Source of the DNA: Dehalococcoides mccartyi
GTDB taxonomy: Bacteria; Chloroflexota; Dehalococcoidia; UBA2979
Direction of reading: 5' to 3'
NCBI GenBank assembly: GCA_945865925.1
Contig: CAMBFG010000002.1
Coordinates: forward strand, 138,421-202,420
Length of the DNA: 64,000 bases
Below the pieces are notes generated by a model that searched no databases, was not told where the DNA came from, and saw only the letters and a program-made list of their open reading frames with translations. The position numbers were made by a program, and so were the translations under genes. Positions 1 through 64,000 of this stretch are shown here, in pieces; position 1 is the stretch's first letter; each line of letters opens with the position of its first letter.

Positions 1-370
1 CCAGGTCAGCGGTGGAGGCATGCGCGGTCACTTCTAACAACTGGGTGCCGCGAGGGTTGGTAACGCCGATCCGCTTCTCTAGTTCGGTCGTGTCGAAGGG
101 CAGGTTGCCGTCCTGAATCGAGCGGTCGAGCACCGGACGAAGCGTGACGAGCCGGGAGAAGGTGTTTGCCAGGCGTTCAGCCGTCTGGAGGTCATTCAGC
201 TGGACGACCCCCTCGCCCTGCCGCTGGACGACGAGGAGTGTGGTCCGGGCCTCGTAGGAGGGGGTGAGCCGGGTCGACACCAGAAATGCGGCGACACCGC
301 CCAGGACAGCGGCACCCGCTACCAGCCACAACCACCGGCGACCGAGTTGTAGGAGGATGGCAAGATCCAT
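1..370 (-). CDS. Chain-length determinant (Wzz) family protein, 3' part cut by window edge
   Basis: Reading the minus strand from the ATG at 370 gives an open frame that runs off the window start. About 123 residues are visible. Residues ~12-33 form a hydrophobic helix rich in Leu, Val and Ala (RRWLWLVAGAAVLGG), followed by STRLTPSYEARTTLLV, the usual start of the Wzz periplasmic domain (PF02706). Wzz proteins set polysaccharide chain length at the cytoplasmic membrane, often with a tyrosine-kinase partner. Its position at the edge of a sugar-nucleotide, flippase and ligase locus fits. No strong ribosome binding site precedes the ATG, so the start is tentative. The C-terminal half, including any kinase fusion, lies outside the window. 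Confidence 0.8.
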   Translation of the reverse strand, partial: MDLAILLQLGRRWLWLVAGAAVLGGVAAFLVSTRLTPSYEARTTLLVVQRQGEGVVQLNDLQTAERLANTFSRLVTLRPVLDRSIQDGNLPFDTTELEKRIGVTNPRGTQLLEVTAHASTADL

Positions 371-634
371 GGCGCGGATAGTCTCATTCCGCACAGATTC
401 CGTCATGTGGCTGATCGAGAGTGACGCGCTCCGAGACCCGTAGGACGGCATACCCGCCCTTCCGTACGCGGTTAGCATGCGACCTAGCGCCGGTCTGCCG
501 CGCCGACGCACGGAGCCGAGTAGGGTGCATCCTGTCCGCAGACTCGGTAAAATTCACGCGTCGCGGTGTGCAATTGAGCATCGAGATCAGCGACATTGCC
601 GTAGCCGTCACGGCGTACCGAAGGACATGGAACG
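371..634. other. Intergenic region between divergent genes
   Basis: Gene-free stretch between the minus-strand Wzz gene and the plus-strand surface protein, so it should hold both promoters. I found no clear palindrome, riboswitch-like core or consensus sigma-70 pair. A three-codon frame (ATG at 626, stop TGA) overlaps the start of the gene at 635 and is probably meaningless. Confidence 0.4.
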
Positions 635-1555
635 ATGAAGCGCACCTTCTGGCGTTCTTCTCGCGTTTGGTCCGCAGTTGCCACGCTGGTAGTGGTAGCG
701 ATCGCGCTGCTGCCGGGCACCTGGAGCACCGCAGTCGCTCAGACCGGTGGCGGAGAGATCGCTCCGACTTCCGTTAGCACATCCACCGCCACCTCGACGA
801 CCACCGTTACCTCGACAACCACCAGCACGGCGACATCCACCGCCGCACCAACGGCAACGTCGACCACCCTTCCCGCAGCCGGCGGTTCGGTCACCGTCCC
901 GAACGCTGGGCTCACCATCAACTTCGGTCAGGGGGCCCTGAGTACCAACACGAAGGTGGATTTCACCCCACTCGTGCCCGCGCCGACGACCACAACGACC
1001 ACGCCGCAACAGGCGCAGCAGACGAGCACCGCAGCGGTGCAGTCGCTGACTTCGCAGAACGTCCCGCCCCCGCCCGGCGTCGGTGGGACCGGTGGCAGCC
1101 TCATCCAATCGTTGTTCACACTCGACGCTTCCAGCACCACAAACGGGGAGAAGACGAACACCTTCAATGCACCGGTGACGTTGGCGATCGTTGTGCCGCC
1201 GGCCACCCTTGGCCTCGCTGGTGGGAACCTGGCAAACGTCCAGGTCTTCCGGTTCAACGAGACCAACCGAGCGTGGGTGCAGGTCGCTTGCTCGGCCAGT
1301 GCGACCGGGCTCTCCTGCAGTACCTCTGGGTTCTCGATCTGGGCGCTGGTCGTCGCCACGCCGGCCGGTGGTCAGATTGCGCCTGCCATCGGGACTGACG
1401 CCGGTGGCGCGACACCGGTGACGCCCCGCCCGGCAAACACGGGCACGGGCGTGACTCCGGACTCGACGTCCACCCTGTCGATGCTGGCGGCGATCCTCGC
1501 GGCGGGCAGCCTCCTCGGCGCGGGCGCGTTCGCCGTACAGCGCCGCCGGTCCTAA
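635..1555 (+). CDS. Secreted Thr/Ser-rich surface protein with PAxTG-like C-terminal anchor
   Basis: 306 residues. A basic start (MKRTFWRSSRVWS) and a hydrophobic stretch ending AVAQ form a signal peptide of about 35 residues. A low-complexity Thr/Ser/Ala tract follows (residues ~45-80, repeats like TSTTTVTSTTT), then a domain with GGSVTVPNAGLTINFGQGAL. Residues ~264-306 are a sorting-type tail: PANTG, a spacer, a hydrophobic helix (LAAILAAGSLLGAGAFAV) and QRRRS. This predicts a cell-surface protein anchored by a sortase-like route or simply by the C-terminal helix. No enzymatic motif is visible. A strong hairpin follows the stop. The function is unknown; a structural or adhesive role is an inference from composition. 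Confidence 0.75.
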   Translation: MKRTFWRSSRVWSAVATLVVVAIALLPGTWSTAVAQTGGGEIAPTSVSTSTATSTTTVTSTTTSTATSTAAPTATSTTLPAAGGSVTVPNAGLTINFGQGALSTNTKVDFTPLVPAPTTTTTTPQQAQQTSTAAVQSLTSQNVPPPPGVGGTGGSLIQSLFTLDASSTTNGEKTNTFNAPVTLAIVVPPATLGLAGGNLANVQVFRFNETNRAWVQVACSASATGLSCSTSGFSIWALVVATPAGGQIAPAIGTDAGGATPVTPRPANTGTGVTPDSTSTLSMLAAILAAGSLLGAGAFAVQRRRS

Positions 1556-1583
1556 CGACTGCAGCTTCGGCGCTAGGACCCAC

Positions 1584-1617
1584 AACGACCGCCTGTCCTT
1601 GCGGGCAGGCGATCGTT
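1584..1617. terminator. Bidirectional hairpin terminator
   Basis: Near-perfect 15-bp stem (one C-A mismatch, one G-T pair) around a TTGC loop; arms include CGCCTGTCC and GGGCAGGCG. It lies between the converging ends of the surface protein gene and the PhzF-like gene. There are only short T runs, so efficiency is uncertain. Confidence 0.65.
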
Positions 1618-1632
1618 TCGCGCGCACGAGCG

Positions 1633-2502
1633 TCAGTCGAGGCGGATCGCGCCCTCGATGACCGTCACCGCATCTCCGCCGATCTCCACGTCATCGGGTC
1701 CGCCCACGGCAACGGAGATGCGGGCGTCCCGTCCCATCTCGCGGCCCTGGGAGGCCACGTACGAGCGGCCCGTCCTCGACAGCAACCCGGTCGCGCCGAG
1801 GTACGCACCCAGCGCGGCATTGCAGGAGCCGCACGCGGGATCCTCGGGGACTCCGGCACCCGGAGCCCAGGTGCGGACGCGCACGCGCTCGGTCGCGGCG
1901 ACGTCCGAGGTGATCGCGAACGCTGAGATGCCCAGCGCCCCGACCTCGCGGCTGAATGCGTCGACGGCGACGAGGTCCGGGCGGGCCGCCGCGAGCGCGT
2001 CGGTGCCCGGCACCTGTGCGATCAGCCAGACCGGGCCAACGTCCACGAGTGCGGGCGCGGGCATCGCCTCGACGGGTGCGCCGAGGGCTGCCGACAGTCG
2101 CGCCAGATCGATATCGACTCGCTGGACGGTGGGCCTCGGCGCCCGCACGAACACGCGCCCATCTGGTGCCACGCGCAATGCGATGACCCCGGCGGGACAC
2201 TCCTGCGTCAGGCGACCGTCACGAGGCGTCACACGTCCCGCCTCGATCACCGCGTGCGCCGACCCCACGGTGGGATGCCCGGCAAACGGGAGTTCGTTCA
2301 GTGGCGTGAAGATACGCAGGCGGTAGTCGGCCACATCCGAGGGCAACACGAACGTTGTTTCTGACAGGTTCGTCCATCGCGCGATCCGCTGCATTTGTTC
2401 CGTGCTGAGGCTCGCGCCATCGAGGATCACCGCGACGGGGTTGCCGAGAAACGGCACGCTGGTAAACACATCGACCTGCTTGAATGTGACCACGTGTGGC
2501 AC
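1633..2502 (-). CDS. PhzF-family isomerase/epimerase-like protein
   Basis: Start chosen at the GTG at 2502, preceded by AAGGGGG at 5-nt spacing, giving 289 residues, normal for PhzF. A longer frame begins upstream but lacks family similarity. The N-terminus has the hallmark QVDVFTSVPFLGNPVAV, then NLSETTFVLP, whose Glu matches the catalytic acid of PhzF, and the substrate-loop motif PFAGHPTVGSAHAV. The C-terminal half repeats the fold, with PEDPACGSCNAALGAYL. Known members isomerise or epimerise small cyclic or amino-acid-like substrates; the substrate here cannot be told. The gene diverges from the hydrolase at 2606, with about 100 bp between them for both promoters. Confidence 0.9.
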   Translation of the reverse strand: MPHVVTFKQVDVFTSVPFLGNPVAVILDGASLSTEQMQRIARWTNLSETTFVLPSDVADYRLRIFTPLNELPFAGHPTVGSAHAVIEAGRVTPRDGRLTQECPAGVIALRVAPDGRVFVRAPRPTVQRVDIDLARLSAALGAPVEAMPAPALVDVGPVWLIAQVPGTDALAAARPDLVAVDAFSREVGALGISAFAITSDVAATERVRVRTWAPGAGVPEDPACGSCNAALGAYLGATGLLSRTGRSYVASQGREMGRDARISVAVGGPDDVEIGGDAVTVIEGAIRLD

Positions 2503-2605
2503 TGCTGCCCCCTTCACCCGCACATCGAGGGAAGCGCGGAGACTATCACTGACGACCGTACAGAAGGCCTCGGGTACGCTGATTCGAAGCGGCATCGGAG
2601 GCATC

Positions 2606-3538
2606 GTGACCACAGGCTGGAAGGTCGGCATCGGGACCGTCGTGCTGATCGCCACGCTTTCCGTGGGGATGTGGTTCACCATCGCCTATATCTCGGCTGA
2701 TGCGATCCTGAACCCGGCTCCGCCGCGCAAACTCCCCTTCCTCGCCGACCAGATGTTCGCGGCGCAGGCGGTCGAATTCCCCGCACGCGACGGCGTTCGC
2801 ATCGGCGCGCTCTGGGTGCCGACGGTCGCGCCGGCTGGCTCAGAGTTGCAGCAGACGCGACGCCCAACGGTGATCCTGTTGCACGGATACGGACAGACGC
2901 GAGACGCACTCCTCCCGCAGGCGGAACTGATGGTGAACGCCGGGTTCAATGCCTTCATCATCGACTTCCGCGGGCACGGGACCTCGGCGGGTGAGGTTGC
3001 AGCACTGGGCACGCTGGACGCGAACGATGTGCTTGGGGCGATCGACTACCTGATGTCGCGTCCTGATGTGGACACGACTCGGATCGGCGTCCAGGGGATC
3101 TCGATGGGGGCGGCTGCAGGCGTGATCGCGGCTGCGCAAGACCTGCGCGTCCGCGGCGTCATCGCGGAAGAGCCAGTGTCATCGCTACGGGACGCGGTCT
3201 GGACCGCCTACCGTGACCGTCTGAGCCTCCCAGCGTTCCTGTTCCGCGATGTCACGCTGTGGCTCGTCGAACGCCGCCTGGAACAGCCGCTGTCCGAGGT
3301 CTCACCCACCGAGGCCGCTGCCCGTCTGACGCCTCGGCCCCTCCTGGTGATCGACCACGCGGGTGAAGCGCCGGTCGAGCCCGGCGGCGCGAACCGCCTG
3401 CTCAATGCCGCCGGCGCACCCAAAGAACTCTGGGTCTCCCCGGAATACGAGGCCGTAGGCGAAGGTTCGCCGGTCTCACCCGCCTACGCCACGCACGTCC
3501 TCGGCTTCTGGCGGACGTCGTTCGGGCTGCAGCCGTAG
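2606..3538 (+). CDS. Membrane-tethered alpha/beta hydrolase
   Basis: The start is taken at the GTG at 2606 because GGAGG lies 4 nt upstream and the next residues form a transmembrane helix (VGIGTVVLIATLSVGMWF). The protein has 310 residues. After the helix comes an alpha/beta hydrolase core: HGYGQTRDALLPQAELM (oxyanion region), DFRGHGTSAGE, the nucleophile elbow GISMG, and a C-terminal ATHVLGFW giving the probable catalytic His. Members hydrolyse esters or peptides; the anchor suggests action at the outer face of the membrane. Its stop is one base from the stop of the converging polysaccharide gene. The substrate is unknown. Confidence 0.85.
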   Translation: MTTGWKVGIGTVVLIATLSVGMWFTIAYISADAILNPAPPRKLPFLADQMFAAQAVEFPARDGVRIGALWVPTVAPAGSELQQTRRPTVILLHGYGQTRDALLPQAELMVNAGFNAFIIDFRGHGTSAGEVAALGTLDANDVLGAIDYLMSRPDVDTTRIGVQGISMGAAAGVIAAAQDLRVRGVIAEEPVSSLRDAVWTAYRDRLSLPAFLFRDVTLWLVERRLEQPLSEVSPTEAAARLTPRPLLVIDHAGEAPVEPGGANRLLNAAGAPKELWVSPEYEAVGEGSPVSPAYATHVLGFWRTSFGLQP

Positions 3539-3539
3539 G

Positions 3540-4964
3540 TCAGACGACCCGGGCGCGCGATCCGTCGAGGGCGACCAATCGCGCCCATCTCGATCTTCGG
3601 CTGGTCTGAGGTCTCGGGGCGGCCTCGCTCTCGGCCGTCGCCAGCACGATGGCGATCGCCACCCAGGACGTGTAGTAGAACCCGTGCAGCGCCGGCCCGC
3701 CGATCGCGCCTCCCGCCGACAGGGCGAGCAGCATGAGCGCCCCCATCGCCTCCACCTGGTGATCGTCCTTCGTGAAACGCCGGAACGCGGTCCATGACGA
3801 GACGCCGACCAGCAGCACCACAGCCATCAATCCCTGCAGCCCCATCTTCGCGAGGTACCACGCATAGGAATTGTGGATGAAGGTGGACGTCACATAGACC
3901 AATCGTGGCCCGGTGATCTCGTACTCCACTTCGGCCCGGACCGGTATCGATGCGCCAAAGCCGAGCCCGTAGACCTGTCCCTTCCACGCTGCGAATGCGT
4001 CCTCCGCCTCCGCGACACGTGACTGATACGACAGCGCCCCGAAGCCCTCGCTCAAGCGCTCCGTCGGGCCTGGCGCGATCTGTTGGAGGACGGGGACGGC
4101 CTCGAGAAACACCGTGAGCAGGAGGCCGCCCACCAGCACCATCGCCGCGGCGCGCCCCGGCGACGAACGCAAGACGTACAGACCGATAGCAATGGCTGAC
4201 GCGGCAACCGCGACCATGAGCAACCCTCGTTGGCTGGTGGAGAACGCCGCGACCAGCAACAGAAAGGTGGACGCCGCGAACGCACCGTTACCTCGCTTCA
4301 AGACACCATTCAGGATCAGCCAGACCGAGAAGGGAATCAGCGTGCCGAGTTGGGACAGGTAGAAGTCCACTCGCCGCTCACCGAAGGACATCGCGAGATA
4401 CGGCAAGAGGAATGGCAGCAGAATCAGATGCGCGGCGACCGCGAAGGTCGCCGCGTCACGACGGTCGAACTTCAACCCTCGAAGAATGAACACCAACGCG
4501 ATCAGGTTCGTGGTCTCCACGACCTCCGCGGCGACCACACGAGCGGCGCCACCGCGGACGAGCCCCACCAGGAGTGCGAACACCACGGTGGCGAGGTACA
4601 GCACCTCGACGCCGCGGAGCGACGACGTCTGCCGGCTTCTGATCATCCGGACCAGCAGCGTGAACTCGCAGAACGCGATCAGCGCGACGGAGTGCGGTGG
4701 GATCCCCTCGGCATTTCCCGGGAGGACCAGGTAATTCACCACCGGGCCACCGATGATCCCGATGGCGAGCACGACGCCCACCGGAAGCCGGATGAGCACC
4801 GCGAACGCCAGCGGCGCGACCGCCACTCCGAGTGCCAGTTGCCCGGCTCCTGGCGGGCCGAACAGCATCGCAGCCTCCAGTGCGACGGCGATGACTGCGC
4901 CCACCAGCACCGCTGCACCCGGCGACGCCCACCGAGGAGTCTGGCGCACCCCGAGCAGGCTCAT
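3540..4964 (-). CDS. O-antigen ligase/polymerase-like polytopic membrane protein
   Basis: 474 residues from the ATG at 4964, which overlaps the stop of the upstream rfbG-like gene as ATGA. The protein consists almost wholly of hydrophobic helices (about 11-12) with one larger extracytoplasmic loop around residues 260-340 (RLSEGFGALSYQSRVAEAED), the layout of Wzy polymerases and WaaL-type ligases. Such proteins polymerise repeat units or transfer a finished polysaccharide from its lipid carrier. It is the last gene of the translationally coupled run TK-N, TK-C, flippase, rfbF, rfbG. Polymerase and ligase cannot be separated by sequence alone; with no LPS genes nearby, a capsule or wall-linked polymer is more likely. 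Confidence 0.75.
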   Translation of the reverse strand: MSLLGVRQTPRWASPGAAVLVGAVIAVALEAAMLFGPPGAGQLALGVAVAPLAFAVLIRLPVGVVLAIGIIGGPVVNYLVLPGNAEGIPPHSVALIAFCEFTLLVRMIRSRQTSSLRGVEVLYLATVVFALLVGLVRGGAARVVAAEVVETTNLIALVFILRGLKFDRRDAATFAVAAHLILLPFLLPYLAMSFGERRVDFYLSQLGTLIPFSVWLILNGVLKRGNGAFAASTFLLLVAAFSTSQRGLLMVAVAASAIAIGLYVLRSSPGRAAAMVLVGGLLLTVFLEAVPVLQQIAPGPTERLSEGFGALSYQSRVAEAEDAFAAWKGQVYGLGFGASIPVRAEVEYEITGPRLVYVTSTFIHNSYAWYLAKMGLQGLMAVVLLVGVSSWTAFRRFTKDDHQVEAMGALMLLALSAGGAIGGPALHGFYYTSWVAIAIVLATAESEAAPRPQTSRRSRWARLVALDGSRARVV

Positions 4965-5959
4965 CCGCGCGCGACCACCTCGCGGTACCACGGAAGTGTC
5001 CGCGTCAGCCCGTCCGCCAGCGTGATCGTGGGCGACCAGCCGAGGCGCGCACGCATCTTTGAGGCGTCCAGCACCTGGAACGGGATCTCATGACGTGCGG
5101 TCCCAAGGACGCGTGTCTGGAGCGTCTCCACCGCCGCGGTGCGGCAAGCGACATCAATAGCACCAAGGAGCTCGAGGACTGACGTGGCGAGCCCGGTGCC
5201 CGCGTTGAATGCCTCGCCTGCCAACGCGAGTTCGTCGAAGCGCGCCGCGGTCAGCAGGTACGCCGTCACCACGTCGTCCACGTGGATGTAGTCACGTCGA
5301 GGTGTGCCGTCGCTGCGTACCTCCAGCGTCTCGCCTCGAAGGGCCGCACGAAGCGCACCGGGAATCAGGCGCGACCAGTTGAGGTCGCCCGGCCCGTAGG
5401 TGTTTGCGCAACGCAGCGTGACGACCGGCACTCCGTAGACCTGGCTGTACGAGCGGATCACCGCCTCGGCCGCAGCCTTCGAGGCGTCGTAGGGCTGGGT
5501 GCCGAGCAGTGGGAGGTCCTCCACGTACGCCCGCTCTCCCGCGGAGCCGTACGCTTTGTCGCTGGACGCCACGAGCACGCGCGTGCCAAACGAGGCGTGA
5601 CGGCGGACAGCCTCCATCACGTGCGCCGTGCCCATCACGTTCGCCTCGAACGTCGCGAGCGGGACTTTCGAGGCAACGGGGACGAGGGTCTGGGCGCCCA
5701 GGTGGAAGCAGAACTCCGCCTCCGACTCTACCAGCGCACGCTCCACGTCGGCGTAGTCGAGGAGCGTTCCGCTGACTGTGCGCACGCGGCCGCCAGTGAC
5801 GAGGGGCGCAAGCGGGCTTCCACCATCGAGGTCGCGGACGAGGACTGTCACCTCGGCGCGATCCTCGACCAGACGCGCGACAAGGTTCGAGCCCACGAGG
5901 CCCGCGGCGCCGGTCACGAGGACGCGACGGCCCATGAGGGACGCTAGCGCTTCAGCCAC
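4961..5959 (-). CDS. rfbG: CDP-glucose 4,6-dehydratase-like SDR enzyme
   Basis: 332 residues from a GTG at 5959 with GGGAG upstream; an ATG eight codons later is the alternative. Extended short-chain dehydrogenase fold: NAD-binding GAAGLVGSN at residues ~17-25, SSDKAYG (catalytic Ser region) and YDASK (Tyr-Lys pair). The segment TYGPGDLNWSRLIPGALRA matches the RfbG-type substrate loop. The enzyme removes water from CDP-glucose to give CDP-4-keto-6-deoxyglucose. The directly upstream gene encodes the CDP-glucose-forming RfbF, which strongly supports this role over a generic epimerase. The gene overlaps rfbF by 16 nt and the downstream membrane protein by ATGA, so the three are probably co-translated. 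Confidence 0.85.
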   Translation of the reverse strand: MAEALASLMGRRVLVTGAAGLVGSNLVARLVEDRAEVTVLVRDLDGGSPLAPLVTGGRVRTVSGTLLDYADVERALVESEAEFCFHLGAQTLVPVASKVPLATFEANVMGTAHVMEAVRRHASFGTRVLVASSDKAYGSAGERAYVEDLPLLGTQPYDASKAAAEAVIRSYSQVYGVPVVTLRCANTYGPGDLNWSRLIPGALRAALRGETLEVRSDGTPRRDYIHVDDVVTAYLLTAARFDELALAGEAFNAGTGLATSVLELLGAIDVACRTAAVETLQTRVLGTARHEIPFQVLDASKMRARLGWSPTITLADGLTRTLPWYREVVARG

Positions 5960-6723
5960 GGGCGTTCTCCCGAGTCCCAGAGGTCCCGCATCTGCAACAC
6001 GTCACGCTGAGTATCGATGCCCTGCCAGAAGCCTTCGTGACGAAACGCATAGAGGCCGCCTCGGTGGCTCAGCGCGGGGAGCGGTCCTTGCTCGAAGATC
6101 GTGTCGTCACCCTCGATCAGGTCGAGGACGGAGGGTTCGAGGACGTAGAACCCGCCGTTGATCCAACCCTCGGCGGTCTGTGGTTTCTCGCGGAAGTCCG
6201 TCACCAGCGAGCCATCGAGTTCGAGGTGCCCCCAGCGCGGCGGTGGATGGACAGCGGTCAGCGTTGCGGTCGCGCGCTGCGCGCGATGAAAGGTGATCGA
6301 CGCTGCGATATCGACGTTGCCGAGGCCGTCACCGTAGGTCAGGCAGAACGTGTCGTCAGCCAGCCACTCGCGGAGCCGCCGGATGCGCCCGCCGGTCATC
6401 GTGTCGAGCCCGGTGTCGATGAGGTGGATACGCCAGTTGTTCCAGAGGGCGTCCTCGTCGGTCGGGTGCACCTCCACAACCCCGTCGCGCATCTCGACCG
6501 TCAGGTCGCGCCGCTGGAGGTAGTGGTTGGCGAAATAGTCCTTGATGATCTCGCCTCGATAGCCGAGGGCGACGACGAACTCAGAGACACCGTTCACGGC
6601 GTAAGTGCGCATGATGTGCTCGATGAGCGGGATGCCGCCGACGCGCACCATCGGCTTCGGGATGACATCGGTCTCTTCTTGAAGACGAGTGCCGCGGCCA
6701 CCGGCGAGGATCACCGCTTTCAT
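5944..6723 (-). CDS. rfbF: Glucose-1-phosphate cytidylyltransferase
   Basis: 259 residues. Nucleotidyltransferase fold with the N-terminal AVILAGGRGTRLQEET and the PKPMVRVGGIPLIEHIM segment typical of RfbF rather than RmlA or GalU. FANHYLQRRDLTVEM, FCLTYGDGLGNVD and NGGFYVLEPSVLD also match the family. It makes CDP-glucose from CTP and glucose 1-phosphate, the substrate for the neighbouring RfbG-like enzyme. Its ATG overlaps the flippase stop (ATGA) and its end overlaps rfbG. The length is normal and no key residue seems missing. No RfbH-type 3-dehydratase is found in the window, so the final CDP-sugar is unclear. Confidence 0.92.
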   Translation of the reverse strand: MKAVILAGGRGTRLQEETDVIPKPMVRVGGIPLIEHIMRTYAVNGVSEFVVALGYRGEIIKDYFANHYLQRRDLTVEMRDGVVEVHPTDEDALWNNWRIHLIDTGLDTMTGGRIRRLREWLADDTFCLTYGDGLGNVDIAASITFHRAQRATATLTAVHPPPRWGHLELDGSLVTDFREKPQTAEGWINGGFYVLEPSVLDLIEGDDTIFEQGPLPALSHRGGLYAFRHEGFWQGIDTQRDVLQMRDLWDSGERPWLKR

Positions 6724-8036
6724 GACCGTACCTCTCGCGCCCCGCGCTCATTCTGACTCAGCGACCGCCGGACCTCGCGCCAGTTGGACCACGCCAACGG
6801 CAGCAGGGCGACGGTCGCGCCCCATGCTAGCGCGGCGACGCCGAGGCGCTCTACCAACAGCCACGCGATGGCAACCTTCACCACCACCGCCACGCTGAGC
6901 CACCGCACCTGCGGCCAGACTCGCCCCATCCCATTGAGGACGACCGACAACACCATCACCCACACGGCCACCACCAGCCAGACCGCCAGGCCCGCATAGA
7001 GCGAGGCGTCCCGTATCTCGCGGCCGGCCCAGACCTCGACCGCCCATGGGCCAGCGAGGGCAATCGCGACACCCGCGAGGACGGCGGCGCCAGCGGCGGC
7101 AGCGGCCGCGCGCGCGGCGAATGTCCGCGCCCACTGGTGATTGCCGACGGCGACCTCGGCTGACGTCCTGGCCCACAGCGGGGTTGCCGCCGCGAACATC
7201 AGGGTGGCGGGGACGAGATAGAGGCGCTGCACGAGTGCGAAGTCGCCGGCCTCCGCCAGCGAGGTGAGTTGCGCCGCGACCAGGACGTCCGTCTGATAGA
7301 CCAGCGTGGCCACGACCTGCAACGAAGCGAACCCCACGCCCGCCCAGATGTCGCGCCTCGTGACCACCCACGCGCGCGCGGCGGACGGCAGGCCGCCCCA
7401 GTGCCCGTTCGCGATGAGCAGCGGGAACGCGGCGAGTACGGACAGCGCGAGCGCGAGGAAGTAGGCGGCAGCCATCGGCAGGAGCCCGCCACCAGCAGAG
7501 GCAACCAGCAGCAGCGCCGGGATGGTCATCGCCCAGCGGGTGACCTCAAGCGCTGCCACGAGCACCGGGCGCTCGCGCGCATACAGCGCCAGTTGCGCAA
7601 GGTTGCCCACCTGGAAGGCGCCGAGGCACACGATGGTGACCGCGATCGCCTCCTGCTGCTCGCTCGACCAGCCCACCCACCCGATCGCGCGGACGCCCGC
7701 CGCCGCGGCAAGCGCGAGGACGGCCAGGGCCGTGCTGAGGAGGGTGACGACCAGGACAGCCGCACTAAACGCCTCGCGCGCTCTGGACTCGTCGCCAGCC
7801 GCCCGCGATGTGGCGATCCGGTTTCGCACGGCGTTCCCGATGCCGAAGTCGAGGCCGGCAGTCAGCGTGGTCAGGCTGGCAAGCGCTGACCAGAAACCGA
7901 ACGTGGCATCGTCCAGCGCACGTGCCACGATCGACACGGTGACAATCCCCCCCATGATCGAGAGGAGCCGCGCACCAACAAGGGCAACCGAACCGGAGGC
8001 GAGCGGCTCCTGGGCGACCCGACGCAGCGCGATCAT
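6720..8036 (-). CDS. Polysaccharide flippase (Wzx/MATE-like)
   Basis: 438 residues with about 12 predicted membrane helices. The N-terminus (VGARLLSIMGGIVTVSIVARALDDATFGFW) has the pattern of Wzx/RfbX flippases and related oligosaccharide transporters, which move lipid-linked repeat units across the cytoplasmic membrane. It is ATGA-coupled to the transketolase C subunit upstream and to rfbF downstream, so it belongs to the same polysaccharide operon. Together with the Wzz-type protein and the ligase/polymerase-like protein this supports a Wzx/Wzy-dependent pathway. The sugar cargo cannot be read from the sequence. Confidence 0.85.
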   Translation of the reverse strand: MIALRRVAQEPLASGSVALVGARLLSIMGGIVTVSIVARALDDATFGFWSALASLTTLTAGLDFGIGNAVRNRIATSRAAGDESRAREAFSAAVLVVTLLSTALAVLALAAAAGVRAIGWVGWSSEQQEAIAVTIVCLGAFQVGNLAQLALYARERPVLVAALEVTRWAMTIPALLLVASAGGGLLPMAAAYFLALALSVLAAFPLLIANGHWGGLPSAARAWVVTRRDIWAGVGFASLQVVATLVYQTDVLVAAQLTSLAEAGDFALVQRLYLVPATLMFAAATPLWARTSAEVAVGNHQWARTFAARAAAAAAGAAVLAGVAIALAGPWAVEVWAGREIRDASLYAGLAVWLVVAVWVMVLSVVLNGMGRVWPQVRWLSVAVVVKVAIAWLLVERLGVAALAWGATVALLPLAWSNWREVRRSLSQNERGAREVRS

Positions 8037-8953
8037 GCACCCCGGCCAAGTGCAGCAACGACGCGAGTCTCGATGCCCTCGGCGGTCAGCCCGGAGAGCG
8101 AACGCAGGTAGGCCTGGTCGCCGGCCACCTCGGCGTACGCGTCCGCGACGCCGAGGCGCAGCCGAGGAGCCGGTACGCCAGCGTCCGCAGCGGCTTCCGC
8201 GAGCGCCGAGCCGAGCCCGCCGATGGTCGAGTGCTCCTCGACAGTCACGACGGGGCGCATGCGCAGTTCGACCAGGAGCGCGGGGTCGAGCGGTTTCAGG
8301 GACACGGCGCTGACCACACCGGCACTCACGCCGCGTCCTTCGAGTCGTTCCGCAGCCGCAAGGCTCACCTGCACCATCGTGCCATAGCTGACGAGCGTGA
8401 CGTCGGTGCCCTCGCGCACGCGGACGGAGCAGCCGGGGCCGACTGCCGGCAGTGTGGTATGGACGTCCGACTGGCCCGCCTTCTCCAGGCGCAGGTAGAT
8501 CGGCCCTTCCCCCGCACCGAGGTAGGGCACCAGCGCGCGCGTCTCCAGGGCGTCGCAGGGCGCGAGGACACGCATCCCGGGAAGTGCCCGCAGCATCGCG
8601 ACGTCCTCGGTCGGATGGTGAGTCGTACCCAGCTGGCCGTACGTGAAGCCACCGCCGAGGCCGACGAGCGTCACGGGTAACTTCGTGCGGCAGAGGTCGA
8701 GACGGATCTGCTCCATGCAGCGGTAGGTGGTGAACGGCGCGATCGCATAGACGAAGACGCGATGCCCCGTCAGCGCGAGGCCGGCGGCGACGCCGATCAT
8801 GTTCGCCTCGGCGACGCCGGCGTTAATGAAGCGCTGCGGGAACTGGCGCTGGAACGGCTCGATCACCGAGAAGCCAACATCGTTCACGATCAGCACGACG
8901 CTCGGGTCTGTCACCGCGAGTGTCGTCAGTTCGTCGATCAGCGCGTTGCGCAC
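8033..8953 (-). CDS. Transketolase-like enzyme, C-terminal (pyrimidine-binding) subunit
   Basis: 306 residues. Matches the pyrimidine-binding half plus C-terminal domain of transketolase/DXS-type enzymes: RFINAGVAEANMIGVAAGLALTG contains the Glu that activates the thiamine ring, followed by GGFTYGQLGTTHHPTED and a C-terminal TVEEHSTIGGLGSALAE. Only 2 nt separate it from the N subunit upstream, so the two make one thiamine-diphosphate enzyme. It is ATGA-coupled to the flippase. Split transketolases transfer two-carbon ketol units. Location inside a CDP-glucose locus suggests a sugar-building role rather than general pentose metabolism, but that is inference. Confidence 0.85.
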   Translation of the reverse strand: MRNALIDELTTLAVTDPSVVLIVNDVGFSVIEPFQRQFPQRFINAGVAEANMIGVAAGLALTGHRVFVYAIAPFTTYRCMEQIRLDLCRTKLPVTLVGLGGGFTYGQLGTTHHPTEDVAMLRALPGMRVLAPCDALETRALVPYLGAGEGPIYLRLEKAGQSDVHTTLPAVGPGCSVRVREGTDVTLVSYGTMVQVSLAAAERLEGRGVSAGVVSAVSLKPLDPALLVELRMRPVVTVEEHSTIGGLGSALAEAAADAGVPAPRLRLGVADAYAEVAGDQAYLRSLSGLTAEGIETRVVAALGRGA

Positions 8954-8955
8954 GG

Positions 8956-9774
8956 CTAGCCTGCCAGTTCGGCGAGCGCGGTCGCGAGTTCGTCTGGATT
9001 GGCGGAGCGGTAGTGCCAGTCGTTGTTCGCCTCCATGAAGGAGACGCCCTTGCCCTTCGTGGTGCGCGCAATCACCATCGTCGGCTGGCCAGTCGTGCTG
9101 CCCGCGGGTTGAGCGGCCTCGGCGAGCGCAGCGAGATCATGCCCGTCCACCTCGAGGGTGCGCCAGCCGAAGGCCCGCCACTTCTGAGCGAAGGGTTCGA
9201 GGCCCATGATCGATTCGGTGCTGCCCATGCCCTGGATGCCGTTGCGGTCGACGATGGCCGTCAGGTTGCCCAGCCGGTGCTGCGCGGCGAAGAGTGCTGC
9301 CTCCCACGTGGAGCCCTCCTCGCACTCGCCGTCGCTCATGACGACCCACGTGTGGCCGTCCGAACCCGCGAGGCGCTTGCCGAAGGACATGCCGTTACTC
9401 ACGGGCAGCCCGTGCCCGAGGGAGCCACTGCCAAAAATGATCCCGGCCTCCGCGTTGGGCTCTGGATGCCCCGCCAGCAGGCTGCCGTTCTCGTAGAAGT
9501 GCTCGATGTCCGAAACCCGCAGGACACCTCGCTCGGCCAGCACGCCGTACAGCGCGACGGCAGCGTGTCCCTTGCTCAAGATGCAGTGATCGCCGTGGAT
9601 GCCTGCTCGATCGGGGCGCATCGCGGCGAAGTAGACGGCGACGAGGATGTCCGTGACGGAGAGCGCACTGCCAATGTGGGAAGCCCGAGTGCGGGCAGTC
9701 GCCTGGACGGCAAATCGGCGCACCGCGCGAGCGCGCGCCTGCATCTCTGGGAGCGAGATGGCGGCCTGTGACAC
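8956..9774 (-). CDS. Transketolase-like enzyme, N-terminal (ThDP-binding) subunit
   Basis: Start set at the GTG at 9774, which has GGAG upstream and follows a TAGGAT -10-like box. This gives 272 residues, usual for split transketolase N subunits; a GTG at 9858 would add 28 residues of unclear origin. Motifs: ASHIGSALSVTDILVAVYF, LSKGHAAVALYG, SGSLGHGLPVSNGMSFG and the ThDP/metal motif SDGECEEGSTWEAALFAA ending in DRNGIQ. The C-terminal TTKGKGVSFME matches the family end. It pairs with the C subunit just downstream. The first of six coupled polysaccharide genes, it probably sits under the promoter facing away from the GalU-like gene. Confidence 0.88.
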   Translation of the reverse strand: MSQAAISLPEMQARARAVRRFAVQATARTRASHIGSALSVTDILVAVYFAAMRPDRAGIHGDHCILSKGHAAVALYGVLAERGVLRVSDIEHFYENGSLLAGHPEPNAEAGIIFGSGSLGHGLPVSNGMSFGKRLAGSDGHTWVVMSDGECEEGSTWEAALFAAQHRLGNLTAIVDRNGIQGMGSTESIMGLEPFAQKWRAFGWRTLEVDGHDLAALAEAAQPAGSTTGQPTMVIARTTKGKGVSFMEANNDWHYRSANPDELATALAELAG

Positions 9775-9805
9775 GTCCCGCGCTCCGTCCTCCGCCCCTT
9801 CGCGC

Positions 9806-9811
9806 ATCCTA
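9806..9811 (-). promoter_or_regulatory. -10-like box TAGGAT for the polysaccharide operon
   Basis: Minus-strand TAGGAT about 32 nt upstream of the chosen GTG of the transketolase N subunit, with the GGAG ribosome site between. No good -35 hexamer is visible at 17 nt, so this is a weak prediction that mainly supports the shorter start. Confidence 0.35.
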
Positions 9812-9860
9812 GCCGAAGGCAGCAGGGCGGTGAGCGCCTCGTGCTCTCTATCATCCACGT

Positions 9861-10688
9861 ATGGGTGTACCTCGACAGGCGGTCATTCTGGCGGGCGGGC
9901 GCGGCACCCGAATGCTGCCGCTGACTCGCGCAGTCCCCAAGGAACTGCTGCCCGTCGCTGACCGCCCCCTCATCCAGCGTGCCTCCGAGGAGGCCGTCGA
10001 GGCGGGCGCCCAGGAGATCGTGATCGTCACGAACCCGTCAAACGAGGCGCTCCTCCGTCAGTATTTCGCCTCTGGGGAGGCCACCGCCGGCGCCTCTGTC
10101 GCAGAACAGGATCTTGCCCGCCTCGTGGAGCGCGTACCGATCCGCTTCCTGCTCCAGGCGGAGGCCCTCGGCGTCGCGCACGCACTGCGCTGCGCTCGGC
10201 CAGCTCTCGATGGCTCGCCGTTTCTCCTGATCCTCCCGGATGGGGTGATGCTCGGCGCGAGCGTGGGGCGGCTGCTCGCCGCCGCGACCGACGCCAGAGG
10301 CGGCAGCGCCATCGCTGTCGCCAACATCGAGGCGTCTCAGGCCGACCGCTACGGCGTCATCGATGGCGAGCCGCTCGACGAGCGCACGTGGCGGCTACGG
10401 CGGATTGTCGAGAAGCCCCAGCGCGCCGAGGACGCGCCGAGCAACCTCGGCATCATCGGGCGCTATCTACTGACTCACGGGATCTTCGATGCGATCGAGG
10501 CAGTCCCTCCGGGCCGCGACGGGGAACTCCAGATCTCCGATGCCCTCATGGCACTCGCTGCTACTGAGTCGGTCGTCGCCGTGCGGTACGACGACGGGCA
10601 CATCGATGCCGGTCAACCGGACGGCCTGCTCGCCGCATCCCTTGAGGTCGCACGGCGCGGACGCCTGTTCCCTGGTCTCTCGCTCTAG
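9861..10688 (+). CDS. Nucleotidyltransferase, GalU-like (UTP-glucose-1-phosphate uridylyltransferase type)
   Basis: 275 residues. AVILAGGRGTRMLPLTRAVPKELLPV is the nucleotide-binding signature of GalU-like enzymes, and SEEAVEAGAQEIVIVTNP, RFLLQAEALGVAHAL and FLLILPDGVML continue the match. GalU makes UDP-glucose and feeds surface-polysaccharide synthesis, consistent with the divergent operon. The ATG lies 6 nt after a TATCAT box and has no ribosome site, suggesting a leaderless mRNA. Its stop overlaps the stop of the converging HAD gene through a shared CTAG. Slight shortness against GalU and the Asp-Gly pairing leave other sugar nucleotidyltransferase activities possible. Confidence 0.85.
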   Translation: MGVPRQAVILAGGRGTRMLPLTRAVPKELLPVADRPLIQRASEEAVEAGAQEIVIVTNPSNEALLRQYFASGEATAGASVAEQDLARLVERVPIRFLLQAEALGVAHALRCARPALDGSPFLLILPDGVMLGASVGRLLAAATDARGGSAIAVANIEASQADRYGVIDGEPLDERTWRLRRIVEKPQRAEDAPSNLGIIGRYLLTHGIFDAIEAVPPGRDGELQISDALMALAATESVVAVRYDDGHIDAGQPDGLLAASLEVARRGRLFPGLSL

Positions 10689-11377
10689 CGGGATCGCGGC
10701 AAGAGCATCGGCAGCAGGTCGCTCAGGCAGTCGATCACCGCGTCGGGCGTGTCGCTACCGGGTAACGCGTCCGGCGACGGTCGGCGCCAGATCGCGACGA
10801 GGCCCGCTGCACGTGCGCCGGCGATGTCGCTCAGCAGGGAATCACCGACGTGAGCCGCCTCGGACGCAGGCACGCCGACCGCGCCACACATGTGCTGGAA
10901 GATCGCCGGGTCGGGCTTCCAGACGCCCACCTCGCCGGAGACGACCGCGGCGTCCAGCAAACCCTCGATCCCGCTCAACGCCAACTTGCGACGCTGCATC
11001 GCAGCTGGCCCGTTCGTCGTCACGGCGATCCGGTAATGCGGCTTCAACTGAATGAGCACATCGAAGGCATCCGGAAAGGCGCCCAGTCCTTCATACAGCG
11101 CGGCGTCATATGCCTCGCGTGCGGCACGGACGGGCGTGTCACCGGATTCAGGGTCGAGGCCCAGCGTGGCGAGGAACGGCACGAACCGCCCGCCGAGGAC
11201 CGGCTCCGCCGCGAGCGCCGCGGCCAGCGCAGCGTCCCACTCGGCGGGCTCCCGGCGCACGCCTGCACCTCGCAACGCCTCGCCGAGCGCCTTCAGCCGC
11301 GCGGGCGTGCGTGCCTCGCTGTCCACGATGGTGTCGTCAAGGTCGAATGAGATGAGGCGGAGCGGAGGGAGCACCAT
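10685..11377 (-). CDS. HAD-superfamily hydrolase (subfamily IA)
   Basis: 230 residues from the ATG at 11377, six bases after a TATCGT box; the upstream-extended frame has no HAD similarity. All four HAD motifs are visible: SFDLDDTIVDSE (motif I, both Asp), TTNGPAA (motif II), WKPDPAIF (motif III Lys) and HVGDSLLSDIAGARAAG (motif IV). The alpha-helical cap between motifs I and II marks subfamily IA, which includes phosphoglycolate and nucleotidase-type phosphatases. It lies 25 nt downstream of the DUF4012 gene on the same strand but may also have its own promoter. The substrate is unknown. Confidence 0.88.
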   Translation of the reverse strand: MVLPPLRLISFDLDDTIVDSEARTPARLKALGEALRGAGVRREPAEWDAALAAALAAEPVLGGRFVPFLATLGLDPESGDTPVRAAREAYDAALYEGLGAFPDAFDVLIQLKPHYRIAVTTNGPAAMQRRKLALSGIEGLLDAAVVSGEVGVWKPDPAIFQHMCGAVGVPASEAAHVGDSLLSDIAGARAAGLVAIWRRPSPDALPGSDTPDAVIDCLSDLLPMLLPRSR

Positions 11378-11402
11378 CCGCGAACGATAGCGGCCTCGAT
11401 GC

Positions 11403-13298
11403 CTAGCGGGCTGGAGCCAGTTGAACTGGTGGGAACGCGACCGACATGTCCTGGAGGAAGGGTCCGTCGAAGAGCGTCTCCTGCTGACGCCCATTCGCAG
11501 TCAGCACCCGCAGCCGGTCGCGCTCCTGCCCGCCCTGCTTCCAAACATCGACACCCGAGGGTGCCCCGGCCGGGCGGTAGGTGATGGCAACGGTCTTCTG
11601 CTCGCCGTCGTGTACCTCGACGCGGCCGACGAGCACCGTCATGCCCTGTTCGATGCGGTAGATCGGTGTGAAGCCCTCGACGCCCTCCACGGTGGAGCCT
11701 TGCGGCAGGAAGATGCGGAACATGTTGCCGTAGACACCCTGGACCTTCACGAAGGCATCGCGTTCCGGCTGGTAGAGCAGCGCCGACTGGCCCAGGCGCT
11801 TGTACCGCTGCCCCGCGAACTGCGTCAGGTCGTTGCGCCAGGACACGAAGACATCCACACGCCCATCGGCGCGCCGCAGATAGGTTGTCTCGCGGCTGAT
11901 CGCCGCTGCGATTTTCGAATACGACACGTTCGCGTCCACCACGGCGACGAAGTCACGCCCGTCGCGAGGGCGCATCATGCCGTCTGCCCCGAAGCCCTCG
12001 GAGACTGCCTGCACGCGCTCGTCGTTCCCGAACAACTGCAGGTGGCGCCCGGCCACACCCTGCCGCAGCACAGCGACGAGGGCAGGCACCTTGTCCGCGT
12101 CGGCGGCCTGGACGCGGTCGATACTTTGCTGGAGCACACGCCCGAGGATCGACCGCTTCTTCGCCGCGATCTCGGTCTCCTCGCCAAAGATCTCCTCTTC
12201 GAGTGCGGCATAGAAATTCTCGGCGGTGAGTGGGACATCGACACCCTGCACGGTCATCGGCCCGAGCGCCTGGAGCAGAAGCCGCAGCATCTCCGTGTCA
12301 ACGGCGACGACGCCGTCCGCCTGCACGGCACGGTCCTCTCGGAAGAACCGCTGGACGGTGGCAGCACTCTCGGGGAACGAGGGCGACCAGTTCGCGTCGC
12401 GCACGTACCAGTAGCGCACGCCGTTGCCGAGGGCGAAGTCGGACGGCGGCGCTCGGAACTTGTCCGGCTTCGGGTCGAAGTCGTACGCCGAGGCGTACTC
12501 GAACGACGCGATCTTGCCGTCCACGACCTTCACGACGCCCATCGTCCCGAGGAACCCGCCTGTCGGTCGGATCTCCTGCTCGTTCTGCCCCAGCACGATG
12601 TAGGTCCTCGGCCCCCCGTACCCCAGCAACGGATCGAGGCCCACCGCCATCCGCTGCGCGGTCCCACGCACTGAGCCGACGCGCGCCAGATCCTCGTTGA
12701 GTTCGGGCAACAGCGTTGCGGCTCGCCTCGCGGGGCCGGCCCAGCCCACGTTGGCGAGCCGGGCCGCATCGTCCCGCACGTCATCGAGCCGCCCGAGGTG
12801 CCTGTCCAACGCCTCGTGACGGTCGACGAAGACGGAGCGGGCGCGGTCACCAGAGTTCCCTGTCCCCACGAAGAGCGGCTCCGCCTGCGCGAGCACGCCC
12901 GCAGCCTCCGCCGTCACCGTCGTCGTGAAGTCGAGCAGTGCCGGACCGTTCCGGAGCGATTCGCCGTAGCGCGGGATCACCCAGCCGAGGACGGCGAAGC
13001 GCTGGAGGTAACCGAGGCGCTCATCCGTCCGCCGGAGGTGCCTCTCCGCGTCTCGAAGGTCATCTTGCAGCCGCGCGTAGCCCTCGCGGCCCGGCCACAC
13101 GGTGGTGTCGAAGCGCAGCAGCGGCCCGAGCGTCGCGCGCGAACGGTCCAAGAGCGCGACGGCGGCCTTCGCCTCACGGCGCGCGTCCCGCACGCGGATC
13201 CCCGCATCCACCGCGACGATGACAAGCAGCGCCGCCACAACAGCGAGGGCGATCTGTTCTCGACGACCGAGCGGACGGCGGAGGCGAAGGCGACGCAT
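11403..13298 (-). CDS. DUF4012 domain-containing membrane-anchored protein
   Basis: 631 residues. A single N-terminal transmembrane helix (IALAVVAALLVIVAVDAGI) is followed by a helical region, then the DUF4012 core: GPRTYIVLGQNEQEIRPTGG and FLGTMGVVKVVDGKI, and later RDANWSPSFPESAATVQRFF. Such proteins are frequent in Chloroflexota and Actinomycetota and are usually linked to surface polysaccharide genes; no activity is established. The topology predicts a large extracytoplasmic domain. A TAGTCT box 7 nt before the ATG suggests a leaderless transcript. Proximity to the polysaccharide locus is consistent with a role in envelope polymer handling, which is inference. Confidence 0.85.
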   Translation of the reverse strand: MRRLRLRRPLGRREQIALAVVAALLVIVAVDAGIRVRDARREAKAAVALLDRSRATLGPLLRFDTTVWPGREGYARLQDDLRDAERHLRRTDERLGYLQRFAVLGWVIPRYGESLRNGPALLDFTTTVTAEAAGVLAQAEPLFVGTGNSGDRARSVFVDRHEALDRHLGRLDDVRDDAARLANVGWAGPARRAATLLPELNEDLARVGSVRGTAQRMAVGLDPLLGYGGPRTYIVLGQNEQEIRPTGGFLGTMGVVKVVDGKIASFEYASAYDFDPKPDKFRAPPSDFALGNGVRYWYVRDANWSPSFPESAATVQRFFREDRAVQADGVVAVDTEMLRLLLQALGPMTVQGVDVPLTAENFYAALEEEIFGEETEIAAKKRSILGRVLQQSIDRVQAADADKVPALVAVLRQGVAGRHLQLFGNDERVQAVSEGFGADGMMRPRDGRDFVAVVDANVSYSKIAAAISRETTYLRRADGRVDVFVSWRNDLTQFAGQRYKRLGQSALLYQPERDAFVKVQGVYGNMFRIFLPQGSTVEGVEGFTPIYRIEQGMTVLVGRVEVHDGEQKTVAITYRPAGAPSGVDVWKQGGQERDRLRVLTANGRQQETLFDGPFLQDMSVAFPPVQLAPAR

Positions 13299-13360
13299 CG
13301 AGGTGAGACTACCGCCGGGGTGACGCGCGCGCTTGGGCCGTCTGTCTTGCAGCGGCCGGG

Positions 13361-14377
13361 CTACTTCGTCAGCGCCGCCGCGATCGCCTCGCGCAGTTCG
13401 GGGTAGTCCATGATGCCCTCGAACTTCGCGGTGACGAGGCCGTCCTTGCCGACGACGAAGATGATCGGCTCGGCGAGGATCTTCCAGTCCTCGACGGCGG
13501 GGACAAGTTCGAGTTTCCCGCCTTTCGCCTTCGCGACGTCGTACGGCTCGACGTGCAGGACGTTCACGCGGTCACCGAACTCGTGGTGCGCCGGCAGCAC
13601 GACCTGGTCGAGGGCTGGCCCACAGAACCGCGTCTGGCAGAACGCCGGCGTCACGAAAGCGACCACGCTCGGCTTCCCGCTCGCGACAGCCTGCGCGATC
13701 GTCAGGCGGTGGAGGTCGGGGTTCGGCACTGCCGAGGTGTCGATCTCCTCGAGCGACGTCACGTCGGCCGCGACGCGCTGTTTGGTCGCGGGCGCAGGGT
13801 CGCCGACGCGCGGTTCCGCGGTCCGCTCCTGCACCGCAAACACGAGGCGCAGCCCCTGGAACACCTGGTCGCCAACCTTCACGTCCAGCGACACGCCCCA
13901 GAAGCCCGCCCGGTCGAAGTCCACCACCGCCGCGAACACGGTGCTGTCGTGCCCCAGGTGCGCGTCCACCGCCGTCATCGACGCGCCACTCGGCACCCTC
14001 GAAGCCATCGCGCTGCCTTCGAGCCGCGAGGCGCCGACGCTCTTGAGCGTCCGCGCGATCAGTGCCGCCTCGCCAACCTGCTTTGCGTTCTTCGGCTCGC
14101 CCTTCGGCTCCTTGTCGAGGTGATAGAAGGTCGCCGTCACGTCCGCGACGTTGATGAACTCCTGGTTCTGATCGAACAGGGCGAGCGCCAGCCGGTTCTT
14201 GCCGATGCCGAGGTTGGAGTTCACGAGGATCGGTTGGAACGGCACGTTCGCGACCGTCTGCTGGACGCTCCTCGAGTCCCACCCGCCAGCGTCGCCGGCA
14301 CAGCCGACGACAGCGGCAGCACTCAGCGCCACGGCTAGGGCGAACATGCGAATCAGGCCTCGGCTGTGGCGGAGCAT
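13361..14377 (-). CDS. Thioredoxin-fold lipoprotein
   Basis: 338 residues starting at the ATG at 14377, preceded by GAGAGG. A lipobox (AAAVVGC, Cys26) ends a signal peptide, so the protein should be lipid-anchored outside the membrane. The middle part is a beta-rich domain of unknown type; residues ~215-338 look like a thioredoxin/peroxiredoxin fold, with AFCQTRFCGPALDQVV giving a C-x4-C pair (Cys247, Cys252), and IIFVVGKDGLVTAKFEG near the end. The pair could serve in thiol redox or metal handling like SCO proteins, but spacing differs from the classic CxxxC. It lies 115 nt downstream of the VWA gene, same strand. Confidence 0.7.
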   Translation of the reverse strand: MLRHSRGLIRMFALAVALSAAAVVGCAGDAGGWDSRSVQQTVANVPFQPILVNSNLGIGKNRLALALFDQNQEFINVADVTATFYHLDKEPKGEPKNAKQVGEAALIARTLKSVGASRLEGSAMASRVPSGASMTAVDAHLGHDSTVFAAVVDFDRAGFWGVSLDVKVGDQVFQGLRLVFAVQERTAEPRVGDPAPATKQRVAADVTSLEEIDTSAVPNPDLHRLTIAQAVASGKPSVVAFVTPAFCQTRFCGPALDQVVLPAHHEFGDRVNVLHVEPYDVAKAKGGKLELVPAVEDWKILAEPIIFVVGKDGLVTAKFEGIMDYPELREAIAAALTK

Positions 14378-14491
14378 GGACGGGCCTCTCGCGGGGTGGG
14401 AGTTCAGGATGCCCCTGCGGGAGCCGCCGAGCAAGCGACCTCCGTCACCCAGCGCAGGCTCGGTGGGCGCCGTCGCCACGCGAGCCCTCGG

Positions 14492-16831
14492 CTACCGCCC
14501 GGTGAGGTGCTTCTTCTTGTGCGACACGTAGTCGACGAGGATGTACTCGCCGAGTTTCTCGGGCGTGGTGTAGAAGACGCGGCCACCGTTGATCTTCGCC
14601 AGCTGGTTCACGAATTCTTTGAGGTAGTAGTTCCGGTCCAGCATGAACGTGTTGATCGTGATGTCCTGCTGCGTCACCCGTTTCACGGCCTTCAGCGTCT
14701 CGCGGATCGTGATCGGGCTGGGCGGGTACGCGAACTGCGATCGGCCACGTTCGAGGTGCGCCGTCGGCTCGCCGTCCGAGATCATCAGGATCTGCTTCGT
14801 GCCAACTCGATGCTTGGCGAGCAGGCGCTCGGCCAGCATGAGCGCGTGGTGCATATTCGTGCCCAGCACGCTCTCGTCCCACCGCACGTATGGCAGTTCG
14901 TGCGCTTTCAGCTCCCGCGCGTAGGCCGAGAAGCCGATGACGTAGAGCGAGTCCTTCGGGTACTGCGCCTTGATCAGGTTCTGCAGCGCCAGCGCGACCT
15001 TCTTGGCCGCCTGGAACGAGCCCCGCAGCGCCATCGACCACGAGAGGTCGACCATCAGCACCGTGGTCGTCGTGGTGACGAGTTCGCTCCGAGAGATCTC
15101 GAAATCGTCCGAACTCATCTTCACGGGGGTGCCCTGGCCCCCACGCTCGATCGCATTCATCAGCGTCTTGCGCAGGTCGAGGTGGAACGGGTCACCGAAC
15201 TCGTACGGCTTCGACTCGTCGAGTCGTTCGCCGTAGCGGCCGGACTCCGGTGCGGGGTGGTTACCCAGGCCCGACTTCTTTAGCTGCTTATAGATCTCGC
15301 CGAGGGCGGCACTGCCGATCATCCGGGTCCCGCGCGGCGTGAGTTGCCACTCGTCGCCCTCGCGGCGGACGTAGCCAGCCTGTTCAAGGACCTCGAGCAG
15401 CTTCTTCAACTCCTCGAACTGCTCGGCGGAGTCGTCGCCCAGGAGTTCGCGCAGCTGCTCGATGTCCACGGTGTCGAGGTCGCCGTTGTATTGGGCGCGC
15501 TCGAGGTCGTTCTCGAGGTCGTCCATGTTGTTCATCTCGCTCATCAGGCGCATCGCCTGCTCGAGCCCGATCTCCTCGTCGCCGCGGAACGGGTACGACG
15601 AGGGATCTTCCCGGCTTGGGTTGAGGAACTCGAGGTTCTGCGCGAGTTGCGAGATCTCGTCTTCGAGTTCGGGGTCACCGAGGTGCTGCGCGAGCATGTC
15701 CTGCAATTGCTGACGCTGGTCGCCGGGCATGCTGGCCATCAGCGACTGCATCGCCTGCATCTGTGCCTGCATCTGCGCCATGAGGTCTTCGAGCGACTGC
15801 GGCGGGTTGTCCCCGAACATGTCGCCGAACTGCTCCATGAACGAGTCGAAGTCGGGCTCCTGCCCGCGCATCTTCTGCGCGAGCATGTCGTTCAGCGCGC
15901 GGACCATGTCCTTCATGCGCTGCTTGTCGCCGTCCGACATCTCCTCGACCATCTTCTCGACGTCTTTAAAGAACTGGCCGGTCATTGCCTGGCGAAGTTG
16001 CTCCACCAGCTCCTGGAACTTGTGCTGCGCTTCCGGGTTCAGGAACTCGTAGTCCTGCAGCGCCTTCATCTGGCCGGGCGCGTTCTCCGGCAGGTTGTCG
16101 AGGAAGTTCTGCTTCCGCTCTGCAATGCGCTGAAGCATGTCGCGGAACTGCTGCTCCGGGTCGCCGCCGCCCGAGGGCTGACCGCTCGACTCGGAACCGT
16201 CCGCGTCGCCGGGCTGGCCGTCCTGGCCCTGACCACCCTGCGGCTGCTGGCCACGCTGACCCTGCTGTCCTCGTTGCCCCATGGGGGACGGGCTGCCACC
16301 CTGCTGACCGGGTTGGCCATCGTCCGCGGCCTGATCGCCGTCGGCGGCATCGGCGCCCGCCTGCTGCTGGCCGCGCTCGCCTCGCTGACCGCGAGGTGAC
16401 TGCTGGCCCTGCTGGCCGCGTTCGTTGGACTGCTGCTCGCCGCGCGGACCGTCCTGCTGGTCGCTGCCGTCGGGCTGCGAACCGTCCTGCTGCTGGGCCT
16501 GCTGACCGTCGAGACGATCCTGAAGCGTGTCACGCTCCATCTGGAGGATCTCGTCCAGCTGCTTCTTGATGTCCTCCATCACCCCGCCGAGGTCGAACTG
16601 GTCGAGGCGCTGACGGCGCTGCTGGCGCAACTTCTGGAGCAGGTCACGGAGGCCCTGCATGCGATCGCCCTGCTGGTTACGCATCCCTCGCTGCATGAGG
16701 TTGCGCAGGGCGTGCTGCAGGTCGCCGAAGTTCATGATGTCGTCGGACAAGGCCTCGAGGATCTTGTCGGCATCGAGGCCGGGGATGGACTGTGTGCCGT
16801 CCCATTCGCTGTACCGGTACGCCAGCGGCAT
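14492..16831 (-). CDS. von Willebrand factor A domain protein with Gln/Gly-rich linker
   Basis: 779 residues. The N-terminal ~110 residues are helical; residues ~115-220 are a low-complexity tract rich in Gln, Gly and Asp; a long helical middle follows. Residues ~588-775 form a VWA domain with a complete MIDAS: VDLSWSM (DxSxS, first Asp at 595), the Thr in GTNMHHAL and ISDGEPTAHL. MoxR-type ATPases and VWA proteins act as pairs that remodel or load metals into targets, and the MoxR-like gene is 29 nt upstream. No signal peptide is visible, so it is probably cytosolic. The target is unknown. Confidence 0.85.
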   Translation of the reverse strand: MPLAYRYSEWDGTQSIPGLDADKILEALSDDIMNFGDLQHALRNLMQRGMRNQQGDRMQGLRDLLQKLRQQRRQRLDQFDLGGVMEDIKKQLDEILQMERDTLQDRLDGQQAQQQDGSQPDGSDQQDGPRGEQQSNERGQQGQQSPRGQRGERGQQQAGADAADGDQAADDGQPGQQGGSPSPMGQRGQQGQRGQQPQGGQGQDGQPGDADGSESSGQPSGGGDPEQQFRDMLQRIAERKQNFLDNLPENAPGQMKALQDYEFLNPEAQHKFQELVEQLRQAMTGQFFKDVEKMVEEMSDGDKQRMKDMVRALNDMLAQKMRGQEPDFDSFMEQFGDMFGDNPPQSLEDLMAQMQAQMQAMQSLMASMPGDQRQQLQDMLAQHLGDPELEDEISQLAQNLEFLNPSREDPSSYPFRGDEEIGLEQAMRLMSEMNNMDDLENDLERAQYNGDLDTVDIEQLRELLGDDSAEQFEELKKLLEVLEQAGYVRREGDEWQLTPRGTRMIGSAALGEIYKQLKKSGLGNHPAPESGRYGERLDESKPYEFGDPFHLDLRKTLMNAIERGGQGTPVKMSSDDFEISRSELVTTTTTVLMVDLSWSMALRGSFQAAKKVALALQNLIKAQYPKDSLYVIGFSAYARELKAHELPYVRWDESVLGTNMHHALMLAERLLAKHRVGTKQILMISDGEPTAHLERGRSQFAYPPSPITIRETLKAVKRVTQQDITINTFMLDRNYYLKEFVNQLAKINGGRVFYTTPEKLGEYILVDYVSHKKKHLTGR

Positions 16832-16860
16832 ATGCCGACTCGCTTCCCAGCGCGCCGCGG

Positions 16861-18261
16861 CTACCCGCGGTAGAGCGCCTGCCCCGTGGACTTGTCCTTG
16901 TTGAGCCGCTTGTTCAGGTGCAGCCCTTCGAGGACGAACTCAATCGCGCAGGCCTGGACCTCGGGCCGCTCGTCGCTCGTCACTTCGCCGACGAGCGGCG
17001 CGAGACCGTCGATCTCCTTGAGCAGGCGCTGGTACTCCGCCGAGCGCATCGCCTCGCCAACTTCGACGTGGCGGCCGGAGCGGAACGCCTCCACCACCAG
17101 CTCGGAGTCGGCGTCGCCGAGCGCGCGGTTGAAGGCAGAGACGACGGCACCCTGGATCAGGCGGTCGAGGATCTGCTCGTCCTTGCCCTCTTCGACCGTC
17201 TCGAACTCCACCTTGCCCTGGAGGGCCGGGATGATGAACGGCAGGTCAGAGATGCGCGGCACCACAACGTTGTCGCCCAGGCGGATCGCGCGGCGCATCG
17301 CGTTCGCAATCAGCGCCTCGTAGTTCGCGACCGAGGCACGGACTGACACGCCGGAACGCTGGCTGATGTCCGGGGAACGACGCGCGAGGCGAGAGATCTC
17401 AGCGATGATCTCCTTCATGAACTCGGGGACGACGACCGCGAAGTCGCCGTTCACGAGGTCGGTGGTCTCGGCCTCCATGATCGCGATCTCGTGCTCGATG
17501 TTCCGCGGGTAGTGCGTGCGGATCTGGGAGCCGTAGCGGTCCTTCAGCGGCGTGATGATGCGGCCGCGGTTGGTGTAGTCCTCCGGGTTCGCCGTCGCGA
17601 CCACGAGGACATCCAGCGGCAGGCGCACTTTGTGGCCGCGGATCTGGACGTCGCGCTCTTCCATCACGTTGAGGAGACCGACCTGGATACGCTCCTGGAG
17701 GTCGGGTAACTCGTTGATGGCGAAGATGCCGCGGTTCGTGTGCGGGATCAGGCCGTAGTGGATCGTCCCCTCGTCGGAGAGGTAACGGCCCTCGGCCACC
17801 TTGATCGGGTCGATCTCACCGATGAGGTCCGCGATGGTGATGTCCGGCGTGGCGAGTTTCTCGCCGTAGCGCTCGGAGCGGTTCATCCAGGCGATCGGTG
17901 TCTGATCGCCCTTCTCCTTGACCAACGCCTGCGCGGCGGGGGTCATCGGGTTGAACGGGTTCTCGGGAATTTCGCAGCCCGCGATCACCGGGGTCCACTC
18001 GTCCAGGAGCGACGTGAGCGCGCGGATGATGCGCGACTTCGCCTGACCGCGCTCGCCCAGCAGGATGATGTCCTGCCCGCTGAGGATCGCGTTCTCCAGT
18101 TGCGGTTGAACCGTCTCTTCGTAACCGACGATGCCGGGGAAGCGATCCGTGCCGCTGCGAATCGCAGCGATGAGGTTGTTTCGCATCTCCTCGCGTACAG
18201 GCAGGACGCGCACGCCCGAAGCCTTCAGTTCACCGAGTGTGGCTGATCGCTCGTTCGCCAA
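16861..18261 (-). CDS. MoxR/Mg-chelatase-I-type AAA+ ATPase
   Basis: Start at the TTG at 18261, which has GGAGGG 8 nt upstream; an extended frame upstream has no similarity. 466 residues. Walker A is LLGERGQAKSR, the Walker B region reads IFAINELPDL (Asn where many AAA+ proteins have Asp, a variant I recall in this subgroup), followed by QVGLLNVMEERDVQIRGH and sensor-1-like VVATANPEDY. AAA+ ATPases of this group work with VWA proteins, and the partner gene follows after 29 nt. A TATACT box at 18294-18299 would give a short leader containing the ribosome site. Confidence 0.88.
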   Translation of the reverse strand: MANERSATLGELKASGVRVLPVREEMRNNLIAAIRSGTDRFPGIVGYEETVQPQLENAILSGQDIILLGERGQAKSRIIRALTSLLDEWTPVIAGCEIPENPFNPMTPAAQALVKEKGDQTPIAWMNRSERYGEKLATPDITIADLIGEIDPIKVAEGRYLSDEGTIHYGLIPHTNRGIFAINELPDLQERIQVGLLNVMEERDVQIRGHKVRLPLDVLVVATANPEDYTNRGRIITPLKDRYGSQIRTHYPRNIEHEIAIMEAETTDLVNGDFAVVVPEFMKEIIAEISRLARRSPDISQRSGVSVRASVANYEALIANAMRRAIRLGDNVVVPRISDLPFIIPALQGKVEFETVEEGKDEQILDRLIQGAVVSAFNRALGDADSELVVEAFRSGRHVEVGEAMRSAEYQRLLKEIDGLAPLVGEVTSDERPEVQACAIEFVLEGLHLNKRLNKDKSTGQALYRG

Positions 18262-18293
18262 AGTCGTTTCCCTCCGCCGCTCCGCAGACCGCC

Positions 18294-18299
18294 AGTATA
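18294..18299 (-). promoter_or_regulatory. -10-like box TATACT for the MoxR-VWA operon
   Basis: Minus-strand TATACT, one base from the consensus TATAAT, about 33 nt upstream of the TTG start and just upstream of GGAGGG. No matching -35 at 17 nt could be picked out. Confidence 0.45.
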
Positions 18300-18388
18300 G
18301 CCGCCTGCAAGAGCCCTCCCCTCCACCGATCGTGCGCGCGACGTAACGCGTCGCCCCGATGCGGTCGAGGCCACGCCACACACACAAA

Positions 18389-18411
18389 GACGCCCCCATA
18401 TCGGGGGCGTC
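18389..18411 (-). terminator. Rho-independent terminator after the XRE gene
   Basis: Perfect 9-bp stem (GACGCCCCC / GGGGGCGTC) with a 5-nt loop. On the minus strand it is followed by TTTGTGTGTG, so it terminates transcription of the XRE regulator 30 nt after its stop. Confidence 0.8.
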
Positions 18412-18441
18412 CGCCAGCGCACGGGCAGGTGTGCTGGTGGG

Positions 18442-18762
18442 TTAGAGCGCGGCCTCCGCGAGGTTACCCGTCGGCATCCGGTCGCGGAGTTGCTCGACGG
18501 CCCGCCCGAGGAGCGAGTCGCGCACGACGATGACGTCCGGCAACTCCAACAGGTCGCCAAGCGACACATTGAGCGCCGCCACCACACCCATCAGCGTGGA
18601 CAGCGGCATATCGCGCTTCCCGTTCTCATAGTTCGAAAGTGATGCCTGAGTGATGCCGGCGCGACGGGCCACATCGGCCTGCGACAGCTCGCGGCGCAGG
18701 CGCCACTCGCGGATCTTGGCTCCAACGTCGGTGCGCAGGGTGGCTCGGGTGCGGTCGTCCAT
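18442..18762 (-). CDS. XRE-family transcriptional regulator
   Basis: 106 residues from the ATG at 18762, which follows GGAAGG; an ATG seven codons upstream is possible. Residues ~14-70 are a Cro/CI-type helix-turn-helix: WRLRRELSQADVARRAG, then ITQASLSNYENGKRDMPL (recognition helix), and LMGVVAALNVSLGDLL. The short tail after residue 75 has no known effector domain. It is a lone gene with its own terminator. A perfect 7-bp-arm palindrome 70-90 nt upstream is a good candidate for autoregulation. Targets cannot be assigned. Confidence 0.85.
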   Translation of the reverse strand: MDDRTRATLRTDVGAKIREWRLRRELSQADVARRAGITQASLSNYENGKRDMPLSTLMGVVAALNVSLGDLLELPDVIVVRDSLLGRAVEQLRDRMPTGNLAEAAL

Positions 18763-18831
18763 CGTCGTTGTCCTTCCGGACATCGAGCTGTCTCGAGTCC
18801 TTGGAAACCGATATCACGAACGGCGAGGTCG

Positions 18832-18851
18832 TTTGTGCCGTCCTGCACAAA
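18832..18851. promoter_or_regulatory. Candidate operator palindrome upstream of the XRE gene
   Basis: TTTGTGC, six bases, GCACAAA: a perfect inverted repeat located 70 nt upstream of the regulator start. Symmetry and spacing (13-nt centre to centre) suit a dimeric helix-turn-helix protein. Binding by the adjacent XRE protein is inferred from position. Confidence 0.5.
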
Positions 18852-18989
18852 TGATGCCCCGCCGGAGCCCGCCGCGCAAGCCCCTCGCCGTTAAACCCAC
18901 GATCGACGCCGGCTTGTACTCGGGTTTTTGCCAGAGGAGTGTCAGATTCGGCGATCGGGGGAGGTAGGAGTCTCGCGAACTAACGAGGG

Positions 18990-19652
18990 CTATGGAAGGA
19001 CCTCGATGACCGCGGAGCGGCCGACCTTCAGCAGCCAGTCGGCGCCGTCGTCCGCGACGTTGAACCAGATGTCGCGATGAAGGCCATGCACCATGTTGCC
19101 GGTGTCGTTGCAGACATACTCCCGCTGCTCTGGGTCACCTTCGATGCGGAAGCGCTGGCCGAGGTAGGTGACATCGCAGGCGGCTGCGCCGGGACGCACG
19201 ATCGAGCCGTCACGCATGTGGCCGCAGAAGCCGCCGCCATCGCCCGTCACCCGAGGGTTCACGCCCTGCTCGCAGTAGTAGAACGACACCGTGGCGCCGA
19301 TCCGGTCGCCGGCCCGCAACAGCGGAGCGGGGACGCGTGCCACCGCCGTCGCGGCGGGCTCAACCCGCGAGGCCTCGAACGCCTGGGTGTTCGCTGGGAT
19401 GACCGTGGTGGGCGTCGGCTCCGCGCGCTCGGTCCGCACGAAGAACGAGCGCAGTTCCGCCGGGGCACTGGGCAACATCGAGGCAGCGGCGCTGGTCGCG
19501 CCTCCGATCGCCTCGGGTGGGCGGACGCCGAGGACGAATGCGCCGACGCCAACGGTCACAGCGACCGCCAGGCCGGTGCCTGCAGCAACCGCTGCTCGCA
19601 CCAACACACGCCGTAGCGCGTCGCCGAGTGACGTTCGAATCTTGCCCCGCAC
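18990..19652 (-). CDS. Secreted 3D-domain-like protein
   Basis: 220 residues. An N-terminal membrane segment (AAVAAGTGLAVAVTVGVGAFVLG) follows a basic start, so the protein is exported or anchored. A Pro/Thr-rich linker leads to a C-terminal domain with four Cys (SFYYCEQGVNP, GGGFCGHM, AACDVTYLGQRF, YVCNDTGNMVHGLHRDIWF). The DTG...G..RDIWF pattern resembles the end of 3D domains, double-psi barrels found in lytic transglycosylase-like and resuscitation factors. A wall-related role is possible. The classic Asp triad is only partly visible, so the assignment is tentative. Confidence 0.6.
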   Translation of the reverse strand: MRGKIRTSLGDALRRVLVRAAVAAGTGLAVAVTVGVGAFVLGVRPPEAIGGATSAAASMLPSAPAELRSFFVRTERAEPTPTTVIPANTQAFEASRVEPAATAVARVPAPLLRAGDRIGATVSFYYCEQGVNPRVTGDGGGFCGHMRDGSIVRPGAAACDVTYLGQRFRIEGDPEQREYVCNDTGNMVHGLHRDIWFNVADDGADWLLKVGRSAVIEVLP

Positions 19653-19801
19653 GCTGACGAGTATGTCAGCCGAATCCGAGATGGGAGGTCAGGGCCACCT
19701 CGACTTATCCACACGCCATCCACAAATCGGGCCGGTTGAATCTGTTGGGGTGTTTATCCCATGTCGGATGTGATGGTCGTGGGGCCCGAGCCAGGGCGTA
19801 A
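19653..19801. other. Short intergenic region with one consensus DnaA-box-like 9-mer
   Basis: Between the 3D-like gene and the aminotransferase gene, both on the minus strand. TTATCCACA at 19705-19713 matches the DnaA box, and CATCCACAA follows 6 bases later. There is no cluster, no AT-rich unwinding element and no dnaA/dnaN neighbour, so it is not called an origin. Confidence 0.35.
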
Positions 19802-21148
19802 CTAGTCCAGCAGCCCCTCGGCGCGAAGGTCGGCGACCGCCGCCTCGAAGCCTCGGACGGTGTCCTCCACCTCGCGCTCGCCGTGAGCGCTGGACACCAT
19901 CCCGCCGTTCCCCATGAGGTCCACGCCGTGGTTGTAGAGCGCCTGCCGCAGGGGGCGCATCAGCGCCGCCTCGATGCCTCGCGGTTCCTCGGCGGCGTCC
20001 CATTCGACGTCCGTCGGGAACGGTGCGGGGGCGCCGAGGTTCACGTGCCACATCGACGAAACCGTCCAGGCAGAACCGGGGACGGACAGACGGCGGAAGA
20101 GATCGTTCAGCCCGTGGACCAGTTGCTCCGCGGTCACGTCGGCGCGCTCGCACTCGCCGCCGGCGGCGATCAGTCGGAGCGCCGCGAGGCCGGCGGCGGC
20201 GCACACCGGATTCGCGTTGAACGTCCCCTGGTGCGAAATCCGCTGCTTCCCGTTCCAGTCGCCGTCACCGTCGCGCAGTTCGAGGTACTCGAGGATGTCC
20301 GCACGCCCGACGACCGCGCCCCCGGGGAGGCCACCCGAAACGATCTTCGCGACTGAGGTGAGGTCCGGCATGATGCCGTAGCGTTCCTGAGCGCCGCCCG
20401 GCGCCATGCGGAAACCCGTGATCACCTCGTCCATGATGAAGAGCGTGCCGGTCTCTTGCGTCAGGCGGCGAGCCTCCCGCAGGTACGAGGGCGACAGCGG
20501 GTGCGTGCCCCAGTGCGCACCCGTCGGCTCGAGGATGACCGCCGCGACATCGCGCCCGCGCAGCGCCTCTTCCAGTGCGCGCACGTCGCCGGAGGGGACG
20601 ATCGTCAGCGCGTCGTAGAACCCCTCTGGGACGCCGACGGAGTGCGGGTGCTGATCCTCGCCGACGAGGCGGCCGACCACCAGGTCGTTCCAGCCGTGGA
20701 AGTGCTCTTCGAGTTTCACGACGCGCTCGCGTCCCGTGAATGCGCGCGCCAGGCGCAGCGCCATCATCGTCGCCTCGGTGCCGCTCGCCGTGAACCGCAC
20801 GCGTTCGGCGCTCGGCACCATGTCGATCACCTGCCGGCCCCACGCGATCTCGAGGTCGTGCGAGGAGCCGAAGTGAGTGCCGCGCTCGAGGGCTTCGTGG
20901 ATCGCGGCGATCACCTCGGGTCGGTTGTGGCCGAGCAGCAGCGCCCCGTGTCCGCCGATGTAGTCGACGTACTCATTGCCATCGACATCCCATTTACGCG
21001 CCCCGGCCGCCCGCTGCACGTAGATGGGGAACGGCTGGAAGGCGCGGGCGTCGTGCGTCACACCTGAAGGGAAGGTCTCGGCTGCCTGCGCCGCGAGAAC
21101 GCGCGAGCCGCGATGCATGGCCTCGTAGGTTTCGAGGATCGAGGACAT
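19802..21148 (-). CDS. Class-III aminotransferase, glutamate-1-semialdehyde aminomutase-like
   Basis: 448 residues, ATG preceded by GGAGGG. Shows the HemL-like layout: FPSGVTHDAR, DGNEYVDYIGGHGALLLGHN, FTASGTEATMMALRLARAFTG (PLP phosphate binding), FIMDEVITGFR (Asp under the ring) and SVAKIVSGGLPGGAVVG with the PLP lysine. Enzymes of this fold include true HemL and many aminotransferases acting on other amines. The context contains no haem genes, so a non-haem role is as likely. It is transcribed away from the pterin dehydratase gene, with 140 bp between. Confidence 0.85.
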   Translation of the reverse strand: MSSILETYEAMHRGSRVLAAQAAETFPSGVTHDARAFQPFPIYVQRAAGARKWDVDGNEYVDYIGGHGALLLGHNRPEVIAAIHEALERGTHFGSSHDLEIAWGRQVIDMVPSAERVRFTASGTEATMMALRLARAFTGRERVVKLEEHFHGWNDLVVGRLVGEDQHPHSVGVPEGFYDALTIVPSGDVRALEEALRGRDVAAVILEPTGAHWGTHPLSPSYLREARRLTQETGTLFIMDEVITGFRMAPGGAQERYGIMPDLTSVAKIVSGGLPGGAVVGRADILEYLELRDGDGDWNGKQRISHQGTFNANPVCAAAGLAALRLIAAGGECERADVTAEQLVHGLNDLFRRLSVPGSAWTVSSMWHVNLGAPAPFPTDVEWDAAEEPRGIEAALMRPLRQALYNHGVDLMGNGGMVSSAHGEREVEDTVRGFEAAVADLRAEGLLD

Positions 21149-21290
21149 GGGGCGCGCCCTCCGTCAGGATCGCCGGCCCGCCGCCGGCCCCCCGGTCGGG
21201 GCAGCTCAGTGTCGCCGCCCCCCGCCCGCCGAGGCAAGCGTCATCCCCAGCGGCGCGCGCTAACCTCGATCTGCACGATGGGAGCCCTCG

Positions 21291-21587
21291 ATGGCAACGA
21301 AGCGAGACCGCCTGACTGACACCGAGATCGGGGCCGCCCTCGCGAGCCTTCCGGGCTGGCGACGGGACGGCGAGCGGATCCGGCGCGACTTCGAGTTCAA
21401 GGACTTCGTCGCCGCCCTCGGGTTCATCGCGCAGGTCGGGGCCCTCGCCGAGCGTGCCGACCACCACCCGGAACTGACGAACGTCTACAACAAGGTGACG
21501 ATCGCGCTCTCCACCCACGACGCTGGCGGCATCACCGCGATGGACACCGCCCTCGCTACCGAGATCAGCGCGCGCGTTCCCGTCTGA
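21291..21587 (+). CDS. Pterin-4a-carbinolamine dehydratase
   Basis: 98 residues, start ATG with GGGAG six bases upstream. The signature ADHHPELTNVYNKVTIAL contains the two active-site His and the Pro of the PCD/DCoH family; LPGWRRDGERIRRDFEFKDF is the usual N-terminal half. The enzyme dehydrates 4a-hydroxytetrahydropterin to recycle the cofactor of aromatic amino acid hydroxylases, though bacterial copies often lie far from any hydroxylase and may serve molybdopterin or other pterins. No hydroxylase is in the window. Confidence 0.93.
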   Translation: MATKRDRLTDTEIGAALASLPGWRRDGERIRRDFEFKDFVAALGFIAQVGALAERADHHPELTNVYNKVTIALSTHDAGGITAMDTALATEISARVPV

Positions 21588-21663
21588 GTCATCCCCAGAG
21601 TGTTCCGGGGTGGCTATGATGCCGCCGCGCCGCCGCCTACGCGCCCGACGAGGAGCCTGACCC

Positions 21664-22527
21664 ATGCCGACCTCGTCCCAGCGCTTCGAGGTCATCCAGG
21701 AGGACGTGCCGTGGTCGTGCCCTGACGGCAAGACCCTGCTGGCACGCGTCTACCGGCCCGCAGCCATCAAGGGCGCGCCCGTGTTGATCAACATCCACGG
21801 CGGCGCGTGGTCATCCGGTGACCGGACGCAGGCGGACGTCTACGGGCGCGGGCTCGCCGAGGCCGGGTGCGTGGTCGCCTCGATCGACTTCCGTGACGGG
21901 CGCGTGTCTCGGCACCCTTCGGGTACCACGGACGCGCTCAACGGTGTGCGCTGGGCGAGCCTGCACGCCGAAGGCTGGGGCGGGTCGCCGCAGTCGCTCG
22001 GGCTGATCGGCTCGTCCTCGGGCGGGCACATCGCGCTCCTCGCGGCGACCCACCCGGCCGGCTCCGAGGAGTCCCCGCTCCCGCCGATCGTCGACCTCGA
22101 CGGCCAGGCGCGGGTGCGCGCGGACCTCGACCCCTCAGTCGCCTACGTCGTCGGGCTCTGGCCGGTGTCCGACCCGCACTACCGCTACCGCTACGCGAAG
22201 CGCGCTGGCCTGACCCGCCTCGCGGAGGGCGGCACTTCCTACTTCGGCGACGAGGCGATGATGCGCACCGCCAGCGTGCCTCGAGTGGTGGTGGCGGGCG
22301 AGGCGACCCAGCTACCGCCGGCGCTCGTCGTCCAGCCGGGCGAGGACTCGAATGTGCCCATCGAGATGACCTTCGACCTGCTGCGCGCCTGGCAGTCGCG
22401 CGCGGGGCACATCGAATATGCGCACTTCCCGGATCAGCCGCACGGCTTCGGCGGACGCGCTTCGCAAGAGACCACCGACATGGTCGCCCTGGTGCGTGAC
22501 TTCGTCGCGCGCTTTGGGCCGCGGTAG
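21664..22527 (+). CDS. Alpha/beta hydrolase (esterase/BD-FAE-like)
   Basis: 287 residues, GAGGAG upstream of the ATG and a TATGAT box at 21615-21620 as a possible -10. INIHGGAWSSGDRTQ is the HGG oxyanion motif of the hormone-sensitive-lipase-like group; LIGSSSGGHIALLAA carries the nucleophile Ser; HFPDQPHGFGG supplies the catalytic His. Such enzymes cleave short esters or N-formyl amides. No signal peptide, so it is cytosolic. It is followed by a strong hairpin shared with the converging Ig-repeat gene. Substrate unknown. Confidence 0.85.
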   Translation: MPTSSQRFEVIQEDVPWSCPDGKTLLARVYRPAAIKGAPVLINIHGGAWSSGDRTQADVYGRGLAEAGCVVASIDFRDGRVSRHPSGTTDALNGVRWASLHAEGWGGSPQSLGLIGSSSGGHIALLAATHPAGSEESPLPPIVDLDGQARVRADLDPSVAYVVGLWPVSDPHYRYRYAKRAGLTRLAEGGTSYFGDEAMMRTASVPRVVVAGEATQLPPALVVQPGEDSNVPIEMTFDLLRAWQSRAGHIEYAHFPDQPHGFGGRASQETTDMVALVRDFVARFGPR

Positions 22528-22552
22528 GGCTCGGCGGCCCCCGAACGAAATG

Positions 22553-22588
22553 CTGCCCCCGGTCGCCGGTGAGGGCGACCGAGGGCAG
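22553..22588. terminator. Bidirectional hairpin terminator
   Basis: 15-bp stem with one mismatch around a 6-nt loop (arms CTGCCCCCGGTCGCC and GGCGACCGAGGGCAG). It lies between the converging ends of the esterase gene and the Ig-repeat protein gene. No long T tract. Confidence 0.65.
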
Positions 22589-22617
22589 TGACCCCCGTCA
22601 TGCTCTAGCGCGAGCGG

Positions 22618-24021
22618 CTAGTGCTTCTTGCTGGACTTCTGCTGTGCCTCAGCCTTCGCCTCGGCCTTCGCCCGCAGCATCGCGTTGACCTTCTCGTCAG
22701 CCCGAGACTTCTCGAGGTAAGAGATGACAGCCTGGTTGTTGTTGCCACCGTTCGCGATGACCGGCGGCCTCACCGTCACCACCTGCTGCACGATCACCGG
22801 CTGAATCACGACGATTGGCTTCATCATGAGGACCGTCACCTGACCGTTCAGGATGTTCCGGACGTTCCCGCCCGTGAGTTGACGGTCAGAGAGCAGTGCC
22901 AGCACCAGCGCGATGTTGAACTCGTCGCCATCGCCCTCGTGGCTTACCTGGTTGGCGGCCGCGATGCACTGGCCCTGGTTCTTGAACCCGAGCAACTTCC
23001 AGAGATAGTCCTTGCAGAGATCCTTGTCGCCGTTCGGCGCCGGCGGCGGGACGACGATCGTCGCCGTAACCGTCACTGTGACGGTACCGACGGCCGTCAG
23101 GCCACCAGCGTCACGAGCCGTGTAGGTAAAGATGTCCTGCCCGACGTACCCCGCCACCGGCGTGTACGTCACCGTGCCATTGGCGTTCACGGCAACCGTG
23201 CCGTGCGCGGCCGGAGTCGCGGTAGCGACAGCGAGCGTATCGCCGTCCGGGTCAGTGTCGTTCGCCAGGACCGAGATCACCTTGCTCATGTCCTGCTGCG
23301 CACTCACCGCGTCGCCGACTGCAACCGGTGCTCGGTTCACTGCGACCGCCGAAACAGTCACCGTGACCGTCCCCGTCGCCGTGCCGCTATGGCCATCGCT
23401 CACGGTGTAGGTGAAGACGTCCTGGCCGCTGTAGCCAACGGTCGGTGTGTACGTGACCACGCCGCCTGCCGAGGAGCCCACGGTCCCGTGTGCACCCTGA
23501 GTCACCGCAGTGATCGTCAGCGTGTCGCCGTCAGGATCCGTGTCGTTTGTCAGCACTGCGATGCTTGTCGCACCCGTGCTCGCGGTAGCGGTGTCGCCGA
23601 CTGCAACCGGTACGTCGTTCGTTGCGGTCACCGTGATGATGACGGTGCCGACGGCAGTGCCGCCCTGCCCGTCACTGACGGTGTAGGCAAACGTGTCGAC
23701 GCCGACGTAGTTCGCTGCCGGGGTATAGGTCACCGTAGTCGCGCCGTTGATCACGGCGGTACCGTGGGTGGGGCTCACAAACCCTGTGACTGTGAGCGCA
23801 TTTCCGTCAGGATCCGTGTCGTTCGCGAGGACAGCGACCGTGATCGCCGTCTCTTCTGCCGTGCTCACCGTGTCTGGTTGAGCGACGGGCACCTGGTTGG
23901 TTGCCTGCTGCGCCATGACCGGCACAACAAATGCGCCGCCGATCATGCCGAGGGCTGCGAACAGCCCCAGTGTCTGGATGCGCGCGTGTCGCGCCTTCTG
24001 CCAAGCTGCCTGTGGACTCAT
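22618..24021 (-). CDS. Secreted protein with three cadherin/Ig-like repeats
   Basis: 467 residues from the ATG at 24021; upstream codons in frame do not look coding. A signal peptide ends near VVPVMAQQ. Three ~95-residue repeats follow, each with VLxNDTDPDGxxLT and YTPxxxYxGxDxFTYT, the hallmark of VCBS/cadherin-like (Big_9-type) domains that bind Ca through the DTDPDG loops. The C-terminal ~130 residues hold CKDYLWKLLGFKNQGQC, a motif common at the ends of secreted proteins, and a Lys/Ala-rich tail. Likely an extracellular adhesion or matrix protein. No anchor motif is visible. Confidence 0.82.
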   Translation of the reverse strand: MSPQAAWQKARHARIQTLGLFAALGMIGGAFVVPVMAQQATNQVPVAQPDTVSTAEETAITVAVLANDTDPDGNALTVTGFVSPTHGTAVINGATTVTYTPAANYVGVDTFAYTVSDGQGGTAVGTVIITVTATNDVPVAVGDTATASTGATSIAVLTNDTDPDGDTLTITAVTQGAHGTVGSSAGGVVTYTPTVGYSGQDVFTYTVSDGHSGTATGTVTVTVSAVAVNRAPVAVGDAVSAQQDMSKVISVLANDTDPDGDTLAVATATPAAHGTVAVNANGTVTYTPVAGYVGQDIFTYTARDAGGLTAVGTVTVTVTATIVVPPPAPNGDKDLCKDYLWKLLGFKNQGQCIAAANQVSHEGDGDEFNIALVLALLSDRQLTGGNVRNILNGQVTVLMMKPIVVIQPVIVQQVVTVRPPVIANGGNNNQAVISYLEKSRADEKVNAMLRAKAEAKAEAQQKSSKKH

Positions 24022-24112
24022 TTGCCCGATCCCTTCGGGCCGCCACCCACTGGCAGATACAACGTCGGAAGGCCGGAGGCGTTCGGGGCCTCTCGTGCGA
24101 CATTTCCCCGTC

Positions 24113-24931
24113 CTAGGCCTTCGCGGCCTCAACCTCGTCGAGGAATGCGCGCACCGCGCCATTCCAATCGGCGGGGCGTTCGAAGTACGTCGAATGGCCG
24201 GCGTCCTGGACCAGGTGGAACTGTGAACCTGGCGTCAGGTCATGGGAGATTCGGATCAGATCAGGCGGGATCACGCGGTCGCGGTCGCCCACGATCCACA
24301 GAATCGGCAGTCCGCTCTCGACCAGCCTCGATGACGTCGAGCCGCGGTAGTTCACCATCCGACCGGTGGGCGCGAGAAAGTCGGGGTCGCGCTTCGGGTT
24401 GAGCGCACGCACGCGGGCGTAGAGGTAAGCCATCGCCGGATCCTCCGCCGCAAAGCCATCCTTGAGCGCTCGACGTAACAATGAGCCTTCGAGCGTCCCG
24501 TCCGACTCGTACTGCGCCTTCAGCGCGCGGTAGCGGTCATCCACGCACCCCGCGTTCGTGCCCGAGAACACGAGTGACGCGAACCGCTCGGGCTCGCGCG
24601 CCAGCAATCCGAACGCACTACGTCCGCCCATCGAATGCGCCACAAAATGCACACGCGGGATCCCCAGATGATCCAGCAGCGCTCGAATATCCGGCCCGAA
24701 CGCGATCCGCCCGGGGCCATCATCGAGGTCACGCGAACGCCCGAAAGCGCGGTGGTCGAACGTGATGACGGGGTATGCATCCGCGAACGCGGGCACCTGC
24801 TGCCACCACGACATCGCGTTCCCGCCGGCGCCGTGTGCGAACAGGATCGGGGTGCGGGACGCCTCGGACGGTTGTGGACCGTGGGTCTCGTAGTAGAAGC
24901 GGAAGCCGTCAGCGAGGTCGAGGTGCGGCAC
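24113..24931 (-). CDS. Alpha/beta hydrolase
   Basis: 272 residues. LFAHGAGGNAMSWWQQ (oxyanion hole), VAHSMGGRSAFGLLA (nucleophile Ser in GHSMG-like elbow AHSMG), WIVGDRDRVIPP (catalytic Asp) and DAGHSTYFERP (His) form a complete triad. The family includes esterases, haloperoxidase-like and lactone hydrolases. The ATG lies 23 nt inside the end of the upstream TPR-like gene, so they are probably co-transcribed. No export signal. Substrate unknown. Confidence 0.88.
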   Translation of the reverse strand: MPHLDLADGFRFYYETHGPQPSEASRTPILFAHGAGGNAMSWWQQVPAFADAYPVITFDHRAFGRSRDLDDGPGRIAFGPDIRALLDHLGIPRVHFVAHSMGGRSAFGLLAREPERFASLVFSGTNAGCVDDRYRALKAQYESDGTLEGSLLRRALKDGFAAEDPAMAYLYARVRALNPKRDPDFLAPTGRMVNYRGSTSSRLVESGLPILWIVGDRDRVIPPDLIRISHDLTPGSQFHLVQDAGHSTYFERPADWNGAVRAFLDEVEAAKA

Positions 24932-25409
24932 GTTCGATCAACCCCTCGTCCCACGGTTCGCCCGTGGCATTGCTGACGACGCTGAGCATGTCTTCGACGT
25001 CGCCGCGTAGTTTCTCATCCGGGTCGAGGGCCAGCGCAGCAAGGAACAGCGCCTTGGCCGCCGCGTAGTATCGCGCCGCATCGCCCGCGACGGGCTGGTG
25101 CGCCTGCTTCGGCCGCCGCAGTTCCTCCGCGACGAACTCCGTACACCACCCCGCCGAGTAGAGCACATACGGATCGCTCGGCGATGCCTCGACCGCACGC
25201 CCGAGGATGGCCAGCCCATCCGCAAACCGTCGCTTCCGCGTCACGAGCGTCTGGCCGAGGTAGGACAGGGCATCGCCGAAGTCCGGCCACAACTCGACCA
25301 GTCGCTCCGCGATCACCAGCGCGGCATCGATCTCACCGACCGCGTGCAATTTCATCGCACCGGTCAGGCCGTCACGCGCCTCCTGCGGGAGTTCTGGAGT
25401 GGTTGCCAT
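24909..25409 (-). CDS. TPR-like small helical protein
   Basis: 166 residues from the ATG at 25409. It comprises helix pairs with TPR-like spacing: MKLHAVGEIDAALVIAERL, WPDFGDALSYLGQTLVTRKR and DGLAILGRAVEASPSDPYVL, then helices ending in ALFLAALALDPDEKL. TPR-like repeats mediate protein contacts. The ATG is 7 nt after a TATCAT box, so the mRNA may be leaderless, although GAGG also sits just upstream. It overlaps the following hydrolase gene. No partner can be named. Confidence 0.7.
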   Translation of the reverse strand: MATTPELPQEARDGLTGAMKLHAVGEIDAALVIAERLVELWPDFGDALSYLGQTLVTRKRRFADGLAILGRAVEASPSDPYVLYSAGWCTEFVAEELRRPKQAHQPVAGDAARYYAAAKALFLAALALDPDEKLRGDVEDMLSVVSNATGEPWDEGLIERAAPRPR

Positions 25410-25454
25410 GACCTCGATGATACGTAACAGCGAGGCGGCTAAACTGGCGTGCAT

Positions 25455-25530
25455 GCGCCGGTAGCTCAGGGGATAGAGCAATAGTCTTCGGAACTATCGG
25501 TCGGGGGTTCGAATCCCTCCCGGCGCACCA
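25455..25530 (+). tRNA. tRNA-Arg (anticodon TCG)
   Basis: 76-nt cloverleaf with 7-bp acceptor stem (GCGCCGG / CCGGCGC), D-arm GTAGCTCAGGGGATAGAGC, anticodon stem ATAGT/ACTAT with loop CTTCGGA, and T-arm GGGGGTTCGAATCCCTC. The anticodon at loop positions 3-5 is TCG, reading CGA. The CCA end is encoded. It lies between the TPR-like gene (opposite strand) and a lipoprotein gene. Confidence 0.97.
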
Positions 25531-25592
25531 CTTTGACACGCTTCTGCAGCCTCAGCCCGGAACGTCCGAGGCACCTTCGTCGTTCTCTGAGC

Positions 25593-26528
25593 ATGAGCAG
25601 ATTCGAGCGCTGCAATGCACTTCACCTGGTGCGCCGCTGGGGCCTTGGGCTCGCAGCGGCCACCAGTGTGCTCCTCGGCGGCTGCTTCGCCGGCGACAGC
25701 CTTCCGCTGACACCGGACGTGACCTCCGAGTCGACACCCGCCCCCATCGCTCTGGCGACCTCGACTGTGGCGCTGACACAGGAAACTCCGGTCCCGCCGG
25801 GTAGCGTGCCCCTGTTCAGCACACCGGCCCCGACTCCGACGGCCCAGGCGACGCCGGAGCGAGGCGTGGATGCCTCGATCGGCCGTGACCAGATGGTGGC
25901 CGTCCGCCTCGGTACACGGATCGAGGTCGAGGGCACCGGGTGGACGATCCGCTTCGCGCAGGTCGTGGAGGACAGCCGCTGTCCCGTGGACGCCCAGTGC
26001 ATCTGGGCGGGCCAGGTCATTGTCCGGCTGCTTGGGGAGCACTCGGATGGCCGCGTTGCCGCGCTGACACTGACGCTGCGGGCCGGCGACCGGGGTGCCG
26101 GGCTGCTCGGCGACCTGCCGCTGGAAGCGGTGAGCATCGAGCCATTGCGCCACGCGGGGACCCCGCCACCGACTGAGTACACGCTCAACCTGCGAGTCGG
26201 CACTCCCGCTCCGGCCCTCTCCATCTCGGGCGTGCGAGGCCGCGTCACCATCGGCCCGATGTGTCCGGTGATGCGCCTCGACCAGCCGTGCCCGGATCGG
26301 CCGTATGCCGCTTCGCTGGTCGTCCGCGACTCCGCCGGTCGCCTGATCGCGCCCGTGGAGTCGGACGCCGAGGGCTTGTTCTCACTTCCGTTGCCTGAAG
26401 GGCGGTACGTGATCGCGCCCGCGTCGGGCTCGGCGGCACGATTGCCGTCCGCCGCTCCGCAGGAGTTCCGTGTCGAAGCGGGGCGCTGGACCACCCTCGA
26501 GATCTCGTTCGACAGCGGCATCCGCTAG
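25593..26528 (+). CDS. Lipoprotein with paired-Cys domain
   Basis: 311 residues from the ATG at 25593; this start places a lipobox (SVLLGGC) at the end of a normal signal peptide, whereas the frame beginning at 25533 only adds a basic stretch. A Pro/Thr-rich linker leads to a domain with VRLGTRIEVEGTGW and a Cys pair in EDSRCPVDAQCIWAG, seen in a family of small secreted proteins of unknown role. The C-terminal part has GPMCPVMRLDQPCPDRPYA and a carboxypeptidase-regulatory-like stretch (GLFSLPLPEGRYVIAP). Lipid-anchored outside the membrane. Function unknown. Confidence 0.75.
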   Translation: MSRFERCNALHLVRRWGLGLAAATSVLLGGCFAGDSLPLTPDVTSESTPAPIALATSTVALTQETPVPPGSVPLFSTPAPTPTAQATPERGVDASIGRDQMVAVRLGTRIEVEGTGWTIRFAQVVEDSRCPVDAQCIWAGQVIVRLLGEHSDGRVAALTLTLRAGDRGAGLLGDLPLEAVSIEPLRHAGTPPPTEYTLNLRVGTPAPALSISGVRGRVTIGPMCPVMRLDQPCPDRPYAASLVVRDSAGRLIAPVESDAEGLFSLPLPEGRYVIAPASGSAARLPSAAPQEFRVEAGRWTTLEISFDSGIR

Positions 26529-26672
26529 GGCTTCGCGCCGCTGGCGGCGCCTCGCCAGATTCGCGGACCGGCTCAGGTAGCCACCAATTCGAGCAGATGT
26601 TCGAACATTTTTGGTAGGGGTATTGCGTTGCTGGCGTCGACAAGGGACGATCCAGCCAGAGTCCGAAAGCAG
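26529..26672. other. Upstream region of the c-di-AMP riboswitch
   Basis: 144 nt between the lipoprotein gene and the riboswitch core. It starts with a short GC hairpin (GCGCCGC/GCGGCGC, 26535-26550) that may end the lipoprotein transcript, then the palindrome ATGTTCGAACAT, then the presumed promoter for the glycosyltransferase leader. Confidence 0.5.
26597..26608. promoter_or_regulatory. Perfect 12-bp palindrome ATGTTCGAACAT
   Basis: Fully symmetric 12-mer 65 nt upstream of the riboswitch core and probably at its promoter. GTTCGAAC is built from LexA-like half sites, but in the reverse order of the Gram-positive SOS box, so no regulator is assigned. Confidence 0.4.
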
Positions 26673-26808
26673 ACGCCAAAACTTGAGACGCACGGGCGCC
26701 GCAAGTACGGGGGAACCAATCACTGGGGCGTAACGGCCGAAGCCGGGAAACCGGGGACGGCAGTGCGGGAACCTCCACCCGTAGCCCGTCAGCTCACCTC
26801 GTCGGCGT
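26673..26808 (+). promoter_or_regulatory. Cyclic di-AMP riboswitch (ydaO/yuaA type)
   Basis: Three conserved blocks of the ydaO class occur in order: CGGGGGAACCA, then TGGGGCGTAAC, then CCGTAGCCCGTCAGCTCACC followed by TCGTCGGCG, which match the known pattern GGGGGACCCA, GGGGTGAATC and CCGTCAGCTAACCTCGTAAGCG. The 5' end ACGCC pairs with GGCGT at the 3' end to close P1. The pseudo-symmetric ligand sites therefore appear intact. The riboswitch precedes the glycosyltransferase-cupin operon; in other bacteria this class lowers expression when c-di-AMP rises. No T-tract terminator follows, so control may act on translation. Confidence 0.9.
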
Positions 26809-26813
26809 AAGGA

Positions 26814-26833
26814 GGAACCCCGGAGAGGGTTCC
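26814..26833 (+). promoter_or_regulatory. Hairpin overlapping the ribosome site of the glycosyltransferase gene
   Basis: GGAACCC and GGGTTCC pair across a 6-nt loop directly after the riboswitch and overlap GGAGAGGG, the ribosome site 8 nt before the TTG start. It could hide the ribosome site in one riboswitch state. Coupling to ligand binding is inference. Confidence 0.5.
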
Positions 26834-26837
26834 GCCA

Positions 26838-28646
26838 TTGATCAGCCTCACTGCCCTCAGCGCACGATCGCGTGCGCTGGGTGGTCACTCACGGAGCACC
26901 GTGCCCCCCCTGGGGCCGGCCTCGCATTTCTGGTGGCGTGTCGGCGATGCCGTCCCGCTGGTGCTATCGATCGCGATGGCATCCTCGATCTTCTGGGCAC
27001 CGTGGACGAACACCACAGCGGCGATCCTCGCCGTCTCGCTCAGCGTGTTCTTTGTCTACTGGGTGATCCGGTCGTACTCGGTCGGCGTCGCCGTCTTCGT
27101 CGGCCTGCGCCGTATCCGGCAATGGACCGTCACGGACTGGCATGGCAAGTACCAGGCGTGGGCACGCACCCGCTCCGACGCGCCAGCGTGGGACTGGCCT
27201 CGGCACATCGTCATCGTCCCCAACTACAAGGAGCACGAAGAGGGCCTCGCCCGAACGCTCCGCTCCCTCGCCACGCAGGCGAACGCGGAGCAGGTCGTGG
27301 TGATCCTCGCAATGGAAGCCCGGGAAGCCGAGGCCGCCGGTAAGGCGGAGCGGCTCATCGCGCAGTTCCAGGGTGCGTTCGCCGGCCTCTTTGCCACGTT
27401 CCACCCCGCGGGCATCCCCGGGGAGCTCGCTGGCAAGGGCTCGAACGAGGCGTGGGCAGCCCGCGAGGCCCACACGCGCCTCATCGTGGACGGCCACGAC
27501 GACATCGCCCGATACACCATCAGTTCTTGTGACGCCGATGCGGTGTTCCACCCGCGCCATTTCGTCACCCTCAACTACATGTTCCTGTCGGCGAAGGACC
27601 GGTACCGAACCTTCTGGCAGCCGACGATCTTCAACTCCAACAACATCTGGGATATCCCGGCAGCCCTCCGCATCCCGGACGGCCTCTCCGGCATCAACCG
27701 CACGGCGAACCTCGTCCTGCCGTTCTCCGTTAAATTCCCAACTGCCTGCTACTCGCTCTCCTGGTCGATGCTGCACGAGATCGACTACTGGGACGAGGAA
27801 GTGATCCCGGAAGACTGGCACGTCTACCTGAAGGCCTGCTTCACCCTAGGCGACCGGGTCCATGTTGAACCGGTCTACATCCCTGTCGGTAACGACTGTG
27901 TACTCGCGCCGGGTGGCATGACCAAGACCCTGAAGGCGCACTACGAGCAGGCGAAGCGCCACGCCTGGGGCGCTACGGACATCACCTACGCGTGGAACGC
28001 CACGTTCCGGCGCGGCCCGCTCTCCATCGGGCGGCGGCTGCTCCTCGCCCTGGCGCTGACGAAGACACACGTCTTCTGGGTGGCGCAGTGGTACATCGTC
28101 ACGCTGGGCATCCTGGTCCCGGCGAAAATGTCCGGCACATTCGGCGCGTCGATGCCGCTGTGGTGGACGCACAAGGCGTTCCACATCCCCGGCCCGGGCT
28201 GGCACCCGGAGAACATCGTCAACGTGGACAAGTGGCTCGCGTTCGACAAGACCGGTGTGGTCGAGCCGAACATGTGGCTGAACTTCAACGGCCTGCTGAT
28301 CGCGATCTGTCTGCTACCGCTGGTGGCGCTGATCGTCTTCGAAACTCGCACCCGCCCGGCGCGTCCGGACTGGGTGACCGGTTGGGCCCTGGCCCGTCAG
28401 TACGTGATGTGGCCCGCGATGGGGTTCATCACCTTCTTCTGGGCGAGCATGCCCGCCCTGCATGCCCAGTGGCGTCTCGCCACGGGCAAGGGCCTCGTCT
28501 ACAAGGTGGCCGAGAAGGGCACCCGCCAGATGATGGCGGCGACAGCCGCCGACGCCGCGCACCACGCGGCAGCCGAGTCGCATGCCCACGCTCCCATTCC
28601 GCAGCACGCAGTAGCAGAGCCCATTGTGATGGAGGCCCGCTCGTGA
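26838..28646 (+). CDS. Family-2 glycosyltransferase, multi-helix membrane type
   Basis: 602 residues from a TTG at 26838 with GGAGAGGG upstream; a GTG at 26901 with GGAG is the alternative. Two N-terminal membrane helices are followed by a GT-A domain: VIVPNYKEHEEGLARTL, ISSCDADAVFHP (DxD), and PEDWHVYLKACF (ED catalytic region), then QAKRHAWGATD in place of QxxRW, and several C-terminal helices. This resembles processive, cellulose-synthase-like enzymes that make and export a polysaccharide. It is the first gene after the c-di-AMP riboswitch and overlaps the cupin gene (GTGA). The sugar is unknown. Confidence 0.85.
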   Translation: MISLTALSARSRALGGHSRSTVPPLGPASHFWWRVGDAVPLVLSIAMASSIFWAPWTNTTAAILAVSLSVFFVYWVIRSYSVGVAVFVGLRRIRQWTVTDWHGKYQAWARTRSDAPAWDWPRHIVIVPNYKEHEEGLARTLRSLATQANAEQVVVILAMEAREAEAAGKAERLIAQFQGAFAGLFATFHPAGIPGELAGKGSNEAWAAREAHTRLIVDGHDDIARYTISSCDADAVFHPRHFVTLNYMFLSAKDRYRTFWQPTIFNSNNIWDIPAALRIPDGLSGINRTANLVLPFSVKFPTACYSLSWSMLHEIDYWDEEVIPEDWHVYLKACFTLGDRVHVEPVYIPVGNDCVLAPGGMTKTLKAHYEQAKRHAWGATDITYAWNATFRRGPLSIGRRLLLALALTKTHVFWVAQWYIVTLGILVPAKMSGTFGASMPLWWTHKAFHIPGPGWHPENIVNVDKWLAFDKTGVVEPNMWLNFNGLLIAICLLPLVALIVFETRTRPARPDWVTGWALARQYVMWPAMGFITFFWASMPALHAQWRLATGKGLVYKVAEKGTRQMMAATAADAAHHAAAESHAHAPIPQHAVAEPIVMEARS

Positions 28647-28957
28647 CCACACTCACGCAACTCGAATGGCGCACGATGGCGGACGACCACCGCTATCTCA
28701 TCCGTGACATGGCAATCGGTGACACCACCATCTCCGAGACGGTGCTGCACGCGAACCAGAGCACGAAGGGACACGCCCACCCCTGGCCCGAGGTCTACCT
28801 CTGCAATGCCGGCGAGGGCACGCTCTATCTCGATCACGACGGTGGGCAGCCGCTCGTACCGGGTTCGCGGTACGTGATCGCTGGCGGCGTCCACCACCGT
28901 GTGGCGACGGCAACGGGCGTGACGTTCACGTGCGTCTTCGAGGGCCCGCGCCGCTAG
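28643..28957 (+). CDS. Small cupin-domain protein
   Basis: 104 residues from the GTG at 28643, with GGAGG seven bases upstream; the GTGA overlap couples it to the glycosyltransferase. Cupin motif 1 is STKGHAHPWPEVYLCNAGEG (His, His and Glu metal ligands) and motif 2 is GSRYVIAGGVHHRV. Single-domain cupins bind metal and can be sugar isomerases, epimerases or small-molecule sensors. Being translated together with a glycosyltransferase suggests action on a sugar or its nucleotide form; this is inference. A strong terminator follows. Confidence 0.85.
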   Translation: MTTLTQLEWRTMADDHRYLIRDMAIGDTTISETVLHANQSTKGHAHPWPEVYLCNAGEGTLYLDHDGGQPLVPGSRYVIAGGVHHRVATATGVTFTCVFEGPRR

Positions 28958-28979
28958 GCGCCTGACGGACAAGACAGTC

Positions 28980-29003
28980 GAGGCCCGCCAACCGGCGGGC
29001 CTC
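28980..29003 (+). terminator. Rho-independent terminator of the glycosyltransferase-cupin operon
   Basis: Perfect 10-bp stem (GAGGCCCGCC / GGCGGGCCTC) with loop AACC, followed by TTCGTT. It lies 22 nt after the cupin stop and may also serve the converging MerB-like gene. Confidence 0.8.
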
Positions 29004-29025
29004 TTCGTTCCCGACTCACCAGGGA

Positions 29026-29904
29026 CTATTTGCGCTTCTTGGCCTTCTTCGACTTCGTCACGCGACGAATGCCCTCGGCGACCAGCGCGCGGTACTCGTC
29101 AGGCGTGCGTCGGAGCGCATCGATCCCACCGAGCGTGATGCCCATGACGCGCATGGCGCGATGGTAAGCCTCAACGGGTGCGCCCTCGGTACACGCATCG
29201 GGGTGATCCGCGAGCCAGTTCTGTGCGGCAGCCTCGGAGCGGAACAGGTTGTTCGTCCCGCAGGATCCGCCGCGCAGGAGGAAGGTCGCCTTCGGCTCGG
29301 TCCCCACGACCTCGCCCTGATCGAGACGCACGCGCAGAGGACGGTGCGTCAGCGCGCACGCGTCCTCGATGGTCAGGCGGTCGTGCGGGTAGACCTCGTC
29401 CAAGAGCAGCAAGAAGTCGATGGCACACGGCACGTTGTAGGCGGGTGCGCCCTCCACCTTCACCGTGTGGAAGGTGAACCCGTTCCCCGCGAGGAACGGC
29501 GTGAGGTCATCAGCCAGGGCATCCTCCCGGAGCACGCCAAAGGCGCGCAGTCCGTTCACTGCCGCCGCAGCGCGCGTCTCATCGAAGACTGCGCGCTTCA
29601 CCGCGCCCTCGAGTGCTCGCCCGTCCACGAGGTGTCGCGCCAGCAGTTTCTCGTCCTCGGTCAGCGTCAGCGTGTACGGCGTCGCGTCCCAGCGCGCGGG
29701 CTGGCGCCACGCCGTCGGGTTGCGCTTCAACCACCTGAGGACGCGTAGCCGCTGCGGGAGGCTGGCCGGCATCGCAAGCGCGACCTGTGCTTGCTCCACC
29801 GTCATCACGTCGAATCGCCGCCGCCAACGGCGGATGAGGTAGTCGACGACAACGGCGTCTCCGGCAGCGGGAGCGGAGATGGCGGGGGCAGCCTTCGAAG
29901 TCAT
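29026..29904 (-). CDS. Alkylmercury lyase (MerB)-fold protein
   Basis: 292 residues from the ATG at 29904, which is 7 nt after TATCCT (leaderless-type start). The first ~120 residues look like helical winged-helix DNA-binding-like modules; the rest matches the MerB domain: YNVPCAIDFLLLLDEV has Cys160 and Asp163 in the C-x2-D arrangement of MerB Cys96/Asp99, and GGSCGTNNLFRSEAAAQNWL has Cys215 where MerB has Cys159. So all three catalytic residues of organomercurial lyase appear present. No merA, merR or merT is nearby. It may cleave C-Hg bonds or act as a thiol sensor. Confidence 0.75.
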   Translation of the reverse strand: MTSKAAPAISAPAAGDAVVVDYLIRRWRRRFDVMTVEQAQVALAMPASLPQRLRVLRWLKRNPTAWRQPARWDATPYTLTLTEDEKLLARHLVDGRALEGAVKRAVFDETRAAAAVNGLRAFGVLREDALADDLTPFLAGNGFTFHTVKVEGAPAYNVPCAIDFLLLLDEVYPHDRLTIEDACALTHRPLRVRLDQGEVVGTEPKATFLLRGGSCGTNNLFRSEAAAQNWLADHPDACTEGAPVEAYHRAMRVMGITLGGIDALRRTPDEYRALVAEGIRRVTKSKKAKKRK

Positions 29905-30034
29905 ACGCGAAAGGATACGTCGGCGCACCGAGGCTGCTGAGAAGATTTGTTAACCGGAAGTGGCGTCGGAGCCCCTCACCTGACCCAGTTACCGGTTATT
30001 CTCGCGACAGGCGGTGGGGCCGGAGTCGACGCAC
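29905..30034. other. Divergent promoter region
   Basis: 130 nt between the MerB-like gene and the D-Ala-D-Ala carboxypeptidase gene. It contains TATCCT (29912-29917, minus strand) for the MerB-like gene and the related blocks TTAACCGG and CCGGTTAT about 45 nt apart. No further element recognised. Confidence 0.4.
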
Positions 30035-31630
30035 GTGAACCCAGACGTGACCCCCACGTCGCCGCAGCGCATACCCGCGCCGCGACCTCGTCATCAGCGC
30101 GCCCTTCGTCCGCAGCGCGGCACTCGACGTGCGGCACTTGCGTCGTTGCTGGCGGTGGTGACCAGCCTGCTGTTCCCGTTACTCCCGGTGACCGCCGCCC
30201 CGCCCGAGAGCGCCCGAAGCAGCATCATCGCGGCGCCCCGTGATCCCCTGCCCGCCGGCAGCCTCGCCTACATCGCGGCAGAGGGCGACTGCCTCCGCGT
30301 CCGCCCCGAGCCGAGCCTGACGGGGACGCCTCTGGCGTGCGTCGGGAGCGGAAGTACCGCCGTCATCCTGCCGATGGTCCGCGAGGCGGACGGCTACCGA
30401 TGGCAGTTCGTGACCACCAGCGGCCTCACCGGCTGGGTCGCCGATGTCTACCTCTCCAGCGCGCCGGTGGCTGCGCCCGCACCGAGTGTCCCAGTCAGCA
30501 CACCTTCGATCTCGACCGCCGGGACCGCCGCCTGCGTCGGCAGCGCATCACCCGTGCGTCCGGGGCTGAACACCTCGCTGTCGCCCAGCGGCATCAACCT
30601 CGCCCTCTGGGGCGGCGGCACGATGAACGCCCTCAACACTGCCACGGAGGCGCAGGGCTGCCGGATCACCGCGATTTACGCCAACCGCCCGGGTGGCGGG
30701 CTCGTGCCATACCTCGTGGGCGTCCCCGACTTCGTCAATGCGGAGTGGCAGGCTCTCTTCAGCGCTCGGATCCCCGCTGGTACCGCGCTGATGCTGAATT
30801 GTGCCGCGACGGGCGGACAGACCACCGTCATCGTGCCCGCGACGGTCCAGGCTGCCTCCATCAGCGCACCTCGCAAGATCGGTCTGAGGCCTGCCCCGCA
30901 GGTCAGCGCCGCCGCCGTCGCGATCATCGATGGCGACTCAGGAGCGCTCCTCTACGACAAGAACGGCAGCACCCCGCGCGCACCCGCCAGCCTCACCAAG
31001 ATCGCCACGGCGATTCTCGCCGTCGAGGGCACCGAGGTCGGTGCGGGTGTGACGGTCGATGTCGATGGCCCGCGCATGGCCGCGACTGACCAGAGCACGA
31101 TCATGGGACTCCGCCCAGGCGAGTGCTACAGCATGCGCGACCTGCTCTACGGGCTCATGCTCCCCTCCGGCAACGACGCCGCGCTCGCCATCGCACGGTA
31201 CGAGGCGGGCAACGAGACGGCGTTCGTGAAGCAGATGAACACACTCACGCGGAGGCTCGGGCTCACGGGCACCACGTTCACCGACCCGCACGGACTGGGA
31301 TCACCGCTACACCGCAGCACCGCGTACGACCTCGCGATGATGGCGCGCTACGGCATGACCCTGCCGCTCTTCCGCGAGATCGTCGGGACGCCGCTTCGCA
31401 CGACCGGCGGCTCGCGCACGCTCGACCTCTACAACACGAACTCGCTATTGCGGCGCTATCCGGGTACGGACGGTGTCAAGACGGGCTTCACGGAGGAAGC
31501 GGGACGCACGATCGTGGTCTCGGCTGTCCGCAACGGGCATCGAGTGTTCGTGACGATCCTCGGTGACCCCAACCGGGAGGACAGCGCCGTGGCGCTGCTC
31601 GACTGGGTGTTCCAGACCTACCAGTGGTAG
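30035..31630 (+). CDS. D-alanyl-D-alanine carboxypeptidase with SH3-like and W-GG domains
   Basis: 531 residues from the GTG at 30035 (GGAG nine bases upstream); a GTG at 30014 is possible. Signal peptide ends near LLPVTAAP. Residues ~75-140 form a bacterial SH3-like wall-binding domain (CLRVRPEPSLTGTPLACV, GLTGWVADVYL). Residues ~185-255 are a W-GGGT...LNC module also found in the TIG protein of this window. The C-terminal ~270 residues are a class-A-type penicillin-binding carboxypeptidase with SLTK (~319), SGN and KTGFT. It trims the terminal D-Ala of peptidoglycan outside the cell. Confidence 0.9.
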   Translation: MNPDVTPTSPQRIPAPRPRHQRALRPQRGTRRAALASLLAVVTSLLFPLLPVTAAPPESARSSIIAAPRDPLPAGSLAYIAAEGDCLRVRPEPSLTGTPLACVGSGSTAVILPMVREADGYRWQFVTTSGLTGWVADVYLSSAPVAAPAPSVPVSTPSISTAGTAACVGSASPVRPGLNTSLSPSGINLALWGGGTMNALNTATEAQGCRITAIYANRPGGGLVPYLVGVPDFVNAEWQALFSARIPAGTALMLNCAATGGQTTVIVPATVQAASISAPRKIGLRPAPQVSAAAVAIIDGDSGALLYDKNGSTPRAPASLTKIATAILAVEGTEVGAGVTVDVDGPRMAATDQSTIMGLRPGECYSMRDLLYGLMLPSGNDAALAIARYEAGNETAFVKQMNTLTRRLGLTGTTFTDPHGLGSPLHRSTAYDLAMMARYGMTLPLFREIVGTPLRTTGGSRTLDLYNTNSLLRRYPGTDGVKTGFTEEAGRTIVVSAVRNGHRVFVTILGDPNREDSAVALLDWVFQTYQW

Positions 31631-31652
31631 GGCGAAGGCGAGGCGGAGTGCG

Positions 31653-32021
31653 CTAGACGCGCTCCATCCGATCGAGCGGTACCACCATCAAGACGGCACC
31701 ACCGACGCGTACGTCTACGACCGTCGCGCTGGGCATCTCCAGTTCGTCCATGAATGGCAGGCTCGCGAGCGACATCGGCTCCACGACCTCGGGGAACTCT
31801 CGATGCAGGAGCGCCGTCAGTTCCGGCACACGGGACTCGTGTAGCGCGCTGAACACGGTAATCGAGCCGCGACGGAGGAAGCCGCCTGACGAGCCAACGC
31901 GCGTCGATCCGACACCCAACTTGCCGAGGGCTTCGATCAGACGGTCGCCATCGCCGTCTGGCACGATCACAATGCAGAGTCTGTTCGGCTGCGGTTCGTT
32001 GCGTTGCGCGGGTGTTGTCAC
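31653..32021 (-). CDS. Cyclic di-AMP receptor (PstA/DarA-like PII-fold protein)
   Basis: 122 residues, GTG start with GAGG six bases upstream. IVIVPDGDGDRLIEALGKLG and STRVGSSGGFLRRGSITVFS match the PstA/DarA family, whose PII-like trimer binds c-di-AMP; the glycine-rich GSSGGFL loop is the ligand-binding region. The longer B- and T-loops of DarA show as the stretch between residues ~65 and 100. It is the last gene of the purK-purE run, 25 nt downstream, an unusual neighbour. The downstream target in the cell is unknown. The c-di-AMP riboswitch 5 kb away shows the same messenger is used. Confidence 0.88.
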   Translation of the reverse strand: MTTPAQRNEPQPNRLCIVIVPDGDGDRLIEALGKLGVGSTRVGSSGGFLRRGSITVFSALHESRVPELTALLHREFPEVVEPMSLASLPFMDELEMPSATVVDVRVGGAVLMVVPLDRMERV

Positions 32022-32045
32022 GTCGCACCTCTTCCTATGACCACG

Positions 32046-32558
32046 TCAGGCCTGCGGAAACTCCGCCTGAACTCGTGCGTCTTTCTCGGCCACCGCTTCG
32101 GCCAGCGCCGCCTGCGCCGCCGCGAGTTTCGAGGCGAGCGCCGGGTCGTTCGCGCCGAGGATCCGGATCGCCAGCAGTCCCGCGTTCCTCGCGTTGCCGA
32201 TCGCCACCGTGGCGACGGGGATGCCCGCCGGCATCTGCACAATCGACAGCAGCGAGTCGAGCCCATCGAGGGTGGCGAGCGGCACCGGGACGCCGATCAC
32301 GGGGAGTGTCGTGAGCGAGGCGGTCATGCCTGGCAAGTGCGCCGCGCCCCCCGCTCCGGCGATGATCACCTTCAGCCCTCGCCCAGCCGCACTCTGCGCG
32401 TACTCCACCATGGCGAGGGGGGTGCGGTGCGCGGAGACGACGCGCACCTCGTGCGCCACCCCGTACTCGGTCAGGACGTCGGCGGCGGCGCGCATCGTCG
32501 GAAGATCAGAGTCACTGCCCATGATGATGCCGACGAGCGGCGTGGCGGCTGGTGTCAT
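32046..32558 (-). CDS. purE: 5-(carboxyamino)imidazole ribonucleotide mutase
   Basis: 170 residues from the ATG at 32558, overlapping purK as [23 protein letters not shown] and [15 protein letters not shown] are the class-I PurE motifs, with the catalytic His in SAHRTP, and [20 protein letters not shown] completes the active site. It converts N5-CAIR to CAIR in purine synthesis, right after PurK. Length and residues are normal. Confidence 0.96.
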
Positions 32559-33742
32559 GACGTCCTCCCGACAGGCAAACTCGCAGCGGACGCGATCGCG
32601 GTGCGCCCGGTGAGCAAGGCCGCCGCCTGAACTGCGCGTGCCCGCGTCTCCTCGGCGTCTGCACCCCACGCGTTCACGTGACCGATCTTGCGCCCAGGGC
32701 GGACTTCCTTGCCGTAGAGATGCGGATGCACCCCTCCCGGCAATGCGACGGCTGACGGGATGCGCGGCGCCAGGCTCTCGTGATCCTCGCCCAGCAGGTT
32801 CGCCATGACGACGCTGGGAGCGAGTAGATCGGTGGGGCCAAGCGGCCAGTCGAGGACTGCGCGCAGGTGGTTCTCAAACTGGGAAGTGGCACAGGCGTCC
32901 ATGCTGAAGTGTCCGGAGTTGTGCGGCCGCGTCGCGATCTCGTTGATCAGCAGCGCACCGTCCACGAGGAACAACTCCGTCGCGAAGATGCCGACGACGC
33001 CGGTCAGTTCCGCGATACGCAGTCCGATCTCTCGAGCCGCCTCCGCAACCTCGGACGGCACGGTCGCTGGCGCGATGACCTCGTGACAGATGCCGTCGCG
33101 CTGCACCGTTTCGACCACGGGATAGACGACGCATTCCCCGCCGGGACGCCGCGCCACGAGCACGGCCAGCTCGCGCTCGATCGGGACGAAGGCCTCCACC
33201 ATCAGCGCCGTGCCGCGCGCCTGCGCGTCACGGACGAGGTCGGCGGCAGCAGCGGGGCCATCGAGTACCCAGACGCCTCGGCCGTCGTAGCCACCACGCT
33301 GCGCCTTGGCGACCACGGGCCAGCCGTGTGTCGCGGCGAAGGCCTCGATGTCGGAGGCGGCGCGGACTTCGTCGAACGCCGGGACGGGAAGGCCCGCCTT
33401 CGCGAACTCCGTGCGTTGGTGGAGTTTGTCCTTGGCGAAGCGCAGCGCCCGCGCACCCGGCCGGACGATGCCACCCGCCGCCTCGATGGCGGCCAGCGCC
33501 TCGTCGTCCACGAGTTCGTGGTCCAGGGTGACGACATCGCAGCGGGCGGCGAAGGCGTGGAGGTCGGCGGGCGAGTCGGGTGAGCCGATGTCGACGAGGG
33601 GACAGACGCGCGCGGCCGACTCGTCTGGCCGTTCCGCGAGCACGCGCACCCCGATGCCGAGGGCGATCGCCGCCTGGTAGGTCATGCGCGCGAGTTGCCC
33701 CGCACCGACGATGCCAACGACCGGGAATCCGTCCGGGGTCAC
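32555..33742 (-). CDS. purK: 5-(carboxyamino)imidazole ribonucleotide synthase
   Basis: 395 residues, GTG start with GGGAGGAG upstream and a TAGACT -10-like box about 32 nt before. [20 protein letters not shown] is the N-terminal signature; [20 protein letters not shown] is the ATP-grasp loop and [21 protein letters not shown] the metal/ATP site typical of PurK. It carboxylates AIR with bicarbonate and ATP. Translationally coupled to purE. No other purine gene is in view. Confidence 0.96.
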
Positions 33743-33825
33743 GGCCGCTCCTCCCGCGAATTCCGACCCCTCAAGTCTAGGGGGCGATGCCCCAACGAGG
33801 CGGCGGGAGGGGCGTCCGAGTTGGC

Positions 33826-34086
33826 CTACACGAGGGCGTCGGCCTCTTCCGCGAGGCGGAGCGCCTCGGTGATGGCGGCGGCGAGGGCACGGGCCGAGGT
33901 GGCATCCATCTCGACGGCCACGCGCTCCCCGACGACGTCACTGATGAAGTCGATGTTGAGGGCGTGCTCGTCCCGCATCTCGATCGGGTGGTCGTAGGAC
34001 ACGAGGGCGGTGTTCATCTTGAACCAGCCGCGCTCGCCCCTGCCCGCGCCTCGGATGGCGGTGGGCGCCACGATGTTCGTGCACAT
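33826..34086 (-). CDS. Small conserved protein, DUF6295-like
   Basis: 86 residues from the ATG at 34086 with GGAG seven bases upstream. The sequence begins MCTNIVAPTAIRGAGRGERG and contains VSYDHPIEMRDEHALNIDF, a pattern I recognise from a small uncharacterised family in Actinomycetota (I believe DUF6295). The conserved DHP, EHAL and IDF could form a metal or ligand site. It sits 22 nt downstream of the dienelactone hydrolase gene, so the two are probably co-transcribed. Function unknown. Confidence 0.7.
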   Translation of the reverse strand: MCTNIVAPTAIRGAGRGERGWFKMNTALVSYDHPIEMRDEHALNIDFISDVVGERVAVEMDATSARALAAAITEALRLAEEADALV

Positions 34087-34108
34087 GGTGTGACTCCGTT
34101 CGACCGAA

Positions 34109-34864
34109 CTAGGCGAGGTGCTGCTCGAAGAAGGCCCAGGTCTTGTTCCAGCCGTCCACAGCCTGCTCCTGCCGGTACGCAGGGCGGTCGTAATAGAAGA
34201 AGCCGTGGCCCGCACCGTCGTACCGGTGGAACTCGTACTGCTTCCCCTGTGCCTTCAAGGCTTCCTCGTGCTGGTTCACCTGCTCAGGGCTCGGCCCGCG
34301 GTCTTCGTTGCCGAAGATGCCGAGCAGCGGAATCTTGAGGCTCGGCGTCAGATCGATCGGCGCCACCGGGCGCTTGTCGTTGAGGTCCTCGGGCTTCATG
34401 ACGACGCCGCCGCCCCACAGGTCGACGACCGCGGCGAACTCGTCGCTCTGCGTGGCGCAGAGGTAGGCGTGACGCCCACCCGAGCAGGAGCCGATGACGC
34501 CGACCTTCCCGTTAGAGGGCTGCGCCTTCAGATACTTCGCGGAGGCGACCACATCGCCGACCACCTGCACGTCAGGGACACCGCCTGCGGCGCGCATGAG
34601 CACCATCACGTCCTCGACTGTCCCGTGTCCAAGGCGCTCGTAGAGGTTGGGCGTAATGGCGGCGTAGCCGCGACGCGCGAAGCGGAACGTCGCTTCCTTG
34701 TACCAGTCGTCCCAGCCGGGAGCGTGGTGGATGAGGACGACGCCTGGCCTCGGCCCGGAGCCGCTGGGTCGGGCGTAGAAAGCGCGGATCTGATCACCGT
34801 TATGTCCGGTAATCGTCACGGTCTCCGCAACAATCGTTTCTTGATCGTCAGTGCGATACGGCAC
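34109..34864 (-). CDS. Dienelactone hydrolase family protein
   Basis: 251 residues, GTG start behind AGGAGG. VLIHHAPGWDDWYKEA and the nucleophile elbow GSCSGGRHAYL show the Cys nucleophile typical of dienelactone hydrolases; GNEDRGPSPEQ has the Asp and DGAGHGFFYYDRPAY the His plus the family end motif. These enzymes open lactone rings in aromatic breakdown or act on other esters. No catabolic genes surround it, so the substrate is open. The gene heads a pair with the DUF6295-like gene. Confidence 0.9.
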   Translation of the reverse strand: MPYRTDDQETIVAETVTITGHNGDQIRAFYARPSGSGPRPGVVLIHHAPGWDDWYKEATFRFARRGYAAITPNLYERLGHGTVEDVMVLMRAAGGVPDVQVVGDVVASAKYLKAQPSNGKVGVIGSCSGGRHAYLCATQSDEFAAVVDLWGGGVVMKPEDLNDKRPVAPIDLTPSLKIPLLGIFGNEDRGPSPEQVNQHEEALKAQGKQYEFHRYDGAGHGFFYYDRPAYRQEQAVDGWNKTWAFFEQHLA

Positions 34865-35031
34865 GGAGGTCCTCCTGCAATCTCAAGCGCGGGGTGTGTG
34901 GGCCGCGCGAGAGCATACCCCTCGGACAGCGACCGGAGGCGACACCCAGCGTGGACGCCAGAAGAGGGCTACGAGGTTTGGAGTGCCTGCGCCATGAACG
35001 TGGTGCATCGCAGACGGACGACTACGAGGGG

Positions 35032-35802
35032 TTATCCCCCGCCGCTGGTGTCCCAGAAGTGAGTGCTTGCTGGCGGCGCCGCGCTCAGCGTTTCAAAGAG
35101 GCCTTGCATCGTCGGCGTAGCGCCGGCGACGGCTTCCTGCATTGCGCCCTGCCAGTAGCGCTGAAGCGGGTTCAGAGAGTCCGCGTCAAAGCGGGCTTCC
35201 TGCATCTGGAACGAGCCCTCGCGGTACAGCACCGCGTCCACGGGGTAGTCGACGTCGGACGCACTCGTACGGGTGGCGTCGAACGAGAGGAGGCCAACGC
35301 GAAGTGCCTCGAAGAGGCCCTGGTCGTGCCGCCAGACGCGATCGAGGATCGGTTTGCCGTAGCGCGATTCGCCGATGATGACGTACGGGGCGCCGGTGCG
35401 GACCTCGACCCAGTTGCCCTCCGGGTAGATGAGGTACAGCCGGTGCTGGTCATCGCCCTCGAGTTGGCCGCCGAAGATGCAGTGGAGGTCGAAGAAGAGC
35501 CCGCCCTCCATCAACCACTGGAGGTCTTCCTTGCGGACCCGGCGGAGTTCCTCGGCCAGCAGGTTCGCGGCCATATACATCTTCTTCAGTTCGCCCGAGG
35601 ACTCCTGAAGACGCTCCTCGAAGTACGTGAGCGCCTTGTCCCGGATCGAGCGGAGGCCGCTCGTCAGGATGAACATCGAGTGGTTCTCGTATTGGTGGAC
35701 AGAGATCTTCTTCGCGGTGGAGAGCTCGGTGCCGGACGTGATCCGGGTGTCCGCAATAGCGAGCAGACCCTCTTCGCATCGCATGCCCAGGCAGAAGGTC
35801 AT
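35032..35802 (-). CDS. Anbu-type proteasome-like peptidase
   Basis: 256 residues. MTFCLGMRCEEGLLAIADTR matches Anbu: the Thr right after Met is the expected N-terminal nucleophile after Met removal, and ADTR carries the Asp/Arg environment; LTSGLRSIRDKALTYFEE and GESRYGKPILDR follow. Anbu forms ring or helical assemblies related to proteasome beta subunits. It lies 65 nt downstream of the alpha-E gene and the permuted ATP-grasp gene, the classic Anbu neighbours. The usual transglutaminase-like gene is missing here. No ATPase partner is known; its biological substrate remains unclear in general. Confidence 0.88.
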   Translation of the reverse strand: MTFCLGMRCEEGLLAIADTRITSGTELSTAKKISVHQYENHSMFILTSGLRSIRDKALTYFEERLQESSGELKKMYMAANLLAEELRRVRKEDLQWLMEGGLFFDLHCIFGGQLEGDDQHRLYLIYPEGNWVEVRTGAPYVIIGESRYGKPILDRVWRHDQGLFEALRVGLLSFDATRTSASDVDYPVDAVLYREGSFQMQEARFDADSLNPLQRYWQGAMQEAVAGATPTMQGLFETLSAAPPASTHFWDTSGGG

Positions 35803-35867
35803 CCGCTCACTCGCTTCCCTGAGCAGGCATCGTAGTCCGCTCGGCTGGCGCGCACGAAGGACACGGG

Positions 35868-36833
35868 CTACCTCGACGCGGCAGCGGCGGGCACGGCGCG
35901 GAAGATTCCGTCCGTCATCGCGTCATGCACGCGGCCCAGGCGCGTCTGGAACTCGTCCAGGAACTCATGGAGACCGGCCTCGACAATCTCCTCCGCGTTG
36001 GCAGCGCCGAGGTCGAGTTCAAGGAGCGCGAGTTCGCGGTTGGCGGGCAGCGACTGCTGGCGTGGAGTGGCCTCGGTGGCGCGCTCGAAATGGCGGGTGA
36101 AGGCGGTGACGCAGAAGCCGAGGCTGCGCGGGAAGTCCGGGTCCAGCATCAGCATCTCAGCCACGCGGACACCCGTAATCGCCCCGCGGTAGCGCTTACG
36201 GAAGGCCTCGAGAGCGCTTGCGGAGCGGAGGATCCCCATCCACTGGTAGGTGTCCAATGTGCCGCCCACGTCCTCTGGCGACGGCAAGAGGATGAAGTAC
36301 TTCGCGTCGACGATGCGGCTGGTCATGTCCGCGCGCTCGATAAAGAGGCCGCAGCGCAGCCACTCGCGTCCCTCGTTCAGCAGCACCGTGTTGTCGAACA
36401 GGCCCACGATGGCGGCGACCGTGCGCTTCACGCTGGCGGTGAACGGTCGCATCCCCGCCGTATGCGGCGCTCGTGTCGCAGAGAGATACAGCAGGTTGAT
36501 CTCCTCGAAGACCTCGCGGGAGATGTGCTCGCGTAGTTCGCGCGCCAGTGAGCGGGCCAGCGTGACCGTGGAGCGCAGTGAGTTCGGGTTCGACTCGCTG
36601 AAGATCAGCCAGTCCCCCGGGGAGAGGTCCGGCGTCTGCTCGATGGCGGCCGCGTACTCCTCCCGGGCGTCGAGGGCACCGACGAGGGCTGTCCAGAGTT
36701 GCGAGTCATCTCCGCCGGCTGCGCGCTGTTCGACGGACGCGTTGTAGTTGACCTCTGCCATGCGGGCGACGTTCTCCGCGCGCTCCAGATAGCGGCCCAG
36801 CCAGTAGAGGTTCTCCGCGACGCGGCTCAGCAT
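35868..36833 (-). CDS. Alpha-E (DUF403) domain protein
   Basis: 321 residues. Starts MLSRVAENLYWLGRYLERAE, the well-conserved alpha-E motif with the RVAENLYW and RYLERAE helices, and is predicted all-helical. LIFSESNPNSLRSTVTLAR is another family block. Alpha-E proteins nearly always neighbour the permuted ATP-grasp enzyme and Anbu; the set is proposed to make and process a peptide-type product, which is a literature hypothesis rather than something seen here. It is 15 nt downstream of the ATP-grasp gene. Confidence 0.9.
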   Translation of the reverse strand: MLSRVAENLYWLGRYLERAENVARMAEVNYNASVEQRAAGGDDSQLWTALVGALDAREEYAAAIEQTPDLSPGDWLIFSESNPNSLRSTVTLARSLARELREHISREVFEEINLLYLSATRAPHTAGMRPFTASVKRTVAAIVGLFDNTVLLNEGREWLRCGLFIERADMTSRIVDAKYFILLPSPEDVGGTLDTYQWMGILRSASALEAFRKRYRGAITGVRVAEMLMLDPDFPRSLGFCVTAFTRHFERATEATPRQQSLPANRELALLELDLGAANAEEIVEAGLHEFLDEFQTRLGRVHDAMTDGIFRAVPAAAASR

Positions 36834-36848
36834 CGGGTGCCCCCTCGC

Positions 36849-38306
36849 CTAGGTGCCGCGTGACGGCCGCAGGACCCAGGTGTCCTTGCTGCCGCCACCC
36901 TGCGAGGAGTTGACGATGTACGAGGTGGAGTCGGAGGCGACCCGAGTGAGCCCCCCCGGCAGCACCCAGGATGACGCACCGGTCACCACGAATGGGCGAA
37001 GGTCGGCCCGCCGTGCCTCGAGGCGCTCACCATCGAACGACGGGATCGTGCTGAACTCCTGCAGCGGCTGCGCGATGTAGCCCGAGGGGTTCGCGCGGAG
37101 TCGTTCACGGGCCGCCTGCAGGTCGGCGGCGCTCGCCTGCGGCCCGATGACGATGCCGTAGCCGCCGGAAGCGTTCGACGGCTTCATCACGAGGTCGCCG
37201 AGGTTCGCGAGTATGAACTCGAGGTCGCTCGGGAGCGCACCGACAAAGGTGTCGACGTTGGGCAGGATCGGTTCCTCGCCGAGGAAGTAGCGGATCGCAG
37301 CGGGGACGAAGCGACAGGTGACCTTGTCGTCCACGATGCCGTTGCCAATCGCGTTCACGATGGTGACGTTGCCCGCCCGGTACGCCTCGAACAGTCCCGC
37401 GACGCCGAGGGCAGAGTCCTCGCGGAAGACGAGCGGGTCGAGGAACTCGTCATCGACTCGGCGGTAGATCACGTGGACGGGTTCCAGGCCAGTGGTGGCA
37501 CGGAGGTAGACGTGGTGGTCGTGGACCAGCAGATCGCGCCCTTCGACGAGTTCGATACCCATTTGACGCGCGAGGAACGAGTGCTCGAAGTACGCGGAGT
37601 TGTAGGAGCCGGGCGTGAGGATGACCGAACGCGTCTCGTCCGCATCGACACCTGCGGGCCGCACGGCGACAAGCATTTCCAGCAGGCGGTCGGCGTACTC
37701 ATCGACCGGTGCGACGCTGCCTGCGGGAAAGAGGTCGGGCACGACGTTGAGCATCGTGCGGCGGTTCTCGAGGACGTACGAGACACCCGAGGGCGTCCGA
37801 AGGTTGTCTTCGAGCACGCGGAAGATGCCCTCGCGGTCACGGATGAGGTCAATACCAGCGACATGCGCCCATACCCCGAGCGGGGGGACGAACCCTCGCA
37901 TGCGCGGGTTAAAGCCAGGAGCGCTCTCGACCAGCTCAGCGGGGATGACGCCATCACGGATGCAGCGCTGCTCGCCATAGAGATCGGTGAGGAAGCGGTT
38001 GAGCGCGGTCACCCGCTGGACGAGGCCAGCCTCGATAACGGCCCACTCCTCGGCAGTGATGATGCGAGGGATCAGGGAGAACGGGAAGATGCGCTCCGTA
38101 CCCGCCTGATCCTGGTAGACGGTGAAGGTCACGCCGCCGTTCAACTGCTCCAGGTCGGACGCGCTCTGGCGGGCGCGATACTCGTCCGCGTCCCAGCGAC
38201 GAAAGCGTTCCGCAAACTCGCGGTAGGCAAAGCGGTACTCACCGTGGGGCGCGAACATCTCGTCCGGCCCAGCAAGTGTGCGGTAGCCGGTGAGCAGATC
38301 GGCCAT
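36849..38306 (-). CDS. Circularly permuted ATP-grasp enzyme (DUF404/407 type)
   Basis: 485 residues. ERIFPFSLIPRIITAEEW and LNRFLTDLYGEQRCIRDG match the type-2 circularly permuted ATP-grasp group; FVPPLGVWAHVAGIDLIRD, VLEDNLRTPSGVSYVLENR, VMKPSNASGGYGIVIG and YIVNSSQGGGSKDTWVL contain the nucleotide and metal residues. ATP-grasp ligases join amines to carboxylates via acyl-phosphates, so a peptide-like ligation is likely. First large gene of the Anbu operon, with a tiny Cys/His-rich gene ending 10 nt before it. Confidence 0.92.
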   Translation of the reverse strand: MADLLTGYRTLAGPDEMFAPHGEYRFAYREFAERFRRWDADEYRARQSASDLEQLNGGVTFTVYQDQAGTERIFPFSLIPRIITAEEWAVIEAGLVQRVTALNRFLTDLYGEQRCIRDGVIPAELVESAPGFNPRMRGFVPPLGVWAHVAGIDLIRDREGIFRVLEDNLRTPSGVSYVLENRRTMLNVVPDLFPAGSVAPVDEYADRLLEMLVAVRPAGVDADETRSVILTPGSYNSAYFEHSFLARQMGIELVEGRDLLVHDHHVYLRATTGLEPVHVIYRRVDDEFLDPLVFREDSALGVAGLFEAYRAGNVTIVNAIGNGIVDDKVTCRFVPAAIRYFLGEEPILPNVDTFVGALPSDLEFILANLGDLVMKPSNASGGYGIVIGPQASAADLQAARERLRANPSGYIAQPLQEFSTIPSFDGERLEARRADLRPFVVTGASSWVLPGGLTRVASDSTSYIVNSSQGGGSKDTWVLRPSRGT

Positions 38307-38316
38307 GAGCCTCGCT

Positions 38317-38508
38317 TCAGCGCGCCTGGACCGTCCTGACTGACCCGGCCCGGGCCTGCATCGTAGGGTTCATCCCCGCCCGAGCCTGAGTCGAGCGTGG
38401 AGCCCGACGCAGCGCCCGCGGGCGATGTCCCGCGCAGTAACGGTGCGGCGCCCCCACTAACTCCAGGCGAGCACAGGGGGCACCAGCGCAGACGCAGCAG
38501 AGTTCCAT
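38317..38508 (-). CDS. Small Cys/His-rich (zinc-ribbon-like) protein at the head of the Anbu operon
   Basis: 63 residues from an ATG at 38508 with GGGAG seven to eight bases upstream. The start MELCCVCAGAPCARLELVGA followed by PHRYCAGHRPR gives CxxC, C and YCxxH, spaced like a small treble-clef or zinc-ribbon site. The rest is Arg/Ala-rich with two QARAG copies. It ends 10 nt before the ATP-grasp start, so it probably belongs to the Anbu operon. Because the frame is short and the tail is low complexity, a chance open frame is possible; the ribosome site and the ordered Cys/His pattern argue for a gene. Confidence 0.5.
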   Translation of the reverse strand: MELCCVCAGAPCARLELVGAPHRYCAGHRPRALRRAPRSTQARAGMNPTMQARAGSVRTVQAR

Positions 38509-38574
38509 CAATCCGCTCCCGTCCCCGTCCGACCCCCGGATCATGCCCGGGCGAGGTTTCGAGGCCGTAGCGCG

Positions 38575-38591
38575 AATATGAATGGCATATT
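38575..38591. promoter_or_regulatory. Palindrome AATATG-N5-CATATT upstream of the Anbu operon
   Basis: Perfect 6-bp arms around AATGG, in an A+T-rich island within a very GC-rich gap. It lies 67 nt upstream of the small Cys/His gene and 58 nt downstream of the fur-like gene stop. Could be an operator for the Anbu operon; AT-rich symmetry makes Fur binding thinkable but not shown. Confidence 0.4.
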
Positions 38592-38648
38592 ACAGGGGTA
38601 CTGGGCCGCCCGAGCGCGGCCAATATGGGCTCGAAGGAGCCTCGGCCG

Positions 38649-39089
38649 CTACGAGGGCGTAGCCGCCGCGCACGAGGCACAGCGCCCGACGAGCGCCAGG
38701 TGGTCGAGGAACGGTGTGAAGTGCGCCTCCGTGCGAAGCGCACGCTCGAACCGTTCGAGTAGCCGAGGCGCGATATCCACCTCGGAACCGCAGTCGACGC
38801 AACGGGCGTGGTGATGGGCCTGCCCGGGGTCGATCCACTCGTAGGTGTCGCTTCCGCGCCCACTATCGAGCCGTCCAACGACTCGATGCTCGGTCAGGGT
38901 GTGGAGCGTGCGGTAGACCGTGGCCAGCGACACCGGCCGGGAGGATTCGGCCTGCATGTGAGCCTGGAGCTCCTCCGCGGTGCGATGAGCGGCCGCGTGG
39001 CGGAGCGCCTGGCCGACAGCGAGGCGCTGCTCCGTCACTCGGAGTCCGACCTCGCGCAGTCGCAGTTCAACGGCTACCCGGCACGACAC
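38649..39089 (-). CDS. Fur-family metalloregulator
   Basis: 146 residues from a tentative GTG at 39089. Winged-helix part: REVGLRVTEQRLAVGQALRH and SLATVYRTLHTLTEHRVV (recognition helix with TVYRTL). Metal part: QAHHHARCVDCGSEVDI with the HHH cluster and first CxxC, and a second CxxC in GRCASCAAA for structural zinc. This matches Fur, Zur or PerR-type proteins; the specific metal cannot be decided from these residues. No uptake genes are adjacent. The N-terminal start is uncertain because no clear ribosome site was found. Confidence 0.88.
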   Translation of the reverse strand: MSCRVAVELRLREVGLRVTEQRLAVGQALRHAAAHRTAEELQAHMQAESSRPVSLATVYRTLHTLTEHRVVGRLDSGRGSDTYEWIDPGQAHHHARCVDCGSEVDIAPRLLERFERALRTEAHFTPFLDHLALVGRCASCAAATPS

Positions 39090-39154
39090 GCGGTACTTCG
39101 CTCTCGTGTCGAGGGTAGCGTGGCGGGGAGGTGAGTATCCGCTCGGCGCCGAGC

Positions 39155-40861
39155 CTAGGAACAGCGGACGTAGACGGGTGTGCCTGCGGCGAGTCCGGTC
39201 GGGAAGAGCGTGTCCCACGACAGGTTGATCACCGACGGCGCGGTCGGGATGTACCCAACCCATTGGCCTTGCGCGTTCGTCGCCCAGAGGACGACGCGGC
39301 TCGAAGGACAACCCGACGCTGCAACCAGATCAGCGTTGCTTCCACCTCGGAACACCATGAGCCCGGACGAACCTGGCGGGAGGGTGCCCCCGGTCGCCGG
39401 TGGAGCCGGCGGGGCGGGTGTACCCGGCGCGGTAAAGGTGAACCCGCTCGGGAGCGCGGCGCCTGCTGCGCCCACGTTGGAGACCACGACAAGCGCCGCC
39501 CCGGCCGTCGCGCCGGTCGGGGCCGAGGCCAGGATCTGCGTCGAGCTGATCACCGTGACGTTCGTCGCGGGCAGACCGCCAATGGTCACGATCGCACCGG
39601 CGAGGAACCCCTGACCGACAATCGTGACCAGCGTCGGGCTACCGACCGGCCCAGAAGATGGCGAAACCGAGGTGACGGCGATACCGGTCCCGCTGGGCGG
39701 CGACACGGGGGGCGCGGGCGGGGTCACCGCTGTCGCAGAGAAGGTGAAGCCGTTCGCCAGGCCGGTGATGAGCCCACCGGGGTTGGTGACCAGTATGGTC
39801 GCGGAGCCGGGTGCTCCCGCCGGAGTGATAGCGGTGATCTGGGTTCCACTCGTGACGACAACGTTCCGAGCGGGCTGGCCTCCGATGGTGACCGTCGCTC
39901 CAACCACGAACCCACTACCGGTCAGGAGGATGGGCGTGCCACCCGCGAGTACACCTTCGACCGGGGAGACTGCGGTCACTTGGGGCGTCGCCGTCAGGTA
40001 GGTGAAGCCATTCGCTAGCCCACCGAATATCCCGCCGGGATTCGTCACCATCAATGCGGCGGGGCCTACCGCACCGGACGGCGCCGTGACAGTGATCTGT
40101 CCTGAACTCAATACAGCGACGTTCGTCGCGGTCGTCCCACCGAAGGAGACCAGGGCACCGGGCAGGAACCCACCCCCCTGGATCGTGACGACCGTCCCGC
40201 CGGCCGCTGAACCGCCATTCGGTGAGACCGACGAGATGGTCGGCTGTGAGCCGCTGGTGACGCCGGTGCTGCTACCGAACGTGTACACACCCTGGGCGCT
40301 AGCGCTCGCTCCGCTCGTGTTTGTCACGACGACGTTGACGACTGAGCCGAAGGTGCCAATCGGTGCCACGACCGTCAGGAGCGTTGGGCTCGTCACAGAG
40401 ACGCTCGTCCCGGGTGTCGATCCGAACATGACCACCGCGCCCGGCAGGAACCCATTCCCTGAGACGGCCACGAGCGTCCCGCCGAATGAACTGCCGATCG
40501 AGGGGGAAACGGACGTCACGCTGAGGGGTGCGCCGTCGTATGTGAACTGCACGGGGACCGCGACCGCCAGGCCGTCCGGGTTCGTGATGACCACGATCTG
40601 CGAAGAACCGGCAACGCCTGCCGGAACACGGGCAATGATCTTGGTCGTTCCAGCGACCGTGACGTCAGTCGAGAGCACAGCGCCAAATCGCACCGTCGCG
40701 CCGGTCGCGAAGCCGCTTCCCGAGATCACGGTGAGGAAGCCGCCGGCGGCATCGCCATTGGTGGGCAGCATCGAGTTCACCGCAGGCTGGTCGGCGAAGG
40801 CCGGGGAGGGCAGGAGTACGAGGGCGGCGAGCGCCATCAGCACCGCTAGGACTCGTCGCAC
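39155..40861 (-). CDS. Secreted protein with five IPT/TIG repeats and a W-GG C-terminal module
   Basis: 568 residues from the GTG at 40861, which has GGAGG eight bases upstream; signal peptide ends LLPSPAFA. Five ~85-residue repeats follow, each starting [SA]xxPxxGxxGG and containing GxGFxxGAxVxxG, the IPT/TIG immunoglobulin-like fold. The last ~68 residues (FRGGSNADLVAASGC ... NLSWDTLFPTGLAAGTPVYV) form a different module, also present in the carboxypeptidase at 30 kb. Probably an extracellular surface or binding protein. No anchor motif seen. Confidence 0.85.
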   Translation of the reverse strand: MRRVLAVLMALAALVLLPSPAFADQPAVNSMLPTNGDAAGGFLTVISGSGFATGATVRFGAVLSTDVTVAGTTKIIARVPAGVAGSSQIVVITNPDGLAVAVPVQFTYDGAPLSVTSVSPSIGSSFGGTLVAVSGNGFLPGAVVMFGSTPGTSVSVTSPTLLTVVAPIGTFGSVVNVVVTNTSGASASAQGVYTFGSSTGVTSGSQPTISSVSPNGGSAAGGTVVTIQGGGFLPGALVSFGGTTATNVAVLSSGQITVTAPSGAVGPAALMVTNPGGIFGGLANGFTYLTATPQVTAVSPVEGVLAGGTPILLTGSGFVVGATVTIGGQPARNVVVTSGTQITAITPAGAPGSATILVTNPGGLITGLANGFTFSATAVTPPAPPVSPPSGTGIAVTSVSPSSGPVGSPTLVTIVGQGFLAGAIVTIGGLPATNVTVISSTQILASAPTGATAGAALVVVSNVGAAGAALPSGFTFTAPGTPAPPAPPATGGTLPPGSSGLMVFRGGSNADLVAASGCPSSRVVLWATNAQGQWVGYIPTAPSVINLSWDTLFPTGLAAGTPVYVRCS

Positions 40862-40992
40862 GGTGACACCCTCCGCTACCCCAACCGCATAACAGAGTAT
40901 CCCCTTCATCATTATTTGGCGATTGGAATATCCACAGGAATCTGGCCCAACGAGTGGCCGGATCAGGCTTCCGCCCCCCACAATGCGCGGCA

Positions 40993-41364
40993 ATGGCACT
41001 CCTCCGACACCTCCTCCCCGTGGGCCCGCTGGTGGTGCTCACAGCCCTCGCTAGCGGCGTGGTGGGGTTCGTCTACGCGCACGAACCGGCGCGCGACGTA
41101 GTCGCCCTGAGCGTCGACCGAGAGCGTCCGGCGGGAGAGCCGGTGCTCGTCAGCGGGACGGTGGCCAGCGTCGCGGACGGACGCCTCGTCCTGTCGGGTG
41201 ACGGTGGCTCGACCGACTTGGTGATCCCCACCGGCGCGGCAGTCGAGGACTTGCAGGCACTGCCGGCGGGGAGCCTCGCCACCGGGGCACGCGTGAACGT
41301 CGGCGCGGAGCGATCCGACTTCGGAGTGGCGTTGACCGGTGTCGTTGTGGTGGCAGAGCGATGA
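40993..41364 (+). CDS. Small membrane-anchored protein, OB-like beta domain
   Basis: 123 residues from the ATG at 40993. One N-terminal helix (LPVGPLVVLTALASGVVGFVYA) anchors a beta-rich domain (VLVSGTVASVADGRLVLSGD, GARVNVGAERSDFGVALTGV), which looks like a small OB-type barrel. CACAAT eight bases upstream of the ATG may be a -10 box. It is ATGA-coupled to the next gene, which encodes a protein of the same design, so the two may interact outside the membrane. Function unknown. Confidence 0.65.
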   Translation: MALLRHLLPVGPLVVLTALASGVVGFVYAHEPARDVVALSVDRERPAGEPVLVSGTVASVADGRLVLSGDGGSTDLVIPTGAAVEDLQALPAGSLATGARVNVGAERSDFGVALTGVVVVAER

Positions 41365-41822
41365 CCCTGCGCAGCCGCCTCCGAACCGCCGCCGTCGTGA
41401 CGGCCGTGCTCCTCGCGAGCGTGGGTGGCGGGTGGCTCGGCGTTCGGCTGGGGCATGCGGCGAGCGAGCCCAACGTCGAGCGGGTGGCGGTAGCCGCTCC
41501 GGAAGCCCTCACGGGACCGCCAGCGGATGTGGCGCGGTCGCCGGGTGGGTTCACCGGGTTCGGTGGCGCGCCTGCGCTTCGAGGCGAGGTGCAGCGCAGC
41601 GGGACGGTGCAGCGCGCGGAGGCGGGTGCGGTGGTCGTCGGCACTGCGGAGAGCAACGTGACGGTGCGATACACGTCGCCGGAGCGGCTGTTCCGCATCG
41701 TGCCCGCGGGTTCCCCGCTAAAGGCGGGTGACCTCGTGCAGGTGCGTGTGAAGGATGGCGCTGCCACATCGCTCTTGCGGCTACCACCAAACCTCGAACA
41801 GGGGAGCAACCGCCCGCGGTAG
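41361..41822 (+). CDS. Small membrane-anchored protein, partner of the preceding gene
   Basis: 153 residues, ATG overlapping the previous stop (ATGA). N-terminal helix AAVVTAVLLASVGGGWLGV, an Ala/Pro/Gly-rich linker, then a beta domain (GEVQRSGTVQRAEAGAVVVG, AGDLVQVRVKDGAATSLL) similar in pattern to the domain of the upstream protein. Probably an exported beta-barrel-like module. Ends 19 nt from the stop of the converging ABC permease gene. Function unknown. Confidence 0.65.
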   Translation: MTLRSRLRTAAVVTAVLLASVGGGWLGVRLGHAASEPNVERVAVAAPEALTGPPADVARSPGGFTGFGGAPALRGEVQRSGTVQRAEAGAVVVGTAESNVTVRYTSPERLFRIVPAGSPLKAGDLVQVRVKDGAATSLLRLPPNLEQGSNRPR

Positions 41823-41840
41823 GTGTCCGCCGGGCTCGCT

Positions 41841-44800
41841 CTACTGCGTGTGGCGCAGGATCTCGGCGTCCGCACGGCGCGCGACGGCCCGCCACGCGAG
41901 GACGAGCGCGACGGTCGCGAGCACGACGACGCCCGCAAGCCCGAGGCCGATGCCCCACCAGTCGCTGTGCATCGTGAATGGCGGGACGACTCGAGTGCCT
42001 GCCGTGGTGACGCTGAGCGACGACAGCATCGCGCTCGCAATGCGGCGGCCGAGGACGATGCCAAGCGTGACGCCGAGGGCTGCGAGGACGGCCCATTCGA
42101 GCAACAGCGAGCGCAGGATCTGCGGCGGGGTGATGCCAAGGGCACGCAGGACGGCGAACTCTGTGCGGCGCGCGCCGATCGCGATGATGGCGGTGACGAC
42201 GAATCCCGCCGCGGCGAGGATCATCACCGCCACCGCCGCCACCAGCAGGATGCCGCTCCCCGAGGCGACGAGGGTGGGGTCGGCGCCTGCCTCCTCAACA
42301 TTGGCGGCCTGGAGAAGCGGCTCTGCGATCCACACGGGCGAGGCGAACCGCTGTTCGAGGCGCGTCACAACCGCGCGCTGTTCTGGCAGTGTCAGGGCCG
42401 CATCGAAGTCCACCCACAACTCATTGGCATAGGGGGCAGCGGCGCTCGCCATGCTGGCGACTGAGCGCAGTTGGCGGCGGTCGACCACGATGAAGCCCGA
42501 GCCGGGGTCGAGTGTGGGGAAGAGGTTGAGCGTCCCCGCTGCACGCACGGGGATCTGCACACCGTTCGAGAGTGTCGTCGTGGTGACGTCGCCCTCGCGC
42601 ATGCCAAGCGACTTCAGAGCGCCCGCGCTGAACAGACCGGGCAGCGCCGCCGGCCCACCGACGGAGACGACACTCTCACGACTCGGCGGGCCCGAGGTCC
42701 ACGACCAGCGGCCGGAGTACGTCTTCGACCGCGCTCGCGTGTTCGAGAGCGCGAACGCCTCCTGGGTGCCGGCTTGGGTGTACGCCGTCCATCCGGACGG
42801 CAACTCGAAGTCGTAGACCGAGGTCACACGGCCCTGCGCGTCGACGCCGGCGAGGTCATCGATGTACAGCGCCCCCTCGCGTCGGACGAAGAGCGAGGAC
42901 TCCATACGCATGGCCACGAGCGAGACCGGTCGCTCCACCCCCACCGGGATGGCGGCCGTCATCTGACGCCACTCGCCCGACGGCAGTTCCTCGAACCGTG
43001 CGTCGAAGTACTCGCCAGTGGCGTCGCGGAGGCGCGCGGAGAGCCCGGGGACGCGCCCCTGCGGCAGGTCGAGATACATCTGCGCTTGAAGTGTGACCGC
43101 GTTCGCCGGGATCGCGAGGCCTGGGCCTGCCTCGCTGGCCGGGCGGATGCGTTCGAGTAGCGTCCCGAGCGGCTCATCGGCGAAGTCATCTCGCGTCCAG
43201 ACCATCGAGGCCACGCGGGCGCCCTCGTCGATCCCAAGGACGGAGACATCGCCACCGCCAGCAATGCGGATGTTGCCCCGGTAGGCGTAGGTCGCTGAGG
43301 CGACGCCGGGGATCGCACGCACATCCGCGAGAGGCTGTTGCATGCGGGGACCCGGCTCACGGACGCGCGCGCGGAGATCGACACCCGCCTCGTACTGAGC
43401 GCGTTCGCGGTAGGACTGGCCGACGGTCGGGCCGTATGACGCCGCGAACGTCGCAACAGCAGTCGCCATCACCATCAGCATGAGCAGCCGCGCGTGCGTG
43501 GCGGGCGACCGCGAGGTCTGGCGCAAGCCAACGGCCACGGCGACGCCTCGCAGCGGGAGCGCGAGGCGGACGCCCAGGCGCAGCAGCGGCGCGTAGCAGC
43601 GCAGCACGATGGCGGTCACGGCCAGCATCGCCACGAGCGGGAACGAGAGCAGGAGCGGGTCGCTCGACCAGCCGCCGAGCGACCCGGGGTCGAGCGCCGT
43701 CCCACGCCGTTCGAGTTGCCACCACTGGAACCCCGCCAGCACGACCAGCGCGACATCGAGGTAGTAGCGCTGCACGACGCCTCGGCCACGCGGGCGGGCG
43801 CGCTCGCGCTGGTCATCGATCACGCCTCGGCGCGCGGCGGCCCAGGCCGGAATCGCCATCGCGAGGACGGAGAGGGCGGCGCCCGCAGCCGCCAGCAGGT
43901 ACGCCTCCGGCCCGACGTTCACCGGTAGGGGTGTACCGCCGGTGGAGCGCTCGAACAGCGAGGCGCGACCGAGCACCGCGACGACCTGGCCGGCGATCCA
44001 CGGGGCGACCGCCGCCGCCGGGATCGCGAGCAGCGTGCCCTCGAACAATGCGAGGCCGACGAGTTGGCCCACGCTCGCGCCGCGGCTGCGGTAGACGCTG
44101 AGTTCCGCCGCACGACGCTCGGAGAGCATCGACGCGATGAGAACGACGTAAAAACCGATCACGCCGACGATCTGGAGCAGGATGATGAGCAGTGGCACGC
44201 GCGAGAACGTCTGAGCCGTACGGAATACGGCGAGTTGATCGGCGAACGTCGTGATGCCGTGCGCAGACAATCCGAGGGTGACCCGCGCGTCCTGCTGCCA
44301 CGCCGCGATGCTCGTCAGGGCGTCCTCGACCTCCCGGACGCCGATGGCGCGCAGGTCGGGAAGCAGGCCGGAGCGGTGGCGACTGCGGAGTTCCGGCAAG
44401 CGCAGCGCGAGGGCACCTCGATACTGCTCGTCCGTGGTGAGCAGCAGGAAGCCGCCATTGCCCGGCTGCGGGTTGTCGAGGGCGGGCTTCTCTGGTGTCC
44501 CCCATGAGGCGTCGATGATCTGCCAGCGCAGGTCCGAGGGGTCGCGCCGGCGGACGAACCCGACCACGGTCGCCGTCGTGCTGGCGGTCGCGATCGCCGT
44601 CGGCCGGCAGCGCACCTCCTGGGCCGCGATCGCAGGGTCGTCCGAGCCGGGGATGCGCGGGCAGTCATCGATCGGCGGGAGCGTGAGGCGTACGACCTCC
44701 CCGAGACGCGCGAAGCGCTGGTAGCCCTCAGGTAGGACGATCTCGACGCCAGCGCCCGTCGAGGGGAGGCGGCCCGCCGTCACCTCGACGTGCTCGGCGA

Positions 44801-45200
44801 GCGCGGGGACACCGGAGATGAAGGCGGGCCAGGGATCCCCGCCCCCGCCTTCGATGGTCCAGGTGAGGCGCTGGGAGCGCTCCTCCACGATCAGTTCGGG
44901 CCCGAGCCAGCCAACATGCGCGCGGGTGGCGGCATCGAGGGCGGCACGGCGCTGCGTATCTGCCGGGTCGCCGAGCGCGGAGTTGTCGATGTCCAGGAAG
45001 AGGACGCGCTGACGCGGGTCGGTGAGGCCTCGGTCGAGGCGGAAGCGGAGCCCCAGGTCGGCCATCGCGTCCGCGTACGTGGGGACGGCGCCGAGGAGGG
45101 TGGCGGCGAGGAGCACGCCAAGGCCGCTCGCGAGGAGCAGCCGCCAGTGCGCCCGCATGCGGTGGCGTACCAGGAACCAGCCAGTCAGTAAGCGTCCCAC
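41841..45200 (-). CDS. Giant ABC transporter permease (FtsX/MacB-like)
   Basis: 1119 residues, about ten membrane helices. N-terminal helix near residue 25, a large extracytoplasmic domain (~45-330), an FtsX-type block with helices at ~335-450 (LIILLQIVGVIGFYVVLIAS, SVGQLVGLALFEGTLLAIP), a second extracytoplasmic domain, and a second FtsX block at ~1000-1105. Such double-FtsX permeases move lipoproteins, peptides or drive envelope processes with separate ATPases. GTG start 8 nt after TAGACT. It diverges from a paralogue, and the two ATPase genes lie beyond that paralogue. Confidence 0.88.
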   Translation of the reverse strand: MGRLLTGWFLVRHRMRAHWRLLLASGLGVLLAATLLGAVPTYADAMADLGLRFRLDRGLTDPRQRVLFLDIDNSALGDPADTQRRAALDAATRAHVGWLGPELIVEERSQRLTWTIEGGGGDPWPAFISGVPALAEHVEVTAGRLPSTGAGVEIVLPEGYQRFARLGEVVRLTLPPIDDCPRIPGSDDPAIAAQEVRCRPTAIATASTTATVVGFVRRRDPSDLRWQIIDASWGTPEKPALDNPQPGNGGFLLLTTDEQYRGALALRLPELRSRHRSGLLPDLRAIGVREVEDALTSIAAWQQDARVTLGLSAHGITTFADQLAVFRTAQTFSRVPLLIILLQIVGVIGFYVVLIASMLSERRAAELSVYRSRGASVGQLVGLALFEGTLLAIPAAAVAPWIAGQVVAVLGRASLFERSTGGTPLPVNVGPEAYLLAAAGAALSVLAMAIPAWAAARRGVIDDQRERARPRGRGVVQRYYLDVALVVLAGFQWWQLERRGTALDPGSLGGWSSDPLLLSFPLVAMLAVTAIVLRCYAPLLRLGVRLALPLRGVAVAVGLRQTSRSPATHARLLMLMVMATAVATFAASYGPTVGQSYRERAQYEAGVDLRARVREPGPRMQQPLADVRAIPGVASATYAYRGNIRIAGGGDVSVLGIDEGARVASMVWTRDDFADEPLGTLLERIRPASEAGPGLAIPANAVTLQAQMYLDLPQGRVPGLSARLRDATGEYFDARFEELPSGEWRQMTAAIPVGVERPVSLVAMRMESSLFVRREGALYIDDLAGVDAQGRVTSVYDFELPSGWTAYTQAGTQEAFALSNTRARSKTYSGRWSWTSGPPSRESVVSVGGPAALPGLFSAGALKSLGMREGDVTTTTLSNGVQIPVRAAGTLNLFPTLDPGSGFIVVDRRQLRSVASMASAAAPYANELWVDFDAALTLPEQRAVVTRLEQRFASPVWIAEPLLQAANVEEAGADPTLVASGSGILLVAAVAVMILAAAGFVVTAIIAIGARRTEFAVLRALGITPPQILRSLLLEWAVLAALGVTLGIVLGRRIASAMLSSLSVTTAGTRVVPPFTMHSDWWGIGLGLAGVVVLATVALVLAWRAVARRADAEILRHTQ

Positions 45201-45208
45201 GAGGCGGG

Positions 45209-45252
45209 AGTCTACGCGTCACCCGCGACGCGCGGTGCGCGCACCCTACAAT
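45209..45252. promoter_or_regulatory. Back-to-back leaderless-type promoters between the two permeases
   Basis: TAGACT on the minus strand (45209-45214) lies 8 nt from the GTG at 45200, and TACAAT on the plus strand (45247-45252) lies 7 nt from the GTG at 45260. Both spacings place transcription start at the start codon. No -35 elements obvious. Confidence 0.5.
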
Positions 45253-45259
45253 CCCGCCC

Positions 45260-48200
45260 GTGATCCGAATCCGCTCGCTGGCCGTCCTTGCCGTGCGGCG
45301 CATGGCCGCCCACTGGCGTCTGTTCGCCAGTGCTGCCCTGGGTGCGATCGTGTCGTCCGCCATCCTCTCCGCAACGGTCATCTACGCGGACACGATCCGT
45401 GACCTCGGCCTCCGCCACGCCCTCGAGCAGCCGGCGGCGGAGACGATCGCGGTGAAAACGGCACGCGACGCTGCCTCCGCGCGCCGCGAGGAATTCCAGC
45501 GCTCGTCGCAGCGGATCCAGGGCGCCGTCCGGGGCGCCCTCGGTGACGCCACCGGGGACATCGTCCGGCAGGGCACGAGCCAGACGTTCTACCTCACGAC
45601 ACCGGACGGACGAGTGGACGAAAGCGACCAGCGCCGCCCGCGCACCGTCCTTCGCTTCCGCGACGGCCTCGATCGGCACGTGACGTCGACGGCGGGTGCC
45701 CTCCCGCGCGGCGCGGCACCCGCCGGCACGGAGCCGCTCCCCGTGACGGTCGCGACCGACCTCGCGTCGCGGAGCAAGGTAGCGGTGGGCGACCGCTTCG
45801 ACCTGCACGCCTGGTGGGATCCGGCGTTGCCACCACTGCGCGTGCAGGTTGCGAGCATCGTGCGTGCCAACGATCCATCCGAGGCGTACTGGAAGACCTT
45901 CCCGACCGTCCTCGATGAGCCGGTCAGCGGGTGGCCCGCCTTCGTCTTCCTCGTGCCGGAGGAGGCGTTCTTTGGCGTACTGACCAGCCGGATGCCAACG
46001 GCCGCGGCCACGTACCACGAGGCCACCTCAATCCATCTCGATGGGCTGAACGCGCGGAACGCGGACGGCGTCGCGAATGCCATCGACGGGCTGCCGGAGG
46101 CAGTCTCGGCGCTCGAGCGCGAGGCATCGGTCGACACCGACCTCGTGGGTGTCCTGCGCGGGTTCGACGACCGGCTGTTTTTCGTGCGCATCCCGCTGTT
46201 CGTGCTGCTGCTCCAGATCGGCGGCATCGTCGCGTACTACCTCGTGATGGTGTCCACGATGCTGGTGGAGCGACATGCACCGGAAATGGCGGTGCTGCGC
46301 AGCCGGGGTGCGAGCCCGACGCAGTTGCTGCTGGAGTTCGGTGTGGAGGGGTTCCTCCTCGCACTGGTCGCTGCCCTCACCGGTCCGTTCCTCGCGGCTG
46401 CGCTGATCACCTCGCTCGGCCCGACGCCGCCGTTCCAGGCGTTGTCGGGAGGCGGACCGCTGGCGGTCCACATCTCGCTGCTGTCGTTCGTGTTCTCGCT
46501 GGGTGGCGCGCTGCTCGCCTTCGCCTCGTTCATGCTCCCGGCGTGGAAGGCGACACGTACGACGGTCGTCGAGTTCCGGCGTGCTTCCGCACGTCCGAGG
46601 CCGGTGCCGCTGTTCCTGCGCTACTACCTCGATGTAGCGCTCGTGCTGCTCGTCGGGCTGGTGTTCTGGCGCCTGCGGCAGGACGAGCAGCTCTTCACGC
46701 GAACGCTGTTCGGCGACCGGCAGTCCGACCCGCTGTTGTTGGCGACACCGGCGGTGATCATGGTCACGGTGGGCGTGGTCTTCCTGCGGCTGTTCCCGCT
46801 CGTGTTGCGGGCGATTGCCTGGGGACTGACCTGGATCGCGGGCGCGGCGACGCTCGTCGGCATCCGGTCACTCGCGCGCGACCCCACGCACTATTCGAGG
46901 CTCGTCGTCATGCTGATGCTCGCCACGGGCGTGGGCATGTTCGGCGCGACCTTCTCGGCGACCCTCGAACATTCGTACGACGACCGCGCTCGCTATCCGG
47001 TGGGCGCGGACATCCGTGCGGCTGACCTGCGCGGGCTCTCCGGACAGGGCGACACCGCCTTCGCGCGCGCGATGCAGGGCGTCCCGGCGCAGCATTTCAC
47101 CCTCACCAGCCGCAGCGAGGGCACGACCCAGTACGAGGGCAAATCGGAACCGCTCCAGATCCTCGGCGTCGATCCTTCGACGTTCGGCGAGGTCGCGTAT
47201 TTCCGCGGGGATTTCGCGGATGCGTCGCTGTCCTCGATGCTCTCGACGCTCGCCGCGAACGGCGCTCACGCGAAGCCGGTGTTGCTGCCGGATGGCACCC
47301 GGCAGGTGGGTGTGTGGGCGAAGTTCGCGGACATCCGCGGGCCGATCAGCCTGCTCGTCGCTGTGCGGGACGCGAACGGGCGCTCCGAGGTGCTTCCACT
47401 GGGGACGGCTCGCCCGAACGATCCGGCGACACGAGAGTGGCGATTCTTCTCAGTAAACCTTGATGCGCGGCGCACCGGCCCGGGCTCGCGTCCGCCGCTC
47501 GCACAGCCACTGACCTTCGACGCCATCTACACCTCCACGGTGAGCGCGATCGCTGCCCAGCGCGGTGTGGTGCTCCTGGGGCCCTTACTCACCACTTCGA
47601 CTGGTGCGCCAAGCGCGCCAGAGGGTGACATCGGAGTACCGTCCGATGGCGCACGGGTTGCCCTCGACTTCGCCGCGCCGGGCTTCGAGGTGATTCAGGG
47701 GCAGCACATCGCGCACGTGACGGATACGGTGACGGCCGCCGCAGATGCGCCGCCGGGTGCGAGCGCGTCCGCGCGCTACGAGTGGTCGGACACGCGGGTG
47801 GCACCGCGCGAGCGCGGGCTGCGGCCGAGCACGGACGGTCAGCCGATGGTGCTGCACCTGGCCCAGGCCTCGGTCGATCGACTCGGTGTGAAGTCGGGTG
47901 ACAGCCTGCGTTTGCTCGTCGGTGGCGTCTACGTCGATGCACGCGTTGGCGAGACATTCGAGTTGTTCCCCACGTACAACGCGAACTCGCTCCGGGTGGG
48001 CTTCGCGATTGTCGACAACTCGCGCCTCAGCGCGATGGTGAACGCCTCGATCTCGAACCAGAGGACGTCGCTCAACGAAGCGTGGTTCGCGACCGACGAT
48101 GCCGCGCGCACGCGGGATGCCCTCGCAGCGTTCACGCCGCAGACACTGATGGACGCGGGTGCCGAGCGAGCCCGGCAAGGCGAGGACCCGCTGATCGCAG

Positions 48201-48628
48201 CCGGGTGGGCGGGGATCCTCGGAATCTCGTTCGCGACAGTATTGACGCTGTCGGCGATCGCGTTCGTGCTGTACTCCTACCTGACGGCGCAGCGACGGGC
48301 GCTGGAGTTCGCGATCCTGCGCACCCTCGGCTTCTCGCGCGTACAGGTGTTCCTGGTGGTGGCCATCGAGTATCTCGCGATCGTCGTCGCGGGAATGGGG
48401 CTGGGGACGGTCGTGGGGCTACAGGTCGGGCGGCGGATGATGGACGTGCTGGGGATCAGCGAGGGGGGCGCCTCGGTGTTACCGCCGTTCGCACTGGCGG
48501 TCTCCTGGTTGCAGGTGTTCACGGTATGGGGGGTGCTCGGGACGACGTTCGTGCTGACCATCGGCGCGGTCGTATTACTCTACGTGCGCCTCGCGATCCA
48601 TCGAGCGTTGCGCGTGGGCGAAGGATGA
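45260..48628 (+). CDS. Giant ABC transporter permease (FtsX/MacB-like), paralogue
   Basis: 1122 residues with the same architecture as its divergent neighbour: N-terminal helix (LFASAALGAIVSSAILSATV), extracytoplasmic domain, FtsX block at ~310-420 (LFVLLLQIGGIVAYYLVMVS, ASPTQLLLEFGVEGFLLALV), central helices, second extracytoplasmic domain and C-terminal FtsX block (GFSRVQVFLVVAIEYLAIVV). GTG start 7 nt after TACAAT. ATGA-coupled to the first ATPase gene. The pair of permeases probably forms a heterodimer driven by one or both ATPases. Substrate unknown. Confidence 0.88.
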   Translation: MIRIRSLAVLAVRRMAAHWRLFASAALGAIVSSAILSATVIYADTIRDLGLRHALEQPAAETIAVKTARDAASARREEFQRSSQRIQGAVRGALGDATGDIVRQGTSQTFYLTTPDGRVDESDQRRPRTVLRFRDGLDRHVTSTAGALPRGAAPAGTEPLPVTVATDLASRSKVAVGDRFDLHAWWDPALPPLRVQVASIVRANDPSEAYWKTFPTVLDEPVSGWPAFVFLVPEEAFFGVLTSRMPTAAATYHEATSIHLDGLNARNADGVANAIDGLPEAVSALEREASVDTDLVGVLRGFDDRLFFVRIPLFVLLLQIGGIVAYYLVMVSTMLVERHAPEMAVLRSRGASPTQLLLEFGVEGFLLALVAALTGPFLAAALITSLGPTPPFQALSGGGPLAVHISLLSFVFSLGGALLAFASFMLPAWKATRTTVVEFRRASARPRPVPLFLRYYLDVALVLLVGLVFWRLRQDEQLFTRTLFGDRQSDPLLLATPAVIMVTVGVVFLRLFPLVLRAIAWGLTWIAGAATLVGIRSLARDPTHYSRLVVMLMLATGVGMFGATFSATLEHSYDDRARYPVGADIRAADLRGLSGQGDTAFARAMQGVPAQHFTLTSRSEGTTQYEGKSEPLQILGVDPSTFGEVAYFRGDFADASLSSMLSTLAANGAHAKPVLLPDGTRQVGVWAKFADIRGPISLLVAVRDANGRSEVLPLGTARPNDPATREWRFFSVNLDARRTGPGSRPPLAQPLTFDAIYTSTVSAIAAQRGVVLLGPLLTTSTGAPSAPEGDIGVPSDGARVALDFAAPGFEVIQGQHIAHVTDTVTAAADAPPGASASARYEWSDTRVAPRERGLRPSTDGQPMVLHLAQASVDRLGVKSGDSLRLLVGGVYVDARVGETFELFPTYNANSLRVGFAIVDNSRLSAMVNASISNQRTSLNEAWFATDDAARTRDALAAFTPQTLMDAGAERARQGEDPLIAAGWAGILGISFATVLTLSAIAFVLYSYLTAQRRALEFAILRTLGFSRVQVFLVVAIEYLAIVVAGMGLGTVVGLQVGRRMMDVLGISEGGASVLPPFALAVSWLQVFTVWGVLGTTFVLTIGAVVLLYVRLAIHRALRVGEG

Positions 48629-49521
48629 ACCCTGTGACGCAGCCCTCGACGCCCCCGTACGTGCAGTGCGAGGACGTGTTCAAGATCCACAAGACGCAGG
48701 AACTCGAGGTCGTCGCGCTGCGCGGCCTCGACCTCTCCGTCGCCAGCGGCGAGGTGATGGCGATCGTCGGTGCGTCCGGGTCCGGGAAGTCGACGCTGCT
48801 CAACATCCTCGCCGGCCTCGACCAGCCCTCGGCGGGACGTGTGCGCGTCGGACAGCGCGACCTGCTCACGATGAACGACCAGGAACTCGTCGACTACCGG
48901 CGCGCCGAGGTCGGCTTCGTCTGGCAGCAGACGGGCCGCAACCTGCTTCCCTATCTAACGGCGCGCGAGAACGTCGAGGTGCCCCAACTCGTGAATGGCA
49001 CGGACCGGCGGACGGCCGGCGCGCGAGCCCTCGAACTCCTCGCGCAGGTGGGGCTGGCAGCGAAAGCAGAGCACCGGCCGAACCAGATGTCGGGCGGGGA
49101 GCAGCAGCGCGTGGCGATCGCGGTTGCGCTCGCGAACCAGCCGCCGCTCTTGCTTGCAGACGAGCCGACGGGCGAACTCGACAGCGCGACGGCCACGGAG
49201 GTGTTCGCCGCGCTGCACACACTGAACGAGGCGACCGGCGTCACGGTGGTCATCGTGTCGCACGACCGCACCATCACGGAGCGCGTCGACCGCGTCGTGA
49301 CGATGAGAGACGGGCGCACAGCCGCCGAGTTCGTCCGGCGCGCCACGTTCGGCCGAGAGCGCATGGCGATGGAGGAGTTCGCGCTGGTCGACCGGAGCGG
49401 ACGGCTACAGATCCCACGCGAGTATGTCGACCAGTTGGGGCTCGGCACCCGCGCCACCGTCGAGATCCACGGCGACCACGTCGAACTGCGTGCTGCGCCC
49501 GACCACGAGGCCGCTCCATGA
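48625..49521 (+). CDS. ABC transporter ATPase with C-terminal AbrB/SpoVT-like domain
   Basis: 298 residues from the ATG at 48625 (ATGA overlap with the permease). A LolD/MacB-type nucleotide-binding domain: Walker A GASGSGKST, signature MSGGEQQR, Walker [14 protein letters not shown]-loop VSHDR. After residue ~248 comes an extra ~45-residue segment, FALVDRSGRLQIPREYVDQL then GLGTRATVEIHGDHVELRA, which has the GR-IP pattern and beta-hairpin layout of AbrB/SpoVT swapped-hairpin domains. In this position it may mediate dimerisation or bind DNA or the partner permease. Coupled to the second ATPase. Confidence 0.92.
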   Translation: MNPVTQPSTPPYVQCEDVFKIHKTQELEVVALRGLDLSVASGEVMAIVGASGSGKSTLLNILAGLDQPSAGRVRVGQRDLLTMNDQELVDYRRAEVGFVWQQTGRNLLPYLTARENVEVPQLVNGTDRRTAGARALELLAQVGLAAKAEHRPNQMSGGEQQRVAIAVALANQPPLLLADEPTGELDSATATEVFAALHTLNEATGVTVVIVSHDRTITERVDRVVTMRDGRTAAEFVRRATFGRERMAMEEFALVDRSGRLQIPREYVDQLGLGTRATVEIHGDHVELRAAPDHEAAP

Positions 49522-50240
49522 CCGCGCAACCCTCGACCACGCACCCGACCGTCGAGGTGCGGGGCGTCTCGCGTCACTTCGACGGCGGCGGGCACACGGT
49601 GTACGCCGTGCGCGACGTATCGCTCACGGTGCCACCCGGTGAACTGCTGGCCATCGTGGGGCGGTCTGGTTCCGGCAAGACGACGTTACTCAACCTGATC
49701 GCAGGGCTGGACCGTCCGGACGACGGATCGGTGTATCTCGACGGTCGCGAAATCACCTCGGCCAGCGAGGCCGAACTGACCGCGCTGCGACGGAGCCACA
49801 TCGGCTTCGTGTTCCAGTCGTTCGGGCTGCTGCCACTGCTGTCAGCGGCGGAGAACATCGCGCTGGCGCTGCGCATCGCGGGCGCGAGCAGCCGCGATGA
49901 GGGCCAGCGGACTCGCGAACTGCTGGAGATGGTCGGGCTGTCAGCGCGCGCCGGGCATCGCCCCTACGAGTTGTCTGGCGGAGAACAGCAGCGCGTTGCG
50001 GTCGCGCGAGCGCTCGCCAACCGCCCTCGGCTGCTGATCGCGGACGAGCCGACTGGGGAACTCGACACTGTGACGGGCGCGCAGATCTTCGGGCTGCTGC
50101 AGGCCGCCGCCGCCGAGGGCGTGACGATCGTGATGGCGACGCATGACCCGCTGATCGTGGACTACGCGCACCGCGTGGTGGAGATGTCCGATGGGCAGTT
50201 CGTGGAGTCCGGCGAGGTGCGGAGCGCCCTCGGACGGTAG
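49518..50240 (+). CDS. ABC transporter ATPase (LolD/MacB type)
   Basis: 240 residues, ATG overlapping the previous stop. Walker [11 protein letters not shown]-loop VFQSFGLLP, signature LSGGEQQR, Walker [14 protein letters not shown]-loop MATHDP. Normal length without the AbrB-like tail of its neighbour. Such ATPases power FtsX-type permeases, so this and the preceding ATPase probably serve the two giant permeases, perhaps one each. A strong terminator follows. Confidence 0.93.
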
Positions 50241-50265
50241 GTCGCCTCGGACGGTGGAACGAAGA

Positions 50266-50292
50266 AGGGGCGAGGCCGGTGGCCTCGCCCCT
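50266..50292. terminator. Bidirectional hairpin terminator
   Basis: 12-bp perfect stem (AGGGGCGAGGCC / GGCCTCGCCCCT) with a 3-nt loop, between the ABC operon and the converging CHRD gene. CTCCTC follows on the plus strand. Confidence 0.7.
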
Positions 50293-50313
50293 CCTCATTG
50301 GTCGAACGCTCGC

Positions 50314-50964
50314 CTACCGCTTGCGGGAGGTGAGGATGCGCGCGCCGCCGAGGGCGACGACCGCAACCGCGATCAAGCCGATCACGGTGAACGCACCGGT
50401 CGAGTCAGACATCGACGGACCACCGTTGCCGGTCTTCGCCGGAGCTGCGGGAACCGCTACCGGAGCCGGTGCCGCCGCAGCCGCCACGACCTGAGAGCGG
50501 ATCTCGCCGCCCGCGTTCGCAGAGGTGTGGACGTTGGCGTACAGCGTGCCAGCCTTCAGGGCGGTGATGAAGCCCGGGAGGTTGCCAGCGAGCGTGCCGC
50601 TGATGTCAGCCGCGCGCGCCGTACCCGACACGTTGATGCTGCTGGCGGGGCTGCCCGTGGGGGCTGCAAACAGGTTCAGCACGATGCCGCCGTTGACGCC
50701 AGCCGCACCCGCGTGGATGTGGGCAGCCGTGGCGTTCGTAATCGCCGGGACCGTCAGCGTCCAGGCGATGGTGCCTGCTGCTTCATCCAGCGTCGCCGCG
50801 AACGTGCCCGTCGCCGTCGTTGTGACGGCCGGAACCTCGTTGGCGCCGGTGAGTCGAGCCTCGAACCGTGAGGTTGTCTGGCCCATCACGACCGCCGGCA
50901 CGAATGCTGCGACCGCTGCGATGGCGAGGCCGGCACTGAGCCAGCGCGTCTTCTGAATCTTCAT
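50314..50964 (-). CDS. CHRD-domain surface protein with PAxTG-like anchor
   Basis: 216 residues from the ATG at 50964, chosen because GGAGGG is seven bases upstream. Signal peptide ends VVMGQ. Residues ~35-150 form a CHRD domain (FEARLTGANEVPAVTTTATG, ATAAHIHAGAAGVNGGIVL, YANVHTSANAGGEIRSQV), with conserved His residues. An Ala/Pro linker leads to PAKTG (~175), a hydrophobic helix and TSRKR, the same tail type as the protein at 635-1555. TATACT at 51019-51024 (minus strand) is a good -10 box. The role of bacterial CHRD proteins is unknown. Confidence 0.85.
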   Translation of the reverse strand: MKIQKTRWLSAGLAIAAVAAFVPAVVMGQTTSRFEARLTGANEVPAVTTTATGTFAATLDEAAGTIAWTLTVPAITNATAAHIHAGAAGVNGGIVLNLFAAPTGSPASSINVSGTARAADISGTLAGNLPGFITALKAGTLYANVHTSANAGGEIRSQVVAAAAAPAPVAVPAAPAKTGNGGPSMSDSTGAFTVIGLIAVAVVALGGARILTSRKR

Positions 50965-51087
50965 CGACATTCCCTCCAATAAGCCGCTTGCAGGCGACTG
51001 CGTTTGCCGCGCGACGGAAGTATAGGCCAGCCCACCATCACGAATTGTGAGCAGGCGTGAATGAATCTTCCGTACGCGTGAAGGTAC

Positions 51088-51627
51088 TTAATACCCGTCG
51101 TTCGAAGGGGTACCCGTGACCGGGGCACCCGTGGTTGGAGTGGCGTTGGTCGGCGCCCCTCCACTTGTCACCACGAACCCGGTGAACATGCCCGAGGTGT
51201 AGTGGCTCGCCACGTTGCAGAGCAGGATGTACTTCCCGGGCTGCAGCGCGACCGTGACGTCTTGCTGCTTTCCGGCATCCATCGGCGCGAGCTTGGTGAC
51301 CACCTGCACCTGCTTCTCGTCCACCAGTTTCTGCTCGAATTGCGGCAGTTTGTCGAGCGTCAAGTCGCTCTTCACCACCACGAACTCGTGCGGGATTGCT
51401 CCACTGTTCTTGACGGAAAACGTCACGCTTCCCGACGGGACCGAGGCGTAGGCGGACGCCACACCGAAGTCCTTCAGCGTGACTCCGACGGTCGTCGGCT
51501 TCGCTGCCGTTGCCGCCGCGTTCGCGTCCGCCTTCGGTGCTGAACTCGAGGAGCACCCGCCGAGTGTGACCCCCACCGTCGCTACAACCACCAGACCGAT
51601 TCCCCGTCTCCACCTCTCGAATGGCAT
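51088..51627 (-). CDS. Cupredoxin-like copper lipoprotein
   Basis: 179 residues. Lipobox VTLGGC (Cys25) ends the signal peptide. After a short Ala/Ser linker, residues ~45-153 form a plastocyanin/azurin-like fold with type-1 copper ligands His80 (AIPHEFVV), Cys137, His142 and Met147 in YILLCNVASHYTSGMFTGF. It should be a lipid-anchored electron carrier or copper-binding protein outside the membrane. The C-terminal tail is Thr/Pro/Gly-rich. No oxidase genes are adjacent, so its redox partner is unknown. Confidence 0.88.
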   Translation of the reverse strand: MPFERWRRGIGLVVVATVGVTLGGCSSSSAPKADANAAATAAKPTTVGVTLKDFGVASAYASVPSGSVTFSVKNSGAIPHEFVVVKSDLTLDKLPQFEQKLVDEKQVQVVTKLAPMDAGKQQDVTVALQPGKYILLCNVASHYTSGMFTGFVVTSGGAPTNATPTTGAPVTGTPSNDGY

Positions 51628-52059
51628 CGAACACGTCCTCCAGAGCGGCCGCGCTGGGTGTCTGCGCTATATACGCCGCTCACTGCCGGAGCGATGTACG
51701 GGACACGGCAAGGTGGCTTCGAGAGGCAGTATGTGTTCGCCCGACGCCCTCGATGGTGCGTAACAAGAAGGCCGTGTTAGGGTCGATCCAGACCCGCCAA
51801 GCGGCACACGCCGCCGGGTGAGTCCTCAGACTCCCCTCTTCTCTCACTGACCGGTCCCACTGCTACGTGTGACGTGTGAATCGGAAGAGCGCCCCAGGGC
51901 CGCGGAAACGCGGGATGCCTCGGGTGGCCGTTTCTGAGCCGTTCACGAGCAGATGCGCCAGCCGGCTGCTGGGCGCCTCTTCTCCCCGGGCGACCAACGC
52001 CTCCGGGGAGCACCCATGCTCATTGCCGCAGCCCTGGCCGAACCCGGAGACCTTCCATT
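51628..52059. other. 432-nt region with a structured leader upstream of the DEAD-box helicase
   Basis: No gene is supported here. From 51792 two hairpins follow each other: ACCCG..GCGGC-ACAC-GCCGC..CGGGT (51792-51819) and GAGTC-CTCA-GACTC (51820-51833), then CCCTCTTCTCTC. This arrangement resembles an attenuator or a cold-responsive RNA-helicase leader. Further GC-rich pairings lie near 51960-52010. The first ~150 nt should contain the minus-strand promoter of the cupredoxin gene. Confidence 0.4.
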
Positions 52060-53454
52060 TTGTCGATTGCTACTTCCCCACGTCCGATCGTGGACACCGA
52101 GCCGGATCCCGATGTCGAGACCCTGTCCATCGAGGCTGGCGAGACGACGTTCGCCGACCTCGGGATCTCGCCCGACCTGCTCGCCGTGCTGGCGAAGCGC
52201 GGGCTGACCTCGCCGTTCCCCATCCAGACGCTGACGATCCCGGACGCGCTCGCGGGCCGCGATGTGTCCGGCAAAGCGCAGACCGGCTCGGGCAAGACGC
52301 TCGCGTTCGGCATCCCGCTGATCGAGCGGACCAAGACCGCCAAGCCACGCCGCCCGCACGCGATCGTGCTGGTCCCGACGCGTGAACTCGCGAACCAGGT
52401 CACCGAGGAGCTGACGCCACTGGCGGCAGCGCGCGGCCTCTGGCTCTGCGCGATCTACGGTGGCGCCTCGATGTACCGCCAGATCCAGGCGCTGCGCCAG
52501 GGCGTGGACATCGTCATCGCGACGCCGGGCCGCCTGAACGACCTGCTGGAGCGCGGCGAGATGTCCGTCTCCGCGGTGAAGAACGTCGTGTTGGACGAAG
52601 CCGACCAGATGGCGGACATGGGCTTCCTGCCCCAGGTCGAGCGCATCCTGGGCCAGATCGAGGGCGAGACGCAGACGCTGCTGTTCTCCGCGACACTCGA
52701 TGGCGCGATCCGCACCCTCGTCCAGCGCTACCAGAAGGATCCCGTCCGGCACGAAGTCGCCTCCACGCAGGCGACGGTCGACACACTCTCCCAGCGCTTC
52801 ATCGGCGTGACGGCGGAGTCGAAAGTCGAGATCGCTTCGCGCATCTGCGCCGGAGCGAAGCGCGTCATCGTGTTTGTGCGCACCACGCACGGCGCTGACC
52901 GGCTCGCGGAGCAGCTGGGCCGTACGGGCCTGCGCGCCGCCGCCATCCACGGTCGCCTGTCGCAGAGCAAGCGCGAGCGCACGCTCGCGGACTTCGCCCG
53001 CGGCTCTATGCCGGTCCTCGTGGCGACGAACGTCGCGGCGCGCGGCCTGCACGTCGACGGTATCGATGTGGTCATCCACTACGACCCGCCCGAGGACCAC
53101 AAGGTCTACCTGCACCGCTCCGGCCGCACGGCCCGAGCCGGTGAGAGCGGCATGGTCGTGACGCTGGTACTCCCCTTCGAGGAGCGTGACGTCGCGTCCA
53201 TCGAGCGCGCCGCCGGCATCGACGTCGCGCTGGTGCGCATGGCCGCAGACGACGAGCGCTTGCTCGACCTCGGTGCCTGGGAACCGCCTCGTGGCCTCCC
53301 GGACGTTGCCTCCTACTCGCGCGGTCGCACCTCGACGGCGCCGGCGCGCAACGGCGGCGGCGGGCGTCCTCGACGCGGTGGCTACAGCGGCGGTGGCGGC
53401 AGCGGTGCGGGCTACGGCGCAAACCGCGGCGGCTACGCACGAGGCGGCCGGTAG
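52060..53454 (+). CDS. DEAD-box RNA helicase
   Basis: 464 residues, TTG start with GGAGA upstream. Motifs in order: Q motif FPIQTLTIP, motif I AQTGSGKT, Ia PTRELA, Ib TPGRL, II DEAD (VLDEADQM), III SAT, IV VIVFVRT, V ATNVAARGLHVDGI, VI HRSGRTARAG. The C-terminal ~80 residues are Gly/Arg-rich (RGG-like), usual for RNA-binding tails. These enzymes unwind rRNA or mRNA structure, often at low temperature. A long structured leader upstream and a terminator downstream mark it as a single-gene unit. Confidence 0.95.
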   Translation: MSIATSPRPIVDTEPDPDVETLSIEAGETTFADLGISPDLLAVLAKRGLTSPFPIQTLTIPDALAGRDVSGKAQTGSGKTLAFGIPLIERTKTAKPRRPHAIVLVPTRELANQVTEELTPLAAARGLWLCAIYGGASMYRQIQALRQGVDIVIATPGRLNDLLERGEMSVSAVKNVVLDEADQMADMGFLPQVERILGQIEGETQTLLFSATLDGAIRTLVQRYQKDPVRHEVASTQATVDTLSQRFIGVTAESKVEIASRICAGAKRVIVFVRTTHGADRLAEQLGRTGLRAAAIHGRLSQSKRERTLADFARGSMPVLVATNVAARGLHVDGIDVVIHYDPPEDHKVYLHRSGRTARAGESGMVVTLVLPFEERDVASIERAAGIDVALVRMAADDERLLDLGAWEPPRGLPDVASYSRGRTSTAPARNGGGGRPRRGGYSGGGGSGAGYGANRGGYARGGR

Positions 53455-53482
53455 GCTCCTCAGTACCCATTCGATAGTCATG

Positions 53483-53510
53483 ACGAAGGGGCGGGTGACC
53501 GCCCCTTCGT
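53483..53510 (+). terminator. Rho-independent terminator after the DEAD-box gene
   Basis: 12-bp perfect stem (ACGAAGGGGCGG / CCGCCCCTTCGT) with loop GTGA, followed by TGTG, 28 nt after the helicase stop. Confidence 0.75.
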
Positions 53511-53649
53511 TGTGCCAGTCTCTGAACGTGCCTGACGCCGTCTCGACTGTCCGGTCAAGGGTTACATCACCTCGACATTGCCGCGCTCTCGCGCTCTGTG
53601 TACCGTCCGCGAGCCCGCCTCGAACCGGTGGGTAGCGGAGGTGGCTGAG

Positions 53650-54501
53650 ATGCGACGCGTCAGCGAGCACGTCTACGCAGAGATCTACTACTGGGGGTGT
53701 AACCCCGGGTTCCTCGTGACAGACGATGGAGTGTTTATGGTGGACACACCGCAACAGCCGATCAACGCGGTGCAGTGGCGCGAGAAAATGGCGGAGCATG
53801 GCCGCCCGCGTCACCTGGTGAATACCGAGCCGCATGGCGACCACATCCTGGGCAACTCGTACTTCCCGGGCGTCGAGGTCATCGGGCAGCGACTGATGCT
53901 CGACCGGTACAACGAAACGATCCCGCGGATGCAGAGCGAGGAACGACTCGAAACCATGAAGCAGCAGGATCCGGACAGCGTCTGGCTGCTAAACCACCCG
54001 AACTATCCGCCGAACCCGCCCACGCGCCATTTCGACGACCGCCTGAATTTGACCCTCGGCAAGCACACCATCGAGTGCATCCACATGCCGGGGCACACGC
54101 CGCCGCAGACCTCGGCGTACTTCCCGCAGGAGGGGGTGGTGTTCACAGGCGATAACGTCTTCCACCGGTGCAAGACGTTCTTGCAGGAGGCGAACCCGTG
54201 GGAGTGGCTCGCATCCCTCAAGGCGATCGAGGCCCTGGACGTGTCCGTGATCGTGCCGGGACACGGTGAGCCCTGCGACAAGTCGTACCTCAGGGAGCAG
54301 GCGGAGATCGTCGAGGCCTGGACCGCCGCCGTCGAGAAGTTCGTCCAGGCGGGGATGACCGAGGAAGAGGCGCTCGCGCAGCCGCGGCCGGACGTGGACC
54401 CGTACCCGATCGGGCAGCGGCTCTTCGCCGCGCACGACCGTGTGAACACCTCGAACGTCACGAACCTCTACCGGCAGATCGTCGCCCGTAACGCGAAGTA
54501 G
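53650..54501 (+). CDS. MBL-fold metallohydrolase with an ExHxDH motif
   Basis: 283 residues from the ATG at 53650 with GGAGG eight bases upstream. Metallo-beta-lactamase fold: LVNTEPHGDHILGNSYFPG holds Glu60, His62, Asp64 and His65; the usual first His of HxHxDH is replaced by Glu. MPGHTPPQTSAYF, FTGDNVFHRCK and VIVPGHGEPCDK supply further ligands. This group hydrolyses thioesters, lactones or phosphodiesters in many forms. It sits 9 nt before the nucleoside hydrolase gene on the same strand, so they may be co-transcribed. Substrate unknown. Confidence 0.85.
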   Translation: MRRVSEHVYAEIYYWGCNPGFLVTDDGVFMVDTPQQPINAVQWREKMAEHGRPRHLVNTEPHGDHILGNSYFPGVEVIGQRLMLDRYNETIPRMQSEERLETMKQQDPDSVWLLNHPNYPPNPPTRHFDDRLNLTLGKHTIECIHMPGHTPPQTSAYFPQEGVVFTGDNVFHRCKTFLQEANPWEWLASLKAIEALDVSVIVPGHGEPCDKSYLREQAEIVEAWTAAVEKFVQAGMTEEEALAQPRPDVDPYPIGQRLFAAHDRVNTSNVTNLYRQIVARNAK

Positions 54502-54510
54502 GCCGCGCCC

Positions 54511-55431
54511 GTGCTGATCCACCTTGACACCGATATCGGCGGCGACACGGACGACCTCTGTGCACTCGCGATGGTGCTCGGCTGGCCGGATACCGACGTG
54601 ATGGCGATCACGACCGTCGGAGATTCGGGTGGGCGACGTGCGGGGTATGCGCGGTACGCCCTCGATCTCGCGGAGCGCACGGACGTGCCGGTGTACGCGG
54701 GAGCCGATGTTGCCCTGGGCTGTTACCGCAGCGAACTCGGGCTCCCCGTGGAGGAGCGGTACTGGCCTGAGCCCGTGCCGCCCCTGCCGGGAGCCACGAC
54801 CCACGCCCTCGACGCGCTCGCCGCGAGCATCGAGGCTGGCGCGACGATCGTCACGATCGGGCCGCTCACCAACCTCGCGCTCCTCGAACGGCGGTCACCG
54901 GGGATCCTGCGAGAGGCGCGGCTGGTGGTGATGGGCGGATGGGTGTTCCCAATGCGGCCGGGCTATCCGGCCTGGGGCAACGACTACGACTTCAACGTCC
55001 AGGTGGACGCCGACTCCGCGCTACTGGTCTTCCAGACTTCGCAGCCCACCCTCGTACCTGTTGCCGTCACGGTGGAGACCGCACTGCGCGAGGCCGACCT
55101 GGCGGCGCTCCACGGGGGTAGTCCGCTGGCCCGGCTGCTCGCGCGGCAGGCGGAAGCATTCGCGGAGGATGAGCGGATGGCGGAGCGCTACGGGCGCACG
55201 CACGTGGGGCTACCGGACGACCTCGTGAACTTCCAGCACGATGCTCTCGCGTGCGCGGTTGCCCTCGGCTGGGACGGCGTCGCGATGCGCGAAGTGCCAC
55301 TTTCGTTCAGCCTCGACGATGGCGACGTACACGAGCGCATGGATCCGGCGGGTATCCCGACGCGTGTGGTGACCTCGGTGGACGGGGAGCGCTTTCAGCG
55401 CGACTGGCTGCGGATGATCGTCGGCCGCTAG
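54511..55431 (+). CDS. Nucleoside hydrolase (inosine-uridine preferring type)
   Basis: 306 residues, GTG start. HLDTDIGGDTDDLCALAMVL is the Ca-binding signature of nucleoside hydrolases; ATIVTIGPLTNLALL and WGNDYDFNVQVDADSA (FN-x-x-x-D) complete the active site. They split ribonucleosides into base and ribose, or act on related N-ribosides. Its stop overlaps the stop of ppx through a shared CTAG. The last ~10 codons are copied at 61995, within the scar described separately. Confidence 0.92.
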   Translation: MLIHLDTDIGGDTDDLCALAMVLGWPDTDVMAITTVGDSGGRRAGYARYALDLAERTDVPVYAGADVALGCYRSELGLPVEERYWPEPVPPLPGATTHALDALAASIEAGATIVTIGPLTNLALLERRSPGILREARLVVMGGWVFPMRPGYPAWGNDYDFNVQVDADSALLVFQTSQPTLVPVAVTVETALREADLAALHGGSPLARLLARQAEAFAEDERMAERYGRTHVGLPDDLVNFQHDALACAVALGWDGVAMREVPLSFSLDDGDVHERMDPAGIPTRVVTSVDGERFQRDWLRMIVGR

Positions 55432-55538
55432 GCCGAAGCGAGGCGGAGGCCGAGTGTGCGCTCGAAGCGAGCCGAGAGCGTCCCGAGTAATACGCCGTCG
55501 ACCCGCAAGGCACCGCGCACGGCGCCTTCGTCCCGCTG
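55401..55538. repeat. 138-bp segment duplicated at 61995-62132 (original copy)
   Basis: Covers the last ten codons of the nucleoside hydrolase gene and the last ~36 codons of the converging ppx gene. The copy 6.6 kb away aligns without gaps with about a dozen mismatches by eye, in the same orientation. Confidence 0.9.
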
Positions 55539-56924
55539 CCACGCGACCGCCCTGGCCCGAGGTGGGACGCGACGCTCCACCTCGTCCGCGACGGCGAGCA
55601 GCGTGCCGGCCGCCGCGATCGAGGGCCGATCTTCCGGGGTGACCAGCGGACGGTAGTCATTCGTGGGATCGTACTTTTCGCCGTCGGCCTGGCGAACGAT
55701 GGCACAGATCAAGGCAACCTCGCGGTGCGTCCAGCCGGGGAGGCCGTAGGCGAGCGTGAGGGCCTCCGTGTGCCGGTGGCGGTTGTAGTAGTCGACGCTT
55801 CGTCCGAGGTCGAGGAGCGTGGCGGCAGCGGACAGCGCCTCGACGATCTCGGCTGTGGCGGTGAAGCCAGCGGCGGCCGCGAGCGCCTCCACAGTCTGCG
55901 TACGCGCACGCGCGTCCTGCACGTAGGTGGGGGCAAAGCGCAGCACTGCGCGTTCGATGGAAGCCTCGCGAAGCGCGTGTACAGACGGCAGGTTGCCGCC
56001 CCGCGCATCGAGTGCGATGCCTTCGCGCAGGCCCTGGCCGGAGACGATGAGTGACTGCGCTCGGGTGGCCTCGACGACGGCCTGGAGGACAAGCGCACCC
56101 GCCACAATGCTGTCCGCCCGGTCTTCGTTGAGGCCGGCGAGGTTGTAGCGCTCCGCCTGAGTTCGCGTACGCACCAGGTCAGCGACGCCGCGGACGCCGT
56201 CCTGCGAGATCGCGTAGCCGTGCAGCCGCGACATCGGGTAGCGGTGACGCGAGCGGTCCATCTTGGCGATGTTGCGAATGGTACCCCCGGTACCCACGAG
56301 GGCTCCGCCGGGTGCCAGCGGCTCGATGCCCGCACTGGTGATCTGGGCAGCGAGGTGGTCTCGCAGCGCACGCAACTCGAGCTGACTCGATGGATCGCCC
56401 TGCAGGAACTGGGCGGTCAGGCGGACGGCACCAAGCGGGAGCGTCCAGGAGCGTCCGGCGGCTCGACCTGCGAACTGCATGAGTTCCATGCTGCCGCCGC
56501 CAATGTCGATCACCAGTCCGTGCTCGACCGGCAGGCTGTGGATCGCACCAAGGAATGCGAGGCGTGCTTCCTCGCCACCATCCACGATGCGCAGGGTGAT
56601 CCCGAGGTCGGCCTGCAGGCGGCTCGCGAGGTCTGCGCCGTTTGCGGCATCACGCACAGCGGAGGTCGCAACCGCCACGACGGGGTCGGCGTCCGCGCCG
56701 CGTGCCACGGCCTGGAAGTCGCGCAGGATCTCGACGACTTCGTCGATCGAGGTGGCGCTCAAGCGCCCGTCGCGCTGGACGCCTCGAATCAGCTTGGGGG
56801 TCGCGCTCGCCTCCTCGATGACTTCGAGGAGGCCCTGACCATCGGCGTTCACGATCGCGATGCGCACGGAGTTCGATCCGACATCGATGGCGGCGACCGG
56901 CTTCGTCAGTCCCTCTCGCGCCAT
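55428..56924 (-). CDS. ppx: Exopolyphosphatase/guanosine pentaphosphatase (Ppx/GppA)
   Basis: 498 residues from the ATG at 56924 with GGAGG seven bases upstream; two earlier starts exist but lack such a site. AAIDVGSNSVRIAIVNADG and VIDIGGGSMELM are the phosphate-binding motifs of the ASKHA fold, with GTGGTIRNIAKMD between domains. The C-terminal ~180 residues look like the HD-type helical domain (LLDLGRSVDYYNRHRHTEA). The enzyme releases phosphate from polyphosphate or pppGpp. It is convergent with the nucleoside hydrolase gene and lies 103 nt downstream of ppk on the same strand, giving a polyphosphate pair. Confidence 0.93.
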   Translation of the reverse strand: MAREGLTKPVAAIDVGSNSVRIAIVNADGQGLLEVIEEASATPKLIRGVQRDGRLSATSIDEVVEILRDFQAVARGADADPVVAVATSAVRDAANGADLASRLQADLGITLRIVDGGEEARLAFLGAIHSLPVEHGLVIDIGGGSMELMQFAGRAAGRSWTLPLGAVRLTAQFLQGDPSSQLELRALRDHLAAQITSAGIEPLAPGGALVGTGGTIRNIAKMDRSRHRYPMSRLHGYAISQDGVRGVADLVRTRTQAERYNLAGLNEDRADSIVAGALVLQAVVEATRAQSLIVSGQGLREGIALDARGGNLPSVHALREASIERAVLRFAPTYVQDARARTQTVEALAAAAGFTATAEIVEALSAAATLLDLGRSVDYYNRHRHTEALTLAYGLPGWTHREVALICAIVRQADGEKYDPTNDYRPLVTPEDRPSIAAAGTLLAVADEVERRVPPRARAVAWQRDEGAVRGALRVDGVLLGTLSARFERTLGLRLASA

Positions 56925-57027
56925 TCGCAGACCTCCGGAAGCGGGCAGCCCATCCACGATCAAGGTCATACGCGCTCCATCCGAGCGTACGCGCAAATGA
57001 GGGATGCGGCAGTTGGCTGGAGGATGG

Positions 57028-59130
57028 TCACGAAGCGACCGACGGGCCCGCCGATGCGGCGGCCATCAGCCGAGCGTGCACGCCGGGTCCGGAAGCCTCC
57101 GGGTCACGCAGCCAGACGCGGTCATGAAGATCCCACGCCTGGCGGCGGTCGGCCAACAACATCTCGAGCATGGTCAGGAGCGTGTGCTGCAACGCCGGCC
57201 GGTGGACGGGTGTCAGCACCTCGATGCGCTCATCGAGGTTGCGCTTCATGAGGTCAGCGCTGCCGATGAACACCTCCGGTGCGCCGTCGTTCTGGAAATA
57301 GAACACACGCGAGTGCTCCAGGAACCGCCCGATGACGCTGACGACGCGGACGTTCTCGCTCAGCCCCGGCACCCCGGGACGGAGACGGCAGATCCCGCGC
57401 ACGATCAGGTCCACCTTCACCCCCGCCTGCCCGGCGCGGTAGAGCAGACGGGTGAAGTCGAGATCTTCGAGGGCGTTCATCTTGAGCACGAGGCGCGCGG
57501 GCTTCCCGGACTGCGCAATGGCGATCTCGCGCTCGACGCGGCGTTCGAGCGATGTGCGGAGGTTCGCGGGCGCGACGAGCAGTTCGTGCGTATCGAGGCC
57601 GGCAGAGAGCCCGGTAAGGTAGTTGAACACCCGAAGCAGGTCACCGCAGATGATCGGGTCGGCGGTGAACAGGCCCAGGTCGGTGTAGACCCGCGCCGTC
57701 CTCGAGTTGTAGTTCCCGGTCCCGATGTGCGCGTACATCACGACGCCATCGATCTCCTCGCGGACGACCAGGGTGATCTTGCTGTGGATCTTGCGAGCCG
57801 GATCGCCGTAGCCGACGTGGATCCCCGCTTCTTCCAGCCGTCGCGCCCACTCAATATTGTTCTCTTCGTCGAGGCGAGCCGTGAGTTCGACGAGGACCGC
57901 CACCTGCTTGCCACGGGTGGAGGCCTCGATCAAGGCTTCGAGGATGGGCGAGTCGGGCGACGTACGGTACGTGGTGTGTTTGATCGCAAGGACCTGGGGG
58001 TCACGCGAGGCTTCCTCGATGAAACGGGCGACAGTCGCGTCGAAGGACTCGTATGGGTGGTGGACCAGCACGTCATCTGCCTGGATCGAGGTGAACAGGA
58101 GCGCTCGATCAGTTGCGTTGGCGAAGGACGCGGGAACGACTGGCGTGAACGGCTCGAATGTGGTCCCGGGCAACGGCTGAGCGACCAGCTGATGGAGATC
58201 AGCGAGCCCGAGCGGACCCCGGCACTCGACCACGTCCTGTCGAGTCAGGTCGAGCTCTTCGAGCAGAAGTTCCTCGCGGTCGGTGGTCTGGACGCCGGTG
58301 ACTTCGAGGTTCACGGCGTCCGCGAGTCGACGACGGCGCACCTCGCGCTCGATCAGTTCGAGGAGGTCATCAGCGGCTTCGCCAGGAGCGCCGAGTTCGA
58401 TGCTGCGTAGCACGCGGAGCATGCTTCGTTCGACGATGGTGACACCGGGGAAAAGGACCTCGAGGTGGGCGCCAATCAAGTCCTCCAGCAACACGAATCG
58501 CTGCTCACCTGCGTCCACGAAGCGAGGACGGTTCTGCGGCACCTTGACGCGTGCGAAGCGGTCAGTCCCCGACCGCGGATCCCGAACATGCAGCGCGAGC
58601 GAGAGGCTATTCGCTGAGATGAAAGGAAATGGATGCGCCGGGTCGACGACGAGCGGGGTCAACACGGGGTAGACCGCAGTCATGAAGTACTCGTTGAGGC
58701 GCGCCTTCGCGGCAGCGTCCAGCGACTCGAACGGAACGATCCGCACGCCTCGGCTCTCCAGGGCGGGGATCAGCGTCCTGTGCCAACAGTCTTCCATCTG
58801 GATGCGCGCGGCAGCACCGCGTGCGATGACGAGCGCAGCCTGCTCTGCCACCGTGAGGCCATCCACCGTCCGATGTGCCGGATTGGCGCGAAGCACTCGG
58901 CCAAGCCACGCCACCCGCTTCGAGTAGAACTCGTCGAGGTTACTGGAGGCGATGGCGAGGAAATGCACGCGCTCGAAGAGCGGGTTTCGCTCGTCATATG
59001 CCTCGGCAAGGACGCGATCATTGAAGTCGAGCCACGAGAGTTCGCGGTTCGCGTAGTTCGCGACATCGTCAAGATCAGGGATCGACGGCGCGGGGAGGTC
59101 GCGGGGGGCCTCTGGTCGCTGCTCGTTCAC
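57028..59130 (-). CDS. ppk1: Polyphosphate kinase 1
   Basis: About 700 residues; GTG starts at 59130, 59133 and 59139 and a TTG at 59205 are all possible, and no clear ribosome site separates them. NYANRELSWLDFNDRVL and LAIASSNLDEFYSKRVAWLG are the N1 signature; PLVVDPAHPFPFISANSLSL the N2 region; AIKHTTYRTSPDSPILEAL and KIHSKITLVVREE contain the catalytic histidine region (the His in KIHSK), with YAHIGTGNYNSRTARVYTD following. It builds polyphosphate from ATP. ppx follows 103 nt later on the same strand, so synthesis and breakdown genes are adjacent. Confidence 0.95.
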   Translation of the reverse strand: MNEQRPEAPRDLPAPSIPDLDDVANYANRELSWLDFNDRVLAEAYDERNPLFERVHFLAIASSNLDEFYSKRVAWLGRVLRANPAHRTVDGLTVAEQAALVIARGAAARIQMEDCWHRTLIPALESRGVRIVPFESLDAAAKARLNEYFMTAVYPVLTPLVVDPAHPFPFISANSLSLALHVRDPRSGTDRFARVKVPQNRPRFVDAGEQRFVLLEDLIGAHLEVLFPGVTIVERSMLRVLRSIELGAPGEAADDLLELIEREVRRRRLADAVNLEVTGVQTTDREELLLEELDLTRQDVVECRGPLGLADLHQLVAQPLPGTTFEPFTPVVPASFANATDRALLFTSIQADDVLVHHPYESFDATVARFIEEASRDPQVLAIKHTTYRTSPDSPILEALIEASTRGKQVAVLVELTARLDEENNIEWARRLEEAGIHVGYGDPARKIHSKITLVVREEIDGVVMYAHIGTGNYNSRTARVYTDLGLFTADPIICGDLLRVFNYLTGLSAGLDTHELLVAPANLRTSLERRVEREIAIAQSGKPARLVLKMNALEDLDFTRLLYRAGQAGVKVDLIVRGICRLRPGVPGLSENVRVVSVIGRFLEHSRVFYFQNDGAPEVFIGSADLMKRNLDERIEVLTPVHRPALQHTLLTMLEMLLADRRQAWDLHDRVWLRDPEASGPGVHARLMAAASAGPSVAS

Positions 59131-59205
59131 CACATCCACAGAATACTGCCGGATTGTTAACGTCCGCCCAGTCCCCACGCCATCGCTCTCACGATCCCCT
59201 CTCAA

Positions 59206-59435
59206 TCGGGCGCTCTGAGCGCATCCCCTCGGCTGACAGTCCGGGACGGGCCGCGGGCACGAGTGAGACGACGGGGTGCGGGACTCGCGTGACCGGGGCG
59301 CGCGCTCTGTGACTCACCGCCACCGAACGAACATGGACGTCACCGTTCAGGGTGACGAGGTTGGAACGATACCATCGTCCCGCCCCGATCCAAGTGGACA
59401 GGGAATGGCCCGAGGCCCATGCGGCCCGACTTGAC
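59206..59435. other. 230-nt gap between the FmdB-like gene and ppk
   Basis: Both neighbours are on the minus strand, so this should hold the ppk promoter. GTTAAC occurs at 59156-59161 just inside. I see no convincing gene, riboswitch or terminator here; a short inverted pair TGACG/CGTCA at 59338-59357 is weak. Confidence 0.35.
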
Positions 59436-59702
59436 CTAGGCCGAGCCCGGCGAACTCGCGCCGTGCCAGTGCATCTCCGTGCCGGCCCCGTGGTCGTGCA
59501 GGTAGCCACCCCACGAGGCGGGGTGCTCAGGGGCTGAGGCACGCGGGGTGTCGGAAGGCGGGCCGTACGCGCGGCGCGCGAGCGAGCCGTCCATCGGGCA
59601 GGTCGCGGGGCGGAGGAGCTCCTCGGGGGTGCGCGCGACATCAAACTCGATACCGCAGCGGGAGCAGGTGAAGAGGTAGAACGCCATCTGTGCTGTTTGC
59701 AT
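59436..59702 (-). CDS. FmdB-like small zinc-ribbon protein
   Basis: 88 residues from an ATG at 59702; GAAGG lies just upstream, and an ATG at 59687 is the alternative. MAFYLFTCSRCGIEFDV is the FmdB-type zinc ribbon start with CxxC. The second half-site reads ATCPMDGS, where the family usually has CPxCGS, so the fourth Cys is an Asp. The C-terminal tail is His-rich (YLHDHGAGTEMHWHG), which could bind metal. Originally described near formamidase genes as a regulator; the role here is unknown. The 11-bp phased repeats begin 25 nt upstream. Confidence 0.7.
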   Translation of the reverse strand: MQTAQMAFYLFTCSRCGIEFDVARTPEELLRPATCPMDGSLARRAYGPPSDTPRASAPEHPASWGGYLHDHGAGTEMHWHGASSPGSA

Positions 59703-59726
59703 CATGCCTTCAGCATCACCCCCCGC

Positions 59727-59788
59727 CGTTAACACCACGTCAGCGGCGCATGACCATCTCGCTCACTCGTCGCTAACCCCCCGCTAAC
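59727..59788. promoter_or_regulatory. PHO-box-like array of six heptamers at 11-bp spacing
   Basis: Six heptamers start exactly every 11 bp: CGTTAAC (59727), CGTCAGC (59738), CATGACC (59749), CGCTCAC (59760), CGCTAAC (59771) and CGCTAAC (59782). Five resemble the consensus CGYTMAC; the third is weak. Direct repeats at 11 bp are the arrangement bound by PhoB/PhoP response regulators. The array ends ~106 nt before the acyltransferase gene and begins 25 nt upstream of the FmdB-like gene. Confidence 0.6.
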
Positions 59789-59893
59789 GCTTCGCCCGTA
59801 ACGTGGTGCCGTCGCCTCATTCGGCGGCAGCGGGAGGTCCCCATCGCCCTCGAGTCGACGACCGACATCACCCCTGCGGCCCGTCCGAAGACG

Positions 59894-60496
59894 ATGCTGG
59901 GGCTCGAACCTGTCGTGCATCCCACGGCGCGAATCATGGACTCGACACTCGGCGCGTGGACGCAGATCGGCGAGAAGACCTCGATCGTGGAGTCGAGTGT
60001 CGGTGACTACTCCTATCTGGTTGACCACTGCCATGTGCAGTACGCGACCATCGGTAAGTTCTGCTCGATCGCGAGTCACGCCCGGATCAATCCACCGAAC
60101 CACGCGATGTGGCGGGCGAGCCAGCATCACATGACTTACCGCCGCATCCAGTACGGGCTGGACGAGGTGGACGACGACGCCTTCTTCGACTGGCGTCGTG
60201 CGGACCACGTCACGATCGGGCATGACGTCTGGATCGGACACGGCGCCATCGTGCTGCCGGGCGTGACCGTGGGTCACGGAGCCGTCATTGGCGCTGGCGC
60301 TGTCGTCTCCAAGGACGTAGCACCCTACTCGATCGTCGGCGGGGTACCGGCGAAGCCGATCCGCGATCGGTTCCCTCGCGAGGTGCAAGAGGCGCTCCTC
60401 CGGATCGCGTGGTGGGATTGGTCGCGCGCGGAGATCGAGGCACGGTTCCAGGACTTCATGCTCCCCATCGAAGAGTTCTGCGCTCGGTACGACTAG
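59894..60496 (+). CDS. Hexapeptide-repeat acyltransferase, phosphonate-metabolism type
   Basis: 200 residues. Starts LGLEPVVHPTARIMDSTLGA, with left-handed beta-helix repeats (IGEKTSIVESSVGDYSYLVD, ATIGKFCSIASHARINP) and the CAT-like ending VTIGHDVWIGHGAIVLPG and VVSKDVAPYSIVGGVPAKPI. The insert NHAMWRASQHHMTYR and DDAFFDWRR match the group annotated with phosphonate operons (TIGR03308). It probably acetylates a small hydroxyl or amine. It lies downstream of the PHO-box-like array and overlaps the next gene by one base. No C-P lyase genes are in the window. The ATG lacks a clear ribosome site. Confidence 0.85.
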   Translation: MLGLEPVVHPTARIMDSTLGAWTQIGEKTSIVESSVGDYSYLVDHCHVQYATIGKFCSIASHARINPPNHAMWRASQHHMTYRRIQYGLDEVDDDAFFDWRRADHVTIGHDVWIGHGAIVLPGVTVGHGAVIGAGAVVSKDVAPYSIVGGVPAKPIRDRFPREVQEALLRIAWWDWSRAEIEARFQDFMLPIEEFCARYD

Positions 60497-61332
60497 TGCG
60501 CACCCTCCGAGTGGTGTCGCTGAACACATGGAAGGGCGACGGCCCGTATCGTGCTCGACTGGCGGCAATGGCCGAGCAGTTGAGGGCGCTTGAGCCAGAC
60601 GTCGTCTGCCTTCAGGAGGCGTTCATCGCGATCGACGGGTCACTCTCGACACCGAGGGCACTGGCGGCAGCGCTCACGATGAACCACGCGACGTACGCCA
60701 TGCGTGAGAAAGATCGCGAGGTCGAGGGCGTGACCGTCCCGTCCCGCTCGGGCCTCTCAACGCTCTCGCGCTGGCCGATCGTCGAGGTCGTCTCGCGGCC
60801 GATCCCGAGCGACCCACGTGACGGCGACCGTGGGGCGCTCCTTGTCGCGGTGGAGACGCCGCTGGGCATCGCGCGGATCGTGAACACACACCTCACCTAC
60901 ATCCGCGATGTCGACACGGAGGCGTTGAAACTGGAACAGGTACAGGCGGTGCTTGCCGAGCCCTGGCTCCGCGACGCCGCATCGATCCGGCTCCTCTGTG
61001 GTGACTTCAACTCGGTACCGGACTCGCCGACCGTCGCCTACATCCGAGAGCACAGCGGCTGGCACGTGCAGGAGGCCGCCCCGCACCCGACCGCCGGTGG
61101 CGAGCGCCCGGTCACCTTCAGCCCGCGCAACGCGAACGTCCGCGAGGGCGCACGGTCCGCGGTGCTGGACTACGTCTTCTCGCTCGCGCCGGCGGCCCGC
61201 CGCCAGCCGAGGGTCTCCGCCTCGGTGGTACTCGACCAACCTACCGGCTCGGTCTTTCCCAGCGATCACTTCGGTGTGTTTGCCGAGGTGGGCGCACCTC
61301 CGGGGGAAGAAGCATTCGCCTCCACTCGATAG
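60496..61332 (+). CDS. Endonuclease/exonuclease/phosphatase (EEP) family protein
   Basis: 278 residues from the GTG at 60496, which shares one base with the previous stop (TAGTG). VVSLNTWKGDGPYRARLA, VVCLQEAF, VNTHLTYIRDVDTE, LLCGDFNSVPDSP and PSDHFGVFAEV are the EEP metal and catalytic motifs (Asn, Glu, His, Asp-x-Asn, Asp-His). Members cleave phosphodiesters or sugar and inositol phosphates. Co-transcription with the acyltransferase behind a PHO-like array suggests a phosphate-scavenging hydrolase; this is inference. No signal peptide. Confidence 0.88.
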   Translation: MRTLRVVSLNTWKGDGPYRARLAAMAEQLRALEPDVVCLQEAFIAIDGSLSTPRALAAALTMNHATYAMREKDREVEGVTVPSRSGLSTLSRWPIVEVVSRPIPSDPRDGDRGALLVAVETPLGIARIVNTHLTYIRDVDTEALKLEQVQAVLAEPWLRDAASIRLLCGDFNSVPDSPTVAYIREHSGWHVQEAAPHPTAGGERPVTFSPRNANVREGARSAVLDYVFSLAPAARRQPRVSASVVLDQPTGSVFPSDHFGVFAEVGAPPGEEAFASTR

Positions 61333-61345
61333 CGGATAGCGCGCG

Positions 61346-61547
61346 CTAGACCTCGAGACAGAGCCCGGGGCGAGCAGCCAGGATCCGCCCACTGAACGTC
61401 GAGGACGCCTCACGGCACGCGAGGTCGCGGTCGGCTGTGTACCAGAAATGTGTCAGCACCAGCGCCTCGACGCCCGCGCGTGCGGCCGCGAGACCAGCCT
61501 GTACGGACGACATGTGCGCACGCTGTCCTTGGCCGACGCCCTGCCGT
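61346..61547 (-). pseudogene. 3' remnant of an MBL-fold (RNase Z-like) hydrolase gene
   Basis: Only about 66 codons remain before an in-frame TAA at 61548-61550. The peptide has HMSSVQAGLAAARAGVEALV, LTHFWYTADRDLACREASST and a C-terminal LAARPGLCLEV, the usual end of RNase Z-like proteins. The 5' two thirds, including the HxHxDH motif, is absent. The break falls near 61545, where an unrelated sequence begins. It marks one end of the scar region. Confidence 0.75.
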
Positions 61548-61742
61548 TATGTCTGCTCCTGCGTTAGTCGTACTTTCTCGACCGACTCACTCGCAGTGCG
61601 CGATATGTCTCGGAGGGACTCAGATTGGGATGGTGTTTCGAGTCGTGGATCATTGTGTCCGTCGCGCGCAATTGGCGAGACGGCTGACGGAGCTCTGTCG
61701 GCCTTCTGGAGGTTGACTCCCGCCTCTCCACCAAGCCGCTGG
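61548..61742. other. Unassigned sequence inside the scar region
   Basis: No supported gene; composition is less GC-biased than neighbouring genes and frames are broken. Open frames on both strands look like chance reads. Confidence 0.4.
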
Positions 61743-61919
61743 CTAGCCTTCGCGTCCGTCGCCCGAGGTTTGAGCGGGGGCTTCGGAGTCCTTTGCTGCA
61801 CCCGACGCCGGATTGCGCCTGAACGTGCCGACATCAACTCCTGCGGGGTGCCCCTTGCGGCGGCCCGGCAGATACCCACCAGCCGCAAGCCCCAGGACGG
61901 TCCATCCGAAAATTCCCAT
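61743..61919 (-). CDS. Small one-helix membrane protein (tentative)
   Basis: 58 residues from an ATG at 61919 with GGAG six bases upstream. MGIFGWTVLGLAAGGYLPGR looks like the first helix of GlsB/YeaQ-type small membrane proteins, but the rest (Arg/Gly/Ala-rich, hydrophilic) does not continue that family. It may be a truncated relative, a genuine small peptide, or chance. It lies within the rearranged region. Confidence 0.35.
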   Translation of the reverse strand: MGIFGWTVLGLAAGGYLPGRRKGHPAGVDVGTFRRNPASGAAKDSEAPAQTSGDGREG

Positions 61920-61994
61920 AGCAGACTCCTCGCAGGTGCTCACCGATCCTACCTCGATGACCGAAGCGGGATCGACAGGATCGTTGCAGCCCCA

Positions 61995-62132
61995 CGACTG
62001 GCTGCGGATGGTCGTCGGTCGCTAAGCCGAAGCCAGGCGGAGACCGAGCGTGCGCTCGAAGCGAGCCGAGAGCGTCCCGAGTAGTACGCCGTCGACTCGC
62101 AGCGCGCCGCGCACGACGCCTTCGTCCCGCTG
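61995..62132. repeat. 138-bp diverged copy of the nucleoside hydrolase/ppx junction
   Basis: Same order and orientation as 55401-55538. The plus strand reads DWLRMVVGR then stop (original DWLRMIVGR), and the minus strand reads the ppx tail. The alignment has no gaps and about twelve mismatches; flanks on both sides are unrelated. Confidence 0.9.
62022..62132 (-). pseudogene. Remnant of a second ppx-like gene (last ~36 codons)
   Basis: The minus strand encodes GVVRGALRVDGVLLGTL, SARFERTLGLRLASA and stop, identical to the ppx C-terminus but for one residue (Val for Ala). Nearly all nucleotide differences are synonymous, so the copy diverged while part of a functional gene. Upstream codons are replaced by unrelated sequence. 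Confidence 0.8.
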
Positions 62133-62222
62133 TACGTCAAAATCCCACTGGCTCGGATTCGGAATGTGCCCCACTGTTGAGACTGCTTTCATATTCGTGA
62201 CGAGAACGCCGGACTCCCCCGG

Positions 62223-63341
62223 TTACCCGCGATCCCCGTTCGCGAGGCTCGGGAGCAGGCGGGCTGCACCCGTAGGAGATGAGATCACCACCGACGCCGT
62301 GGTGGCGAACCGAAGCGCGTCAAGCGTGTATCCCCGCAGTCGGTCGATCAGTCCTGCGTGTTCGTACTCGCTGGGGATCACAACCCCGTCGAGCCCGAGG
62401 CGGTTCGACCACTCACCAAGGTCGCCGAAACCCACTCCGGTTGGCAGGATGGCGAACACGTTCCCATCCGCGGGGATTTGTTCCATGCGATCCGCCAGAT
62501 AGGGGCGACCAATGGCATTGCGGACGTAAGCAGCCTCAAGTGGGTGCCGGTCGTCCGACCGGGGATAGGGATCGACTAGGTATGAGGCCGAGGCGAGGTC
62601 GTAGAGGTAGAGGTCGCAGTTTGGGATGGGCCCCGCGCTCGTGATCGCGCCGAGCACTCGTGTCACGGCTGGGCGCTTGCCATCGTCGATCAGGAGACCC
62701 AGGCGGTGCGGTGCCATACCGGAGACGGCGTCTTGCAGCGATCCATCCCCAGAGGTTTGGCCAGAGATAGAACCGGGGCGGTTGGACGCGCGGACGACGT
62801 CAAGATGGCTCGTGATCGCGAGCACCACGCGAGGATCCTCTGACACGAAACCCACGAAGCGCTTGTCTGGGTGGGTAGCGCCGTACTGGCCCCACAGCGA
62901 GTCGTCCGAGACTTCCCATGCCATAAAGGCGACAGGCTCTGGAGTCCGGGCTACGAGATACCACTGGTTTTCGAGATTGCGCCGCCCCGGGGGCAGACTG
63001 AACCAGGTGATGGCACCGGACTGAGGGCTTTCCGGTTGGCCCTCCCCAAAGGCGTACACGGAAACACCTCGGCGCCCGATCTGGTTGTAGCGGTCGGTCT
63101 CTAGTTGGAACTTCTGTTGGTTCTGGAAGCCTACGTACACGGAGGAAGGGGCAGGGCGAGTCTTCCACCCGGCCTCGATCTCTCGGCTGATCCGCAGCAT
63201 CTCCCTCGCGTCGCAGAGGAAGGAGAAGCCCTGGATGGGGTCGCCGCCATTGCGCAATTGGCCCTGAAGTCGGTCCAAGAACGTTGCGATCCCGCTCGAG
63301 CCGATGGCTGCGGCCTCCGCTTCCGTCAACTTCCAGTCCAT
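62223..63341 (-). CDS. DICT sensory-domain protein
   Basis: 372 residues, ATG with AAGGAG six bases upstream. Residues ~35-170 match the DICT domain (VYVGFQNQQKFQLETDRYNQ, VSVYAFGEGQ, NQWYLVARTPEPVAFMAWEV, FVGFVSEDPRVV), which is found with GGDEF, histidine kinase and other signalling domains. The last ~170 residues resemble a universal-stress-protein-like alpha/beta module, ending VVIPSEYEHAGLIDRLRGYT. No membrane helix. It is transcribed divergently from heliorhodopsin, so it may relay a light signal; this is inference. Confidence 0.8.
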   Translation of the reverse strand: MDWKLTEAEAAAIGSSGIATFLDRLQGQLRNGGDPIQGFSFLCDAREMLRISREIEAGWKTRPAPSSVYVGFQNQQKFQLETDRYNQIGRRGVSVYAFGEGQPESPQSGAITWFSLPPGRRNLENQWYLVARTPEPVAFMAWEVSDDSLWGQYGATHPDKRFVGFVSEDPRVVLAITSHLDVVRASNRPGSISGQTSGDGSLQDAVSGMAPHRLGLLIDDGKRPAVTRVLGAITSAGPIPNCDLYLYDLASASYLVDPYPRSDDRHPLEAAYVRNAIGRPYLADRMEQIPADGNVFAILPTGVGFGDLGEWSNRLGLDGVVIPSEYEHAGLIDRLRGYTLDALRFATTASVVISSPTGAARLLPSLANGDRG

Positions 63342-63381
63342 CGCGGTCTCCTTTTACTCCACAACTGAGGGAAAAAAATGA

Positions 63382-63395
63382 TATCCACTTGGATA
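63382..63395. promoter_or_regulatory. Palindrome TATCC-ACTT-GGATA near the DICT start
   Basis: Perfect 5-bp arms, 41 nt upstream of the DICT start codon. Possible operator overlapping the DICT promoter. Confidence 0.4.
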
Positions 63396-63476
63396 CTAAG
63401 TCACCATGTCAGCAGAGTTTTTTTATGTCCTTGTTGAAGTGTACATTATGAAATTTTCAGGGTCATGGTAAGGTTT

Positions 63477-63491
63477 GTCAACTATATTGAC
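63477..63491. promoter_or_regulatory. Palindrome GTCAA-CTATA-TTGAC in the heliorhodopsin upstream region
   Basis: Perfect 5-bp arms around CTATA. The right arm TTGAC also looks like a -35 element, so a bound dimer could control a promoter there. About 135 nt upstream of the heliorhodopsin ATG. Confidence 0.4.
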
Positions 63492-63626
63492 GAAGAAGTG
63501 ACCAGCTTTATCGTCTGAGAGCGGGAAACACTAGGCTTCCGCCTCTTAACCGGTCTGGCGCAGGGTGGGTTCGCGGCAGTTTCAAGATGTGTTTGGCCGC
63601 CCCCGGTCAATTTGGAGGAGAGTGAT

Positions 63627-64000
63627 ATGGCCGAACAGGGTCGCATCCGGCTGGTGAACATCGTCGCTGGCGCCGTCCACGCTGGGCAGGGGGTCGCCGT
63701 ACTTGCTCTGGCGAACGGGTTCTCGCTGCCCGTCACCGGAACGTTTATGGAGGGCCCCCCTGGCACCGCCCCGGCTGCGTCCGTGGTGCTGTTCAACTTC
63801 CCGTTCGCGTGGGGTGTGGCCGGGTTTCTCTTTCTTTCCTCCATTGCCCATTGGACCGTCGCCGCGCCGGGTGTCTATGCGTGGTACCTCGCGAATCTCG
63901 CACGCTCACGGAACTATGCGCGTTGGATCGAGTACTCCGTCAGTTCCACGCTGATGATGGTGCTGATCGCGCTGTTGACCGGGGTCAGTGACGGCGCAGC
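63627..64000 (+). CDS. Heliorhodopsin, 5' part (cut by window end)
   Basis: The first 124 residues from the ATG at 63627 (GGAGGAG six bases upstream). RLVNIVAGAVHAGQGVAVLA is helix A, LFNFPFAWGVAGFLFLSSIA with HWTVAAPGVYAWYL cover helix B, and SRNYARWIEYSVSSTLMMVL is helix C. His18, His75 and Glu102 correspond, with a constant shift of five, to the His23, His80 and Glu107 of the first-described heliorhodopsin; the Glu is the Schiff-base counterion. ALPVTxxF-like SLPVTGTF is also typical. The retinal Lys in helix G lies beyond the window. Heliorhodopsins are inverted-topology photoreceptors without shown pump activity. Confidence 0.95.
   Translation, partial: MAEQGRIRLVNIVAGAVHAGQGVAVLALANGFSLPVTGTFMEGPPGTAPAASVVLFNFPFAWGVAGFLFLSSIAHWTVAAPGVYAWYLANLARSRNYARWIEYSVSSTLMMVLIALLTGVSDGA

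Follow-up and report, generated by a model that had tools for sequence, protein, structure and literature searches.

A PHO-box-like array of six 11-bp-phased units between an fmdB-like gene and an acyltransferase operon in a Dehalococcoidia genome

The DNA analysed here is a 64-kb stretch (the window) of a 2.31-Mb, 92%-complete genome of a Dehalococcoidia-like member of the Chloroflexota (G000). The array under study has an fmdB-like gene on the minus strand to one side and, on the plus strand to the other, a hexapeptide acyltransferase gene paired with an endonuclease/exonuclease/phosphatase (EEP) family gene (Table 1). An earlier sequence-only reading had reported six heptamers in exact 11-bp phase, and all six were found, starting at 59727 + 11n and reading in order CGTTAAC, CGTCAGC, CATGACC, CGCTCAC, CGCTAAC and CGCTAAC. 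It had also placed ppk and ppx next to the array region, as we observed, and had assigned the acyltransferase to a phosphonate-linked group; the protein is a true TIGR03308 member, scoring above the cut-off of the model. A homologue of the acyltransferase that is 87% identical occurs in Dehalococcoidia bacterium SURF_43. At 59843-59896, alignment by eye sets ATC-GCC of this genome against the ATG-GCC start of the same-genus relatives G002 and G004; the true start may lie upstream near 59843 (ATC) or at the later ATG at 59894, or an assembly error may have altered the base.

Table 1. Genes, repeat units and predicted promoter elements around the array (window positions).
Feature	Position	Strand	Remarks
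ppx/gppA-type exopolyphosphatase	55428..56996	-	family matches
ppk, polyphosphate kinase	57028..59133	-	family matches
Predicted -10 TATTCT of ppk	59140..59145	-	6 nt before GTG start at 59133 (probably leaderless)
Single PHO-box unit GTTAAC before ppk	59156..59161	-	10 bp before -10
fmdB-like zinc-ribbon protein, 89 aa	59436..59705	-	TIGR02605 and PF09723 below cut-offs
Predicted -10 GATGCT of fmdB	59712..59717	-	10 bp past GTTAAC, 6 nt before ATG at 59705
PHO-box-like array, six 11-bp-phased units	59727..59788	+	heptamers at 59727, 59738, 59749, 59760, 59771, 59782
Divergent unit pair GCTGAC-N5-GTTAAC facing fmdB	59728..59744	-	sequence pattern match
Promoter-proximal unit pair CGCTAAC-N4-CGCTAAC, acyltransferase operon	59771..59788	+	conserved in G002 and G004
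Predicted -10 TAACGT	59799..59804	+	exactly 10 bp past last unit
Hexapeptide acyltransferase	59894..60496	+	TIGR03308, 288.6 bits, cut-off 201.65
EEP family protein	60496..61332	+	PF03372
MBL phosphodiesterase remnant, C-terminal 56 residues	61349..61516	-	71% identical to G002, E 5e-20

The array contains at least two direct repeats of about seven conserved nucleotides with an 11-bp period, the form expected of a PHO box. Units 1, 4, 5 and 6 are good and units 2 and 3 weak, matching CGCTAAC at 4/7 and 3/7 positions, respectively. In a scan of the window for self-agreement over six units and seven columns, the array scored 33/42 and was the only position with at least 31 at period 11. Peaks at periods 7, 8, 10, 13, 14 and 16, which are not multiples of 3, reached 29-31, and the codon-phased periods 9, 12 and 15 reached 33-35. 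The array was absent from the output of Tandem Repeats Finder.

The same unit was found at phosphate-uptake genes, which supports the earlier proposal of a PHO-box-like element. The pst locus, on another contig of this genome (C6), encodes PstS, C, A, B, PhoU, a PhoR-like kinase with HisKA/HATPase domains and a PhoB-like regulator with a Trans_reg_C domain, whose gene lies at L113:10065-10784 on the minus strand; a second PhoU gene is divergent from pstS, giving two PhoU proteins and a PhoR-PhoB pair linked to pst-phoU. GATCAC-N5-GTTAAC precedes pstS in all four same-genus genomes for which the pstS promoter region was available, and GTTAAC-N5-GTTGC precedes phoB in 3/3 same-genus genomes. In the present genome the two promoters carry two good units each and have the motif in common. 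GTTAAC is a rare word in this genome, with 28 copies where its reverse has 66. Each of three pst-phoB stretches (9.5-15 kb), from G000, G001 and G004, contains just two copies, one before pstS and one before phoB. Among the 20 phoB loci listed, out of 26, an obvious GTTAAC or CTTAAC box was seen at 8. The phoB box of this genome (L113:10829-10918) has phoB on one side and a divergent DSP/PTP-like phosphatase gene on the other, and therefore may also act in both directions. The sequence-only reading had suggested a search near pstS, phoU and pit; the unit was found at pstS and phoB, and pit (PF01384) had no match in this 92%-complete genome.

We then scored the window, on both strands, with a weight matrix built from 14 units, all taken from pstS and phoB promoters in four Dehalococcoidia genomes of the same genus and none from the array. 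The array ranked first at 32.9 bits, and the top score among 40 simulated Markov windows was 17.7. None of 300 column-permuted matrices attained the real score; 44 of the 300 still placed the array first, so that its prominence is owed in part to sheer regularity. A combined pattern, GNTNAC-N5-GNTNAC-N10-NANNNT, gave 14 matches in five same-genus genomes versus 5 for the reversed pattern. Eight of these were at pstS (G000, G001, G003, G004), the acyltransferase promoter (G000, G002, G004) and fmdB (G000, on the opposite strand of the array), and the other six all lay within ORFs on inspection. Two simpler probes of the regulon were discarded. GYTAAC-N5-GYTAAC, with at most one mismatch, had 4 matches genome-wide (3 in the array and a fourth on contig C15), with 5 for the reversed control. 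As for GTTAAC alone, many of the 28 sites fell within ORFs, and a tRNA-like sequence contained one; the word is useful only with a phased partner or a -10.

The array is thus very probably a PHO box, a head-to-tail operator of the pst-linked PhoB/RegX3-type response regulator, whose closest solved relative by sequence is RegX3. The identity of the binding protein, a response to phosphate starvation and the direction in which control runs are inferred from the sequence. The regulators of the OmpR/PhoB family also include paralogues that bind tandem sites of about 11 bp, and an MtrA- or KdpE-like paralogue could occupy the array, its sharing with pstS then reflecting overlapping motifs. The genome has eight OmpR-type DNA-binding (Trans_reg_C) domains, and MtrA is the next-closest solved relative of the pst-linked regulator after RegX3. 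This explanation is nevertheless unlikely: the unit is common to the pstS promoters of four genomes and the pst-linked phoB promoters of three, and it recurs at ppk and at the phn operons, all of them phosphorus genes.

The distance between the units and the predicted -10 also followed a rule. In the relatives, the -10 of the acyltransferase promoter reads TAAGGT (G002) or TAGCGT (G004), and in these two genomes, as in the present one, it lies exactly 10 bp past the last unit. GYTAAC-N10-TANNNT had two matches in the 2.31-Mb genome, one at the acyltransferase promoter and the other at ppk, which bears a one-unit version of the box, GTTAAC-N10-TATTCT-N6-GTG. Upstream sites of like form were found at ppk in 5 of the 8 genomes examined (p 0.003-0.02 against shuffles) and not in the ppk upstream regions of G009, G023 and G037. 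The phoB promoters of six genomes (G000, G001, G004 and three AT-rich relatives) read units, N10, TAN3T, 6 nt and ATG, with the 10-bp gap counted after a degenerate last unit; in the AT-rich relatives, two of which are nearly identical, the units are CTTAAG-CTTAAC-CTTAAA. The 6-nt gap between the -10 and the start codon suggests leaderless mRNAs, and the published signature of leaderless genes in bacteria is a TANNNT some 12 bp ahead of the start (PMC3160421).

In G003, GYTAAC-N10-TANNNT also had two matches, one of them before a gene that reads like a putative low-molecular-weight arsenate reductase. There (L235, G003:C175, position 1501), TCTCAC-N5-GTTAAC-N10-TACTCT is followed after 7 nt by the ATG of the ArsC-like gene and then by an aquaporin-like gene; the ArsC-like gene may belong to the Pho regulon as an arsenate member.

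The fixed 10-bp gap to TAN3T and the single-unit ppk sites would also fit a different explanation, in which GTTAAC/GCTAAC and TAN3T form the core promoter of a dedicated sigma factor instead of an activator site. Ten bp is too short for ordinary -35/-10 spacing, and at phoB and phnC the good units are separated from the -10 by a degenerate unit position, with the 11-bp steps maintained throughout. A dedicated sigma factor is therefore very unlikely, and we retain the PHO-box interpretation.

The opposite strand of the array showed the same geometry. Read into fmdB, it gives GCTGAC-N5-GTTAAC-N10-GATGCT-N6-ATG, and the fmdB mRNA is probably leaderless. In G002 and G004, 10 bp past the same GTTAAC, the sequence is CAACAT or CAGCAT, again xAxxxT. 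GTTAAC and the first GCTAAC are 44 bp apart in the present genome and 33 bp apart in both G002 and G004, an 11-bp step that keeps the phase. The outer units are kept in 3/3 same-genus genomes with the acyltransferase gene (the present genome included), and the middle units are not kept between this genome and G002 or G004. The expectation that the repeats would be conserved in relatives thus held for the outer units, with an in-phase indel of 11 bp, and failed for the middle ones. This pattern matches, at the level of sequence, what would be expected if two PHO boxes stood back to back on the same face of the helix. A chance origin of the spacing within a GC-rich promoter, as the two poor units and the equally self-consistent codon-phased arrays might suggest, is scarcely credible, being contradicted by the first rank under an independent matrix and by conservation with the in-phase indel. 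Most likely, the PHO box is a bidirectional PhoB operator, with its last two units directed toward acyltransferase-EEP and its first unit toward fmdB.

The acyltransferase belongs to a group that usually accompanies C-P lyase genes. PhnG, H, I, J or M lay within 3 kb of a TIGR03308 homologue at 52 of 80 named loci, and under a looser test PhnG/H/I/J/M or PhnD/E were near the homologue at 74 of the 80; this adjacency is a genomic habit of the group and no requirement of the model. PhnJ was found in 3 of the 21 genomes searched (G002, G012 and G037), each time on the contig that also carries the acyltransferase. The phn genes of G002 and G012 are followed by an MBL phosphodiesterase gene, which ends the phn operon in these relatives, and then by EEP and acyltransferase genes facing the MBL gene. 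PhnJ was not found in the present genome, where the acyltransferase has no C-P lyase neighbours and only the last 56 codons of the MBL gene face EEP. Because only this remnant is present and PhnJ is absent, the C-P lyase operon appears to have been lost on the EEP side. By this comparison of gene order, acyltransferase-EEP is a putative orphaned fragment of a phosphonate unit, and the MBL remnant marks the presumed edge of the lost operon. A DICT-domain sensory protein is encoded downstream of the remnant (62226-63341, minus strand).

In G004 the acyltransferase gene (G004:C2:13593-14093) is broken by a TGA with the outer units of the array intact, and the surrounding 7-kb stretch showed no EEP; this is either decay in progress or an assembly error. 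The readable phn operon promoters look PHO-controlled, judging from their units. That of G037 reads CTTAAC, TCTTAC, GTTCAC, N10, TACTGT (3 units; p 0.01), and that of phnC in G002 reads GTTAAC, GATTTC, ACTTAC, GTAAAC, GCAGAG, N10, TAGCCT (5 units, recognised by eye; matrix p = 0.28). Before the acyltransferase gene itself, the matrix gave no significant site in G035 (p 0.58) or G037, a weak one in G012 (p 0.025) and borderline ones in G018 and G032. By eye, 11-bp-phased G..NAC-like units can be read before the acyltransferase genes of G035 and G012; with these matrix values we do not claim them as arrays.

Taken together, these observations fit the following mechanism. When phosphate is limiting, PhoB would be phosphorylated by PhoR and, as dimers, would occupy the 11-bp units along one helix face. 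Bound PhoB would recruit RNA polymerase to the -10 lying exactly 10 bp past the last unit. Units 5 and 6 would drive the acyltransferase-EEP operon, and unit 1, whose GTTAAC is a palindrome, would drive fmdB together with unit 2. More tentatively, a six-unit shared PHO operator, enough for three PhoB dimers, might have outlived the C-P lyase operon in this Dehalococcoidia lineage, leaving acyltransferase-EEP and FmdB as a stand-alone phosphate-starvation module whose function is independent of phosphonate cleavage; we regard this as possible and rather doubtful.

The array is a known kind of element in a Chloroflexota lineage that has received little study, and its added interest lies in the bidirectional layout and the phosphonate-operon relic. 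No description of a PHO box in Chloroflexota was found in the open-access literature (titles and abstract openings). For this group of Chloroflexota, represented here solely by assembled genomes, the analysis offers a concrete definition: CGYTAAC in 11-bp steps, 10 bp and TAN3T, in many cases with a presumed leaderless start 6 nt further on. The group's phosphate regulons therefore become predictable from sequence. It would also tie both the phn_thr acyltransferase and the EEP protein paired with it to phosphate starvation, and the locus would record the loss of a C-P lyase operon with its phosphate-controlled flank kept.

Known PHO boxes resemble the array to different degrees. The E. coli PhoB box consists of two 11-nt direct repeats (PMC4415409, PMC1906773) with a 10-bp gap from the box to the -10 (PMC1906773). 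It shares with the array seven conserved and four less conserved bases per unit and the 10 bp to a -10 of the form TAN3T/A, and differs in its consensus, CTGTCAT as against CGYTAAC. The Streptomyces PhoP box, GTTCACC (PMC4415409), is likewise built of 11-nt direct repeat units whose number and quality vary per operator. Its core is TTCACC and that of the array TTAAC or CTAAC, yet GATCAC occurs at pstS and GTTCAC at phnC of G037. The cyanobacterial SphR Pho box is a tandem of CTTAACCT, 8 + 3 bp (PMC1906773), and has the 11-bp period, the TTAAC core and at least two direct repeats before pst and phosphatase operons; the SphR-type GTTAATCTtcaGTTAACCT of ATCC29413 is nearly identical to the array unit. 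Unlike the SphR box, the array has GC-rich CGYTAAC units, a Chloroflexota host, a bidirectional placement and probable leaderless targets.

Follow-up and report, generated by a model that had tools for sequence, protein, structure and literature searches.

When would a heliorhodopsin (HeR) be made, and together with which other genes? The question is raised by a stretch of 64,000 nucleotides (hereafter the window; G000:C2:138421-202420 of the contig) from a Dehalococcoidia-like member of Chloroflexota, which ends within a HeR gene. We approached it through the intactness of the gene, its surroundings, its promoter and the recurrence of its neighbours at other HeR loci.

A complete heliorhodopsin gene

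The HeR gene starts with the ATG at 63627 on the forward strand, behind a ribosome binding site GGAGGAG (63614..63620, +, direct reading), and its first 124 codons (63627..64000, +) stay open to the window end, as the sequence-only reading had described. On the extended contig the gene (G000:C2:202047-202799, +) is complete at 250 aa, with no premature stop beyond the window. The visible 124 residues match PF18761 (8e-35), pass the NCBIfam HeR cut-off and align with solved heliorhodopsins (~1e-27) at a constant offset of +5, which equates H18 with H23, H75 with H80 and E102 with E107. Full-length searches place the protein inside the heliorhodopsins (PF18761: E=9e-91, 303.9 bits against a cut-off of 26.7, model positions 2-242 of 242), and it aligns along its length with the 48C12 heliorhodopsin from the PDB (3e-71). 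Pfam, NCBIfam and PDB alignments therefore agree on the identity first proposed from the letters. The retinal lysine of helix G, sought by extending the contig, is K234 (K241 of 48C12), the sole Lys of the protein, in an SxxxK motif that reads SLTAK. The dN/dS ratio of 0.07-0.10 against two sister species indicates a gene under constraint, i.e. strong purifying selection, and a genome search revealed no second heliorhodopsin copy. The gene is a complete, ordinary heliorhodopsin, for which the inverted membrane orientation (N terminus inside) can be inferred by homology to the solved structures.

All three residues that had been called diagnostic (H18, H75 and E102) are indeed present, but the His pair is not strictly so, as Leu/Leu replaces His23 and His80 in 10 of the 85 heliorhodopsins compared (L045, L057, L061, L062, L066, L069, L071, L072, L081 and L101), both positions changing together. 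Glu107, Arg104, Ser237 and Lys241 are invariant among the 85, in the rows covering those positions. With 48C12 (PDB 6SU3, 6UH3) the protein shares His23, His80, Glu107, Ser237 and Lys241, while Trp163 of 48C12 is replaced by Ile158 and both Gln148 and Gln213 by Met (spectral tuning sites from PMC7807009, W163 from PMC10444878); these substitutions suggest that the absorption may be shifted.

The closest HeR copies (91%) come from the Chloroflexi MAG VGPD01000016 (same contig as G004) and from a MAG labelled 'Acidobacteria', which has almost the same locus as VGPD01000016; the next closest belong to Dehalococcoidia and Chloroflexi MAGs. Chloroflexota is a known heliorhodopsin phylum, which Bulzu et al. 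grouped with the monoderms in their survey (PMC8612252), so the presence of HeR is not surprising, and the value attached to this copy on the ground that the family is mainly monoderm is weak. We also considered whether HeR might be unusual for its phylum and rejected the idea, since HeR is widespread in Chloroflexota.

Family searches with positive controls found neither a phytoene/squalene synthase nor an RPE65-type carotenoid oxygenase in the 92%-complete genome. The Blh/Brp search came back empty for this genome, but equally for the controls and 60 relatives, and therefore does not establish absence. Given the missing synthase and oxygenase, retinal is probably imported, and HeR would take its chromophore from outside.

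Gene neighborhood and a predicted cobalamin photoreceptor

The neighborhood had been described as clean, which is wrong: HeR sits in a light-response locus comprising a DICT-domain gene, a photolyase operon and a CarH/LitR-type photoreceptor. The DICT-domain gene (62223..63341, -; 372 aa; PF10069 1.6e-06 over residues 44-134) is divergent from HeR, with which it likely shares an intergenic operator, and it is kept in both sister genomes, with the orientation flipped in one. Directly downstream of HeR, on the same strand and beyond the window, lies a gene for a 119-aa protein (L002:2839-3198), conserved immediately after HeR in three species; no family was found for it in Pfam, nor in PHROGs for the copy of the window species. 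The dS of the 119-aa protein is 0.22 vs 0.36-0.64 for its neighbours. Structure predictions were of low confidence for both the 119-aa protein (pLDDT 52) and the DICT protein (pLDDT 39).

An MPAB/Lcp-type oxygenase gene follows on the same strand, and after it, still inside the cluster, an IS3-like integrase remnant (L002:4182-5300). Past the remnant, an operon on the opposite strand encodes a class I-like photolyase (best match: E. coli photolyase 1DNP), a second MPAB, DUF1365, FAD amine-oxidase-like, SDR, DUF2177, FAS1-like and SRPBCC-like proteins and a DUF1731 epimerase. A serine recombinase gene is found beside the cluster (L002:15864-17051). The locus seems to have been rearranged around the insertion-sequence remnant, and the remnant or the recombinase is a possible cause of the changed gene order in the window species.

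Divergent from the photolyase operon is a gene for a regulator with MerR, B12-binding_2 and B12-binding domains, all three above the Pfam cut-off (G000:C2:214405-215322; L002:14406-15323). In the window species it lies ~12 kb beyond HeR, in a separate transcription unit. The protein matches Thermus CarH (2.5e-28) and keeps W131, E141 and H142 of the GxxW-x9-EH motif, the axial H177 and the GxxxP motif (GRRWERSDITVAGEH, ERHDLG and GADVP, respectively); in the CarH alignment the Gly of the GxxH signature is replaced by Asp (DERH instead of GERH). The adenosylcobalamin-binding motifs (Trp, Glu-His, axial His) were taken from PMC8156234 and PMC11796333. We predict that this neighbour is a cobalamin photoreceptor-repressor of the CarH/LitR type.

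The arrangement is tighter in the sister species, where G004 (L102) carries HeR, the 119-aa protein, MPAB, MerR-B12 and photolyase genes in this order on one strand. Gene order in L014 is identical; an inversion there takes in the DICT gene and its promoter region (L014:130-1590 vs L102:7637-9000) and is either genuine or an assembly error. Of five genomes searched in the genus, two carry both HeR and the regulator and the other three carry neither; across the family the regulator occurs in 8 of 8 HeR genomes vs 7 of the 28 that lack HeR (Fisher p = 2e-4, kinship ignored).

A promoter motif shared with photoreceptor genes

The HeR/DICT intergenic region contains a putative operator/-35 element, TTGACGAAGAAGTGAC (63487..63502, +), common to the cobalamin-photoreceptor promoters of relatives. 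By direct reading, a hexamer TATCGT with weak consensus, 16 bp after TTGACG, may serve as the -10 element (63509..63514, +). MerR-B12 promoters in five relatives have TTGACGAAGA-type sites in common, with a TAT-like hexamer ~17 bp further. A PSSM trained on the MerR-B12 promoters of relatives, with the own-genome regulator and every HeR promoter excluded, gave its best score among ~128,000 window positions in the HeR/DICT intergenic region (34.9 bits, z=7.5; next 5.7 bits, z=4.4). The same PSSM ranks this region first in L102 and L014, the site in L014 having moved with the inverted DICT gene, so that in this MAG it faces the FAS1 gene and is directed away from HeR.

With up to one mismatch allowed, a search of the 2.3-Mb genome for the core TTGACGAAGAWNYGAC gave a single site, at window positions 63487-63502. 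Exact matches in 60 genomes number five, namely the HeR promoter itself, the HeR and MerR-B12 promoters of G004, the MerR-B12 promoter of G015 and one site in G054; since the core pattern was read from these same sites the count is descriptive, and the PSSM is the independent test. The G054 copy is located at G054:C6:167569-167584 (L116), in a distant relative.

Two TnGAC units, the second one weak in the window, are spaced 11 bp apart over the -35 region. The CarH operator consists of 11-bp direct repeats with the consensus nAnnTnnACAn over the promoter (PMC8156234); the HeR site matches this consensus partially, and two repeats keep the 11-bp period. A search of the window region for an operator in the form of an inverted repeat returned nothing. 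The shared motif suggests when HeR may be made.

Recurrence of the linkage and known systems

A cobalamin-photoreceptor regulator was identified within ~12.5 kb of HeR in 7 of 85 distinct HeR loci. All seven are Chloroflexota by gene content (one MAG being labelled Acidobacteria) and make up 7 of ~26 Chloroflexota HeR loci, an approximate denominator counted by record title; a rough chance expectation, assuming one such gene per genome, is ~0.3 linked loci. On the HeR tree they fall in four places separated by well-supported branches. All seven regulators (7/7) keep GxxW-x9-EH, and those of L039, L047 and L058 exhibit a C-terminal HTH_3 domain instead of MerR. A link common to all HeRs was considered and rejected, as HeR loci of other phyla are without it; for Actinomycetota, no cobalamin regulator was found near HeR in the loci examined. 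Two marine Chloroflexota have a GTP cyclohydrolase I gene placed between the cobalamin-binding HTH_3 regulator and HeR (L047:1-2613, L058:2601-10741), a position that hints at a pterin link.

LitR clusters place a gene for a MerR protein with a cobalamin photosensor near photolyase, DUF1365 and FAD oxidoreductase genes. The locus described here resembles the CarH/LitR regulons in this respect and in the site over the -35 region; it differs in that no phytoene synthase was found in the window genome, and HeR was not found as a target of such regulons in the literature searched. SAR202 Ca. Lucifugimonas marina (PMC10444878) likewise has a photolyase near HeR, and our analysis revealed a cobalamin-binding HTH_3 regulator and FAS1 in the same stretch. 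That regulator has a C-terminal HTH_3, the one of the window species an N-terminal MerR; the main text of PMC10444878 does not mention the SAR202 regulator. The HeR-photolyase operon of Trichococcus is photolyase-associated too, but its enzyme belongs to class II and not to the class I-like type, and the accessible part of PMC9769723 describes no cobalamin regulator.

HeR beside photolyase, MerR-family, SDR and DUF2177 genes is already known (PMC11109279), and HeR beside a DICT gene was reported once (PMC8612252). The MerR-containing operons of PMC11109279 held no other of the genes grouped there, unlike L102, where MerR-B12 and photolyase occur together with HeR. We found no paper linking heliorhodopsin with CarH/LitR or cobalamin photoreception in a search that covered non-subscription literature, which leaves priority uncertain. 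The new element looks to be the place of HeR in an apparent cobalamin-photoreceptor regulon.

Alternative explanations

Could the linkage with the regulator be a by-product of a photolyase cluster in which HeR serves the photolyase directly, as in Trichococcus? TfHeR is reported to bind and enhance its own class II photolyase (PMC9769723); in G004 and L014 a photolyase gene forms part of the tandem array, and one lies near HeR in L039, L058, L084 and L088. The enzyme of this locus is class I-like, unlike the class II one shown to bind, and L047 has the cobalamin regulator beside HeR and no photolyase in the stretch examined. We regard direct help to photolyase as possible but doubtful; it is also compatible with regulation of HeR by the photoreceptor. 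A different objection assigns the shared motif, as a promoter element, to an alternative sigma factor or to another stress regulator (e.g. for oxidative stress); the photoreceptor itself would then not control HeR. The TTGACG...TAT-like spacing of the core does resemble a promoter, and the CarH repeat consensus is matched in part only. Yet the motif is almost confined to HeR/DICT and MerR-B12 promoters, while sigma factors usually have many sites, and TnGAC repeats spaced by 11 bp over the -35 region are the geometry described for CarH, which makes this explanation unlikely.

Two further possibilities concern the protein itself. The opsin might work without retinal in an organism unable to make the chromophore, as the missing phytoene/squalene synthase and carotenoid oxygenase families in the 92%-complete genome would allow, together with the empty Blh/Brp search, for what it is worth with no positive control. 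Against this, Lys234, Glu102 and the tested pocket residues are intact under strong purifying selection and retinal could be taken up from outside, so we consider a retinal-free role very unlikely. Even less probable is a light-driven proton transporter like the viral V2HeR3, a member of the same family that transports protons (PMC9448325): no ion pumping has been demonstrated for prokaryote heliorhodopsins (PMC8612252), and the HeR studied here is associated with regulators and photoprotection genes.

Proposed role

Based on the predicted regulator and the shared motif, HeR is probably a light-inducible member of a photoprotection regulon under a cobalamin photoreceptor of the CarH/LitR type, in which it would serve as a light receptor in the membrane. 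What we infer from this arrangement is that HeR is repressed in the dark and induced by light. In the dark, the cobalamin-bound repressor would cover the TTGACGAAGAA-type site that lies across the -35 region of the divergent HeR/DICT promoter, as well as the one in its own promoter. Light from UV to green would break the Co-C bond and release the repressor, whereupon HeR would be made together with photolyase and the membrane-lipid and redox genes of the cluster. HeR, which is predicted to bind retinal, would then be loaded with the probably external chromophore and report green light reversibly at the membrane. A nearby partner is speculative: HeR might act on a cytoplasmic protein encoded in its vicinity, such as the photolyase, the 119-aa protein or the DICT protein.

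With somewhat less confidence, the recurrence of the linkage suggests that in Chloroflexota cobalamin photoreceptor-repressors of two architectures (MerR-CBD and CBD-HTH_3) repeatedly took HeR into their regulons, where a one-shot B12 switch would control a reversible retinal sensor in a two-stage light response.

The function of heliorhodopsins is debated, and the motif together with the repeated linkage to B12 photoreceptors indicates when the gene should switch on. HeR would thereby be placed inside a defined, testable photoprotection regulon. A linkage of this kind between HeR and a regulator is also present in the genome of a SAR202 strain that is in culture and that light inhibits in its growth.
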